A stretch of DNA of 64,000 nucleotides from Bryoerythrophyllum caledonicum. Its lineage: Eukaryota > Streptophyta > Bryopsida > Pottiales > Pottiaceae. The position numbers and the translations under genes are program-made. The DNA lies in NCBI GenBank assembly GCA_963971425.1, contig OZ020522.1:1834168-1898167 (forward strand), written 5' to 3'. Of this stretch, positions 1 to 64,000 are shown piece after piece (within the stretch, counting starts at the first letter, position 1; the number at the start of each line of letters is the position of its first letter). Under the pieces are notes generated by a model. It was not told where the DNA came from, ran no database searches, and saw only the letters and a program-made list of their open reading frames with translations.

Positions 1-2
1 AG

Positions 3-359
3 AACAGTCCATATAATGCCATCCATCCGGTTCCCTTCACCATGGATTCTATTGAGACCTTTACGAATGAGTCCTCTGTTCTCTTCAAGGTCTCAAAGTT
101 CCTTGAAGCCATGAAAGAGTCAGGCATGCCTGTACCCTTGTATACCGCGGTTGCCGATTGCCTTTCCTTGGTGAAGGAATCGGCTGTGCCTTTCGAAAGT
201 CCAAGAATGGCAGCCCTTCGCCTGGTAGAAAAAGAGAAAACCTCCTCTAGCAGGACCGTCGTCCCTTGGATCCGTCGTTTCCTACCAGGTGACCCTGCAT
301 GGGAGCAGTACATTTGGACGTACCCAAGCAGTAGGCGTCCACGTCCTAGTACTACTTAG
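3..359 (+). CDS. FCP1/NIF-like pseudo-phosphatase unit 1, C-terminal part
   Basis: This unit is cut by the left edge of the window. The frame is open from base 3 and ends at TAG 357-359. The first residues (NSPYNAIHPVPFT) align with the end of the NIF/FCP1 fold in the next unit (NSPLNVMHPMTFT). The tail LPGDPAWEQYIWTYPSSRRP matches unit 2's tail ending YPSSRRPP. The signature DxDxT region lies outside the window, so activity cannot be judged. FCP1/NIF proteins normally dephosphorylate the RNA polymerase II CTD or other phosphoserines. A 17-nt palindrome-like repeat follows the stop by 8 nt. Family assignment by similarity to unit 2 is good; whether this is a separate gene or the last exon of a larger one is not known. 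Confidence 0.6.
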   Translation, partial: NSPYNAIHPVPFTMDSIETFTNESSVLFKVSKFLEAMKESGMPVPLYTAVADCLSLVKESAVPFESPRMAALRLVEKEKTSSSRTVVPWIRRFLPGDPAWEQYIWTYPSSRRPRPSTT

Positions 360-552
360 AACTTGCCGTCGGCGGGCAGCCGACGCTTGTAGAACCCGTT
401 TTGTAATTCACGTCGGTATAAATCTACATAAATAAAGACTGTCTCCAACTTTCTGAGGTACATATTCCAAATTTATGTCGTCATAACAATCACAGTGTTC
501 GGTGCTAATGTAAAATACTTATTATATCTATGTCGTCGACTTTTGCCTCCAG

Positions 553-1272
553 GTGCCTCACATTGTGGCTGGGTCTCAAGCGGGGGGAGAATCCATTCTG
601 AAGCATCCTGAGCTGCCAACTGTGAAGGTCAATCACTACTTCCTTGTCCTAGGTGTAAACGGTTTGTTGATCGCACAGAATATAGGCAGGGACGGAAAGT
701 GGCATACCAAATTCAGGCCGAAGTTGGCTGAGTTTATCAACTTCTGCGTGGATAACTTCACAGTTGTGCTTTGGAGTAGCGAAAGTCAGCCTAAGCTCGG
801 TGCCCAGTTGGTAGCCCTCAGAGGCCAATGCCCGATTCATAAACTTGTCAGACATGTATACGATAATTCCTACTGTGATGTAGCCAAGAAACTGGTAGAA
901 ACTCGGAACGTATTCCTGATGAGACTGTCTACTTTGTTTTTGAACCAAAGGGCAATGTTAGGATCTGGCGCGAATAGTCAGAACACCCTTTTGCTTGACG
1001 ACTGTCCTATCAGGAATGTCAGGAATAGTCCTCTGAATGTCATGCATCCAATGACATTTACCCTAGAGTCAACGGAGTCGGACAAGAACGCCGTTCTCCC
1101 CGGGGTCGTTAAGTACCTTTCCGGGTTGTTAGAGTCAGGCTTGCCGGTACCCGAATATATTCGGAGGAATCCAGGCTCTGGATGCCCTCGACTTTCCCCC
1201 GGTGACCCTCAATGGGAGGACTTTGTTCTGGCGTACCCTAGCAGTAGGCGACCCCCTCGTGTCGTTGCATAG
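553..1272 (+). CDS. FCP1/NIF-like pseudo-phosphatase unit 2 (catalytic Asp lost)
   Basis: Open frame of about 239 codons that begins directly after a splice-acceptor-like CTCCAG (547-552) with GTG, so it is probably an exon and not a complete CDS. The domain runs from residue about 25 to 175. The catalytic strand reads FLVLGVNGLL where active members have DxDxT or the plant DxNGL form, so the nucleophilic Asp is gone. Other fold landmarks persist: VVLWSSE (residues about 72-78) and NTLLLDDCPIRN. The C-terminal YPSSRRPP tail matches unit 1. The stop is followed by a 12-bp perfect stem containing the 17-nt repeat. I infer a non-catalytic phosphatase-fold protein or a decaying copy. No upstream ATG exon could be fixed in the 190 bp before it. 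Confidence 0.6.
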   Translation: MPHIVAGSQAGGESILKHPELPTVKVNHYFLVLGVNGLLIAQNIGRDGKWHTKFRPKLAEFINFCVDNFTVVLWSSESQPKLGAQLVALRGQCPIHKLVRHVYDNSYCDVAKKLVETRNVFLMRLSTLFLNQRAMLGSGANSQNTLLLDDCPIRNVRNSPLNVMHPMTFTLESTESDKNAVLPGVVKYLSGLLESGLPVPEYIRRNPGSGCPRLSPGDPQWEDFVLAYPSSRRPPRVVA

Positions 1273-1445
1273 TAATTCGGCGTCGGCGGGCAGCCGACGC
1301 CGAAATCGCCCAATTTTGCTAGGCTTTGACATTCATGTCTGTAACACCATTTTTCTTCGAAATAAAATTCCTTACAATAATCACAGTCTCCCTTGCACAT
1401 GGCTCATCCCTTATTGTATGCATTTGAATCGACTTTTCCATTCAG

Positions 1446-2588
1446 GTGGACTGTCCTGTCGAGGAGATTGAGGAGCTGGTTCCGATTCCAAAAAACCCGG
1501 TTATTATAATACTCGATGACAGCTCACCGGAGAGACTGAGTCGTCACCCGATCGACGGCTCGCAGTCATCAGCTTCCGTCTCCGACATTCGTCCTTCCCA
1601 CCTCTTCTGTACCGAAGCTGACGATCGAGACTTTGCACCATTACCGATGGAGGAGGTGGTGCCCAAATGTGTCCACCGAGTTCCTGTCGAATCCGTCGCG
1701 GACCACGGTATCAACCGAGATGGGGACAGCCAAGACTTCGCCTCTGACGGAGCTTGGCCTGGGGTGGTCGGAGTAGTCAGCGGGCCGCCGACAGCTACAT
1801 CTACCCAATACCCGGCTGCCAGTGTGAGCTCCGAAGTTGTTCCAAGGAACATTCAGGTGGGTCCTTCAAGATACTACCTCGTCCTAGAAGTTAGAGGGCT
1901 TCTAATGGCTGAAAGATATGGTTACCGTGGAAAAGATAAGAAGCCCCATTTTCATCAAAAACCTAGGCCGGGTCTCCTTGAGTTTCTGACGTTCTGCCAG
2001 TCCAACTTCGGATTGGCATTTTGGTCCACCGAGAAATATCAACCCATGATTAGACACATGGGTTATTTGCGCGAGGTGTACCCTGACCTACATAATGGCG
2101 TCCAAGAGATGACCAACGGGTATTGTGATATATCTGCCTGGTCGAATCCCAAAACAATGAAGTGCGACATGCTGCTGAAGCGGCTTGCTCGTCTTTTTCG
2201 AGATAGACGCTATCTTATTGGGCCTGACGCGAATGAACGGAACACACTTTTGATCGATCATTACCCCCTCCGTAATATCCTAAATGATCCTTTTAATGCG
2301 GTGCATCCTTCAATATTCACATACTCTCCCCCGGAACACACTCTTCCTGGAGGACAGACGTATCTTCAGAGTATGCTGATTCCTTGGCTTAAGGAACTAC
2401 TCGAGTCCAAATTCAGCGTCCAGGATTACTGCAGGCTGAACTCCGATTTGGGTCAGCGTCGTATTTTCCCGGGATCAGCTGTCCACAACAGATACCGAGA
2501 AGTCCTCTCTTCTTTTCAAGAGGGCTACGACAAGCCAGGTTGTCTAGATGAAGTGATGGCCAAGTTGACAGTCACTCCCCCACCTTAG
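1446..2588 (+). CDS. FCP1/NIF-like pseudo-phosphatase unit 3 with acidic N-terminal extension
   Basis: Open frame of 380 codons starting just after an acceptor-like ATTCAG with GTG. Residues 1-137 are a low-complexity acidic/Ser-rich extension containing PVIIILDDSS (about 18-27), which has the form of a SUMO-interacting motif. A second acceptor-like CATTCAG at 1851-1856 could make residue 138 an exon start. The NIF-like fold follows: YYLVLEVRGLL (Asp replaced by Glu and Gly lost relative to DVNGLL), LAFWSTE, and NTLLIDHYPLRN. It is longer than units 1 and 2 and lacks the SSRRP tail. One copy of the 17-nt repeat (1776-1792) lies inside the coding frame. Family assignment is fair; function is unknown and catalysis unlikely. 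Confidence 0.55.
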   Translation: MDCPVEEIEELVPIPKNPVIIILDDSSPERLSRHPIDGSQSSASVSDIRPSHLFCTEADDRDFAPLPMEEVVPKCVHRVPVESVADHGINRDGDSQDFASDGAWPGVVGVVSGPPTATSTQYPAASVSSEVVPRNIQVGPSRYYLVLEVRGLLMAERYGYRGKDKKPHFHQKPRPGLLEFLTFCQSNFGLAFWSTEKYQPMIRHMGYLREVYPDLHNGVQEMTNGYCDISAWSNPKTMKCDMLLKRLARLFRDRRYLIGPDANERNTLLIDHYPLRNILNDPFNAVHPSIFTYSPPEHTLPGGQTYLQSMLIPWLKELLESKFSVQDYCRLNSDLGQRRIFPGSAVHNRYREVLSSFQEGYDKPGCLDEVMAKLTVTPPP

Positions 2589-2889
2589 AGAGCCATATTT
2601 TCTTAGAGGGCCTCTCGAAAGGGCACTCACTTAAATTCACTGGACTCTCGCCCATCGTAATACATGGATAAATGTTACAGACAATTTCATGTAATTACTT
2701 TTATATATTCATCTCAAATTTTGCTGAACTACTTTTCTTTTTTATATTCCTCGCATATTTCATTTGAGTGGTTTGTTTCTTATCCATCTACTTGTTGTAG
2801 TTTCCTTTGTCGGCGGCCCGCCGATGTGTTTTACTTCTTACTGCCAGCCGTAGTTTGCATTATGACAATGTTTCTTTAACATTTTCCAG

Positions 2890-3492
2890 GGAACATCCTT
2901 CCATTTCAGATGCCTGCACGCTCTTCCATCACCGATTTGAAAATGTATCGTACTATGCGTCAATGGTCTTCTTTGCTATGTGGACCCTAACAAGCCGATA
3001 TCTTCTGATTTCCCTCATGGGAATGTTGTCCGGAGGTCGGGCCTAAAAAAACTATTCGATATGTTGCTTCCGCGCTTCAACATCGGGCTCTGGTCAACGA
3101 TTCCTCTAAACAAGTTAAAGCCGCTCTTGTTGCATATTCTTCCGGAAGGAGTCTTTCAATGTTTGTCGTTTGTTTATAGCAGAAGTGACTTAGCTGATAG
3201 TTCGAGGTTTCCATGGAGCTACAAAACGCCGTCCACGCTCTACAAGAAGAAGCAATCTAGGCATGTCTGCAAGCCTCACCAAGTACTGTTTGTGGACGTT
3301 GAATCCAAGTCGCTCCGACGTACCCCCGACTGGATGTGCTATATCCCCTGGCCGTTCCGTGGTCATTTGACCTCTCCAACCGAAGACGGAGTAATCCCGA
3401 ATGTGGCGACCGACATCATTCCGCTCTATCGGCGGCCCGCCGACTGTCATTGGTTGAGCGTATTACCTTCGAATCGTCTGATGTCATACTGA
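2890..3492 (+). pseudogene. FCP1/NIF-like unit 4, interrupted
   Basis: After an acceptor-like TTCCAG ending at 2889, the frame carries GTSFHFRC and then hits TGA at 2938-2940. It resumes immediately with KCIVLCVNGLLCYVDPNK, the strand that should hold the catalytic Asp, here Cys. It continues through NIGLWSTI and QVLFVDVESKSLRR to a stop at 3490-3492. The spacing of these motifs matches units 2 and 3. The in-frame stop right before the first core strand suggests a pseudogene or an unrecognised exon boundary near 2940. A 17-nt repeat copy (3428-3444) lies inside the frame and encodes part of the LYRRPADC stretch. Confidence 0.5.
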
Positions 3493-4340
3493 CAATCCCT
3501 AGCGCTTTCTATATCACATGTTCTTTATATTCAGACTGTTCTAGAACTTATCTCGTTGGGTAGACTAAGAGGTTTTTTTTAGTAGAATTAGTGATTTGTA
3601 AAAGACGTTGTTTTCTCTGCCAGGTCTATTTTGTTAGTCGGCGGGCAGCCGACATTGTACTTATCCTCCTATTAATTTATTTGTTCATGTTCTCTGGCTG
3701 CATCTTCGTTGTCTTTCCACTGCCGTTCAATGTTTTCGACGCCATACTCAGAACCCATGTTTGACAATTCCTCCTGCATAACTTTTATCTTCCGCGATTT
3801 TTTCCGTATATATTTCCTTGGATTTATTTGTTGCCGTAGAAAAGGTTTAAGCAAATTCATGCAGTATGTTGTCCTTGTCTTTGATCGGCTGTCAGCCGAC
3901 AATCATGTATTGTGATTTCTCAAATAATATTGTCGTCATTCTTTAAACTTTCTAAACCGGTATGTATGATCTGGAATTTGATAAGAACACCCTCATCCAT
4001 TGGGCGCCACTTGAATCTACGACAGTGGTAGATTTTTCGAACTACATCAACGCTTTGGCAACATTTTTGGCCTAAACCCTCTCTAAAATGGGTGAAGCCC
4101 ATTTTCATGAGTCAGCTGTCCGCCGATGAAATGTTCTCGCCACTCTTATTTCTGGAATTTTTTTTTCCACATTTAGTTAAATATCCGTTAGTTGCAACAA
4201 GCATAAAACACAAAGTTTTCAATGAAAATATGAACTAGAAAAACACATAATAATTCAAATATTCATCAAGCATGTACAATTCTTTATGGTCAAATTGATT
4301 TTTATTGTATATCAACTTTAGAAACCAAGATTAAAGATTA
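3493..4340. other. 3' flank of the FCP1-like array
   Basis: AT-rich sequence without a convincing gene. It holds three of the 17-nt repeat copies (3637, 3884, 4111), which suggests it was once part of the same array. Short open frames on both strands show no recognisable domain. Confidence 0.5.
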
Positions 4341-5729
4341 CTAAACACCTTTACAACTCAATGATTCAACTAAGAAGAACACAAACGCTACTACAGTGCG
4401 TAGCCACCTCTTGCTTGGTAGACATCAAGAGCTCTTCCAGGCATAGAGCATATCAACTTCCAAACAACATCAGGCTCTATATTGTACCAAATTTCTTGGA
4501 TCTTCTCCATAAGTCACTTTTACTAGTGAATTTCCTCTCAGACCTTCTCAGACGGGGACCTATTTCATTCCAAAGATGTTCTATTGGATTGAGGTGAGGT
4601 GATTCTAGAGGGTGTCCAATAAAGAGAAATTTTTGAGGACACAACCAATCTACAACGTAATGTGCAATGTGTTTTGGGTCATTGTCATGTTGGAAAATAA
4701 CTTGATCATCTTCTAAACCTTATAGTGTCTATATATTCCGTCTCTAAAATGTTGCGATATATATATATATTTATCCATCTTCCCTTTAATCAAATGAAAC
4801 TTGCCAACTCCTTTTCAACTCATACAACCCTAAACCAGTATGCTTCCTCCTCCATGTTTGACTGCAAATTGCACATGCTAATCTAAAAGACGTTCTCCAC
4901 TCTTTCTCCAACAATATTGACGCACAATTGAATCAAAAAGTTTAAATTTGGACTCATTAGAGTAAATGACATGAGCCCAGAACTCGCAGAACTTCCAATT
5001 TGCATGCTTGCACTTCGTTGCCTACTGAAAATAGCTAGCTCAATGTTTCTTTGTCAAAAGTGGCTTCTTGGTCTTAACACATGCTCTCAATCCTTGCCTC
5101 CGAAGACTCCTATTAATTGTATTATCACTCAATCGCATGCCTTCAAATTATAACACTCTTCCTATAGCTACCACTGTATTAGTATTTCCACCATTTAATC
5201 TCCTCATAGTGTCACAGTCACCACATTCATCATGAATTCTAGGTCTATTGGGCAAACTTTTGTCTATTCGACTCTCTTTCACAAAACCTTTTCATTATCT
5301 CATAAGAAGTGCTTTGACGAATGCCCAAAAGTGCTGAAATCTCGTCATATGAGTTACCTCGCCCATACATCTCAAGAACTGCCATACATTGATTCTCAAA
5401 CCTCCTAGGAGCAATAGCAAATCACCAGAGGCCTCTCCAAATCTCACAAAAAAAACCCAAAACAAAAAGTCTCACAAGTGCATTTGTAATGAGAAGATAG
5501 TGGTGTGTACAACTTACGTGCATATTAAGTTGTACACACCCCTTCATGATTTTTGCATATATAATCTCTACAAGTGGCATATTTTGAAGAAGTCAATGTT
5601 AATTAGGTGCCATGAGGCGTACTAATCAAAGCTAGCCCAATAAATCTCTTACCAACCCACCAACTATGCTACAATCAACACCTATTGGAGAGATGCTTCA
5701 CTGTCCGGACACTTTTGGTCGCCACTGTA
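4340..5729 (-). mobile_element. Decayed Tc1/mariner-type DNA transposon
   Basis: The minus strand reads as a broken Tc1-family transposase. Near 5390-5290 is an HTH segment (YGRGNSYDEISALLGI). Near 5110-5040 is a linker with LRRQGLRACVKTKKPLLTKKH. Near 4715-4655 is the DDE core FQHDNDPKH, followed by SPHLNPIEHLWNEIG at about 4600-4555. These are characteristic Tc1/IS630 motifs. Several stops and frameshifts prevent translation. The right terminus at 5698-5729 reads, on the minus strand, TACAGTGGCGACCAAAAGTG, a typical Tc1 inverted terminus next to TA. The matching left terminus was not found, so the low-coordinate end is probably deleted. Confidence 0.75.
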
Positions 5730-5849
5730 GATCCTACGGTTAGATGTAGAAATAAAAGACTTTGTTTCCCTATTTACTCATTGCACTAAAACGAGCAAAT
5801 TTGAAGCATTATTGGCATGAAAATGCCTTGGGCCTTTAGAGGTTAATGC
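5728..5849. repeat. Right-end fragment of the long TTAA-type MITE
   Basis: About 120 bp closely matching the right end of the full-length copy at 7800-8742, finishing with GGGCCTTTAGAGG followed by TTAA. It abuts the Tc1 terminus at its left, so the Tc1 element probably inserted into this MITE. Confidence 0.7.
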
Positions 5850-6077
5850 TACATGCCACCTCTATGAAAGACTTAAACTATGAAAAAGAGGCGGAGGAAG
5901 GTAGGCATCTATTGAGACAATCTCTACAAAAATCAATGCAAGCATCGGCAAGCAACAATGATTTCCATGAATGGGATTTGGGATGAAATGTGCCGTATGT
6001 GTAGATGTTATTTTTCACAATCTAGAACACTTGTAGAATCTCGCAAGCCAAAAAAGCTCATTGGCCTTAAAAGGTTA
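5846..6077. repeat. Short TTAA-type MITE (family 2) copy
   Basis: About 230 bp similar to the segments at 26190-26480 and 33698-33980. Shared landmarks are GAGGCGGA, a CATCTATTGAGA-like block, a CATCGGCAAGCAAC-like block and a GATTTCCATGAA block. The right end reads GGCCTTAAAAGG next to TTAA. No coding capacity. Confidence 0.6.
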
Positions 6078-6476
6078 AAGACAAATTTCAATCAAAGTTT
6101 AAGGCCAAAATTGTGTGTGAAATACAACATAGTATCTGGCATAGCATTGTATTTTAGTGTGTTTCATGTATTCTTAGCTTATCCATGAGTTCTATAACTC
6201 CAAATTGTGATATGATTTTTGCACAATGTATCTGTAATGTATGCGCAAATGCGTTCTTCAAATTTTACAACCTGATTTCTTATGGGTTCCTTGCAAATTG
6301 AGATTTAGCATATCCAAAGGACTACACTTGGGCCTCTTAGGCACTAAAGGGTTAAGTGTACAATATCCCCCAATTCAATCACATCCGCATCCAATAATGA
6401 TCATTATATTTCCATCCATAAATCCCATCCATGTTCTTAAAGGACTAAATATTTGGCAACATTAAATATGATCACA

Positions 6477-6557
6477 AATACAAATGCTAACAAAGGCCTA
6501 GCTAATACTAATGCCAACAAAGGCCTAGCTAATACTAATGCCAACAAAGGCCTAGCT
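6477..6557 (+). repeat. 27-bp tandem repeat, three units
   Basis: Three consecutive 27-bp units at 6477-6503, 6504-6530 and 6531-6557. The second and third are identical and the first differs at two positions. Read on the plus strand from an ATG at 6453, the units encode the nonapeptide NTNANKGLA. The short frame has no other support as a gene. Confidence 0.85.
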
Positions 6558-6639
6558 AATGCTAAATGCAAACCTAACACTAGTAAGTTTTTGAAGCAGA
6601 AAGAAAGTCACATGATTACATATACCGTACCCTAGGGTC

Positions 6640-7799
6640 GGATTTGGCTTTCAATATTTATAAAAATAGCTTCCATTATTTTCATAAATTAGTTTTTAAG
6701 AACATCAATTATTCAACTCGGCGAAAAATAAGATTTTGATAAATATTCTAAAATAAGTCCCCTATCATATCTCTATTTTTAGACATAACAAATTGTTTGA
6801 TACAAGGGTGTTGAATCCGACACTGGGTACAGTAGTGTGAGATTTCTACCCCCCTTCCCGGTTTTAGCTTGGCTTGGTAACGTACCTCACTATAGAGTAC
6901 ATTCCACATTTCAAATTGTTTACATTTATAATGGTCTATGTAGGGAGATAAGTACCAGTAAACACCTAAAATCTGAGTCATTTTAGTGCATTGATTAAAC
7001 TTCATAACGGCCCGCTCGTGGCCACTTATTTCTACATGTATGGGGTCATATTTGAACATGATAAGGTCCGGATATTGAAATAACCTCAGAATAAAAGAAT
7101 CTTCAATCCAAGGATGTTAATCTTGCTAAAATTTGAATCATATTTTATAGAGTAAAACACGTGCCTTTATATATGGTTCCCAACTCACCTGTAAAGGTTA
7201 AGAGTTTTTGCTAGATTTGACCAATGACCGTAAGGGTAGCAACAAGGATGACAGTGCATTGCAAATAGTTTTTCTCTAAGCTTTATTTGTGCACATCTCT
7301 TTTTATCTTTCATCTATTTCAATCACAAAAATCACCATATCATGTCACATGGAAATATGGTATCGTCCTCCAAAGTAGATGATGAAGAGAAAGTTTGGGT
7401 GGACTCTCCACGTGTTTGACTGAAAGGTGTAGAGAACTCACTTTTTACAACTTCTCTGACCCTGGACAAGTCAACAAATGTCCTTTTACAACATGAGTGC
7501 TTTCCACGGTTGTTTCCCATGTGGAAAGCACACATTGTGTTTGTTTCCGTTTGTTTTTCACTTTGATTTAAAAGAAAAGGTGGGTGGGTTAAATTGAATG
7601 CACCTCCAAGACTCTTTATGCAAAATGTGTTCAATTCTATAGGCTTCCATGACATTCCGCTTTTTGTTGTACCATCACTACATAATCATCCAATTGAGCT
7701 GGAAAGGTGGAATTTATTAGGTAAGGTAACCTGCCGTACAACCAATTGAACTGACAGCTGTCAATTTCTCTGATGTTTGGCCCATTTCTGTCTCATCAA
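6640..7799. other. Unassigned intergenic sequence
   Basis: No gene or recognisable transposon. Two minus-strand frames of about 105 codons (7059-6748 and 7655-7332) have no domain I can recognise and no convincing start context. Confidence 0.4.
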
Positions 7800-8742
7800 C
7801 CCCTAAAGGCCCAAGAGTCCCTACTTGAGCAACTCTAAGAATTTGAGCAAGTTCCTACAGTGCTAATTTATTGCGTTTCCTTTTAACATTTTTACTGTAC
7901 ATGGACATTACAAAAAGCTTTGTGTGCATACAATTTTTTCTTAAATCTGACATTCAATGCAAAAGTTATAGGGTTTTGAAGTTTTAATGGGGAGAGCGAG
8001 CACTTCGGGCAACTCCAAAAACTTTTTCTAGAATACTCAGTCAAAAGTGAGAATTTCAATAATGGCAAGTAATATTATTTTCTTTCATATTGTCAAAAAT
8101 AAAATCTTGTCCTTAGTGAAAAATAGCACATTAACCCAAGTCAAACATTTTCATACCTTGTCACAAATTGTTGGGCAAGGTAAGAAAAAATGTTCATATT
8201 TTCCACATTAAATTGAGAGATCTTCATATTTTAATTTTTTAGATTTTTCTACTACAAGATGTGTTGTAACCCTTCTTATCAACCGTTTGGACTTTGATTC
8301 TAAAACATATTTAGTTCAAAAAAAAAAAACGCAAATTGGTAATTCTTGAACCTCCACTCCTTGCACAACCATATTGAATATGTTACACCCTTCTTCTACC
8401 GCTAAAAATTGGTGTATGAGGAACCAACTTCATGCTTAACAAGATGGCAAAGAATCTAGACATTGTGTAGTGCAAAAAATTCAAACCAAGTGAAGTCAAA
8501 GTTTGCTGATCCACTCAACGGAGGGAAGAAAATGAACCATTTTCTCTACTTCACACACTATAATCTTTCAATTTGTGCGGTAAAAGTTTATGAAATTTGG
8601 TGAGGACGTTACTTAGTGAGCTTCAATTTAGACCCTACGGTTAGTTGTAGAAATAAAGACTTTGTTTCCCTATGTACTCATTGCACTATAACAAGCGAAT
8701 TTGAAGTGTTATTGGTGTGAAAATGCCTTGGGCCTTTAGGAA
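7800..8742. mobile_element. Long TTAA-type MITE, near full-length copy A
   Basis: 943-bp non-coding element. The left end reads CCCCTAAAGGCCCAAG and the right end is its inverted equivalent (CTTGGGCCTTTAGG). It is flanked by TCAA at the left and TTAA at the right, consistent with a decayed TTAA target duplication. Internal sequence aligns along its length with the copy at 20592-21519. The TTAA target and CCC-type terminus are hallmarks of the piggyBac superfamily. Confidence 0.75.
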
Positions 8743-9031
8743 TTAACATCACCATAATATCACATTTCTCTCGAGATTAAGGTTTACTATTGGATTTTCA
8801 TATATTACCAATCATAATACAGTCCACCCTCTTTGAATGGTTGGGAGTAGTAAAAACCTTGACACATATTGACAATAACACCTATCAAGTTTTTAACCAC
8901 ATTTCATCCATATTTTTCATCAATTGGGATATTTTTCATCCATACAAGTCTCCCTAAACCCTAAACTGCATTTCATTAGGCCAACTTTACTACCATGCAT
9001 TACATTATACCGCCCTTGCTCCTATTTAATA

Positions 9032-9653
9032 CCGTACCCCATGGTCGCTTTCAGCAGTTCATTGCCGAATTATTAAATTTCATTATACATGCCCTTTCGG
9101 CACATGTTCAGAAATTTCCATTGATTCGGTAATTCATTAACTGAATTTTACAACTTTTCGGCAATTGGCTTGATCTTGATAGTACCAAGGTGGTGAAAAA
9201 TCATGTACTTTAACGCAAAAATGCGGTCCGCTTCGTCCTGGTGGGATTAAAAATGAAAGAAGTGTGCAAGTTAGTGAGCCTTGAGTGCAGAGTTAGTCAC
9301 TGAGGCCCGAGTGTGTGTTTAGTAAGTGATATTTAGACATAGACTTGAGTCATGTGGATGTTTACTTTTTCTTTCTATGTTCTTAAGTATAATTCTCAAT
9401 TGTACGATTTATTTTATTATGATTATGTTTTTAATGTTATTATTAGAATAGTACAAATTTACAAAATGATATTATTACTTTTCTTGTACGATATTATCAA
9501 TTTCAACAACTCAACTGATAATTTTCACATATTTAGACAATTGTGAATTTATTTATTTCATTTATTCAGACAACTCACTTGAAATTTCTACAATTTTGGA
9601 CAAACCCCCATTTTGAATTTATTATGTACGAAAGCGACCACGGCGTAGGGTAC
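9032..9653. mobile_element. Non-coding TIR element
   Basis: About 620 bp bounded by inverted termini. The left end contains ACCGTACCCCATGGTCGCTT (9032 onward). The right end (9628-9653) read on the minus strand contains GGTACCCTACGCCGTGGTCG, followed by CTTTC on both sides. The interior is AT-rich without a transposase. A related terminus-like motif occurs near 6625. Superfamily not assigned. Confidence 0.5.
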
Positions 9654-9655
9654 CC

Positions 9656-11436
9656 CATAAATTCTCTGGTCATATCAACTTTAACACTTTGTAGAAGTGA
9701 AATTAACAAAGGAGGGAGCAAAGCATGTCATAACACTTAACATATAACACTTAGAAGTGTAAAGTTTTGGAAGCGAAATCTGCTTAACATCTTATATGGA
9801 ATTTCAACATATAAAGAGGTAACATTTAAAGAGGGTGGATTGTATTCTTGACCCTGTTTTTTAGAGTGTACCAAATTGGACTTTTCTCTACATATGATGG
9901 TAGGTGAGGTTGGGAAGCAATAGGGCCTACAGTCGGGCCCCTTTAACACATAACACTCATAAAACTTGATCTCAATAATATGTAAAATTTACATTTTCAT
10001 CTATCATCCGAATTCATCCAACTTTTTCATCTCATATGCCAATTTTCTTCCAAAATAGTCAGAAACAACATTTTACCCAACCAATTTTGCTGCCCTGTAA
10101 TACGGTTTATTGCTATTTATTGCCCAATAATTTCTTTGGGTTTTCCAAGGGTGAAGGACATCATTAACTTCACAATTAAAGAGTTTCATCGATTTGTTTT
10201 GAAAATGATCACTTAAAAAAATACAAAACATGTCAGTGTACCTATTCTCTTGTTGCTAATCTGAAACCATATTGAGCTATAGTGGAAAAAAATCATAAAA
10301 TAAAATTGTAAGTACAGTAATGATATGCTCCACCATGACATGAGAATGTTTTTTTAATATTCAATGCATGTTATGTATGTTTCATCTCATGCAAGATCCT
10401 AATTCTGTTTATGGATGCTTGCAAATGCTTGCCAAGTGTTACAGAACAGTTTCGCCAAATGCATGGGGAAAAAAAAACATGCAAGAATTTTGTGTGGGTC
10501 CATGTTCAAGAATAAGAGTACTGTACAACCACTGTGAAACTTTCTCAGATTCGTAAATGACGTGGCGTATAAGGTGGGCCATAAATGCTCCTCGTCCCCA
10601 ACACGGAAGTGTTAAAGTATCAACAGGGAAGTGTTAAAGTGTTTGGCACCGTACACTTGAGACCACCCTCACATCTTTACGACTCATTCTTCACGCCCAC
10701 TTTTGCTCCCTTTCACATAACTAATTCAATTAAAAGAAGCCAGTGGAAATTGTGCATTGAAAGAAAGATTTTCTAGTAGTACTATTCACATGACAACTTT
10801 TTACATCACCCACTTCAATTGGAGACACTAATACCATATTTATGAAAATATCACATGCAAATGTGAAGTGTTCACCGATATTATATTAATTCTTTCATAC
10901 CTACTCTTGCTATTCATGAGTTCTCTTGACGTTCTTCCATTCTCAAGAGCCACTTTAGACAATGGCCTTTTGATTGAGCGGACGTGGAACAACTTCACTT
11001 GAAATTGGGCAACATGGCAATGTAAAAGTTAACTAAAATACAATAAAATATGACTACTAGCAAGCCATAAAGTGGAAGTTCAAAGAATAAGCTCCACAAG
11101 CCATGGACAATATCGATTTGCAAGGATCCAATCCATGTAATACTATTTTAATGTTTTCATTGAGATAAATAACATGTTTCAGAATAATGCAAATCAAACA
11201 TTTTTCAGACATTGTTGAGTAATATACCAAATAACCTTCAAATTTTCTACACAAAAATCATAGATTTTTATATTTCTAAAGTTTATACTTTTCCATTGTA
11301 AGATGTGATATAAAGATTTCTATATATTAGTCGGATTCTTACAAAAACTTCAAATTCTCAAAAAAATTAAAATTTGAATGGGCAATTTTTGAACCTTTTT
11401 TTTGTACTAGATTTTTCAAAATATGCTATATGTCGA
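9656..11436. other. Unassigned AT-rich intergenic sequence
   Basis: No gene seen. Short frames are uncoordinated. Around 11250-11430 the sequence weakly resembles the interior of the long TTAA MITE, so part of this stretch is probably an old copy. Confidence 0.35.
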
Positions 11437-11539
11437 GTAAAGAAAGATCGATAACCACAATAGATTGAGAGTCCTAACCAACATCAAATAAATGAAAAAC
11501 ATATACTAAAACAAATATACGTAGAACACCCTCAAGAAA

Positions 11540-12016
11540 TAACTAGTAAATCAATAGGGTAGTCAAGCGTCTCGCACTCCAGAAAGGGAGAATCAATGAG
11601 TGCAAGTAGTGTATGAGAATGCCGAGCCTTTACTAATGATAAACAATCACTTACAACCAAAAATAATCACTAAACACTCTCTAATTCACCTACAAAGCTT
11701 GACTTGACAAAGACGTCAAGTCAAGGATGTGTGTGGCGCTATACACACAGACACAACCACAAGTGGATGGAAATCATCCTCAGATGAATGTGGTGCGCCG
11801 CCGTACGTCCCTAAACCCGTAGAATAGTAACAAATTAGTCTACGCTAAAACACTACGATGCAGAGAAGCACTCAACGCCACGTTCCGTGATAGCTGTTGC
11901 GTAAAGAAAAATCAACTAAATTTGTTGTAATAACCACAACAAATCGAGAGTCTTAACCAACATCAAATAAATTAAAAACATATACTAAAACAAGTATATG
12001 TAATACATCCTCAAGT
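11540..12016 (-). repeat. 3' LTR of the gypsy element
   Basis: Positions 11540-11892 match 20445-21732 once the MITE in the latter is removed, so they are direct repeats flanking the coding region. The segment 11902-12015 also recurs as a direct repeat at 11437-11535, suggesting a partial second LTR in tandem. Clear TG/CA ends were not identifiable, so limits are approximate. Confidence 0.55.
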
Positions 12017-12327
12017 GCCCCCCTAGCAGATAAAGAGACCCTCTATCTAGCTAGGACCAAATAGACCAAACAACATAAACAAGACTAAACTCGACGGTGA
12101 TGTCGCTGCAACAACTGTACGCATCCAGTCAAAGCTTTTGCCCGTCGCCGAATCAATAAGCATATGAAGAAGTATTAAAGAAAGGGTAGGCCGGGTGCAA
12201 TGTAAGCTCCATTTTTTATCGCCTTAAGCAACTTTGTTGTCAATCTTCACGTTGCCTATTCTTGAATCAAAACGAGGAACTCCAATTCCATGGCAACGTA
12301 CCATACAATGACAAGCCCACGAGGAAT

Positions 12328-12651
12328 TCAAGTCGTTTCATTGGGTGAAACGTGGCTTGAAAACCTCTCATAATGAGGGCAAGTCCAATCTCCGGACGGT
12401 AGAGTAGAAAAAGGCGGGGTCAAACAAGCCATAGGCCAACCACGCTCGCAATGGTTACAAAGCAACATGGTAGCTGTGCCCTTCTTCTTCGCACACACAA
12501 AACACGGAAGATCGTCTGGCGCAACGGCCAACTCCGGATGAATGGAGCCATCAATGGATAAATGGCATGGAGCACAATTCTTAGTGTCTCGAAACTCTCG
12601 GCCATCGTTGCCTTTTAACAACAAGATGCTGTTGGGCAACACATCCTTCAC
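12328..12651 (-). pseudogene. PHD-finger tail of the gypsy polyprotein
   Basis: Minus-strand frame of 107 codons downstream of integrase. Residues about 48-95 form a C4HC3-like PHD finger: CFVC, then CNHC, then GWPMACLTPP, then SGDWTCPHY. The expected His of GWHxxC is Pro/Met and the last zinc Cys is Tyr, so at least two ligands are lost. PHD fingers read histone H3 tails. At the C-terminus of an integrase the module could steer integration to particular chromatin, as chromodomains do in chromoviruses; that role is inference. Confidence 0.65.
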
Positions 12652-12866
12652 GCAAAGAATAGTGCGTCGTACCTTGACGTCCGGCGTTGTAGGCGCCTCA
12701 CATTGCAGATAAACGTAATCTCCTCTTGAGAAATGTTGCAGCTGAGGTCGGTAGGCACCGCTACAAATACAAGTGTATTGTAACGTGTCACGTTGCTAAG
12801 CAATGGATAAATTCTCTTTGGCCATGAGCTAGCCCACTTGAAGAACTCCGCTTGATCTTGTTTATA

Positions 12867-13600
12867 CTAGGCCCACACCTCAGGATCGTCCAAATTTTCA
12901 ACAAAAGCGAACTTTTCCTGAACAAAACTCGGTGAAATTGGCTCCTTCCTGTACAACAACTGATACAGACTAAAAGTAGCTAGTAAAGCCAACCGGCTAA
13001 ACCGATATCCCATAGCTATCCATGGTATCATCAGATCCCAATCGTGATGGCCACCATGAAGTGATCCATAATTCCGTAGGCTCCGTTTCACGGTCTGAAC
13101 CACATGCTCTGCCAAACCGTCCGCTTTCAGATGATCCCGAGAAGTAATACGGTCGTCAATCAAAGTCTTGGTACACAAAGCTTTGAAAGCCCCTAGGAAT
13201 TTATGCCCTTGACATGTGAAAACCTCAGCTGGAGCTCCAAAACGTGCCAAAACTCGGTCGAGGAATGTCATGGCCGCCAACATTGAAAAGTTCTGCGAAA
13301 GAGCCACGAGCTCAATCCACTTGCTAAAATGCTCCACCACTACCAAGACATAGTTGGCTTTGCGTGGAGTCACGACAAGTAGAACAACAAAGTCCAAAGA
13401 ACATTGGTAGCCCATCTCCCTAATGGGCAAAGGCTGCAACCGCGGAGACAAGGTGTTAAAACTGGATCTGATCTGATCACATACTTCACACTCAGAAATA
13501 TAGGTGGCGACGTGCTTATATATGCCGGTACATCAATAGTGGCTACGCAACATCGAATGAGTCCATCACACACCGAAATGTCTTAGCTCTTCGTGTACTT
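12867..13600 (-). pseudogene. gypsy integrase (inactive remnant)
   Basis: The frame 13451-12867 is an rve-type core. CSLDF holds the first catalytic Asp. The second block reads EVFTCQGHKFLG, where the family has a D before QG, so that catalytic Asp is Cys here. ADGLAEHVVQTVKRSLR carries the Glu region. The preceding segment near 13520-13460 contains SECEVCDQI, the end of the HHCC zinc domain, in another frame. Frameshift plus loss of a DDE residue means no activity. Confidence 0.8.
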
Positions 13601-13989
13601 GTCGTAGCAACGAAGCCCTTTGATATGGCCTAGGAACTATGCGCGTAGTCCCATCTGGCAACACCAAAAATAGAAGCCCGTTCTCCCAACGGAACCTTGC
13701 TATTCGGTGTCCAACTCTATCACGCTCCATAGCAGAAAGAACTCGAGGAAGTGTCCCATGGTGTAGCTTGTGGAAGACTAGACCGTCTTCTCACACATTG
13801 CTAACAACTTCGGCCCTATTCGGTTCCTCATCTGTTGCAAAATCAGGCAACGTCGATGCGGAGCCAAATATCAAGATGAAGTAAGCTGCCGCATGCCACC
13901 CCGGGATTGACTCCTTGTCACAGTCCCCATGCCACCTAGCACCAGTCAGATCCTCCTTTGAAGGACTTGGATTGCGAGATAGACCAATC

Positions 13990-15460
13990 GCATCCAAATT
14001 TGTGATGCCGGCCTAATGTAGAACCTCAAAGTCATACTCTTGAAGCAAAAAAGCCCACCTGGCGAGCTTGCTAGCAAGCTTGTTAGACTCCATGAGCCAC
14101 TTCAAAGGCTAATGGTCGCTCAACAACGTAAAATGTTGCCCATATAAATAGTGCCTAAAATGGGCTGTGGCCCAAACCGCGGCCAAAGTCTTTTCGTCAT
14201 ATGATGAATAGTTGGACTCCGCGTTGTTGTTGCTCCTAGAAACAAACGCTACAAGATACTCCCGTCCCTCATCATCCTTCTGAGTCAACACTGCCCTCAA
14301 TCCCACAACACTCCAATCCGTGTGCAACTGAAAGGGTCGTGTAGCATCCGGACGCCGTAGCACTGGCGCTGAACCGAGCTTCAACTTCAAAGTAGCAAAC
14401 GCATGCTGCTGCTCCCGTCCCCAACTCCATAGCTGATCCTTTCCCATGAGAATAGCTAATGATCTAGCAATCAAGCTAAAGTACTTGACAAAGCAGATAT
14501 AGTAATTCGCCAAGCCAATAAAAGCTCAAAGCCGTGACACGTCAATTGGCGCAAGAATCTTCTACAAGGCATCAACCTTGGCTTGCTGTACGCCAAGTTC
14601 TCCAAGAACAATTATATGTCCCAAATATGGCAACTAATTGTGGAAGAACTTGCACTTGCCATGGAGCAAGCGCAATCCCTACTACGATAATCTCTCAAAC
14701 ATTGCCTGAAAATGCCTCATATGCTCATGTGGGCTGCTACTAAAAATCATAACATCATCAATGTAGCATCGAGCGAACGATAAATTGGTCAACACCCGGT
14801 CCATGACCCTTTGAAACTTAAGGGGTGCGTTCTTGAAGCCAAATGAGAGGAACTTCCAGTTGTAGAGTTGATCTCTCCCATCCTGATCAGTTTTTCAGAA
14901 TGCAGTCTTCACTCAGTCTTCCACCATCAATGAAAACTAGTGATAACTAGACCAAAAATCTAGAGTACTAAATACTCTAGCGTGGCCCACTGCATCAAAT
15001 AACTACTCTGGTGTGGGCATGAAATACCGGTGTGACTTGGTCTTGCAATTGACCAGCATATATTCCCCTCACATCCGCTTCTCCGTCCAGCTGCCAAAGA
15101 TATCCTTGTTCGATGGCATAACCGTCGTACAAGCGTACTTGTCGTTGGAGAGCTCAATCAAGCTGGCGGCCAACAGCTCCTGACAACGAGTCTGAACCCC
15201 AACTTTTTTTCAAAAACTAAGCTTGTACGGTCGTGGGAAGATCGGGTTGTTGTTCTCCAACTGAATGTGAATGTGCTTGCCTCTATACCCCTCCAAATCA
15301 TGAAGACTAAAGGCAAAATAGTTACGATACGAACGTATAAATGCTTGTACTCTCCGTGCCTCTGCAGCGGTAAGATGTGGTCCCAAATGCAAAGGCCAAT
15401 TATCAAACTCCGTGGTCTCCTTTCCACCGTAGGAGACTCACCACGTACCGGCACGGCTAG
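13990..15460 (-). pseudogene. gypsy reverse transcriptase and RNase H (broken)
   Basis: Segments in several frames add up to an RT-RNaseH. The pre-RT linker (15392-15210) contains HLGPHLTAAEARRVQAFIRS. The first RT motif, ARVFSTLDF, is near 14970-14945. The catalytic YIDD lies at 14765-14754. RNase H at 14513-14109 contains PFQLHTDWS and LTQKDDEGREYLVAF, then SRSNN, and ends at a stop inside what should be DHQPLKWL. Stops also occur after WTEKRM and elsewhere. The DNMT-coding region ends about 300 bp upstream, in polyprotein order. Confidence 0.8.
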
Positions 15461-15754
15461 TGATTGCTACTTAGTAGCAGAGAAGGCATTCATGCTCTCG
15501 GACTCCTCACTCACGAAATCCATAAAGAATCCCGTGTTGTGATGATAAGACTTGGAAAAGATATCCTGGACATCCTCTCAACCAAAGTCCTTGGCCAAGG
15601 CTACAAAGATAGGCTGAGCACAAAGCTCTTTAGCAACATGTCCCTTCAAACAAAAAAACAACTCCGCTTCCTTGATCTCTATGAGATAGGGCACCGCTGC
15701 ACTCTGACCATCAGAGTCTGCTCACAATACGCGTGAATGGTCACGCGGATGGCG

Positions 15755-16812
15755 CTAAACGGCTAAACAAAGGTCACAAATCCAAACAAGAATGTTGAGG
15801 TCAATGGCTTGACCCAACAAATAACGACGCTCGCCCCGAGAGAGATCCGGTGCGGCCGTGGTGCCGGTCAAAAAGCCCTTTGCCCACTCCCTCTCATTGG
15901 CACAAGGCTCCTCGTAAGTTTGAGAAGTAGAATCCCAAACCATACCCGGACCGCGTGTCCTAAAGGCAAAAGACCCCGAGTAGCATATGAACGTGGAAAA
16001 AGCCCCGAGAGTGGAACCAACCTGGTTCACCACGGCCAATGGTGGCTCATCGTCCTTGGTAACCTCCGTGGAAACATGGTGGTTGTCTAAGATGTCATTG
16101 ACCTCACGACACATGGGCCGTTGCACTTGAGCAAGTGTAGAGGTGAGCGTTGCTGATAATGCCATGTTGGTCCAAATTCAACGTGGCCAATGGGCGTAAG
16201 AGCCCAACGCCGCGACATTAACCAACGTAGGGGGACCAAGAAGGTGATTGATGTATGCCCCATCCTCATGCACCTTTCTCTGTGTATCTCCTATTGGGGA
16301 TACATTCTAAAAAATGTACCCCAATGGTGTCGATTTGGTGGATAATCCGCCACTAGATGAGCCTAAGTAAATCCGCAAAGAGCCCCGACCGTGGATCATC
16401 CAAGTGGTGTCTATTGCCCGCTCGTGAATGGCCTTGGCAAAGCCATCCACAAATCACTAAGTCCACCTGACCTAACCGTCGCAAATCATCCTCACTGATC
16501 AATGTCACATCACATGGCAACTTGCCAAAACACCCCCGAATGGTTGAAGTTGATAATTGGTCCGGATACAACGCCAGAAGACGTTGAATGTGATGGTGAG
16601 CAGCACGGTTGGCTGCAAAGCCACTATCCACGTGGATGTACCGGCGTACCTTGAGGTGAGCCTCCAATATAACCGCAAGCCCCGTACCGATACCGCCAAA
16701 TAGCTCCACGAGGATAATTTCCTCATCCGATGGCCGCCACTGATTTGTACAAGTCAAACACGGAGTGGAAGAGTCCAGTGAGAGATGTAGAGCATCCAAA
16801 GCATCTTCAATC
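15755..16812 (-). pseudogene. C5 cytosine DNA methyltransferase domain within the gypsy polyprotein
   Basis: Motif I, VELFGGIGTGL, lies at about 16709-16677 and is the SAM-binding signature of m5C methyltransferases. Motif IV, VICGWLCQGHSRAG, has its catalytic Cys codon at 16439-16437; the usual PCQ is LCQ. The motif VI position (about 16305) reads FLECIP in place of FENVP. GSYAHWPR near 16200 resembles motif VIII. ERRYLLGQAIDLN near 15800 resembles motif X. One frameshift lies near 16350 and stops lie near 16262 and 16181. The domain follows the protease-like region in the same frame with only one TAG (about 16815) between them, so it is part of the retrotransposon and not a neighbouring host gene. 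Confidence 0.85.
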
Positions 16813-16815
16813 TCC

Positions 16816-17330
16816 TAACTGCGGCAAGTGAGCTCCAACTGAGTTCCCCATGGAGAAAGTGGATCCTTGCAATGACGTGCATGGATTTCCACTGATCTGT
16901 GCTCACGTGGCTCCGCTACCTTCGACATAAAAGCATTTGTCTTTTCCAAAAGTGTAGAACCACATGGAAAATTGGATGCCAAGGCACTGCATTCAAATAT
17001 AGCATTCGCTGTGGAAGTCACTGCACTAGCTACGAAGACAACCGGAATGAGCTTCTTTCTGCCATCACCAGTAGACCATCCAAGCCTAATCCAGGCAACT
17101 TCCATCCAATTATCCACCACAAAACCGAGTGGATACAACATCCGCTCACTCCTCAAGATGTCGTAGTTGGTGGCACAAGCCACAACGCATTGGAGACATA
17201 CGTAGGAGATCAATGGACAAGATCCCATGCCAAACATCAACTGCAATGGATGTCAGGTGTATCTCAAGGCCTTCTCCGTGCCCCCACTGATGTAATAATT
17301 GTAAATGGAGAAGGATCAAGGTTCAAATGA
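16816..17330 (-). pseudogene. Protease-like segment upstream of the methyltransferase
   Basis: Minus-strand frame 17246-16816 contains ACATNYDILRSERMLYPLGF, resembling the C-terminal half of retropepsins where NYDxLLG precedes a hydrophobic strand, and then DNWMEVAWIRLGW. It sits between gag and the methyltransferase, the normal place for protease. The DTG active site was not located, so the assignment rests on position and this weak similarity. It is in the same frame as the methyltransferase motif I block. Confidence 0.45.
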
Positions 17331-18248
17331 CCTTGACCCAAATCTTGAGCTAGCTGGCTGAGCTGCAAAGACTTCCAACATGATATGGAGGGGGATAGCT
17401 TGGATGGGGTTGCCGTTCGTACGGCCAACCACCATGACTCCATCATGGTTCACCAAGCGTACCACCCCTGGACGCATACTATGTTGCTCCTGTGCCAATC
17501 GGGCCGCAATGTTAGATAAATAAGCCACTCCAGAGATCAAGGACTGACCCCCGGAGGATTGCCCCATAGGTGTGGAAGTGACATTGGCCTCAAACGCGGA
17601 AATAGCGTCCGCCGCCAACTTTGTCCGCAATGCCACCAAATCCTCCTCGGTGGGTGGAGCCGTCACTGCCTGCAACACCTCTAACAATGGCATGGGCACC
17701 TTGCCTTCCAGCATACTACCCGCCAAGTAGAATACACTCAATGGTTGAAAATCCGGTGTCAGGAAGTACACACCGACAAATATTGGTAACTGCAATACTT
17801 TATACGCCAAGGTGTATGCGGCATCTCCATAAGTGGATGAAATTAGTGGGACGGGAATCAGAGTGGGAGCGGCATGAGAAGTCCCCGCATCTACGATGCT
17901 AAACAAAAGAGGTAGCCTGGACTGACCAATGTGGTCCGGCAAAACCGTGTGGCGTGGACGAGCACTACTACTTGTCACAGAGGAAGAAAGTGCCACCGCC
18001 ACTGCAATAGTTTGAGCACGAGTAGCTACTACTGCCACCATCTCATCTGAAGCGCCATACAAGTAGCAATGTAGGCTTGAAGGTGAGCCCTGACCCTCGA
18101 TCGGAGGCCGTCTATTTGCACTTGCCCTAAAGAAGCCATCGTGCTCATTTGCTTCTAAAGCTCCGCCAGTTCGGCCTGAAGTATCTTCACCACATCCGAA
18201 CCAACTGCTGAAGACCTGTGGCACATCTCCAGTTGAAGAAAAAAACAA
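17316..18248 (-). CDS. Unrecognised 310-codon region of the gypsy polyprotein
   Basis: An uninterrupted minus-strand frame between the CCHC knuckle and the protease-like segment, rich in Ala, Ser, Pro and Val. It overlaps the gag frame at its start, consistent with one polyprotein plus a frameshift. I recognise no domain. It is the longest intact frame of the element, which is notable amid otherwise heavy decay. Confidence 0.4.
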   Translation of the reverse strand: MFFSSTGDVPQVFSSWFGCGEDTSGRTGGALEANEHDGFFRASANRRPPIEGQGSPSSLHCYLYGASDEMVAVVATRAQTIAVAVALSSSVTSSSARPRHTVLPDHIGQSRLPLLFSIVDAGTSHAAPTLIPVPLISSTYGDAAYTLAYKVLQLPIFVGVYFLTPDFQPLSVFYLAGSMLEGKVPMPLLEVLQAVTAPPTEEDLVALRTKLAADAISAFEANVTSTPMGQSSGGQSLISGVAYLSNIAARLAQEQHSMRPGVVRLVNHDGVMVVGRTNGNPIQAIPLHIMLEVFAAQPASSRFGSRSFEP

Positions 18249-19266
18249 TTCTCATCACTGTGGCCAGACTTGCCACAGTAAGAGCATGTCACAACCTTCT
18301 TCCCCTTGCCCCATGCCTTCTCAGTAGGCTTGGCCGCCTCACTCTTAGACTTAGCCTTCACCGTGCTTGCTCTTTTCTTCTTAGAGCAGTTGGGGTCCAC
18401 CTTGGTATACCCCGCCCCTCCACAAGCCCACAACGCACAACCTTTTTAGGTTGTACCTCTGCCAAACTATTAGTAGTTGTAGCAAGCTTCTTGGGCTTGA
18501 GAGCCTCCAATAGTGACGTGACGAAATCTGTGGCCTCGCTCATGCCAAGCGCTCTATCAAGCGTTTCCACCTCATCGAACGCTTGCACCAAAGTAGCCTT
18601 GCCGTGATACAAAAAGAAGATACGGGCTAATCAACTCCATCATCCATTTATTCAACTTAGAGATGAAGATGATCACCAGCTGGCGCTCCGTAAACACATT
18701 ACTAGCCTCCGCTGACAACTACGCCAACCGGATATACATAGTGCAAGGGGACCCTACTTCTCCTGGCGGAAATCTTGGATGCGCATCATCTGATCACGCC
18801 TAAATCCCTTGTATTCCACTTCTAGATGCGCTACAAATTGCGCTAGAGGTTCAAAGCCTGGAAGATTGTCAACTGTCCACAATACTAAACGTGTGACTAT
18901 GGCCAAACAAGACATGGCCCCCATGCCAGCCTGTTCGCCTACAATCGCAACATTTTTGCCCCTGGAGTCCTCACCGAGGAAACTCTCTTCCACCTTGGGC
19001 TCCTTAGTGAAAATTTGGAGTTGGACAACCGCACTCTCCTTAAGGGCAATCACCAACTCCACACGTTGGCGCCTATACTCCTCAATGGGGTGCAACTCTG
19101 CCTAGTTCTGCGTGGTCCACCTCCCGCATGTTTGAAGAGCCTTCAACTCCAAATGTTGGGACAACAGCTCGAACGTATACCAGTCATTAAACGACGGCGT
19201 CCACTAGCACTTTTCCTTCATCCACGTCTAGAATCATGGGTCAATTGGACTGAGAGATGTTCCTAG
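18155..19266 (-). pseudogene. gypsy gag with CCHC zinc knuckle (broken)
   Basis: The frame 19095-18754 ends in MRIQDFRQEK. The adjacent frame continues with SPCTMYIRLA, then a stop, then SNVFTERQLVIIFISKLN, typical of Ty3/gypsy capsid. The frame 18612-18358 carries QAFDEVETLDRAL. The 18433-18155 frame has a perfect CX2CX4HX4C knuckle, CSYCGKSGHSDENC, near 18290-18249, followed by a segment with repeated hydrophobic residues. Frameshifts and stops separate the parts. Confidence 0.7.
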
Positions 19267-19487
19267 CCCGTCTCGAGAACCTGTCTCGCACGACATGATA
19301 GATATCTTCCTCCATGTTGTCAAACGTGCCTACGCCCTAGATCAATATCCAAAGCCGTAGACTTGCAAAACCACCAATTTGTGTGGGTCACCGGTCATCA
19401 CCTCCGGCTAGCACAAGTCCAACCACAACCCCCCACATAAAAAGGTCTTGCCGGCCATGAACCCGACATTAGTGCTATGGTATTCTA

Positions 19488-20444
19488 TCACAATCTGGGA
19501 CAACAAGAACATGGGGCCGCCGAAAAATACCGGCAACAAGCCCGCAACACGGGTGAGGTACTGCACAAGAATCTAGAAATAAAAACGGGATCCTCCCTTC
19601 CAATATCATAAAAGCGGTAATTGAAAATGACCAAGGCCACTCGCACACGCCTGCAATGGATGGTCACTAGTTGCAAAACCTCAAACAACTCAAGGAAAAC
19701 ATCCAAAGGTGTCCTTCCTCAAGTCTAAAACTTAGGAGGTAGCAAGCTAATGCGGTCGCCGTGTTTACAAACACAAGTCCTTCTAATGAAAATTATACAT
19801 TGGGACAAACGCGCTCAACACCAATTAAATACCAAAATTGGATTAATGGTGAAATGACCTAAATATAGGCGTAAATTTCACTCAAAACCGAGTTAAATTG
19901 CCTTAGTTGCATACCTCCAAAGTTTAGACACTTATCTTTTTTTTAACAACCTACAAAAATGTGGTTTTGGAAAAAAAATTTCTACTAAATTTTTTCTGCC
20001 CCTCATTGAAACCCCAATGAAGAACTCAAATCCGAAGTTGGAATAAAAAAAATATATATTTTTGGAGATATTAACTCACTGTAAAGTGAATTTTGTCCAA
20101 ATTACAGTTTCATTCCTAGTGGATGAAAACTGCCCATAGCGGATGAATTTGTATGTAAAATGGATGAAAATGGATGAAAATTGAAAATGGATCATATTTC
20201 GCTAAGGATGATAATTGCGTTGCCGATGAAAAATCGCAGAATCAGGTCTAGTAGCTCTTCTTCTTCCAATTCTTGCGCCACTCGCATCTTGCTCAAAAAT
20301 TGTCCGATTTGGAAGCCGTTTGTTGCATTGGCTCCATCTTGAGGCGCTCTACAATATGAATCTAAGCATCTAAAATTTTTATAACTCACCCAAGCTCAAA
20401 TTCTAGAACTAAAGAGAGGAATGTGAGAGGGTCTTTGTCGAGTG
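19488..20444. other. 5' untranslated/leader region of the gypsy element
   Basis: Lies between the gag remnant and the 5' LTR. A 65-codon minus-strand frame (20389-20192) contains DGANATNGFQIGQFLSKMR and an acidic stretch, possibly the start of gag. No primer-binding site could be identified with confidence. Confidence 0.35.
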
Positions 20445-21732
20445 AGTAACTAATGAATTACAAGAGTAGTCAAGCCTCTTGCACTCCACAAAGGGAGAAT
20501 CAACAAGTGCAAGTAGTATTAGAGAATGTGAAGCCTTTACTAATGATAAACAATCACTTATAAGCAAAGGTAATCACTAAACACTCTTTAACCCCTAAAG
20601 GACCAGAGTCTCCTTCGAGGGGGATTTCTGATTTTGGGCACGTTCCTAAAATTTGAAAAAAATCCTTTTTCTTTGAAATTTTTATTCTAGATTGCCTCTG
20701 ATAAGAGCTTCGTAGACGTATTTTTATTTTATTTTTTGGATTTGTGATTTGAAAGTTAGTACCATTTAAAGCCAAAAGTGGGGACACCGGGCACCTCCAA
20801 ATTTTTTGACAAAAGTTTCTATTGACATTGAGATTTTTCACACATATAAAGAATATTTTTTTTTTTTGGAAATTTTCAAAAAAAAATCTTGTCTATGATG
20901 TAAAAAGGCATTTTATTCCAAGTGAAACATTTTCACACATTTTCGGGCAACGGGGGAAAAAAAATTCCTCTTTTCTACATAAAACCTAGAGATCTTCATA
21001 TTTTTCACTTTTTATTTTTTCAACAACAATATGTGGTGAAAACCTTCTTATTGACCGTTTGGATTATCATTCAAATACATACGTAGTTCACAAAAAAATA
21101 AAACGTGAAATGGCAATTTTTGAACCTCCACTCCTTGCACACTTGTTTTGAATATGCTACACTCTTTTTTTACCTCTAGAAATTGGTGTGTTGGGAAATA
21201 ACATCATGCTTAAGACAATGGTAAAAGATGTAGACCTTGTACAATGCAAAAATTTGATACAAAGTGAAGTCAAAGTCTGCTGATCTACTCAACGCGGGGA
21301 AGAAAATGAATCATTGTTTTGACTTGAAACACTAAAGTCTCTCAATCCGTGCGGTGGATTGCAACCAAATTTTTTCTGGCATGTTTAAATAGAAGTCTAT
21401 TTTAAGATCTTACGGTTGAAATTCTAAAATTCACTTTAAAGTATGATTTTTATGTCTCTTTTTGGCAGTGGCAGTTTTGGACTGGTTTTAGAGCGAAAGT
21501 GGTTGTGGTCCTTTAGTGGTTAACTCACTCACAAAGCTTGACTGACAAAGTCGTCAAGTCAAGGATGTGTGCGGCGCTATACGCACACATACTACCCTAA
21601 GAGGATGAAAATCATCCATGGATGAATGCGGTGCGCCGCCATACGTCCTAAAATCTGTAGATTAGTAACAAACCAATCTATGCTAAAACACTACGATGCG
21701 GAGAGGCCCTCGACGCCACGTCCCGTGATATA
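20445..21732 (-). repeat. 5' LTR of the gypsy element, split by a MITE
   Basis: 20445-20587 and 21524-21732 together match the 3' LTR block 11540-11892 (for example the shared TACTAATGATAAACAATCAC and GGTGCGCCGCC). The 928-bp MITE plus one TTAA copy interrupts it. The high-coordinate end is truncated against another MITE-derived sequence. Confidence 0.6.
20592..21519. mobile_element. Long TTAA-type MITE, copy B, nested in the LTR
   Basis: 928 bp with ends CCCCTAAAGGACCA and TGGTCCTTTAGTGG, flanked by TTAA at 20588-20591 and 21520-21523. The other LTR gives the empty site: AACACTCTCTAATTCACC at 11674-11691 against AACACTCT[TTAA-element-TTAA]CTCAC here. This directly shows a 4-bp TTAA duplication, the piggyBac mark. 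No transposase is encoded. Confidence 0.85.
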
Positions 21733-23700
21733 CCCGTTTTCTACTTGTGAGAATTTGGCATACAATAAACTAGTATTATATAGAACATGATGGAATAAAA
21801 TTTAGACCTTGTATTTTGAAAAATTATGATATCAAGTGAAGTCAAAGTGTGTTGATCATCATAACACAAAGAAATGAAAGAACCTTATTCTTCACTTCAA
21901 GCATTACAGTCTTTTATTCTTTCAAGTTCTTATGGTTAAAAAACCAAAACTAATTTTTTTTCCTACTCATTGCACAAAGATGGATAGTTTTGGAGTATAT
22001 TAATGAATAAAATTATTGTCTTTTTGACCAAGAATTAGATTTCTATTCTTGATGGGCCCAATATCTTAATGAATGATCATCATCATTGCACCAAAACCAC
22101 CAAAAAATATGATTGTGTTTCTATTTTAAACCAAAAGGTATGTTGGCAAAACTTTATCACTTTATTTAGAAAATATGGACGGGCACCCTATAGCTAGTGA
22201 GGTGAAAGGAGGGCGCGCTTTGGCTCTAGAGCAATTTTTTGGGAAGGCAGCGCTTGCTGGGCACGGGAGTGGGAAGTCAGGGTATGAGGGCGAGCTCGAA
22301 AGATGAAGTTTTATAGGTATTCCTAGATGGTCCGCAAGTGCGGCGATTTAAGCAGAAGTAAGGCGAGGCGTTCTCTTCCAGGGCAATGCGTCTGTGTGGA
22401 ATGCATGATGGGTGAATGAGGGAAAGTGGGCGGGCGCCTACAATAGATGTAATGAGCTGTATATGTGCATTTACCACGATGTGAAGGTGCCGTGTCAAAT
22501 CTTTCCAAAAGGATGAGGTCAATGATTTCTCTAGAAGAATGAAGGTTGTGATATCTCTAAAGGAATGAAGTCTGTGATCTCTCCTTCTAGAGGAGGTATT
22601 CTTGGTTGATGGATTTTTAAGTTTCAAAGAATTCGAGGTTCTACTATCTCTCTTGTTGTATGTGCCTTTGGTAATTGATATTGTGTATGAAATATTTCTT
22701 CAAATGAACAATGGTGGTGGATGCAAGTAGCTGCCAAGTATTGGGTGGAATTTTATAGAATGTAGAATTGAAGTTATCACTCTATATATAAAGTGGAGAC
22801 ATGCAATCCAAAGTCGTGGCAGGAGGCCACATAGGCTTCTCTGACCATTGTCGTGAAGGCACCGAGTGCAACAGGCCATGACTCGTAGGCAATGACAGAT
22901 GACAGGCGGTGACCGCAAGGTGGGCACGACAATGGGAGCCGAGAGGTGGTGGACGCCACCCAATGCCGGTCGCCTAAACCTCAAATCCTAGCCTGTCCGG
23001 AAACACTTGACTCTACACCTTCAAAGATGGCGCTCATTGCGTTGTTGGGTTGTTCTGTAGGGGGATCCTAGCCTTCAGAGATGGCACTCATTGTGCTGTT
23101 GGAAAGTGATTTGCACATGTTGGCTGCAGAAGCACGCTCAAAGTTTTTGATCAATCAAATTCTCGAATATTCTTGGCCAATTGGTGGAAAAAGAGATTCA
23201 AAATGGGGAGCTGTTTCAGGATTCTTTTGCAACATGATGTTTTCTTTGTATTCTACAAGTATATTAATGAATGGAATTTCAAATTCCGATCATCATCGCA
23301 CCTACTACATGTTTGAGAATTTGCAAAATGGTCATGCCAAATGGACATATATTCAAAGATGTTAGTTGCAAAATCTTCATTTCAAAGGTGTATATCTTGA
23401 TAAATTTATTACATTTTTTGTATTGTCAAAGTAAAATATATGACCATATATGTAGTCCACCACAAACCTCCAAGATATCTTGCAAACCTATTAATATCAA
23501 GGATTGTCCTTTTGCTGTTGGAGACATTAGAAATCTTGGGCATGTTTCCATGATTTCAATTTGGATTTCCAATATTTGAATTTTTGTACAAAGTTGCAAG
23601 AAGATAAGAGATGGAAATATATATTTTTTTTCATTTCCACTCTTTGCACGAGTAGTTTTGAGGTGGTTTTGAGAATAATCATGGTCCTTTAGGGGCTAAT
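21733..23700. repeat. Fragmented third copy of the long TTAA MITE plus unassigned sequence
   Basis: 21745-22030 resembles the MITE interior (CAAGTGAAGTCAAAGT and neighbouring blocks). 23640-23700 resembles its right end, finishing ATGGTCCTTTAGGGGCTAA. The roughly 1.6 kb between them has no recognised gene and is probably a later insertion. Minus-strand frames at 22627-22277 and 22984-22700 show no domain. Confidence 0.45.
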
Positions 23701-25098
23701 AGTAGAGCAATTTAGCTTGTCCATATCTCCACCACAACACTAAAAGTGGAATTTAGTGTTACAAAACAATTAGTGTAATAACCTTTTGTGACCACATGAC
23801 TCTAATTGTGTGTCTCTAGAAAATTAGTGTAACGTTGATTAATAGGTGCTTGCTACATTGAAGAAATCATGTGCCCATTTCCAAATACTTTTGCCATTTC
23901 GGGCCATCCTCCTTCTCAATCAACGGCATCAGATTGTACATTGCCAGCACATTTGGTGCCTTTGGCAGCAATGACAGTGTCGTTGTAGGAGCCGAAGATG
24001 ACGTCGACAACACCATACTTCTCTAGCTTGGCATCGTTGTACTCAAAACATTGCATCGTTATACTCAACAACATGCTTCTCTCTCTTGGCACCATTGCAT
24101 TCAAAGCATTGCATCATTGAACTTAACAACAACAAGAAGAAGAACTCCAATCCTTGAGGGGGCCAAAGTGAATACAATGTTTGTTCGTTCCATGACTAAA
24201 TCCATGTCCACAACTCAACAACATACTTCTCTCGCTTGGCATTGTTGAACTCAAACCACCACATTTCCCTCCCTCCCTCCCTCCCTCCACTCAATCAAAT
24301 ACCCCCCGGCCACAACAATATTGATCACATGTCGGCGCTCACGATTCAAGCCCCCTCCACAGGTCACATCTCTCAACAACGACTGTCTCACAAAAGATTG
24401 ATGGACTTGTCACCAACTGCTCCATCATTCCACAAATTTCAACTTGTCACCCCGTCAAGAGGGAGACAGTTGCAGCCGCATGACAGTCACAATTGCTCAA
24501 GCCCCAAACATTGTTCACAAGATTACTTTCATTGTATGCGATTCTCACTTTTCGTACAATTTATCACAGTTTGCTAATTTTCAATCTCTATGAATATTAT
24601 TTTTTCATCAACACTAAATGTAAAACTAGTAAAAATCCAAAGTTTCAATCCTTTGCATTGTTCATATTGAATTAGTGTTGTAACATTTGCAAGCATTGTT
24701 GACATATAGTGTTAGAGTTTGTAATTAGTGTTGCGAACTCTAAAATTCCAAAAACAATGTATCTATTTTTTTCTACTAATCATGGAATGCAACAAAATTG
24801 TAGAGCGTGGTTTATCAACACTACACCACCTCTCTACGACTATAGATAGCTCACTTGCCAAGTGAGGTGCCATGTAGTTTTTGGTGGTTACTACCTTTTT
24901 GTATTGTGAACTCTTGCTTACAAGCCACCATCCTAGCTTTACCACACCCTTCGACCTACCTTTTAGTAGAAAGGGGACATCATATCTATCCCCAACACTA
25001 CTTTAATTTAACAAGTGGGCTCACCCTCTAAAAACAGGTACCATACATTTGTATTAAATGAAGAAAAAATATACAATGAAATGCACACCAAGTTGTAT
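23701..25098. other. Intergenic repeats and unassigned sequence
   Basis: Contains a reiterated CTTGGCA(T/C)CATTG/ACTCAA-type motif between 24020 and 24250, a TCCC microsatellite at about 24262-24290, and a segment at 24158-24215 that recurs near 49272-49335 (AGGGGGCCAAAGTGAATA and TAAATCCATGTCCA). No gene seen. Confidence 0.45.
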
Positions 25099-25203
25099 AG
25101 TAAGAGGCCCCGCGAATGGGATCTCGAGTAAAGTGAGAGCCTATTGGGCGAGAGCCCCTAGGGATCTCACTTCCATGAGGCCCTATTCGCAAGGCTTCTT
25201 ACT
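25099..25203. repeat. miRNA-precursor-like imperfect hairpin
   Basis: About 42-nt arms (25099-25141 and 25163-25203) pair with scattered mismatches around a roughly 20-nt loop that itself contains GGGCGAGAGCCC. Arm ends are AGTAAGAGGCC and GGCTTCTTACT. The size and mismatch pattern suit a plant MIRNA foldback, but a small foldback transposon is equally possible. Confidence 0.4.
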
Positions 25204-26189
25204 TTGCAAAGCCCAAGGAAATTTTCTTTTAACCTTCATTGTATGGCGGACCTCCTGTTTGTGAGGCCCAATATTGGAATCTGAGCTACTGTACTCAATG
25301 ACACCTACCTATCAAAGTATTTGTTTTTCAAATCACATTGGTTTGGACCCAATGGATATCACCTTGGTATTACATAGGTATTACCTTGGCAATATATAGG
25401 TATCAACAAGACAAATCTCTTGAACTTTTTGAAATTTTGGAACAATCTCCATGTTGTGAATTAATTATGTACATTTAATTAATTATGTGATCATTGTGTA
25501 GGGTACCTTCAACTCTTTAACCCTCAAAAGCAGGAGCCTTTGACCGTGGCATCAAATATAAGAGGAAGTTTTTTTAATTTCATTTTCAAAGATGAGATCA
25601 CATGTTTTATTCGTGTTACAAAGATCACAATTTTTTGGGTGAAAATTTGAGTTTATAGTGATTTTTTGAAGAAAATGTGAAGGGAATTCATATCAAATAC
25701 AAAGCATGCTAAAATAATTCCAAAACTTTCACCAAAGGTATACATTATGGGAACAAAACTTGTGGTGTAAATGAAACTTCCGTGTTAACCTAGAATTAGA
25801 AAACTCGTCAACCATGGTAACATGCCCAAAGTTCAAATCCCAACTACTTATTTAACTTTATGTATTTTAAAGAATTTCAAATTGGTATGAAAACTAGATT
25901 TCATAAACTTAATTTCATTAGTTGGATTCAAAATAAAAAAATATCATTCAAATGACATGAATTCAAATTTAGAGTTAGAGCAAGAAAGTTTCCAAAATTC
26001 ACTACATTGAGATCCATGTCACAAACATTTTCTTCCTTTAGATATATCATGATTACTTCAATGAGGCAATTTTCATCATCATCTACACATTCAATAAACT
26101 CTCCACAAAAAGAAATGGTTAAAAATCGTTCCCAATGATAACCATCCTCGAAATGTCATATAAGAAGCTATTTTTTGGCTTACTCCAGC
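25204..26189. other. Unassigned AT-rich sequence
   Basis: No gene found. A TTAACCCTCAAAAGCAGGAGCC at about 25517 resembles a left end of the TTAA MITEs, with no matching right end noticed. Confidence 0.35.
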
Positions 26190-26197
26190 ATATGAGG

Positions 26198-26474
26198 ATT
26201 AAGGCCTGATGTCCACTTTCAGGTCATTTAGGCACGTTAACCTATGTGTCAAGCGCTACAAACCACCTCTTAGAAGAGTTCGAGGAAAATTTAGAGGCGG
26301 AGCGAGATGCACATCAATCGAGACAAGCACCACCAAAATTGATGCATGCATTGACAAATTACAATGAATTCCACAAAGAAGGATCGCGATGGAAGGTATC
26401 GCGATGATTACGATGATCTATTACGCTCATAGATTCTTCCAAGGCTCATGAGCTTGTAGGCCTCAGAGGCTTAA
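26198..26474. repeat. Short TTAA-type MITE (family 2) copy
   Basis: Similar along its length to 33698-33980: GGCACGTTA, a GAGGCGGAG block, CACCAAAATTGATGCA, GGATCGCGATG, and CTCATAG followed by CTCATGAG. It ends near GCCTCAGAGGCTTAA. Non-coding. Confidence 0.6.
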
Positions 26475-27252
26475 AGCAACTTTTTCAAAAAGTCAGCGGG
26501 CTTTACGCAGGTGAAACCATGCGCGTGCTTGGGTCAACCGGAAGTCTTCCCACCAAGCCTCCCACCGGTCTTCAAGTCGTCCTTGATCCCAAGTCTTCCG
26601 GCTCCCGGTCTTCACAAACGACACCAACTCCGGTCTTCAAGTCAACGGTCTTCGAGTCGTCTCGCACCTATTCCATTTTGGTGGCTTCAACCTTAAAACC
26701 ACGCCGTAGCATCTGGAGCGTCTTCGCAGCAGGCACCTTGATTCACCTCGTGGTAGCTCCCACCATTTTTACTCGGAGAGCGGAACAAGGAGAGGCTCCC
26801 TCCGTTGGAGTCACGTGGAGAGCTGGCCGAGTTTCGTGTCCAGGTCGCGTCCAGTGTACTTGTTGTTTTCGCTGTTGCAGCGTCGTTGTGGTACTTCTCT
26901 GCAGAATAGAACAGTAGTACTGCGCTACTTTGTTGCTGGTGGTGAACCGTTACAAGATCAGCTACTGGTGAATCTTAATTTATGAGCTTCACTGGGTGCT
27001 CGGATTTGTCTCTTGAAGAGGTACTAGGAGGAGTTGTTAGAAGCTAGAGTTTGGTCGTGACGATGGAATCGTTGTAACATTTATCTGGTTCTCGAGTGAG
27101 TTCTTTATTTATCTGAAGAGTTCCATGAGGAGAACCTGAAATTGGGCTCCACTTGTGAGTCTGTCGTTTGGAATTTTGCAGCAGGTAACGAGCCTTTTGT
27201 AGGTAGAGACAGGGAATTATTTTTAGCAGTTAGAAATCTTCCAGCTTCAGCG
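26475..27252 (+). other. Upstream region and probable 5' leader of the exostosin gene
   Basis: GC content rises from about 26500. The stretch 26535-26660 repeats a CCGGTCTTCAAGTC-like motif several times. A plus-strand frame at 26519-26917 is probably a leader artefact. GTAACG at 27185 and CAG at 27181-27183 could be splice-like sites, but no exon could be supported. Confidence 0.4.
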
Positions 27253-28596
27253 ATGAAGTTTGCACGGAAACAGCGCGTGATCCTGATCTCGGTCCTCTAC
27301 GTGTGCGCCGCGGCGCTCTTGATCTGCGGAGTCTGTTTCACAGTGTTCCCTCGACACTTAACGGAGTCCCGGCATGCCGTCGAGGAGGCGCCTCACGCAG
27401 TCTTCGGCGACGACGAGTCTGCCATCCTCTCCTCCTCCGAAATCTGGACCGCCGGCGCACGCGCGCTGACCTCCACAAACGAAGACTCGGACTTCTCTTC
27501 ACAACAGGAAGATTCAGCTTCCTCACAAGAAGAAGCGGCCTCCTCCGAGGAAGACAATGACCTTCAGAGAAGCCTCCCGCAACTCTACCATGTCCCGCAG
27601 ATCTTCGCGCTCAACTACGAGGAGATGACGAAGAATTTGCGCGTGTACATCTACCCGAACTCGCTTACGAACAACTCATTCGAGTACGACGTCTCCGAAA
27701 TCAAGAATACACAACACGGAGGCGGGATGGATTCAACCACGGCGAGGTTCTTCAACCTCGTCGCGAGGAGCGCGTTCCGCACCACGAACCCGGACGAGGC
27801 GCACCTCTTCCTGCTCCCGGTGTCCATCGACATGCTCCACGCCTCGCTCGGCGCTGCCGGTGGCGGCGTCGGCAGCCACCTCCGCCACTACATCAACTCC
27901 ATCCGCACCGCCTTCCCGTTTTGGGACCGCTCGCTCGGCGCCGACCACTTCTACCTCGCCAGCCACGCCTACGAGCCCGCGAATCACCGCAACAACCTCG
28001 AGCTCTCCAAGAACGCCGTGCAGGTCGCCTGCTCGCCGCTCGCGCCCGGCCAGTCCTTCTACCCGCACAAAGACATCCTCCTCCCGCACTACCACCAAAC
28101 CCCGGCCGCTTCTCCTCTCCCTTCCTCCTCTCCGCGCCCGTATCTCGCCTACGTCAACCAAGACCTCGCGCAATCGCCTCTCCTCCCCGAATCCTACCGC
28201 ACCGACGCCGATTTCCTCCTCTCTCCTTCTCCTTCCTTCTCCTCCTCCAAGTTCTGCATCAGCCTCTCCATGCGGAACGTCGTGGACGCGCTTCGATCCG
28301 GATGCGTCCCCGTGATGGTGTCCGACTCGATCTCCTTGCCGTTCCAGGACGTCTTGAACTGGCGGGAGTTTTCAATAGTGATAGGGACGGAGGAGCTTCC
28401 CGCCGTGAAGAAGCTCTTGGCGGCTATGGCGGACGCGAAGGTGGCCAAGATGCAGTACCTCGGGTTCCAGGCCAGCAAGCACATGGAGTGGAGCGATGAT
28501 GAGACCGCGTTGCAGTTCGATGCGTTTCATCTGTCGCTGTTCGAGCTGTGGATGCGGCGCCATAGCGTCAAGTATTCCCGCCGCGGTGAGTCGTGA
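27253..28596 (+). CDS. Exostosin-family (GT47) glycosyltransferase
   Basis: 447-residue type II membrane protein, probably Golgi, acting in cell-wall or proteoglycan glycosylation. I start at ATG 27253 because the positively charged MKFARKQR is followed at once by one membrane segment (about residues 9-31). An acidic Ser/Glu stem follows (about 65-105), then the exostosin domain. Landmarks are LRVYIYPN, NPDEAHLFLLPVS, PFWDRSLGADHF, SKFCISLS, DALRSGCVPVMVSDSISLPF and DVLNWREFSI. The usual stretch between the FCL-type strand and the VVEA helix (a PSGYEVASPR-like loop in most plant GT47 members) is missing, so the donor-binding region is shortened. No intron in this frame. The stop lies inside CGCGGTGAGTCGTGA, a good donor site, so a further 3' exon cannot be excluded. 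Confidence 0.85.
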   Translation: MKFARKQRVILISVLYVCAAALLICGVCFTVFPRHLTESRHAVEEAPHAVFGDDESAILSSSEIWTAGARALTSTNEDSDFSSQQEDSASSQEEAASSEEDNDLQRSLPQLYHVPQIFALNYEEMTKNLRVYIYPNSLTNNSFEYDVSEIKNTQHGGGMDSTTARFFNLVARSAFRTTNPDEAHLFLLPVSIDMLHASLGAAGGGVGSHLRHYINSIRTAFPFWDRSLGADHFYLASHAYEPANHRNNLELSKNAVQVACSPLAPGQSFYPHKDILLPHYHQTPAASPLPSSSPRPYLAYVNQDLAQSPLLPESYRTDADFLLSPSPSFSSSKFCISLSMRNVVDALRSGCVPVMVSDSISLPFQDVLNWREFSIVIGTEELPAVKKLLAAMADAKVAKMQYLGFQASKHMEWSDDETALQFDAFHLSLFELWMRRHSVKYSRRGES

Positions 28597-29820
28597 TCCA
28601 TCCTGCGCCTTCTCCTGTCACTATATCCTGTCACTAAATTAGTGACAGGATCACCACTGCTCGAGAGTTGTACATAGAAGAAAAGGTGATCAGGCGCAGG
28701 TTGTACAAGTAACGATATTGTCTCCTCGTCAATTGTTTCCTTGAATTTGTGACTTTGTTTAATTGCAAACATGCCATTTCAGGATGTAGACATTGTTGTC
28801 TATTTTGAAGAAAATGAATTCTAAGAAACCTGCTGTTGGGATCCGCTTAGACATTACTTGGCAACATGCTGTAATTGTAAGGGTAATTTTGATTCGTGTT
28901 GGTATAATCAAAAGTGATATACAGTACATTTAATATGTAAAATCTCATACTATTGATTTTATGGATGCATCAAATAAGTTTGGAGATTTAATTTTGGATG
29001 TGAATTTTTACTAGGTGTTGATCTATTTGGTACTTTAGGAGCGGAACGTTGTTTATGTCATGAAAACAGTAACCTGTTACTACTCTTTGTTTTGTATACT
29101 TTTTGAACCATTGAAACAACACTACAGTACTGTGATGTGATTGATTTTGTACAACCATCTGAAGATTGATGCGATTTTTTTAAAACCGAGATCAGCACAT
29201 GATTTTTTAAAAAAAAAACAATGATTTTTTCCCTTTTGTACAAAAACATGATTTTTGTATCATGGATCATATGAAATTTCATATGTACAAAAACATGTTT
29301 TTGTATCATATGAAATTCTATCTACAGTGAAAATTGTCAAATACAACAACTATACCTCAAATCCATAAATTTAAAACTCTAAAACCATTACCCAAAGATG
29401 GTTCCCGAGGGTGGTTCCTACGATGACGTCATCATCGCTGCACGTTAACTCTTCATTCATGAGAACACAATAACACTTACAGTGTTTAGCGGCGCACTCA
29501 ACACAAGTCGCACTCCACTTCAGAGAAATCTCTACTTTTCTACAGATTCCATCACGCGAATATCACCAGGCGCATCAATCTCCACCGCATCCAACCATGA
29601 CTCATAATCTCAGAAATCTTGTCTCCATCGATCAAGACTAGCTTGAAAAAGCAACAAGAGCGCCACATCTGAGACGATCTCTCCCACATTGACCACCTTG
29701 AAAAGGGTGTAAAGCTCGACACTACTTTCGTCACCTCTTTGTGGAAAGGGGGCCGGTGAAGAAGATTGTCATGTGCACAGCAAGAATTCATTACCTGGTG
29801 AAACTGATTAGGAGTAAGCT
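28597..29820. other. Exostosin 3' region and ENT upstream region
   Basis: Holds a 27-nt palindrome at 28625-28651 (ATCCTGTCACTAA arms around one base), back-to-back palindromes at 29268-29305, and otherwise AT-rich sequence. No gene. The last 300 bp should contain the ENT promoter; no specific element was recognised. Confidence 0.5.
28625..28651. repeat. 27-nt near-perfect palindrome in the exostosin 3' region
   Basis: 13-bp perfect arms ATCCTGTCACTAA and TTAGTGACAGGAT separated by a single A, 29 nt after the stop codon. It would fold as a hairpin in the transcript. Confidence 0.8.
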
Positions 29821-32800
29821 ATGGCGGACTCGAGAGTTGTGTCTGAGATTGAGGAAGATGAGGAACATGTCTCGCACAAGGTACGATTCTTTTCTTGTGT
29901 TTAGAGAGGAATTCTGACGTGGGTTTCTTGCGTTTTTTGGAGAACTCCGACTCGAGTTCGGAACTACTGCTACTTTTTATTTGAGGTTTAAGGTCGCATG
30001 CACTAATTACTCTTGGTTTTCATCGTCTCATGAAGCTGGGTTTTTGTCTGGATTTTGTTGTGAATGTTATTTTTTGTTGTTGTGGATTATTATTGCAGGG
30101 TAGGACGATGGGTTACTTGGTGTGCTGGTTGCTGGGAAACGGATGCCTCTTTAGTTGGAACTCCCTCATCACCATCCAAGACTATTTCATCATCGTCTTT
30201 GACGTAAGCCACAAAACAACGTGACTCACTCTCATTTGTTTGTGAGGCGATACTTCCGTGAGAAAAATTGCCACACTGCAAGCCGTATGAAATCTGGAGG
30301 AAGGCGCAAATGGTCCTCACATTTCGACCAATTTATTGAAAACGTGCCCTCTTAGATGTACACAACATGTTTAGAGTTGAAACCTTTACAATCAGTTTTG
30401 AAGTTGCATCGAGAGAATTCAAGTGAACATGGGTATAGAGAGTTTAGGGTTTAGTAATCAGGAGAGAAGCAGCTTCTGATTGAATAAGGGTGATGCCAAG
30501 TCTGTTTGATTTAGGGTTGAACGATCAAGAGTGTCTGGGGCTGAATGATCATACGGCTTGCTAATGTGGCTCTTTTTCTCAGGGTTACCATCCGGCGCGT
30601 GTGTTTACTCTGGTGTACCAACCCTTCGCACTGGCCACCATTCTCATCCTCACCTTCTACGAGGCCCGGATCAATACGCGCCTCCGCATCGTCTCCGGAT
30701 ACTCGCTCTTCTTCCTCTTCATCCTCCTCGTCCCCATTGTAAGTTTATATTCCTACTCCTCCAATTAACTCTTCGTCAAGAGAGGATCATATACTCATGG
30801 TTGGTGTTCTTGCAGTTGGATTTAGCAACCCATGGGCGTGGAGGCATTGGACCGTTCCTCGGCACCTGTATCTTTATTGCAGGGTTTGGCTTTGCTGATG
30901 CACTAGTGCAAGGCGGCATGTTCGGTGAGGTTTCGTTCATGGATTCAAGTTATGTGCAGGTAAAAGCTCGCAATTTATACTTATTCGCTGATCATCTTTT
31001 TCATGAGTTTTCATCTAGTTGTTCCCTTCATGAGCTCCTTGAAATTGACATGGTGCTTCTGTAGGCGTACAGTGCAGGCTTGGCTGCCTCCGGCGCCATC
31101 ACCTCAGGCCTGCGCTTAGTTTGCAAGTCCATCTTCCCCAACACCACCAGCGGACTCCGCAAAAGCTCTTGTAAGTTGTATTATTTGCACATAAAATATC
31201 AGAAGGGTTCGTCTTTTTGCATTCACTTCAAGTTTTACTTCCATGTAACGTACTTGATTAGAACCCGAAGCCATAAACCCTTAACTAGGGTTTGGAGCTA
31301 CTTGTTTAGGAGTGTCAATTACATGACGCGTCATTCCTTGTCTAGATTCCGAGGAACGAAAGCAGCTTTGTTTTGCTGATATCATGAGCCTGAGCTGATC
31401 ATGAATTCCTGATTTGCACCCCTTGAATGCAGTGGTGTTCTTCTTCATTTCGGCCTTCTTCGAGTTGATGTGCATATTACTGTACGCCTACGTGTTCCCT
31501 CGCCTCACTTGCGTCCAGTACTTCCGCTCCAAAGCTGCATCGGAGGGGTCCCTGACGGTTACCGCAGACCTGGCGGTCGGAACCACCAATTTTCTCAATG
31601 TAAAACCCAAACCCTAAAACTTTTTTTTTATACAGTACAACTGTAGAGGTAGTTTTCCACGAGGCAGGGATTTGTTTTTTTTGTTTGTAACAGTGGGTGA
31701 GAAAAGAAAAGAAAGAGCAATTTATGGAATCTTGGGGGCATGAGTTTGGGATGCGATATGGCCCTGGGGCTTTATTATATCCTACATTTTTGAGGCACAT
31801 GTCATATGTGACTTGTTCAAATAGGTGTGTAGTGGGATTTGTGGCTCTCCTCGTTTGTCTATGTGAAGCTATTAAGGTTGTGTCATGGGTATTGTCTCAC
31901 TCCATGTTTTGGTAGATAGTTACATGTGGGTAATAGTTGGACCTTATTTTGGCAATAGGAAAAACTGCCTTAGTAAGAGATATGATTTTAATTCAAACAT
32001 GATTGGTCTGGTTCTACTTCAGAATTGAATCTTACTTGAGAACCTCATTTTGCCAATTGAAAAATTGTCTTACTCATTGATGATTGGTCAGATTAAGCAT
32101 CTCCTATCTAAGGTGTCTTGGAATTATCTTGCACCAGGGTAAACAGAAGCCTGGTACCATCATGGTGAAGACGACGTTGGCACCTTTGGGGCGTCTCTCC
32201 AACATTCAGCTGCTGAAACGCAACTCCGACTACTGTTTTGTCATCTTTTTCTGCTACACTTTGACGCTCTCCATCTTCCCCGGCTTCCTCGCCGAGGACA
32301 CTGGAACACATCGCTTGGGCACATGGTCTGATCTCCTCTCTCAAAACCACAATGAGATTGGTCATTTGATACTGGTTCTAGTTTCACCAATTCGTGCCAG
32401 GAAGGACAAGATTATGTCCCATATCCAAGGTCTGCTCTGAAATTATGATGCCATGGACCTTTGTTTTGGATTTAGGAAGTCCGATGAGAACCGGCTGTTG
32501 ATATCATGGTGGATATTCACGTCTGTGTAGGATTGATTTTAGTCTATTGTTCTTATTGTTGTTGTTTGCTCGCTTGTTGTCAGGTACGTTGTGACACTGG
32601 TAGCAATGTACAACGTGGGAGACCTGCTGGGACGCTACATTCCACTGGTTGACAGTCTTGTTGTGAAATCAAGGCGGCTTCTCGTGGTTGTTGTTCTCTC
32701 CAGAGTTGCCTTCATCCCCGCCTTCTACTTCACAGCCAAATACGGACCGCAGGGATGGATGATCATTCTCACCATCTTGCTGGGCGTCTCAAATGGCTAT

Positions 32801-33689
32801 GTCACTGTGTGTGCATTTGTAGGCGCACCTCAAGGCTACCTGGTAACTAACACACTATCTCTCACCTCTCGACGTTATAAGTTTTCTGTTGATTCTAACG
32901 ATAGGCATGTTAGATTTTTCTCATGACTAGTTTTATTTTGTCGTTTTCTTGAAGGTAACTAACACTGTATCTCTAACCGTTCGACAACGCTATAAGTTTT
33001 CTGATGTCCTTCTGTTGATTCTAACAATAGGCGTGTTAGATTTATCACAAGAGTAGTTCTATTTTGATTTTGTTGTTTTCGCAAAGATAAGTAACACTAT
33101 AGAGTTCTCCTGAAAGTCTGAGTTTTAGCGGGCGACCACCCGTGTGTCAGCCAAAAAAAACCCGCTACAACACCTTTCGAGGACCCTGTGTGACTGACCC
33201 CATTAACCTACTCTACTTTTATCCTAACTTCATTCCAATTTAATTCTAGATTACAGCATACAGTATGAAAATTTGGGTCACTATCATGTTTACTTTCAGG
33301 AAAACTCTTATATCTCTAACCTTTTGACAACATTATAAGTTTTCTAATGTCCCTTTGTTGATTCTAACAATAGGCATGTTAGATTTATCACATGAGTAGT
33401 TATATTTTGATTTTGTTGTTTTTGTGAAGGTAAGTAACACTATATCTCTAACCTTTTGACAACATTATAAGTTTTTTTGATGTCCATTTGTTGATTCTAA
33501 CTTTAGGTGTATGAGATTTATCACATGAGTAATTTTATCTTGTTGTTTTTAAAAAGTTTCTTGGTGTTTGAATTGGTGCAGGGGCCGGAGCAAAATGCTT
33601 TGGGCAACATTCTGGTGGTGTTTTTGGTGCTGGGCCTCTTTGTTGGAGTGGTCTCGGACTGGTTGTGGCTCATTGGAAAAGGATGGTAA
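29821..33689 (+). CDS. ENT: Equilibrative nucleoside transporter (ENT, SLC29 family)
   Basis: Nine exons by GT-AG and phase: 29821-29880, 30099-30203, 30583-30738, 30816-30959, 31065-31170, 31433-31599, 32138-32325, 32584-32842, 33582-33689. They join without a frame break to a 430-residue protein, the usual plant ENT length. Landmarks are MGYLVCWLLGNGCLFSWNSL (TM1), the signature GFADALVQGGMFGEV after TM4, the central loop KPGTIMVKT, FPGFLAEDTGTHRLGTWYVV, NVGDLLGRYIP, GVSNGYVT and GPEQNALGN near the end. The family moves nucleosides and nucleobases across plasma or vacuolar membranes. The exon 7 donor (TG|GTCTGA) is weak, but the joined codon restores the conserved W-Y. Intron 6 holds a LINE fragment and intron 8 holds repeated donor-like units. 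Confidence 0.93.
31640..31910 (-). mobile_element. LINE fragment in ENT intron 6, antisense to the gene
   Basis: Minus-strand reading gives NKAPGPYRIPNSCPQD and IPASWKTTSTVVLYKK, typical of the LINE RT N-terminal block. Nucleotide sequence matches 54025-54290 of the large LINE (for example TTATGGAATCTTG and TTTTTGAGGCA). 5' and 3' truncated. Confidence 0.8.
32843..33560 (+). repeat. Donor-site-bearing tandem repeats in ENT intron 8
   Basis: About four diverged 110-130-bp units. Starts carrying GTAACTAACAC or GTAAGTAACAC lie at 32843, 32955 and 33430; a GATAAGTAACAC variant is at about 33086. Recurring blocks are TATCTCTAACC, ATTATAAGTTTTC, TGTTGATTCTAACAATAGGC and TTAGATTTATCACA. An unrelated 33100-33300 segment separates the pairs. 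The first unit supplies the real exon 8 donor. Confidence 0.75.
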
Positions 33690-33697
33690 GTTAGCTC

Positions 33698-33980
33698 TTT
33701 AACCCTTTTAGGTCTAACGTCCATTTTGGGTTGTTTGGGCACGTTAGGCTTTGTAGCAAATGTTATAGGCCATCTCCGTGGAAAATATAATTTGTGACTT
33801 TGAGGCGGAGTAAGATGAGCATCTATTAGGACCGGCGCCACCAAAATCGATGCAACTATTGGGGAGCTACAGTGATTTTCGTGAAATGGAGTCGCTTTGA
33901 AATGTATCTATTATGTAAATGATATTTAGCATAAACTATTACTCTCATAGGCCTTGTGAGTTCATCAGCCTTTAAACGCA
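33698..33980. repeat. Short TTAA-type MITE (family 2) copy
   Basis: Left end TTTAACCCTTTTAGGTC; right end near CATCAGCCTTTAAA. Internal blocks are shared with 26198-26474 and 5846-6077. It lies directly 3' of the ENT stop codon, so it may be in the 3' UTR. A related partial copy follows at 34095-34203. Confidence 0.6.
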
Positions 33981-34203
33981 AAGTCTACAAAGCCCTAGGA
34001 GGGTTGATTTTGGTGCTTTGGGTGTTGTAACCTTTTCCATGATTGGTTGTTGTTGCTGCGGTCATCAGAACGCACTTTGAACTCCATGATAGCTTATTAA
34101 TGCACTTCTTAGATCTCCAATCGATGCAAGCATTGCCAAACTACGATGATTTCCATGAAGTGGGGTCGCAATGAAACGACTTTGTTGTGGAGATGATGTT
34201 CTT

Positions 34204-35188
34204 ATATGTACATTACCCTCACACAAGTATACGTATTTTTTGCTTTTGTACATTTCCACACTACACTGCTGCCAACTTTGGCACCGACCTGAGGGCTAAA
34301 AATTTGTCAATTTATCATGAAATTTTTGGCACGAGATCACTTCTATGTTGAAAACATGTGTGCCAAATTTCAAGGCGAGAAGATTTATACAAAAAAAGAT
34401 AACCAAGATTTACCAACATGGGGTAGCTGTAAGAAACGTTTCATAGTTGCCAACTTTGACACCCTCCTAAGGATTCAATTTTTTATTTTTTCCCATGATA
34501 ATCTGGACATAAGACCATATCTATGTTGGTTATACACGTGCTTAATTTCAAGTCCAAAAGACCCACAAAAGAAAAGAAACAAATCTAAATCCACCAACAT
34601 GTGTAGTTGTGAGAAACAATCAGCGAACCATTTCACTATTGTCAACTTTGGCACCGTCCCCAGGTCGGAAAAATTGTTAATTGACCATGAAATTTTTGGC
34701 ACAAGATCTCCTTCATGTTGATAACATGTGTGCCAAAATTCAAGGCCAGAAGACGAATACAAAAAACCATATTCAAAATCTACCAAAATATGTAGCTACA
34801 AGAAACAATTTTGAATATCCTTTTTTCAATTCATCATGTGGCCTTGGAATTTGGCACACTCATTATTAACATAGAGGTGGTCTAATGCTAAAAATTCCAT
34901 GGGCAAAAAAAAATCTTTCAATCCTTGGAAGGTGTCAAAGTTGGTTAGCTGTGAATGACTCACAACTACACATCTTGGTAGATTTTGAATATCTTTTTTT
35001 GTATTCATCTTCTCGCCTTGAAAACTGGCACACATGTTGTCAACATAAAGGTGATCTTGTGCCAAAAATTTCACGGTAAATTGACAAATTTTCAGCCCTT
35101 AGGAGGGTGCCGAAGTTGGCAGCAGTGTAGTGTGGAAACGTACAAAATCAAAAAAGTACGTATACTTGTGTGAGGGTACTGTACATAT
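34204..35188. mobile_element. Foldback element with about 130-bp terminal inverted repeats
   Basis: Outer ends ATATGTACATTACCCTCACA (left) and its inverted match TGTGAGGGTACTGTACATAT (right). Inverted similarity runs inward through ACACTACACTGCTGCCAACTT and AAATTTTTGGCAC for about 130 bp. The interior is built from several copies, in both orientations, of a unit containing ATGAAATTTTTGGCAC and CAACATGTGTAG. Frames in it (34317-34721, 35074-34826) encode the same repeated peptide and are not genes. Confidence 0.75.
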
Positions 35189-35977
35189 TGAATGCTCAGA
35201 ATCACTGCTTCTTTAACGAAGTTCATATGCAAAGTTTTAACAGGGAAATTTATGGATTTATTTCTGGCTTTCCAAATTCATGATGCTGTCGAAGAAAGCA
35301 AACTGTGTGAAGATGAGATAGCCTACCGTAAATTCAGGTTTGTCATTCATCAGTCAAGAAATTCGTCTTTCTGGGGGAAAAGAGTATTATACACTCACCC
35401 GAAAATGAATTTACCTTTCCATATTTAAGAAAAAAAACTAATTCAAACGGTCTTGAATCAAACCCCAAAGATAATTCATTCTAGTTTCTCCAGTTTTTTC
35501 CTCTTAGAGTTTTCTGTTGTCACACACAAAAAACTTCAAACCTCAGGGTTTCGTCTGGAGTACACACTTGGAGACTGGGAACTTTTGTACAGATCCAGGA
35601 ATGGTTATACAGTATCTTAAATTTTTCTTCTGTAGTTTAGTGTTAGTTTAGCAAACAGCATAGCCAGGTAATGCAATTAGATGCAGCCATGCACGACGAG
35701 TCGAGGCTTGTGCCTTGTAACATAAATGTGAGCTTCCTTTTTCCCTATTACAAAAATTTGAGAAAACAAAGTCATTCTCCCGGAATGACATCATAATAAT
35801 AATACAACAGCAGGCTTCACGACCTTAAGAAAAAATGTCTGTCTGTTTATCCATCTGTGAAGCAATGCTGAGGGCGTATTTCATTGCACTATCCCCAATT
35901 CATGTGGATTTGTAGGCCTGCGTTGCTCTCTTTAAAGACAATCAGCAACCAATGTCCTCATTCGTTAGCACAGGAAC
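35189..35977. other. Unassigned sequence between the foldback element and the plastid-type gene
   Basis: AT-rich; the last part should be the 3' UTR of the minus-strand gene ending at 35978. No other feature seen. Confidence 0.4.
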
Positions 35978-38710
35978 TCATTCACGTGAGATCCGCTTTT
36001 CAAGTCTCAAGCTCACACCCTGCAAGCAAACAAGGAAGAGTCACTGCATAGAAAACCACCCCACAATTCATAGATAGAAGGTTCGGTCATAGAGTTCTCT
36101 CTAAAGTGACCCACAATTTCACTAAGGTACCCCCTCTCTTTTAATTACTCTTTCCTCAATCTGTAGATCCAAAAAGGTGGGCTTTCAGTTGTTATGCTTA
36201 GATAAGTATGAAAGAGCTTAGAATGTTAGGGGTATTTCACCTTTTAAGGATGAGGGCTGGATCAACCATGGAAGGAATGTACTTGTTGCCTTGAGGATGG
36301 ACAACATCATCTACAACCCTCATAGATTTTGCCCATGGTTACTCCGGGCCTCGTCCTTTAAGGATTAAACCAACCATGATCCCTCTGGGCCTATCCTTTA
36401 AGGGTGAAAGGAAATTCTAAATTGTTTGTTGGTTTCCATCTAAGAGCCCCTAACCTATCGCAATGGCATCCAATAACTCAGCCACTAGTCGAAATCCGTA
36501 CTATATAGCAACTATAACTAGCACTCTCCGCACCACCCAACTACATGCCTTTCTCTCCTTTGAGGAGGTTCATCTTAACAATTGAGAAGTGATTTTGAAC
36601 ATGAAAAAAGAGGGGTAAAAGAGGTGGATCCTATTCAAACTTGGGATGACTTACTAATCCATCCCAAAGTTTCACAACCCTGCCAAAAACAGAAAAAAGA
36701 AGTGGAACTCACCTTGAGATCCCCAGAGCTCTCAAACTCACAGACCGACACCACCGCCTCATCCGGCTTCACAAGCCAACCGGTTTCCACCACAGTGCCC
36801 CCAGATTCCGACTTGGATAACGAAGTCCAAGTATCCAACGGAAGGAAGAGCACCGAATCAGACATCTGCCTCTCCACGTCTCCCACTCCAGACGAAACCA
36901 ATTCACTGCTTCTGTAACCCTGCAGCGGACAAGACACATTTTGGATCTGTAGTAGACATCCATGGTCTTCACAATGGACGATTCTAATGAGACCATTGGT
37001 GCACAAATCGGCAGTCAGCCCTGATCTTTGTCAAGTGGGATCGCGATGAAATGTACCCTCTTTGTAGATGATGTTCTTCAACTGTTTTAGAGTTACAATG
37101 CCCTTCTCATGATCAAAGGAGCTTGACAAGATCCAACCATGGACCTTGTGTCCAGGAATGTGGAAGCAACCCCTGATTATTTAGAAATAACATGCCTCAC
37201 CACTCCTGTAGCTCAACAAGCAGATTTCTCAAAATCATAGGCTGCTTCCACATCACCTACTCCACAATCATAATTGATTCAGAACTAAGGAGGTAGACAC
37301 AAGTGCATTCAGGTCATGATCATCATAGGATTCAGAACTAAGGAGGTAGACACAAGTGCATTCAGGTCATGATCATCATAGGATTCAGAACTAAGGAGGC
37401 AGACACAAGCTACACAATCAGAATAAGGTAGGACAACATAAAACCGATCAACAACCCAATACCGCTCCTTTCTACACTCTTCCTAGATTCCAGGAAGATA
37501 ATGTGGCATGTCTTCACATGACTTATGTATTGACCAATGAATTTATGCGTGATGTGATGAACGACTACATTTCCTCGCTGAAATTTAAAAAGGATATAGA
37601 AAGGAGCGGTATTGAGCCGCCAGTCAGTTTAGGGTCAGCTTCTAAAGGACCAAGTGCCCCTCCGGCGACAAATTCTTTTCACTTTGACAATAATTATCTT
37701 TCAATCCGTACGGTCAAAATTCACAAAATTTATACGAAAGGATGAGGGTTACCTGCTGCTGCAGTTGCGAGCTTGGTGTGGAGTAAGAATCGGTGAGCCA
37801 CACTCCAGCGAGCGCGGAGGCCTGCAACGCGGTCTGGGTAGCGAAAGCCGGGGTGCCGATCGCGCACCCACCAAGCGACTCGCCGTTGCGGAACGGGCCC
37901 TCCCACGCCTCCCGGAACACCGTCACGCGCCGTCGCGCATCCAGGTGTTGGAGCACGCGGATCCGCTTGCGCTCGTGCACCAGGCACTGCTCCACTTGCA
38001 CCTCGTCACCCTCACGGAACACCTCCTTCCCGGGGCCTGTCCCAAGCTGCTCCCTGGTGACGCGCTTGCCGCGCCAGGCGATGGCGTACGACCCAGTGCT
38101 GCCGTGGAAGGCGAGGGTCGCGGCGTTCTCCGGGGCGGAGCACTTCTCCACGCCGTAGATGGTGGCCGCGTCCGCCTCGCAGCCGACTGTGGGGTGGAGC
38201 CGGATGACCTTGTACCAGAGGTGGCCGGGCTCGGGGTGCGCGAGCGTGGGGCACTGCGTCTGCCAGTCGTGGACCTCCACGCCCCACTCGCGGAACGCGT
38301 CCGGGACGACGTTGGAGGGTAGCTGGAAGGGCTCCCCTGCGAAATTGAACTCTGCGCTGTACCCGTCCCATTCTCCGCTCACCTGCGCGCCGAACGCTTC
38401 CCAACTCGCCACCCCTGCGGCAACGGTCCCACAATCAAGAGAATTCCCACAAACCTAGACTGAAATTCCCCTGCGAATTGAACGCACCAGAGGAAGTAGT
38501 GGTGGAAGGCTCGTCTTCCACCGCCACCGCCGCGCTGTCTCCATCAGCCGCACGCACCGTGAGGCGCTTCTCCCACCTGCTGAAGCTCTTCCCGAAGCCC
38601 TTCCCGGGCACAACCACACAAGTACGCTGCGTCACGCACAGCTTGGGCGAGCAGTCGCCGCGCACACATCGCGGCGACGCGGTGAAGCGGGAGAGGATGG
38701 ACGTCGACAT
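35978..38710 (-). CDS. Conserved plant protein of unknown function, probably plastid-targeted
   Basis: Four exons on the minus strand: 38710-38488, 38414-37753, 36919-36713, 36019-35978. They join in frame to 377 residues. Exon 1 gives an N-terminus rich in Ser, Thr, Arg and Val with few acidic residues (MSTSILSRFTASPRCVRGDC), which looks like a chloroplast transit peptide. The core has a conserved-looking block WDGYSAEFNF, AFREWGVEVHDWQTQCPTL, LHPTVGCEADAATIYG, EAWEGPFRNGESLGGCAIG, and later LFLPLDTWTSLS and VETGWLV. I do not recognise a named domain with certainty. The Gly codon split across intron 1 and phase 0 for introns 2 and 3 support the model; the last 14-codon exon is the least certain. 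Intron 2 contains a 53-bp tandem repeat and a TTAA-MITE-like fragment. Confidence 0.75.
37276..37410. repeat. 53-bp tandem repeat within an intron
   Basis: Two identical 53-bp units (37276-37328 and 37329-37381) beginning GATTCAGAACTAAGGAGG, plus a partial third to about 37410. Confidence 0.9.
37636..37745. repeat. TTAA-MITE-like fragment
   Basis: TCTAAAGGACCAAGTGCCCC followed about 40 bp later by ATTATCTTTCAATCCGTACGG. The same pair occurs at 44445-44525 (CCCTAAAGGGTCAAGTG and ATTATCTTTCAATTCGTGCGG) and resembles parts of the long MITE. Confidence 0.5.
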
Positions 38711-39338
38711 GGCTCAGATGACTCCCCAAGCAACTCCCACACTAAACTACGACACACAAATCAGAGAGCCTTGTGGCGGAGATTGAGTCTAGGGACCGAC
38801 CTTGTGCGAGTCGTCTAGGAACCAATCAACACCGAACACTGCTACTTTTCCCTTTTCCTGGCCAGATCAGGAAATGCAATCTCTCTGTTGTTTCTTAAGC
38901 AAACCTGAATGTTTGGGGTATGGTTCGGAAGGAGTTCAAACTGAACCCTAGATGGCAGGGTAGGATATGACCAGCAAGCTAATCGGGATTTACAAATTAG
39001 AAATGGTTCACAGGTCTCGGATTATGACGACGAAATTGCTTTCAGTCTCGGAAAAAATGGCCTCAATCAGAGGTTCTCAGAATTCATCTATTGAAACAAG
39101 ACGCGGCAGATGATCAATTCACTCACAGCTGATCCTCACAACGATCATCATCGCTGATCAACTCACGTCTGTGGACAACTCTATCCTATTCTACAAACAT
39201 TTTTTTTCTTACTTCCAGAGTTCATTTCTGGACATCATTGTACAGTTGAATCGGTTGTTGGAGGGGGAAGAAGAGATGGGTCATTGCAATGCGCAGCTCC
39301 AGATCAAGTTAGTGTACCAGTACAGTTTGTGGGCGGTG
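38711..39338. other. Upstream region of the plastid-type gene and 3' flank of the U-box gene
   Basis: The two minus-strand genes are arranged head to tail here. Expected content is the promoter of the plastid-type gene's 5' neighbourhood and the U-box 3' UTR. No specific element recognised. Confidence 0.4.
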
Positions 39339-42300
39339 TCATAGCGAGTTGTGGCGTCCCATGCTTGTGGATTTGCGGGGAGAAGATGAAGTTTGCATGG
39401 AGGAGCTTGAGGGCGAGAGCGCTGCGAGGGCGTCTTGCGCGAGGGCGCGGGTGTTGGCGCTGCCGTGACGGACGGCTTCGAGGAGCGCCTTGACGAGGCC
39501 TTGGTCGGAAGCGTAGCCGTGGGCGTACTCGGGGACGCGCAGGACGCGCTCGATGATCCAGACGGTCTTCTCCTGGAGGCGGCCCTGGCGCACGCTGTAG
39601 AAGAGGTCGAAGATGGGCTGCACGCCCTGTGAGCGGGAGAGCTCCGCGACGCCCTCGTGCAGGTTGACGCCGTTGGCGAGGAGCGTGGAGAGCGCACCCA
39701 CCACGGCCTCGCGGACGCCGTAGTCATCCTCCTCCTCCAGCAGCTCGATGAGCGGTACGATGGCGTTCGCGGCGACCAGACAGAAGGACGCATTCGCGTC
39801 GCACACGCCGCCGTGCACCTCACACTTCTCCGGCAGGTCGCGGATGGTCTTGCTCGGGAACAGGCACAGCCCGAAGAAGAATCTGCTGCCGCCGCCGCCG
39901 CGGCTCGAAGGGCTGCCGGTATTCCGCAGCGTGAAGAGGTGCGCGCGCTCCGAGAGCAGCTGCAGCCCGAGCGCGGACCGCTCCTTCGTCAGAGGCGTCC
40001 CGTGGGCCATCAGCTTCTCCTGGAAGATCGTGAACAGTTGTAGCTCCCGCATGCTGTTTAGGATCGCGACGTTGGAGTTCCGCGCGAAGTGCAGCAGGAT
40101 CCCGAGCAGCGCCTCCTGCATCGCGCACCCCGCACGCCCCGAGAGCCGCCCCATCCGCCCTGTCTTGCAATCCTGAAGCGTGGCCACCGTCCACTGCAGC
40201 ATGTCCACTTCCAGCACTCGGATCACCTGCATGGAAATACCATCGCACTTAGAAAACCGAACAAATATTTCGTCCTCACATGAAACCCTAAACCTATGAT
40301 TCTGCGTACCTCGAATTCGGTTATTGGCGTGTTGGCGAGGATCGTTGCGACAGCGATGCGCTCCTCCAATGCAGCCTTGCCGTGGAGCTGGAGAACCTCC
40401 TTGAGGTACTTGAGCTGGAGCGTGGAGCGGAGCGCGGCAGCGATGTCGTCTCCGATGTGCACGCTGAGCAGGCCAAGGAGCCGCAGCGCGTTCAAGCGAG
40501 TGTTGGTGTCAGGGTGCTTCATAAGCTTCATGAGCATGGCGGAGCCGCCGCAACTGCGAATGTTGGCCGTCACGACGTCTGCGACTTCGGTCGAGCACGC
40601 TATCCCGTAGAGAGTCTGCAGGATTTTCTCCTTCCACAGGGTGCTCCCATTCTGCAGCAGCCCGAAGAGCTTATGCAGGATCTTCTCCGAGTGCAAGCAG
40701 TTTCCGTCTTTGTCCACAAGCGAATGCTCCCAGTTGCCGGGCGCCGCAACGAGATTCGCAAGCGTGCTGATCGCCATCTCCTTGAGGTTCGTCGGGGCCG
40801 GTAGCGAGAACACGGTGAAGACGAGATGCGTGATGATGCCCGCTTTGATAAGAATGTTCGCGGTGTCGTCTAATGTGGAGAGGTTCAGGAGTGCGCCCAG
40901 CGCGGCCTCCCTTGCGTTCGGGCTGATCGACAGCATGCGGACCAAGGTGCGTCCGCCCGTCTCCGCCACGGCCTCCTTGCTCGTGTTGGTGAGGATCATC
41001 TGTCCCAAGTGCTGCGCGAGCTTCACCTGCGTGTCCTCGGGACCCTGGCAGAGGCGCGTGAGCACTGGCTTCATGCGTCCCGCCTCCGCCATCTGCAGCG
41101 CGTTCGCGTCGATGTGCTCCAGGTTCAGCAGCGTGAGCTCGGCCAGGTTGCTGATCTCAGCGTTTCCGACCAGGCCAACAATCGCGCCCTTCTCCGAGCC
41201 GATGCGCGCACACAATTCCTGGCTCAGCGACAGCTCGTGGAGCAGCGCAACGGTGCACTCGCGCTCTCTCTCCACGCCGCTGCCCAGGCTCTGCACCGCG
41301 AGCTTGATTACTCCGAGCTCCACCATCGCGTCCTGAATGGATTTACGTGAGAATCATCGATTCAAACGGCAACAAGACCTCGAAGAAGCTCAGAAACCCT
41401 ACCTTGTTCGGTTGCGACGCAATCGCCATGCAGCGGAGCGCGGCGATCGCTTGGCTTCTGAGATGCGCGCGCGACTTCACGTTCCGTTGCCATAGCCCGA
41501 GCACGAGAGGTATGATCCCGCCTTCGTTCAACTTCTGGCGATTCGCTGCGCTGTCCTCCGCCATGAGCACTACGTCCTCCAGCGCATGCTCCGCTTCTTC
41601 ACCCTGGTACAATTGTTCCATTTTCAGTTGGTATTCGGGAACGCGAAATCCTAAACCTCGAGGACGGAGCGCTTACCGACGCAGATGCGCTCAAACACGT
41701 GACGGCTTGACGGATCCGGATCGCGACGTTGCGCTGTTCCCATTCATTAATCGTTTGGCGCAGGACCAAGCTCGCGCGCAAATCGGTGGACGTCAGGATC
41801 TGTCCGGAGACGGGGCACGTCGGCGGGCGCCCCTGCAGCCGGCATGTGTCGAACCAGTTCTCGATTTCGCTGCGCTCATAAGTTCGCTCAGTTTGCAGAA
41901 ACACCGGATCCTTCATCACCTGAACAGAAGGTTACAAGGACATCAGAAAACAGTGCGCAGTTCGAATCGTGACGCTCAGGTTGCACAATTCGCAAGCTTA
42001 CTTGTTTCGACAACGGGCACAGAAATGTGTCGAATGGTGCAATCGGGTCGTCGTCTGCAGACTCGACAATCGTGTGCCAGTGCGGAACAGCAGGCTCGAG
42101 CGTCCACGCCTGGAACATGGACTCGATAGTTTCAAGCAACCGGATGTGCGCCTCATCGCGGCAGTCGACAAGCTCCTTGCGCAGCAGGTGCAGCTGCTCG
42201 AAGAGCGCTCCACGGTTTCTCTCGAGATCAAGGCCCAGCTCGCGGCCAATGTCGAGCAGGATCGCGTTCTGCACCGCAGAGTCCGCATCTTGCCGGGAAG

Positions 42301-42839
42301 ATTGCGCTTCTCTCGCGAGCGCCAAGCATATCCGCTCCTCATTCGCAGAAACCTGCAAAAACATGACCCAATGGTGGGCAATAGTGGTAACGGATGATTC
42401 ACTGGAACTTCGGAGAGGATGTAGACCATACCGCGAATTGAGCCTGCTGCATTTCCCGGGCGAGGTCGCCCATGATTGGCGTGGACGAGAAGCGCGCTAG
42501 GTAGTGGCCCACGCCATTAATCGTTTTCTGGATCTCCTTGACGACGTCCTGGCAGTGCGTGAGCAAGTAGAGACGGCTCTTGGATTTGCACGATTGCAGG
42601 GGGCCCTGGAAGTTCACGAGCTCGGCCTTGATGCCGCTCAGCGCGGTCTGCACGCGGAGCGGCAGCCCGGGCGCCTTGCCCGTGTTCAGGTGGTCGAGGA
42701 GGGGCCGCAATTGCTCCAGATACGAGACGAGCCGCCAGAAGCTCTCCTTCTCTACGCACGCCTCGCGCGCCTCTTGCACCACCTTGTTCAGCTCGCCTAT
42801 CACCTCCGCCACTATGTTCTGGTTGGCGTCAGACGCCAT
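39339..42839 (-). CDS. U-box/ARM-repeat E3 ubiquitin ligase, SAUL1/PUB43-44-like
   Basis: Six exons: 42839-42432, 42352-42002, 41919-41677, 41603-41403, 41332-40310, 40226-39339. All introns are phase 0 with GT-AG ends, giving 1037 residues. Start is the first ATG (MASDANQN). Residues 1-235 form an N-terminal helical region of the kind found in PUB proteins (ESFWRLVSYLEQLRPLL, SKSRLYLLTHCQDVVKEI). The U-box is at about 238-312 (APFDTFLCPLSKQVMKDPV, ERSEIENWFD, CPVSGQ, LVLRQTINEW). ARM-like repeats fill about 335-1000 (AALGALLNLS, AISTLANLV, ALRLLGLLS, AVVGALSTLLANG). U-box ligases ubiquitinate substrates; SAUL1-type members act at the plasma membrane in senescence and immunity control. It is longer than Arabidopsis SAUL1 (about 800 residues), mostly in the C-terminal ARM part. 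Confidence 0.92.
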
Positions 42840-45111
42840 CACTTGTCACTGGACACCATCAAACAAACACACGTAAGAACAGGCGCCCCTCCCCTCCAGA
42901 TACTCTTCCGAATTCCCACAGGTTTCCGACCCACCTTGACGGACTCAAGATGATGGTATCCATTTCATGTTGCGCTTCGGAGCCTGGACGGAATTCCTCA
43001 TTGCAGATACTATGGCCATTGTCCAGATGCGAGAATTATGAGACCGAGAGTAACTTCCTGTACAGAAAATGAGACAAAACGAGCCCGGCAAAATGATGAG
43101 CGCAAGAAGGACGAGGTTAGGCAATCTTTCCACTTTCGATGGAGAAATAGAAAACGGAAAGCGGCCGGTTTGAGCGTTTTCCGCGCTCGGCGCAATATTC
43201 TAATCCCGGCAGTAGTCGCTCTCAGCCCGGAACCCACATTGTCAGTCGCAAGCAAGCTCCGAAAACCACTGCCACACGAGAGAATCCGACGGAGAAGAAA
43301 ACAAAACCCATTGGAAAGACATAATCCCTGTTGATGAAACAGTACTAATTTGCTCGCAATTCGAGATCTTGAAAGCCGGGATATATGTACGCACCAGACC
43401 GATCTTCTCCAGCTTCAACGTCGTCAAAGCCAGTGACGGATTCGCAACGAACCTGATGCACACCATGCTGCGCTCGCCCAATCTAGACTGTCACCAAAGT
43501 CGCAAACGGCGACCAAAGGCTGATGCGTGAGCCGCAACAGCAAAGGTTCAACCTCATCCTAAACGAAGACCTCAGAAAGTAACATGATCTCTCATCAGAC
43601 AACACCGACCTCGATTCCTGACCTGATAAAAAAGTTTCTCAGAAGAAGATTCAGGTGAGCAGCGTGCACAGCCACCTCGGCAGGTCGCTAGCGATGGAGG
43701 ACTGGCGCCGAAATCAGGGTCTAGGGGGCGAGATACTACTATATTTTGTTACTAGCGGCGGGAGGCAGCATTTCGAGAGGCTGGCTGGCGAGAGATCTAC
43801 GCAGCGAAACTCCAGGCGAGCACGCGCGAGCATCGGCGCAGCCACTGCTCATCACTGGACCCACTTAACTTACTAATCACCTTGACTGGGGAGAAATCAG
43901 TCCACATCAAAAAAATTGTACCATTCAACTCAATAGTACCTTGCCTCTTTTCCCATAGTCCAGCTATTGATTTTTGAAGCACTACAACTTTCCTATAGGG
44001 AATCTTTAAAAAGAGATACCCTTCCGAAGCTTATCGAAATACCTACTCTCAATATCATTTTTTCAGATATCATTTTTTCGGAGCCAACTCTCAGAAGTTT
44101 CCCAAGGGGAAAAATGTCCTCTAGGAGCTATGTTATTGAGACGGTACAAAAAGCCCTGCCAGATACTCCCCCTGAATCGAAATTCCCGGATTGAAAGTAC
44201 CGATCTGATTGAAAGTTGATGTTTCCTTACCAATTCCGGGGCAACTTTTGGGTGGAGATGAAATGGAGGTGTGAGAGGTGTGCACTGCTCTGAATAGAAA
44301 AATGATTCATTTTACCTGGAACATGATGTGACTTGAGTTCTTTACGAAGTGGATGGCGCGGAATTAAAGGTCGCCAGAGCCGCAAACTTGGATTCCTTCC
44401 ACTTAACCCGTAAAGGAATAAACTTGGATTCCTTCCACGTAATCCCTAAAGGGTCAAGTGTCTGTTTAGTGACATTGACTGTAATTATCTTTCAATTCGT
44501 GCGGTCAAAATTCATAAAATCGTTTGCTACATCTCTCACATGAGATTAGAAGATTAGCTCTTTCTCAAAAGGCGAGTAGAGATTTCTCTAGAATCGAACA
44601 TGGTCCTTTTACGTGAGTTTTTACAAGACCAGAAGTAAGAGGATCCATGGATTGTCAAGTGGGGAAAGCATGATTCTCGAGATCAAGTGGAGCTGGAGAT
44701 GTGCGTCGATCGTGAACATGTCGCCATGAAGAAGGTGGTAACTGTCTTTTCACTCCTCCACGTCTGAAATGAAGCAACTTAGGAAGCACCATCCATGGCT
44801 ATCGTCTGAAACTTCAGTTCCATCAGCAGATATACCGTGATAGAGCTCAGGCTCAACAAGTAAGCTCTGAAAAGTCTCTAATGGAGGGGAAAAAACGAAC
44901 CACCGGTTGTTGCAGTACCTGCAAAAGTCAACAAACCACGGGAAAGACAGAGATTTGTTATTGACTGGTCAGCCAGAACTAGAAGTGATGTCACCTCGGC
45001 CAGTCTTCGAGGAGAGAGAGGAAAAAAAAGGTCAGATTGGTGAAGAGACCATTTTGTGTACAATTTTACAGGTGCTATAACACTATCACTCGAAAGAGTC
45101 AAGAGCGTGAA
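42840..45111. other. Upstream region of the U-box gene and intergenic sequence
   Basis: Expected to hold the U-box promoter and 5' leader (42840 to about 43650, GC-moderate). Short frames here show no domain. 44405-44525 is a TTAA-MITE-like fragment including TCCCTAAAGGGTCAAGTG. Nothing else identified. Confidence 0.4.
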
Positions 45112-45768
45112 CTAGTTATCTGGAGCGTCGTCTTCAACAGGAAGTTTGGCAGTTCGTTCCTCGGCCGAGGCAGTGATGACAGGCACCCACAACTCGGCGC
45201 TACTGGCCAGCAATCCCTGGACTTGGGGATCCGAAGCTGCTTCGTTTACCAATGCCCCAAGCGAGTCCAGCTTTGCAGACATGTTGTCGAGCTCCCTCGC
45301 CAAGTCAACCTGAAAGAATGCACCACAACTGTAAGATCATCGCAAACCCTGAATCCAATGAAACAATCATCCCACATGTAACTGGAACGCAAAGGTTTTC
45401 TTCTATTAAATAATCTCAGGGATCGACGTGAGAATAACGATGTCGAACAACATACTTCACTCATGTGACTTGTAGAAGCGGCAGAAGGCGTCTTTCGGGT
45501 TTCAGATTGCAGAGCAGCGATCTTCGCCTTGAGCTCTGTCTCTTCGACTCCACTGCTGGCCTCCACCTGCTCGTCAAACCCCCAAACCCTAACGAGCGTC
45601 AAAAACCCGAAACCCTCTCGCACTCGCTCATCAAAATCCTCAACCTTCTCCAAAACTCAAACCCTAATAGGAATCACAAAGTTGGGTCACCTGGTCGAGG
45701 AGGCCATGAAGGAACTGGAAGAGTTGGTCGTCCAGGAGCTGCGCCTGCGGCTTCTTCACTCCTCCCAT
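45112..45768 (-). CDS. Small conserved-looking coiled-coil protein, unknown function
   Basis: Three exons: 45768-45691, 45566-45456, 45309-45112. All junctions are phase 0 GT-AG and give 128 residues. Sequence begins MGGVKKPQAQLLDDQLFQFL and contains heptad-like stretches (ELKAKIAALQSE, LARELDNMSAKLDSLGALV), suggesting a short coiled coil, then an acidic end (LPVEDDAPDN). I do not recognise the family. The clean exon structure and codon use, plus its position head to head with eIF3i, make it a credible gene. Two AAACCCTAA telo-boxes lie in its first intron (45584-45592 and 45659-45667), motifs common in promoters or first introns of plant translation and ribosome genes. Confidence 0.7.
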
Positions 45769-45988
45769 GGCTGAAACACTGAAGTGATTCCTCGCAACGA
45801 CACCGCCTATTTGGTGACTACGAAAATGGTTAGGGCTGACGTGGACGAAAATAGTGTGGAGCCGGGAGCCCTAACTTTGCAGATTTGGGTATGTTTGTGG
45901 CGGTTTTGATGTGTTTGGCGGAGGCGGGAGGTGTGGATTTGCGTTTGTAGCTGTGGGTTTTTGGTTTTGAGGAGTTGCGTGAGAGAAG
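45769..45988. promoter_or_regulatory. Divergent promoter between the small coiled-coil gene and eIF3i
   Basis: Only 220 bp separate the two start codons. The interval contains GCCCTAACTTTGC, a telo-box-like CCCTAA. With the two telo-boxes in the neighbouring first intron this suggests shared regulation of growth-related genes. No TATA box is evident. Inference only. Confidence 0.5.
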
Positions 45989-48040
45989 ATGAGGCCGATT
46001 TTGCTCAAGGGCCATGAGCGGCCGCTCACGTTTCTCAAGTACAACCGAGATGGCGACTTGCTCTTCTCGTGCGCCAAGGATCACACGCCCACCGTCTGGT
46101 ACGCAAGCAACGGCGAGCGCCTGGGCACCTACAAGGGCCACAACGGAGCCGTGTGGTGCTGCGACGTCTCCAGTAAGTGGATGGAGATCTAGGGTTTGGG
46201 GGGAATTTCTTGTGTGTTGGTGGGGTTTATGGGTTGATTTTCTTGTGTGGATGGCGATGTTCAGGGGACTCGACGCGCTTGGTGACCAGCTCGGCAGACC
46301 AGACGGTGAAGCTGTGGGACTGCGAGACGGGCGCGCAACTGTACTCGTTCAATTTCGAAGCGCCCGCGAGAGCGGTGAGCTTCTCCGAGGGCGATAAAAT
46401 GGTTGTCATCACCACTGACCCTTTCATGGAGCAGCAATCCGCCATCCACGTCAAGCGGATCGAAGACGACAGGTCCATGCGTAAGTGTGCTTTCTCTCCT
46501 ACACTTCTCAGACGGATGAGTTTGTGACTGCATATTTCTTCAATGTTCTATCCATTGCCGCTTTATGAGACTGCTCAGAAAGGGACGTGCTTCTTAGAAT
46601 ATAGGGTTTTCGACTCTCTGTTCGCTTTGCCACTTCGTCTAGCAGCTGGTTGTGTTTTTTGAGATCCGGACTGTTCAGGATTTGAAGGTTGTACGATGTG
46701 TTGTTCAATTTCTGAGTATGGCCTGAAGTTTGACCTCTGAATGCTGCAGAAACGAGCGAGGATTTGTTGACCATCACTGGGCCGCAAGGCAGGATTAACA
46801 GAGCCATGTGGGGACCGCTCAACAAGACGATTATTAGTGCTGGCGAAGATGCTACCGTCCGCATCTGGGATGCTGAGGTTTGTTGTTGGATCGGCTCTCG
46901 GATCTTGAGAGAGAATTTTTAAGCTTGAAGGTGTTTGTGGTGGGCTCGGCACTGTTGCTGCTTTCTAACATATATATTCTTCTTGCAGACTGGCAAGTTG
47001 TTGAAGGAAAGCGATCCGGAAACAGGCCACCAGAAGGTGATTACATCTATGGCTAAGTCAGCTGACGGCTCGCACTTCATTACCGGATCTCACGATAAGA
47101 CAGCCAAGTTGTGGGACACACGGACCTTGAAAGTGCTCAAGAGTTACACCACAGAGCGGCCTGTGAATGCTGCTGCGATTTCACCTCTGCTTGATCATGT
47201 ATGGCCTGGTTCTTCAGGACTATTCTGACTTGGTCTCGGACTCTGAGGGAAATAATCGATGCTAAGGACGAATACTCAATTCGGGGTTGCACTTGTTGCT
47301 TTGATACAGGTCGTTATTGGTGGTGGTCAAGAGGCTTCGCAAGTCACAATGACAAGCACGCGATCGGGAAAGTTCGAGGCAAAGTTCTTCCACAAGGTCA
47401 GACATGTTTCTGTCTCACTTGAGTTATCTGTAAAGTCACCCAAAATTAATGAATAAGATGCCCTCTCTTGATTTAAAATCCTATTCTCTCCTCACTCTTC
47501 TTAGCTATTAGATCAACGGAAGAGCAGGGTGGTCTTCAAACGCAAGATAGAACGAAGTTAAGTTCAGCCGCCTGTGGTTAAAACTCATCGTATCTTTGCC
47601 GAAGATCTTCACCGTCTTCTTGACGATGGCAATGTCGCAAGTCTTTTACCTCCTGATAAAGTCTTTTGTCAGCCTCGGTTGGAGAGAATGTTGTAGCTAA
47701 ACAGATCAGGACTCCGAAGCAATATCAAGGGGATTTGCATTCATCCTTCTTCTGATGCGCTGTGCAGATCTTCGAAGAGGAAATCGGTGGTGTGAAGGGT
47801 CACTTCGGACCCATCAATGCGCTGGCTTTCAATCCTGACGGCCGAAGGTGCGCTTCTTGTCATACGAATAACCTTTTGGAACTGCGATTTTATCTGATAG
47901 ACATCACTTGTCTGGACACGTATGACATTAGCACTGATATGGTGTGCCTTCGGTGATGATGCAGTTTCTCAAGCGGTGGTGAAGATGGTTACGTCCGAGT
48001 GCACTTCTTCGACGCAGATTACTATCACATCAAGGTTTGA
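45989..48040 (+). CDS. TIF3I1: Eukaryotic translation initiation factor 3 subunit I (TIF3I/TRIP-1)
   Basis: Seven exons: 45989-46172, 46265-46480, 46750-46877, 46989-47198, 47310-47396, 47768-47847, 47965-48040. They join in frame to 326 residues, matching the usual eIF3i length. It is a WD40 propeller throughout: [19 protein letters not shown] at the start, [90 protein letters not shown], ending DYYHIKV. eIF3i is a peripheral subunit of the eIF3 complex, binding eIF3b/g and supporting initiation in the cytoplasm. The start was chosen from the family-specific N-terminus. Two codons are split across introns and restore conserved residues (SRDS; RSFSSGG). Confidence 0.96.
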
Positions 48041-49489
48041 GTACTTTTTTCTCCCTTCTGGCCAGCTCCTTGAAAGATAGCCCCAACTTGTGGAACTTGA
48101 GGTCCAAATAGGGCATTCAGACCTCCAACTAGGTAGCGTGATCGGTTTGTAACTGAGGACCACAAATTTTGCACCTAAGTTTGACACAAATTTAGCAGGT
48201 TAGATCTGTCTCGGAGGTGGGGTTGCAGAGAAAGTTGTGCCATGATAGAAGCTCAAGGCATTGCAGTACAGTAGTAGTTGGTTTGCTACAGTATGTGTTT
48301 GAGCTGCACTTATGCTTGTTTCATAGTAGTAACAGCATCATATGTATTCCAACCCTTGTTGGTAACAGTAGCTGAGCAGTCACAGTTCCGCCACAGCTTC
48401 GTCACAGTTCAGACAGCATACTTTTGCCCTTTTGTCATTATGAAGTATTTGCCCAATCATTTGTCTTAAGAGGGGGATTATCAGAAAACTGAGAATGGGT
48501 AGGAGGGTTTGTAGGGTTTAACCCTTCAGTGCCCAGGGCATGTTTCTGCAAAACCCAGATTTGTGCTAATTTTCTTCTTCGAAGTAACTCTGATGGAAAC
48601 AGACTGTCTAATTTTAGCATTTAACCTTACAAAGGTGAACTGAAGCCGTGACCTTAACTGTGGGAAAGATCCAATAGTTGATGGAACGGATTATAGTGTT
48701 TAAAGTTTCTGTGTACTAGTTGTGAAATTTGTGGATATTGCAAGATTCCATTGATTGGTGAAGTAGCAGTTCTCCAAAGATACCTCCAACTTGTGAAGAT
48801 TGTGGATTACCAATTAAGAAATTTGTATTTTCTTATATATAGCAAGTGAAAGCACGAAGTGTTCTACTCCAGGTCTCCGAAAGTCTGCATATGTTTGCTG
48901 TGATGCCAAACCTGGGGTGATACAAACTGACCAATTTTGACCCTGAAACGTCAGAAGGTGTCACTGGTGGCCACAGTATTCTAGAAGAAGAACTCCAGTC
49001 CTTAGGTCTCCGCACATGCACCCATATTGGAGTTTTCAGGGACCGAACCCCTGTTTTGAGGAGCACTTTATTGGAATTCGTCCCCTGACATGCTGGCCAT
49101 ACCGTCGTGTCTGTTCGGGATGTTTTAGGTACGTTTGACAGTAAATGGGTAAACGAGGCGAGGGCGGTGGGGAAATTCTGAACCATGTGTGGGTTCGCCC
49201 AATTCTGGGACAAATTCTTAACCAAATTCGGTGCCACATTCTGCACCAAATCTCAATCATGTGCGTGGGGCCTCTTGTAGGGGGCCGAAGTGAATAAAGT
49301 GTCTGATCGTTCCACCACTAAATCCATGTCCAACGGATATAGGTTTGGTGGTATGGAACTACTCCTCCCTCTCGAGGGTAGACACTATGTAACTAAAGAC
49401 CGGTAACCAGTAGCCAAATACTAAGAACCATCTAGAACCAGAAGGCTCTGTTTCGTGGAGTGATTTTGCAAAACTGTAAGTTTTGAGAA
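48041..49489. other. eIF3i 3' flank and intergenic sequence
   Basis: A minus-strand frame of 138 codons at 49249-48833 has no recognised domain. 48518-48545 contains TTTAACCCTTCAGTGCCC, resembling a TTAA-MITE end. 49272-49335 repeats the element-like sequence seen near 24158. Confidence 0.4.
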
Positions 49490-49492
49490 ATT

Positions 49493-50305
49493 TTAAGCTG
49501 TATCATGTGAATCTGGAAGGGGTTGGTTTTTTTCTAGTTTGCGAAGTATGGACATTGCATGTTGAACAACGAAGGTATTTATTTTTGTGAATGTATTCTT
49601 AATTGGATTGGTGGGGATAGTGAACGTTTTTTCAAGGCTTTTCATAGATGGGATAAAGATAGTAGCTTTAGCTCCGGCCGGAATGACAATAAGGGGGTCA
49701 ACTTTCCATCCCAAGGCTGAAATGTCAATAATAAGTGGTTGGTATATGATAATTTTGTTTTTGATTGCCTCTTGGGAAAATCTGTCATTACAATATTTGA
49801 ATTCAATGAATTGGATGGTAAGGTTTGAATTAATGTGGTCCGGTGGGGGGCCCTTATATGGTAGTCCTTTGACGCATAGTATGTCTGGTTTGAATCTGGC
49901 ATTACGGTGACATCTTTGGGTTTCACATGTGCATGGAAGTAGCCATGACGGGACTGTATTTTCTTGTGGTTTGTTGTTAAAGGTTCCGGCATTCATAAGT
50001 ACAAAGCATCTTGATTTATTGGAGGATACTACTAGTTTCCGGATTTCCCATACCGCATTATTATGTCTTTTGACAATAAGAGAGTGTATATGGTGGTTTT
50101 GGCATTTGAGGAGTACATGTAGCCATGTGTTTGGGTCTATGGATGTGCATATTGGGCATGATATGGATGGAAATCTTTCGATACCAGAGAAGAGTTGTTT
50201 GCGGGCATTCCCATGTATTGTCCAGTCCGGAATTTGATAATGCATGTTTTTTGTGAGTCTATATTTGTGGATTTTTCCAAAAAAATTTAGAGAGTTCATT
50301 GTCAA
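49493..50305 (-). pseudogene. LINE C-terminus: CCHC and restriction-like endonuclease domain
   Basis: 270-codon frame. Residues 50-68 form a CX2CX9HX4C knuckle (CPICTSIDPNTWLHVLLKC). At 79-90 comes KRHNNAVWEIRK, as seen ahead of the RLE in R2-type elements. At 140-141 is PD (FKPDIL), at 168-170 EFK (QFIEFKYC), then KIIIYQPL and LGWKVDPLIVIPAGA, the spacing of the PD-(D/E)xK restriction-like endonuclease of R2/R4 LINEs. Such domains cut target DNA for target-primed reverse transcription. The frame is intact. The polyprotein upstream is interrupted. Confidence 0.65.
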
Positions 50306-50452
50306 TGTCGTTATTACCGGTCCATTTATCTATGTTAGGATGTTTTTATAGATTAGGTCTAGGTTGTTAATTAAATCTTGTTTTTTGAAGTATTTATTTA
50401 AAAATCTAATGGGGCCTTCGTCCGAGGTGTCTTCCATAGAAGACCAACTTTC

Positions 50453-51360
50453 TCATTGGAGGAAGTATGGGGTAGCGTGGGCGTGTTCGTGTGCGTGTTT
50501 GGCATTTCTATGGGGTTTATCTAATCCTTCTTTAGCTAGTTTATCCGCTTGTTCATTTCCTTTTATGTTGATATGTGCTCTAACTTCATGGAGAATTGTG
50601 ATTTGTGTGCGGTTTTGTAGCATTTGCACCATGGATGATAGGATAGTTTGGTTGGGGTGGCTATTGTGGAGGGTAGGGTGTGTTATTTGTGTGCTTAGTA
50701 GATATAATACATATATGCAATCTGTATATATGTGTGCAGGTTCGTTTGCGTATTGTATAGTTATAATTTGGAGGGTTTTATGGAGGGCCATCATTTATGC
50801 TCTAAGGATATTTTGAAGTCCATGGAGTCTTTTGGATATTTTTATTTCTTTGGTTGGGTTGTACATGCCGTATCCGGGTGTTTCTCTCTGCCAACGTCCC
50901 GGATTAGTTTCTGTTGGTTCTTTGAAGGATCCGTCTGTGTAATAATTGTATGCAGGGGAGAACTTTAAGTGAATATAGTCACAATAAATAGGGAGGGGGT
51001 GGTGTAGTGAGGTGGTTTGTGTTGTGTTTGCATGTTTAAGATGGGACTATTTTTTTTATGATTTACTAAGGTTAGAGGGTGTAGGTGGAGCTATTTTTGT
51101 ATATATTCCGCTTATGTTGACATTGTTTATTATGGAGGTGAGGATGGTAAGTTGTTCTAAAGCGCCAATGTTATTATTTTGATGGTGTATTCATAGTATT
51201 TGAATGGTGGATGGCTCAAACCTAGGTTTTTTTAATAATTCTGGTGGTAAGGTGGGTTCTTCATATCCATATTTGAGGCAAACTTGGTACGATATTATGT
51301 GAGAGTCTAGGAATGGGCCTAAGTGAGGGTCTAAGTTTTGGTACCAGTTATTGTCTGATG
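50453..51360 (-). pseudogene. LINE RNase H domain
   Basis: The frame 50794-50453 ends with ITILHEVRAHINIKGNEQADKLAKEG, the C-terminal RNase H block with catalytic His and Asp. Upstream the minus strand near 50955-50925 reads YTDGSFKEP, containing the typical TDGS. Frames 51837-51496 upstream lead into it. Several stops lie between the blocks. RNase H removes the RNA strand during reverse transcription. Confidence 0.75.
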
Positions 51361-52059
51361 TAATGATAAGAGTGGAAGTAGAGTTTGGATCATTTTTGGG
51401 TGCAAGTCTTGCCCAATGTATTGCTTGTTGTGTTTCTTCTATATTGTGGGGGTGTGCAATACCATTTCCAATCCATTTATGGTCAAAGGCATTTCCTAGT
51501 GAGCCAAATTTTTTGTCTCTTTTGAAAGGTGAGTAGAATTTATTAAGTTGGGTGGGGCATGTGACAGAGATGAGAAGTACGAGTGTTGGATGCTGAAAGA
51601 TGAGATTAGTGAGTCTAGAATGGGTGCAAGTTTGAGAGGGTCATTTTTTGGGATGCTATATTTATATCTCTGGAATAGCCAGACTATTTCATTTTCAAAT
51701 AATTGGGTTGTTGGCTCTATGTTTGTAGGGGTTTGTAGTTTATTTTGGTATTGGTTCCATAGCCATTGGAGTCTAGTAACGGGAATAGTAATTAGGCGTC
51801 TTCCGTTTTTTTCGTATATATATAAGCATGGTGTCATTGATTTTGATTGTATCTTTTGTTATGTAAATGTCTTTTTCTGGGTTGCATTTGGTTGTGTGTA
51901 TGTTGAGAAAGGGAATGATTATTGGTGGGGTAACTGATCTTGGGTCACAAAGTTGTTCTTGAGGATGGTGTGCTTAAATGATTTTAGAGTAGAGTTTACT
52001 TTGTGTGTTTTGATAATATTGTGTTAATTTTACAGAGTTGTGTATAGAAGTGTTTTGGT

Positions 52060-52200
52060 TATGCCATGGAAATAAGTTTTGTTAAGATAACCATTTGTTG
52101 TAGGTACTATTATTGTGTTGCCATTGGCATAAGTATTTGGTGTCATTCTTTGTGATTTTATTTGAGTCGATATGTTTTCTATGTTTATGGTCAAGGATGA
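52060..52200 (-). pseudogene. Chromodomain-like segment in the LINE
   Basis: Near the end of the frame 52675-52082: ILDHKHRK (residues 160-167), 13 residues, then YLCQWQHNNSTYNKWLS, a TAA stop, and QNL in the same frame. This matches the chromodomain outline ILDHRxRR, YLVKWxG, NTWExxENL. Chromodomains bind methylated histone H3. It follows a Pro-rich linker after the RT. Short, so assignment is tentative. Confidence 0.5.
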
Positions 52201-52860
52201 GGTTTATGGGAGATATGTATGGATTTTTGAGGATGTGGATTGGGGAAGGAGGGGGGATGGATGTGGTGGGTTGGGGGTGAGTTGGTGGGGGGTTATTTTT
52301 GGGTTGGAAGTTGTTGTTGGTGGTAGTATATGTGTCTTTGGGTATGTAGGGGTTCTGATGTGTGGGGCATGGCGAGGTGCATGTGTTGAGGCATAGAGGG
52401 TAGCAGAATAATTGTTGGGCAATGTTAAGGGCGCTTTTTATTAATTTGGATGGTGTAGTATGAAATGTTTTAAAGACTTTGTGGTTTATGATGTGTGTTC
52501 CATTTGGTAGTGTAATTTGTTTTAAGTCGGTAATACTCACTGAGAAAAGTTTTTGTAAGAGTTTTTGGGAGAGGTGTTGGTTGATTCTTGTGTTATTTTG
52601 AGTTTCTTGTAGCCATATTTGTTCCAAAGGTGAGGGTTCTAATAGAAAATCCTTGAATGTACTTTTTAGGTACACTTTTGTTTCATTTTTTAGTAGGAAA
52701 AATGTTTGGGTGATTGGTGATCTAATGCAATCGGCTTTGTTTATTCAAGGGATATTTTTGCGCCACCGTATTTGGCAAGGATGGAGTGGGTGAGCCCCTT
52801 GTAAATCTTGCCAAGTTTGCCTTTGTCATTTAATGCATTTTGAAGTTGTTCACCTATACA

Positions 52861-54200
52861 TCAAAGGTAAGCATTTTTAAGAGAAAAAGCTTCTAGTCCA
52901 AATAAATTTTGTGGAAGTTGGGTTATGATATTGGACATGCAACTAGAGAGGCCACAAATGGATTTTTGTATGGCTATAATTTTTTGTCTAGTTTTTTTAT
53001 AATAGGCACGGAGCATGGAACTGCGTAGAAATTGTATGCAACTCCAGGTTTGAGTACTGTGTCTACCATAATTTGTTATTTTTTGTTTCATAGTGGCCAG
53101 GCATGTTATTAGTTCTTTGCATTGTTTAGTAAGTTTTGTTGTGGTGGTGTGAATTTGTATCTTCCATTTTAGTACAGGGACAAGATTTGTGCCAAGATAT
53201 ACGTATGATTCATTTTGATGGAGTATAGGGATAGGTTGGTTACGGTAGTTTTTGTTGGCAGTTTGCATAAGTGCTTTGAATGTGGTGGGGTTCATTTTGG
53301 ATTTGTTTGGGCAACCCGTGGTGGCACATTTTTTGGTGCCAACATCCATACCGGACCATTTACAAAATTTGTCAATTTTGTTGAGTTGAACTTGTACTGA
53401 CTTGAGTTTTCCGGTTACAGCGGCAAGGTCGTCGGCGTAAGCGGCTGAGTTTATGGTGACTTGTGATGTTCCAAAGGTGTAGCCATTATTTCCTCTTTGC
53501 ATCCATCTTAGTAGTGGTTCTAGGAAAATGAATAGGTATGGGTTTAAGGTGTCACCTTGTATAGTTCCGCGTTGTATAGAAATGGAACGTGTTGTTCCAA
53601 AGTTTTCTCCAATGTATGAGGTGGACGAGTGAAAGTAGATGTTTCCAACTAGTGTGACTGTATCGGTGGGATATCCAAGGTCAGACATAATTGCTTGTAA
53701 TCTTGCGTGGTCAATAGAGCCAAATGCATATTTGAAATCAATATATAAAATATATATGTCTTGGTTTGTAATTCGTGCGTCTTCGAGTGCAGCTATTATG
53801 GTTTGGAGTTGCCGAGCGGTACTTCTTTCTGCACAAAAGCCTTCTTGGTTGTCGTGTAAGATTTGGTGTTTTTCTCCATATGATGATAGTATGGATGTGA
53901 ATGTGCTTGTGAATGTGCTTGTGAATAGTTTATAGATAGTATGGTGCTTGTGAATAATTTATAGATAGTATGGTATGCTATTATGGTTTGGAAGCATTGA
54001 GGGGTTTAGGGATATAGTAATATTGTAGAACTAGTTTTCCATGAGGCGGGAATTTGTTTTTGTTTGTAGCAACGAGAGAAAAATAAATAGAGAAGTTTAT
54101 GGAATCTTGGAGGCATTGATTTTAGTATGGAGTTTGGGATGCGGTCTTGTCCTGGGGCTTTGTTGTTTCCTAAATTTTTGAGGCATGTATCGTATGTGGT
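52861..54200 (-). pseudogene. LINE reverse transcriptase
   Basis: Minus-strand blocks in order: NKxPGxD-type start (about 54160), EGFCAERSTARQLQTII (about 53850-53800), LYIDFKYAFGSIDH with catalytic Asp (about 53750-53710), QRGTIQGDTLNPYLFIF, and AAYADDLAA with YADD at 53439-53428. The thumb continues to 52861. A 12-bp triplication and a duplicated 36-bp unit at 53895-53970 add repeats (TSTFTSTF) and a stop upstream of motif A. Confidence 0.88.
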
Positions 54201-54971
54201 TTGGTTAAAATAGGTGTGTAGTGGGGTTTGTGGCTCACCTTGTTTATGTATAGTGAAACCGTCTAGGTCATGCCATGGATATTGTCTTACAGCACATGTA
54301 CATGTAGGTTGGTGGTCTGGTAGATATTTGCATGTGGGTACAGCGGATCTGTTATTTTTGCTTTGTTGGTTATATATCTCATTTGCGATGTCTTCAGGGC
54401 TAGTTGAGATAGTGTTATGTTGGTTGGTGATACAGTCTAGTGGTGGAGATCTAGTGTTTTAAAAGACTTTTTTGTTAATTTTTTTGGGACTAGTTTCGTA
54501 TAATAGTTTGTATTTAGAGATGGCTTTTTTGATATTTTCTTTGGTATATTTGGTAGTTATCTTTCTGGCTTGTTTGTTGGCCTCTTTTGCAATCATTGCA
54601 ATATTGTATAACCATTCGTCTGGTGATATGTGGGGGGTGGTGGAGGTGGGATTTGAGTATTTTGTAGTGTTTGTACTTTTTGGCAAATAGGGTGAGCAAA
54701 CCATTGTGGATTATTTTTAACGGTTCTAATTGTTTTCCAGATGGTATGATAGGTATTTAAATGTTGTTTTCACTTTTTAGAGAGTTTTTTTGGTAGGTAT
54801 CCTCCCTGTTTGGATGTTCTATTTGATAGTTGAGGTGTAGGTGGGGCTTTGCATGTTTTCTCTAGTATGCCAGATATATTGTTAATTAGTATATCTAGGT
54901 TATTATACGCTTCAATCCAGTGGTTTTGGGAGAGTTGATCATTTCTTTTAGATGGTTGATGAGGAAGTCAA

Positions 54972-55970
54972 TCAATATAGAGTTTTTCTCAAAAACATTG
55001 TATTAAAGTTTTGTACATTGGTTTTTGGGATGGGGTTGAGTATTCGAACATTTTCATCTATTGGAATTGTAGGTGTTCTGCTGACAAGTGTGTTGTGTGG
55101 AATGTTTAGTTGGATTGGTAAGTGGTCTGAGTTTAGAGTGATTCTTGTTTTTGTTGTACAGGTGTATCTAGCGTAGTTGGGATTTAGTATGTAGAAACCG
55201 TCTATCAAACTTAAATCTTTATAGTCATATCCACCTTGTCTAGAATATTGTGTGTATGTAGGGATATATTTAAAGTTTAAGTTATCGGTGAAGTTGCGCC
55301 ATTGTTGGTCAACGGCTTGTGGCAGAGAGAAACTATCTCCATGTTGGCTCCCAATTAGTGCGACATATCTATTGAAGTCTCCACATAATATAAATGAGTG
55401 ATTTTGGTTATTGTTGGTTTCAGTGGTAATAGTATTTTTGATGTCTGTGATAAACCTAATGTCCTCTAAATGGGATGGCATGTACATGCAAAATAGTATC
55501 CAAGGTTGTAGAGGTTGGTTGTTAATTTTTAAGATTTGTAAGCATGGGAAGATGTGCATTGGTGTAAGGATTTTGGCAATGTTGCTAGGAAAAGCATATG
55601 ATTTGTGTATCAGTGTAATAAAGCCACCTCGGCCTGGTGTATATCGGCGGCGTTGTTGAATACAGCGTGTAAATGCATGTGTGTTATTAAAGATAAGTTT
55701 GTAGTTTGGGAATATTCATTGTATGTATTTAGTAGACTTTGTGGCTGTGGTTTTTGTTTCTTGGATGGCTATTATGGCTAGGGGGTTGTTTTTGTATGTG
55801 GCAAGGTTCTGGATACATGGGAGGCCAATGTCGAGGGATTGGGCATTCCATGTCAGAATACATGTGTTGTTGTTCAGTGGGTTTGTGTTCAGATTTAGAA
55901 GAGGGATGTATGGGGGTGGTGGGGGCGGATGTGTGTATTCTGGTATTGATTCGAAGCATCTCAGTATTTC
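54972..55970 (-). pseudogene. LINE AP-type endonuclease
   Basis: Endonuclease/exonuclease/phosphatase fold. TWNAQSLD and IIAIQETK lie near 55850-55750 in one frame. CGDFN (55385-55371), LSLIDGFYI and NSDHLPIQ (about 55130) are in the frame 55559-54972. These are the metal-binding and catalytic blocks of AP-type endonucleases that nick target DNA. A frameshift or stop separates the two halves. Confidence 0.82.
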
Positions 55971-56109
55971 TTGATTTAATTTGTAGGGGAGAAATGGAAA
56001 GTGTTGTTGTATTAGGTTATGTGTTGGAGGCAGGTTTTGGCTATGGATGAAGTCGTATAATTTTTAATGTATTGAGTCTCTATTGTGTATAATGTCTTGG
56101 TTTTTGTAG

Positions 56110-57590
56110 TAGAAACCTAATTCAAGTGGATTTAGAGACTCTATTCACACCAAAACAACATAAACTACATGTTGTTTTGGTGTGAATAGAGTCTCTAAAT
56201 CCACTTGAATTAGGTTCGGATGTGTGAATGCGAATCAAATGGATATGTAAAGTAGTTTTGGTAGTTAGGATATGAAACGACTCAATTGTATAACTACTTA
56301 GAACTATAAGAAGAAGAGAGGAGGACCAAGGAAACACTACACACTTAGTTTTGAGCGATTATATTTTACAGTGTTAGTCATTATCTTAGCTTGGATCTAC
56401 TTGATCATGTTTCATTATCGATTAGAGAGCTTCGTGACTGTATAGTGATAGTGGTTACATTTTGATCGTATCAACTGAATTACTATCGACATACATACAA
56501 TATCAAATCGATGTGCGATCAACTGGATATGAGCCAGATTACTAGAGTTGTTCGGTTCCACTTGTAACATATCAACCGGATTCACTAATGTGCATACACC
56601 CTGATTTCAGTAATCTATTTGAAGTTAAAGTCAGGGATTTGGGATTACGTTGAGTCACAGTTGGAAATGTTCGGAGGAAACAATGTTTAAGTTATCAACT
56701 GGATAAGAAAGAGAGAGAGAGATCGAGTTGATAAGAGGGTGTCCAGGAGAAGTCCAAGGTTGCCTGAGAGTTACAGCCGTGACTATCTATTGGATATTAA
56801 GAAGTTAACTGTAGAAATGACGATCCTACAATAGCTATGAATTGAATTTTCTATCAATTGGAGTGAAGTGTAGGTTACTAAGTGTGAGAGTAATATACAT
56901 GCTTCAAATTATAACATGGAAAATACAAAGTCAAAAGGAAATGTGAATGCTTGATTGAATTATATTCTGCTAGAAATGTGTTTGGCCAACCATATCCATT
57001 AGATGATTTACTGAATGGTTTGACATAAAAAACATTAATCCAATTGAGAGTCTTCTAGTTGATAGGAGGTATGCGCAGCCTTCATCAAATAGAACATTAT
57101 AACTATGATTGGAATTAATTAAGTCTTTGTATTTAAGGAAGACCAGGATGGTAAATTGATATATGAGAATCCATGAATTGCAATCAAGGCATTAGACATA
57201 CGCAAACTTATCTCAATGGAGGATTGAGATCAAATTACAAGAAGTAAGGATGGAGTAAAGATGAACGGGAGAATTGCATGAGTTAAGCATTAAAACCCTA
57301 ATTTCAATTACGCAACATGGCATAATACAACTCTTAATATAGAATAAGGTGAAGGAATTTTCAATGTTGTGACTATCAAATTGATTATGGATACATCAAC
57401 TGGATACTAAGATTACTATCAATTTGATTAGACTAAGAGTGTTCCTGGAATAATGATCAATTTCTTAAAGAGTATACTTTGGGTTAATTCAATAACAAAC
57501 ACAATTACAACCTTTATGTGACCTTAAGTTACTTATATACTAATAAAAAAGATCCATTCTCCATAGAGGTTTCTAGAATTGAATTGCATA
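56110..57590. other. Insert within the LINE, carrying a perfect hairpin
   Basis: Interrupts the LINE between its N-terminal region and the AP endonuclease. No coding capacity. Variants of ATCAACTGGAT recur (near 56468, 56518, 56567, 56693, 57399). Both ends carry TAGAAACCT in inverted orientation (56109; about 57572), a possible short terminal inverted repeat. Superfamily unknown. Confidence 0.5.
56114..56216. repeat. Perfect 48-bp inverted repeat with 7-nt loop
   Basis: Arms 56114-56161 and 56169-56216 are exact reverse complements without a mismatch. The loop is AAACTAC. The left arm begins AACCTAATTCAAGTGG. Confidence 0.95.
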
Positions 57591-58079
57591 TAGTGTTTTG
57601 ATGGGTTCAATTGAAGATAGAATTTTCTATACTGTAGTTTTTTCAATAAATTTTGAGTATGGGTGTTTTACTCTAATGTGTTGTTCGGGGGGGTTTTGTA
57701 GAGTGGTGAGTTTGTTTAGGATAGTCTTGGTCCATTGTTTAGGGTGTTGTGGTGATAAGAGGTGGTTGCATTCTTCTAAGGTGGGGTGAGTAGTGATTAT
57801 TAGGGTGTATAGTATATGTGATGGGGGATGTGAATTGTTTTGTTGGATGTAATGGGCAATATGAGGGAATGTGGTATTATGATTTATGTGTAGTGTATGG
57901 GTGTTATTGAGGAGGGGAGCAAACGTGTAAGAGATATGTTGGTATTCAGAATGTAGTTTTATAGTACTTGGGATAAAGTACATTTTTGCTCTTTTCTTGT
58001 GTGTTGTGGGGTGTGCTTTGATTATGTTTGGCATGGGTCCCACGTTTGTTTTGAAATCGCCACCCAATAGTAGTAGCAT
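57590..58079 (-). pseudogene. LINE N-terminal region with 2A-like start
   Basis: The frame 58079-57627 starts MLLLLGGDFKTNVGPMPN. The hydrophobic run followed by GDxxxNxGP resembles the 2A-like peptides at the N-terminus of several CR1/L2-related LINE proteins, but the conserved NPGP is NVGP. The rest is His/Thr/Asn-rich with no known domain. The frame continues until the insert. Confidence 0.5.
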
Positions 58080-58454
58080 CGTGTAAAATGTTTATTTTGT
58101 TATGATTAGGATGTTTATTTTAATTTTGTTTTTTTTATATTTTTGATTTTCAGATGTTTGTTTTTTCTTTTTTGGAGTTTTTGAGTGATTTTTTTGGTTT
58201 TATTATAATAATAGCATGGTAGTATTGAGAAATTTTTTTGGTCTTGGACATAAAATATGTTTTAGTCTCTTTTTTGTGTGTTATGGGGTTTAGAATATTT
58301 AGCAGAGTTGTCTACATAGACAGACAGGGGCCCAACGACATCGGACGGACGGATAGGACGGACAACACTTTTTAGCGGACAACACTTTTTGGCGGACAAC
58401 TGCGTATAAAAAAAATTAGAAACCCTAAATTGAATTTACAACTTACCCCCTAGT

Positions 58455-61400
58455 AAAACATGTGTGCCGACATATCAGACTGCTTTCCATGTCACATTAT
58501 AGGGCCGGGCGCGCACCTTCAGGCCGTGGGCGCAGCATTTGGGACCGGGCGCGTACTAATCAGGGTCAGACGCATATCAATTAGGGCCAGCCGCGTACCT
58601 AAAAAGGCCAGGTGCGAACATACAAAGGTTGGGCACGTACAATTTTTTTCAATTTTATTTTTACACACCAAGCCCTTGTAAGCATGCACCTGACTGTTTG
58701 GATTGGGCGCACCGTACAAGGGTTGGGCGCATACGCCCAAAAAAAAATCTGTATGCACTCAGCCCTTGTAAGCATGCGCCTGACCGTTTGGATCGAGCGC
58801 ATACATACAAGGGTTGGGCGCATACGCCCAAAAAAAATAAAAAAAATTGTACGTGCCTAGCCCTTGTAAGCATGCGCCTGACCTTTTGGATCGGACGAGT
58901 ACGTACAAAGACTAGGCGCGTATGCCCAAAGAAACAATTTCTTTTGGGCGTTTGCACCTAGCCTTTGTACGTACACGCCCGGCCCCTTGAGGTACATGCC
59001 CGACCCTTTCAGGGACGCGACCAACCTCTTTAAATACGCGCCCAATTTCTTTCAGTATGCGCCTAATTTCTTTGAATACACACCCTACCTCTTTAGGTAC
59101 GCGCGCAACCTCTTTAGATACGAGCCCAACCCCTTTAAGTATATTCCCTACCCCTTTGGTTACGCGCACGACCCCTTCAGGCATGCGCCCAATCTTTTTA
59201 AATTCGTCCCCAACCTTTTTGAGTATGCACCCTACCTCTTAAGGTACGCGCGCAACCTATTTAGAAACGCGCCCAATCCCTTTAATTACATGCCCAACCC
59301 TTGTAAGCATGCGCCTAATGAGTACGTGCCCAAGATGGTCTAGAAGGCCGTGCACTCTTTTTAAAAATCAAATTTATTTTTTTATAATATTTGGGTATAA
59401 ACGCCTCTACCTTATGCGCGACCCTCTACCATATGCGCGCGATCCTCCACCATATGCATGTGACCCTCCGACTGGCGAACTCGACTCTCCACTATGCGAT
59501 CCTCATTGAATCGCTTGCCCCATAATCGCCCCCCCTTTTTAGTGACTCCCCTAACTCCTTGTGTAGTGCCCGCTCTTCTTTTGTAGTGACCCACCCTTCT
59601 TATATAGTCGCCTGCCTCTTTGCACACTTATCAATCTCCTTTGCATACATTTCCATGCTCAACACGAATACAACTCATCCTCTACTATTTTGTATTTTTT
59701 AAATTACTTAATCTTCTTGAATTCTTGTTAGTGGCATAATGAAGATGTGGACCATGTATATGCCTCTTTCTTCCTTGTGCCCACCTTTCCTAAGCTCTTG
59801 TCCACCCCTTATATGTATAATGTTGATTATTTTTCACCTATATCATCTATTGTCTTTCTTTAATTAAAAGTATTGTCATTAACTATTATTGATTTCAAAG
59901 ATTGTCAAGGTGTGTGTATTTTTTTATTTACTTTTGGCAATCATGTACACAAAATCATTTATACTTGGCCATGGGCTATGGCCTTCTTAATTAACAAGGA
60001 CTGCAACAATTGTTCATGTAATAATTGAATCAAATATTGTAAATGCCATTATAGACTCTAATTTCTTTTTATCCATAGAATGTAGCTTGTCTTCTTGCTT
60101 TTTATTTAAGCACTTGATACAAAATTAATCGTAATGATAATAAAAAGAAGGTGATGCATTGAAATGCAAATGTAAATTTTGTATATGCATCTTCATACCT
60201 TATACAACTTGCTAAGGTTCATTGATATATCTAATTATATGTCTCGATCACAATTTCTAGATTAAGCATAGTAAGTATAATTCAAATAATTTATTTAAGA
60301 ACTTCAAGTATTTAAATGTCCTTATATATAATTTAAGTATCTCCAAATTGCAAATTAAAATTTTTGTCCCAAGTTTCTTAAAAGTTTCAATTCACATATT
60401 TATACACACTATAGAATCTAGATAAACCGTTATTTCAAACATTTAAATGCATCACCTTCTTCTTAGTATCATTACAATCAACTTTGTGTCAATTTCTTAA
60501 ATAAAAATGCAAGAACACAAGCTACATTCTATGGATAAAAAGAAATTAGACTCTATAATGGCATTTACAATATTTGATTCAATTATTACATGAACAATTG
60601 TTGCAGTCCTTGTTAATTAAGAAGGCCATTGCCCATTGTTAACCGGAGATTTAGGCTTATCGTAAGGTCCCGGTAGTAATTTTTTGAAGTTATTAAGTAG
60701 TTTTGAGTAGAAGTAAGACTGGGGATGAATCCGGACAGTGGATGAAACTGTCCAGAAATGACAGTGGATGAGACTGTCGGGACTTTGGATGAACTGTCCG
60801 GACATGGATGTCATCCGTCCGGACATCTTCATCCATTGTGGAGGATTAGGGTTTGGAGGGGGTAGAGAGTCACCCCCTTGGACCTTGGACGGACTCTTCA
60901 TTGGGGGGCTGATCTCTAGAGGTGTGGAAACTAGAGTGTAGGAAGAGGATTAGAGAGTTAGGAAGTAGAGATACTAGGAAAATCTGGAGTTATTGTGTGT
61001 ATGAGTGTGGCGTATGGATGTTTTGAGAAAGTAAAGCAAACCTTACTACTATCTATTGTGCAATTGTGTTGTGTTTTGAGGTTGTGAGTAGATCTTGTTG
61101 CTAAAAAGCATTTAGGGAAGGATTTGGTTGTGGGTATAGCAGATTCGGCTTGAATGTACTAGATCTGAGATAGATCTAGCCCGATCTGCAAAACCCTACA
61201 CATTCTTAGTAGTTGGAAGTTAGAAACAAGTCCGGAGTTGTTGTGGTTAGGGTCTGAATTGCTGTAATCGAGTGCAGAAGCTTTAGATCTGTGAGTTAAA
61301 CCTGAGGAAAACCACAGAAACGAAGTCCCAACTAACCCTGCGTTCAGATCTAGAGGCAAATCTAGGTCGAATCTGGGGTTTTAGACTCAGTAAAGATCCT

Positions 61401-63175
61401 GTACCGGACTTTTGTCTACTGCCTTGAAACCACAGTTTGATAGAGCATAGAGTACATTGTTTTCTACTAGATCTTGAGGTGAAATCCCCATTTAACACCC
61501 ATGGCCAAGTATAAATGATTTTGTGTACATGATTGCCAAAAGTAAATAAAAAAATACACACACCTTGACAATCTTTGAAATCAATAATAGTTAATGACAA
61601 TACTTTTAATTAAAGAAAGACAATAGATGATATAGGTGAAAAATAATCAACATTATACATATAAGGGGTGGACAAGAGCTTAGGAAAGGTGGGCACAAGG
61701 AGGAAAGAGGCATATACATGGTCCACATCTTCATTATGCCACTAACAAGAATTCAACGAGATTAAGAAATTTAAAAAAATACAAAATAGTAGAGGATGAG
61801 TTGTATTCGTGTTGAGCATGGAAATGTATGCAAAGGAGATTGATAAGTGTGCAAAGAGGCATCGACTATATAAGAGGGTGGGTCACTGTGAAAGAAGAGT
61901 GGGTGGGTACACAAGGAGTTAGGGCGAATCATTAAAAAGGGAGGGGGGAAGAGGCGGGGTTCATGGGGGCAAGCGATTCAAAGAGGATCACACACTGGAG
62001 AGTCGAGTTCGCCAGTTGGAGGGTTGCGCGCTTACGGTGGAGGGTTGCGCGTGCGGTAGAGGCGCTTATGCCTAAATATTATAAAATTTAAATTAAAAAT
62101 TTAAAAGTGTGCGCAACCCTCAAGAGCGCGCACGCGCAACCCTTGAGCTTGTGGGCTTGACCCTTTAATGTGCGATCCTCCTTCAATTGTTTGCCCAGTA
62201 ATCTCAGGCACGTACCCATTGGAACGCGCGCGCCCTAGGGGTGGGCGCGTTCGCTAAATGGGGGTCGGACACGTACTAAAAGGGGTCGCGCGCATACTTG
62301 AAGGGGTCGGTCGCGTACTTGAAGGGGTCGAGCGCGTACTAAAAGGGGTTGGGTGTATATCTAAAGGGATCCAGCGTGTACCTAAAGGGATAAGGTGCGT
62401 ACTGAAAGGGGTATATATATATAAATGTTTGTTTTTGCTTCGGCGTATGCGCCCAGCCCTTGCATGTATGCGCCTGATCCAAAAGGTCATGCACATGCTT
62501 ACAAGGGCTGAGCGAGTTCCAAAAACAAAAATAAATCTAATTTAAAAAAAATGAATCGTATGCGTCCAACCCTTGTAGGTACGTAGTGTACCCTTGTACG
62601 TACGCACCGTGCCCTTGTACGTACACGCCCAACCCTTGTACATACGCGCCCGATCCAAAAGGTTAGGCGTTTGCTTACAAGGGTTGGGTCCGTATTAAAA
62701 GGGATTGGATGCGTATCTAAAGAGGTTCCCCGGATACCTAAAGAGGTAGGGCGCATTCTCAAAAAGGTTGGGTGCAAAATTAAAAGGGTTGGACGTGTGC
62801 ATGAACGGGTCGAGCGTGTACCTATAGGGATAAGGCGCATCTTAAAGGGGTCGGGCACGTACCTAAAGGGGTCTGGTGGGAACTCAAAGAAATCAGGCGC
62901 GTACTTAAAGGAATTGGGCGCATCCCTGAAGGGGTCGGGCGCGTATCTCAAGGGGCCAAGCACTAAGTACAAGGGCTGGGCGCAAACAAAAGATTTATTT
63001 ATTTATTTATTTATTTTTTGGGGGACGTATGCGCCCAACCCTTGTACGTACGTGCCCGATCCAAAAGGTCAGGCGCATGCTTACAAAGGCTAGGCGCGTT
63101 CCAAAAAAAATAAAAAATAAAAAAATCTCTTATGGGCGTATGCACCCAGCCCTTGTTCGTATGCGCTCGATCCAA
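58455..63175. repeat. Giant inverted repeat of GC-rich minisatellites
   Basis: Left arm 58455 to about 60180, right arm about 60420-63175 (containing the solo LTR), centre near 60300. Inner unique arms match closely: 59975-60180 against 60420-60636, and 59680-59975 against 61498-61810, both inverted. Outer arms consist of about 24-bp units (GCGCGTACCTAAAGGGGTCG on one strand) and about 100-bp units containing CCCTTGTAAGCATGCGCCTG and GGATCGGGCGCATAC. Because 24 is a multiple of three, long artefactual frames appear on both strands. Confidence 0.85.
60637..61497. mobile_element. Solo LTR with 5-bp target duplication
   Basis: 861 bp beginning TGTTAACCGG and ending CCATTTAACA (TG...CA, with TGTTAA/TTAACA inverted ends). 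It is flanked by CCCAT at 60632-60636 and 61498-61502. The opposite arm of the inverted repeat shows the uninterrupted site (TTGGCCATGGGCTATGGCC at about 59967-59985). Not related to the gypsy LTR at 11.5/20.4 kb by inspection. Confidence 0.85.
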
Positions 63176-63295
63176 AAGAATGAAAAATCAGAAGAAAGAA
63201 AAAGAAAAAGAATTTCTTCAAGACTTTTTCAGAATAACAACAGCAATTCCACGTGGAAATCAGAAGCGATAGTTTCTTCTAAAATATTCGTTTGA

Positions 63296-64000
63296 ATGCG
63301 AGAAAGCGTGAAGGGAAGCCACGGCGACCGGGTCCCGTTGTGGGGGCGGCGAGGGTCGGAGAGAACTTACCGCAATTGGGCCCAGCAAATGCGACGTCAG
63401 TGCAGCAGCAGCAGCGAGAGAGAGAGAGGCAGAGGCGCACTCGCCGCGCCCTCTGCTGATCATCTCGCCCTCCGTGGCGGCCGCCACCTCCGTCCTCCAA
63501 GCGAATTACGTCCCCGTTCCTTGCTTGCCACGGAAAATCCCCTCCCTCGCAGCGATCGGTCGCCCAAAGCTGATCTCTGGCCGCCTCCAGACGCCCCCTG
63601 TTTCTAGGTTCGCCCCCTCCAAGCTCACCGTGCTGGTCTGGTTCGTGTGTGAATCGTTGAAGTGGTCCTGTCTTGGTTTGTGATGTTTCGTGTTGAGCTT
63701 GATTCTTTTTGCCTTCGAGGAATTTGGGAAGACTGGTGGCTTTTGAGGCGTAGTTTCGTGTATGTCGGGTCGTGCAGTGTTCGTTTCTTCATTCTTGTGC
63801 TGCGTTTTCTCAACTCGTTTCATTCTTTACGGATGAGCTTGGAAGTCGTTCAGATTGTTACCAAGTACGCGTGAGTCCCAGTGCTTTGTCTTGTCCTTTT
63901 CTCTCATGGTATGATGTCTACGCTTGTATCACCAGCTATTTCTTCTTTCGTACGACAGAGATTGTCGGATTGATAGTCTTCTGTAGCTGCAGGGAAGTCG
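63296..64000 (+). other. Probable promoter and 5' end of a gene running off the window
   Basis: GC content rises sharply at 63296. A plus-strand frame from GTG 63474 reads AAATSVLQANYVPVPCLPRK and onward like a plastid transit peptide but has no ATG. ATG 63832 (MSLEVVQIVTKYA) is followed by ACGC|GTGAGT, a good donor at 63870. Either could be a first exon. Not enough sequence to decide. Confidence 0.3.

Follow-up and report, generated by a model that had tools for sequence, protein, structure and literature searches.

A DNMT3-type DNA methyltransferase in the Gag-protease frame of a Ty3/gypsy retrotransposon family, upstream of a putative leaky stop

DNA methylation is mainly viewed as a weapon of the host against transposons. 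The locus described here raises the question of why a transposon would itself carry a methylating enzyme: within the window (the whole 64,000-nucleotide stretch of DNA that was analyzed), the original prediction had placed a Ty3/gypsy polyprotein containing its own C5 DNA methyltransferase (DNMT). We found that the minus strand of the window holds an old, decayed Ty3/gypsy copy, running from about 21730 to 11431, in which the domains follow the order Gag, protease, C5 DNMT, reverse transcriptase (RT), RNase H, integrase and PHD finger. Pfam searches matched DNA_methylase (E = 3.5e-6), RNase H, rve and PHD in separate open frames, and translation placed a Gag zinc knuckle, a protease and RT on the flanks of these matches. 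The domains in the window, in the related element L007 and in further copies in the genome bear out the predicted polyprotein. Its features are listed below; L025/L024 is a genome copy, and L007 is a relative found outside the host genome.

11431–21730, minus strand: entire decayed element; outer ends approximate (blastn of L025/L024 copy features against the window)
20453–21728, minus strand: 5' repeat B, interrupted by an insertion at about 20592–21521 (blastn with L025/L024 features)
18245–18292, minus strand: Gag zinc knuckle, VTCSYCGKSGHSDENC (three-frame translation)
17075–17400, minus strand: aspartic protease region, approximate (collinear with the L007 protease, LDSGAQP)
15752–16769, minus strand: C5 DNMT domain, DNMT3-type, with stops and a frame change; ends approximate (Pfam, translation, L007 alignment)
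15461–15469, minus strand: end of ORF1, TAG then CAATCA, a type I readthrough context (conserved in the genome family)
14600–15400, minus strand: RT, decayed, ends approximate (translation; RVT_1 in L007 ORF2)
14109–14525, minus strand: RNase H (Pfam RT_RNaseH_2, E = 2.1e-33)
12867–13532, minus strand: DDE integrase (Pfam rve, E = 5.9e-7, 30.1 bits, slightly below the curated cut-off of 32.6; the rve of L007 scores 51.7 bits)
12373–12504, minus strand: PHD finger, end of ORF2 (Pfam PHD, E = 4e-7)
11930–12015, minus strand: repeat A, inner (blastn with L025/L024 features)
11559–11890, minus strand: repeat B, 3' copy (blastn with L025/L024 features)
11431–11536, minus strand: repeat A, outer, forming the 3' end of the element (blastn with L025/L024 features)

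Other sequences in the window include the insert of about 930 bp at 20592–21521 inside the 5' repeat, part of which is 76% identical to 8071–8581; these two are taken as another mobile repeat family. LINE-like frames lie on the minus strand at 52861–55715 (RVT_1, 6.3e-18; endonuclease, 1.2e-7), in a region of strong GC skew (0.44 at 52001–56000). A search of the window with Rfam gave no match at gathering scores.

Methyltransferase motif I (VELFGGIGTGL) was located, as predicted, in an open frame at 16814–16353, together with the predicted motif IV, CGWLCQGHSRAG, which reads LCQ where PCQ is expected. The upstream segment does lie in phase, in a frame at 17252–16815, with a single TAG (16817–16815) between the two. 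The prediction had named no strand; the DNMT segment is on the minus strand, and it is the motif frame that Pfam matched as DNA_methylase. The rest of the enzyme, previously unnoticed, was found by translation in another frame that reaches about 15752 and contains motifs VI (here stop-NV), VIII (HWPR-stop-IWTN) and IX/X (ANERE..GF, LLGQAID). Since these follow motifs I and IV, a whole enzyme was once present in this copy. We considered whether the TAG between protease and DNMT might be a signal and rejected this, because ORF1 is open at that point in all ten related copies analyzed; the TAG and the frame change are attributed to decay of the window copy. With X at the stops, the broken DNMT as a query matched 38 proteins; of the best two, one was 72% identical over 100% of the query and the other 75% over 90%.

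By fold and profile, the element enzyme is assigned to the DNMT3 type: it has the DNMT3 fold and the DNMT3 motif order I-IV-VI-VIII-IX-X, and the tRNA enzyme DNMT2 scores far lower in both comparisons. Motifs I, IV (PCQ), VI (ENV), VIII, IX and X are present in all nine metagenome ORF1 proteins with a complete DNMT (P0040–P0043, P0045–P0048 and P0050; 1330–1376, 1433 or 1252 aa long), and P0053 also matches them. An origin of the enzyme from bacteria or phages was rejected, since the matches to phage and Streptomyces, at 26–61% identity, mostly cover part of the sequence and the profile is far closer to DNMT3. A separate group of more distant DNMTs (P0026, P0070, P0073, P0076, P0082 and P0105), 34–40% identical and with EPFGGLCAGL as motif I, is possibly another carrier lineage. 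In P0097 (281 aa) a DNMT is fused directly to an integrase, which looks like an internally deleted element.

A scan of genome contigs with the DNMT retrieved four bacterial loci, all from Streptomyces, and a fifth, L007, a 9,285-bp sequence filed under a cyanobacterial metagenome-assembled genome (MAG) labelled AVDCRST, a label for desert soil crust. L007 has the same 127 bases at both ends, as a circular assembly would. Both of its ORFs are open and collinear with the window copy; Pfam found DNA_methylase and a weak aspartic-protease match in ORF1, and RT (RVT_1), RNase H, integrase and PHD in ORF2. Across 7,284 columns, L007 is 82.8% identical to the window from 18855 to 11538, unbroken on both sides of the DNMT, and the segment thus lacks the boundaries or insertion signature of its own that the original prediction had named as a sign of later insertion. 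Another element sequence, P0003, is filed under a 'Candidatus Obscuribacterales' MAG, where it is named a bacterial DNA cytosine methyltransferase; we infer that the placement of both L007 and P0003 under bacterial MAGs is mis-binning. Searching with the protease gave 15 proteins, 13 of which have DNA_methylase in the same frame, while P0044 and P0049 stop short of the DNMT position. Trees of protease, DNMT and Gag were built from 12 of these 15 relatives and L007, leaving out P0044, P0049 and P0051 as incomplete; a further tree, of the methyltransferase, was made up of sequences related to the element's enzyme with a single HhaI-like outgroup. Protease and DNMT trees concur on the main groups, several nodes being weak, and the Gag tree puts P0041 elsewhere, which suggests recombination.

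We then searched the host genome in which the window lies (437 Mb, 894 contigs). The DNMT query gave at least 119 matches; among the 119 listed, 12 lie in a 1353-aa open frame, and the matched stretch is free of stops in nine of the 12. The ten copies analyzed further were selected for the length of their open frames around the DNMT and do not form a random sample. In all ten, ORF1 is open, carries the DNMT in one frame with Gag and protease and ends in TAGCAATCACCGGCC; the PCQ motif is present in all of them, ENV and the protease motif in nine each, and the CCHC pattern in eight. The predicted position of the DNMT between protease and RT is shared by these ten copies, which were selected for open DNMT frames, and is collinear in L007. 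ORF2 is intact, and in the same frame as ORF1, in three of the ten and broken in seven. The 5' and 3' B repeats are 97.0–99.7% identical in the nine selected copies for which a pair is listed, and about 84% identical in the window copy. At a further eight loci of this family (family 1), ORF1 ends in TAGCAATCA without exception. The dN/dS of the DNMT in the selected copies is 0.06–0.11, which indicates purifying selection on the enzyme; these values lean low and are not independent, since an open DNMT frame was the condition of selection and L007 enters every comparison. For RT, dN/dS is void in three of the ten (L030, L034 and L038, out of frame), and the between-copy mean was not used; the DNMT value of 0.28 obtained between L007 and the window copy also reflects decay and is not taken as proof. 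From these sequences, the window copy is a dead member of a DNMT3-carrying Ty3/gypsy family with young copies elsewhere in the genome.

A second, diverged family was retrieved by a Pfam search of the same genome (123 rows), which gave 20 loci, namely L040 and 19 DNMT loci (L041–L059) whose enzyme is 47.8–54.8% identical to that of L007 over the longest stretch. ORF1 of this family 2 ends in letters unlike those of family 1: TAGCAACCA at 10 of the 19 loci and TAGCAACCT at one, with another early stop at five and no call at three. The two family-2 copies that were read fully have an ORF1 of 1371 aa and an ORF2 of 1041 aa with the same domains as family 1. L040 (G000:C14:16016358–16017317, minus strand, on a 22-Mb contig) is a case of its own, a single-frame bacterial HhaI-type C5 methyltransferase (PDB HhaI, E = 2.6e-41), whose presence in the host genome would be gene transfer or contamination.

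The ends of the elements are unusual in their repeats. Family 1 has a 361-bp repeat B at the 5' end and, at the 3' end, B between two copies of a 106-bp repeat A, the outer A being partial in L026; the window copy shares this B-coding-A-B-A layout, plus the insertion in its 5' B. The outer ends read TGTCACGG...ACGACA, and target duplications of 4 bp flank eight of the ten family-1 copies (absent in L020 and L038). In family 2, B is about 372 bp and A about 233 bp, and both copies have target duplications (CCTC and TAGT); for this family the search for TG/CA ends allowed a shift of a few bases from the edges of the repeats. The sequence of the inner A-B junction, where printed, is CGACA-GC-TGTCA in family 1 and family 2 alike, and we infer it to be a junction of joined ends. 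The elements qualify as Ty3/gypsy by having RT, RNase H and rve in one frame (in L007 and family-2 ORF2, with pieces in the window) and TG...CA ends with a short target duplication. Two complete identical LTRs are lacking, with B by itself at the 5' end and A-B-A at the 3' end. Plant Ty3/gypsy elements have the RT-RNase H-integrase order, TG...CA ends, a short target duplication and two full LTRs. The present elements share the first three, and differ in the PHD finger at the end of Pol, the DNMT and the split direct repeats. Split direct repeats are a DIRS feature, in the arrangement A-coding-B-A-B described in PMC5890265, but a DIRS tyrosine recombinase was not seen: in ORF1 and ORF2, Pfam listed no phage-type integrase at E <= 0.01, and the integrase that it showed is rve. 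That an element with DIRS-like repeats also has a DDE integrase and clear target duplications is relevant to the way in which elements of this kind replicate.

The stop that closes the DNMT frame is UAG in both families, with CAAUCA or CAACCA directly after it, and RT is encoded further along in that frame, giving the type I readthrough sequence UAG-CARYYA with an open in-phase frame downstream. A pattern that left the stop codon free was found at 92 places in the host genome, 91 with TAG and one with TTG, and a pattern with the junction fixed at 121 places, with none for the reversed control; the flanks in these patterns are fixed, and the counts cover little-changed copies. The first Met of ORF2 is preceded by 116 in-frame codons in family 1 and by 81 in family 2, a distance that speaks against independent initiation. 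When the 80 nt past the stop were folded and compared with 100 mononucleotide shuffles, a family-2 copy was 3 sd and L007 1.9 sd more stable, L025 showed no excess stability, and no common structure is claimed for the three. CARYYA after the stop is the leaky-stop signal of tobacco mosaic virus (PMC4132726), and the likeness extends to the open in-phase downstream frame; the difference is that here the carrier is a retrotransposon, with readthrough predicted from sequence. Gag-protease-DNMT would be the main product and RT-integrase a rarer extension, and the DNMT, lying upstream of the UAG in its leaky context, is expected to be made with Gag and in excess over RT.

We also analyzed the decay of older copies for a footprint of methylation, taking as reference the columns in which seven sequences with open DNMT frames agree. 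In 20 older copies, drawn from the lower end of the 119 listed matches and pooled, C-to-T changes amounted to 10.5% at CG, 13.3% at CHG and 4.6% at CHH, compared with 2.6, 2.1 and 1.8% for C to A or G and 2.2% for T to C. The window copy gave 14.6% (CG, 96 sites), 23.9% (CHG, 46 sites) and 7.0% (CHH, 243 sites), and the entire window element against L007 gave 21.3, 20.5 and 12.1%, with 8.7, 8.0 and 6.3% in the reverse direction. Plants methylate at CG and CHG. The pattern fits methylation at these sites, whoever methylates, and the host alone could suffice. It also suggests that old copies do not escape methylation: as to the original idea that such an element could hide from or manipulate host silencing, the C-to-T decay at CG and CHG speaks against simple escape.

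The closest described relative, and the known prototype, is KnitGypsy-Dnmt3 of the green alga Klebsormidium nitens (de Mendoza et al. 2018, PMC5890265), which has gypsy domains, an intronless, unrearranged Dnmt3-type enzyme and a Ka/Ks below 0.2. Compared by description, our elements resemble it in the gypsy domain set, the intronless, unrearranged enzyme, purifying selection and the DIRS arrangement of A-coding-B-A-B repeats, and these shared features support the predicted relation to a charophyte retroelement. The DNMT of KnitGypsy-Dnmt3 is described as part of the Pol ORF; here, in what may be a different arrangement, it shares the Gag-protease frame and the UAG separates it from RT. The words protease, PHD and Gag do not appear in the main text of PMC5890265, nor did we find a target duplication described for KnitGypsy-Dnmt3. 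SymbioDIRS-Dnmt3 and SymbioLINE-Dnmt of Symbiodinium (PMC5890265) likewise are retrotransposons encoding a DNMT, but of other classes; SymbioDIRS-Dnmt3 shares split repeats and a Dnmt3-type enzyme with the present element and differs in having a tyrosine recombinase in place of a DDE integrase with 4-bp duplications. In the literature searched, mostly outside subscription papers, KnitGypsy was found in one paper (PMC5890265), which is cited by PMC12344493 and PMC6338049, the former writing of LTR Copia and DIRS elements. The available text of PMC9246332, PMC9861306, PMC10538959 and PMC9033089 contains nothing on element DNMTs, and the brown-alga DNA transposon of PMC12477816, with an N4-cytosine or N6-adenine methyltransferase, is a different case. 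Within the same literature we found no DNMT in a Gag-protease frame before a conserved leaky-stop context, in two families or otherwise, no PHD finger beside a DNMT and no DDE integrase with 4-bp duplications on split repeats. With KnitGypsy-Dnmt3 already known, the apparent additions are twofold: in both families the DNMT is encoded together with Gag and protease ahead of a leaky-stop context, and split repeats are combined with a DDE integrase and 4-bp duplications.

Taken together, we consider the following account reasonably probable as a whole. ORF1 encodes Gag-protease-DNMT and ends at a UAG whose context is of the leaky tobamovirus type; readthrough from time to time would append RT, RNase H, integrase and PHD finger in the same frame. 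Each Gag precursor would then carry a DNMT, and the enzyme is likely to be packaged in the particle in Gag-like amounts. Somewhat short of an even chance, in our estimate, is the next step, in which the DNMT would act on the double-stranded DNA of its own element, methylating it while reverse transcription proceeds or shortly afterwards, ahead of integration. New copies would enter the genome pre-marked, host maintenance at CG and CHG would preserve the mark, and the mark may limit host damage or shield incoming DNA from being sensed as foreign. More tentatively still, a stoichiometric particle DNMT that marks cDNA, combined with split repeats and a DDE integrase, might constitute a distinct strategy of replication plus self-marking, in at least two deeply diverged families of the same genome. 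Against the favoured explanation we counted the broken ORF2 of seven of the ten copies, the absence of ENV in one, of the protease motif in one and of CCHC in two, and the report that the KnitGypsy-Dnmt3 domain gave no methylation in yeast, a result called inconclusive there (PMC5890265).

The main targets of the enzyme might instead lie in trans, either the host genome or older copies of the element, for copy-number control or the silencing of rivals, and not in its own cDNA. The high dose expected of a DNMT upstream of the leaky stop, the many copies in the genome (at least 119 matches) and the CG and CHG decay of the pooled older copies are in keeping with such a role, but selection on elements normally favours cis effects on their own spread, and we regard it as unlikely, at perhaps the level of a secondary candidate. 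A role other than DNA methylation, in which the domain would be retained to methylate RNA, to bind nucleic acid or to serve Gag as a structural element, seems improbable: its fusion to Gag-protease and the inactivity of the related K. nitens domain in yeast, inconclusive as that was called (PMC5890265), would agree with it, against which stand the full motif set in the nine complete metagenome DNMTs and P0053 and a fold and profile of the DNA enzyme DNMT3 rather than of DNMT2. The view that a single copy acquired the DNMT later by insertion, or that the motif arose by chance, is hardly credible. Its sole support is the TAG and frame change that set the segment off in the window copy, and it is opposed by the collinearity of L007, the presence of the domain in ten of ten copies and 13 of 15 protease matches and the dN/dS of 0.06–0.11; late insertion is refuted by the shared position in two families.

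According to a 2019 opinion paper (PMC6338049), land plants such as tracheophytes have no transposons that encode DNA methylases, a statement that would need to change if the present host is a land plant. The self-marking reading offered above concerns a large family with young copies, under selection to keep its own methyltransferase and placing it for production with Gag rather than with RT. Because its naturally open copies are many, its recoding signal is conserved and its repeat ends are defined, such a family would give direct experimental access to the question of why a transposon should methylate DNA.
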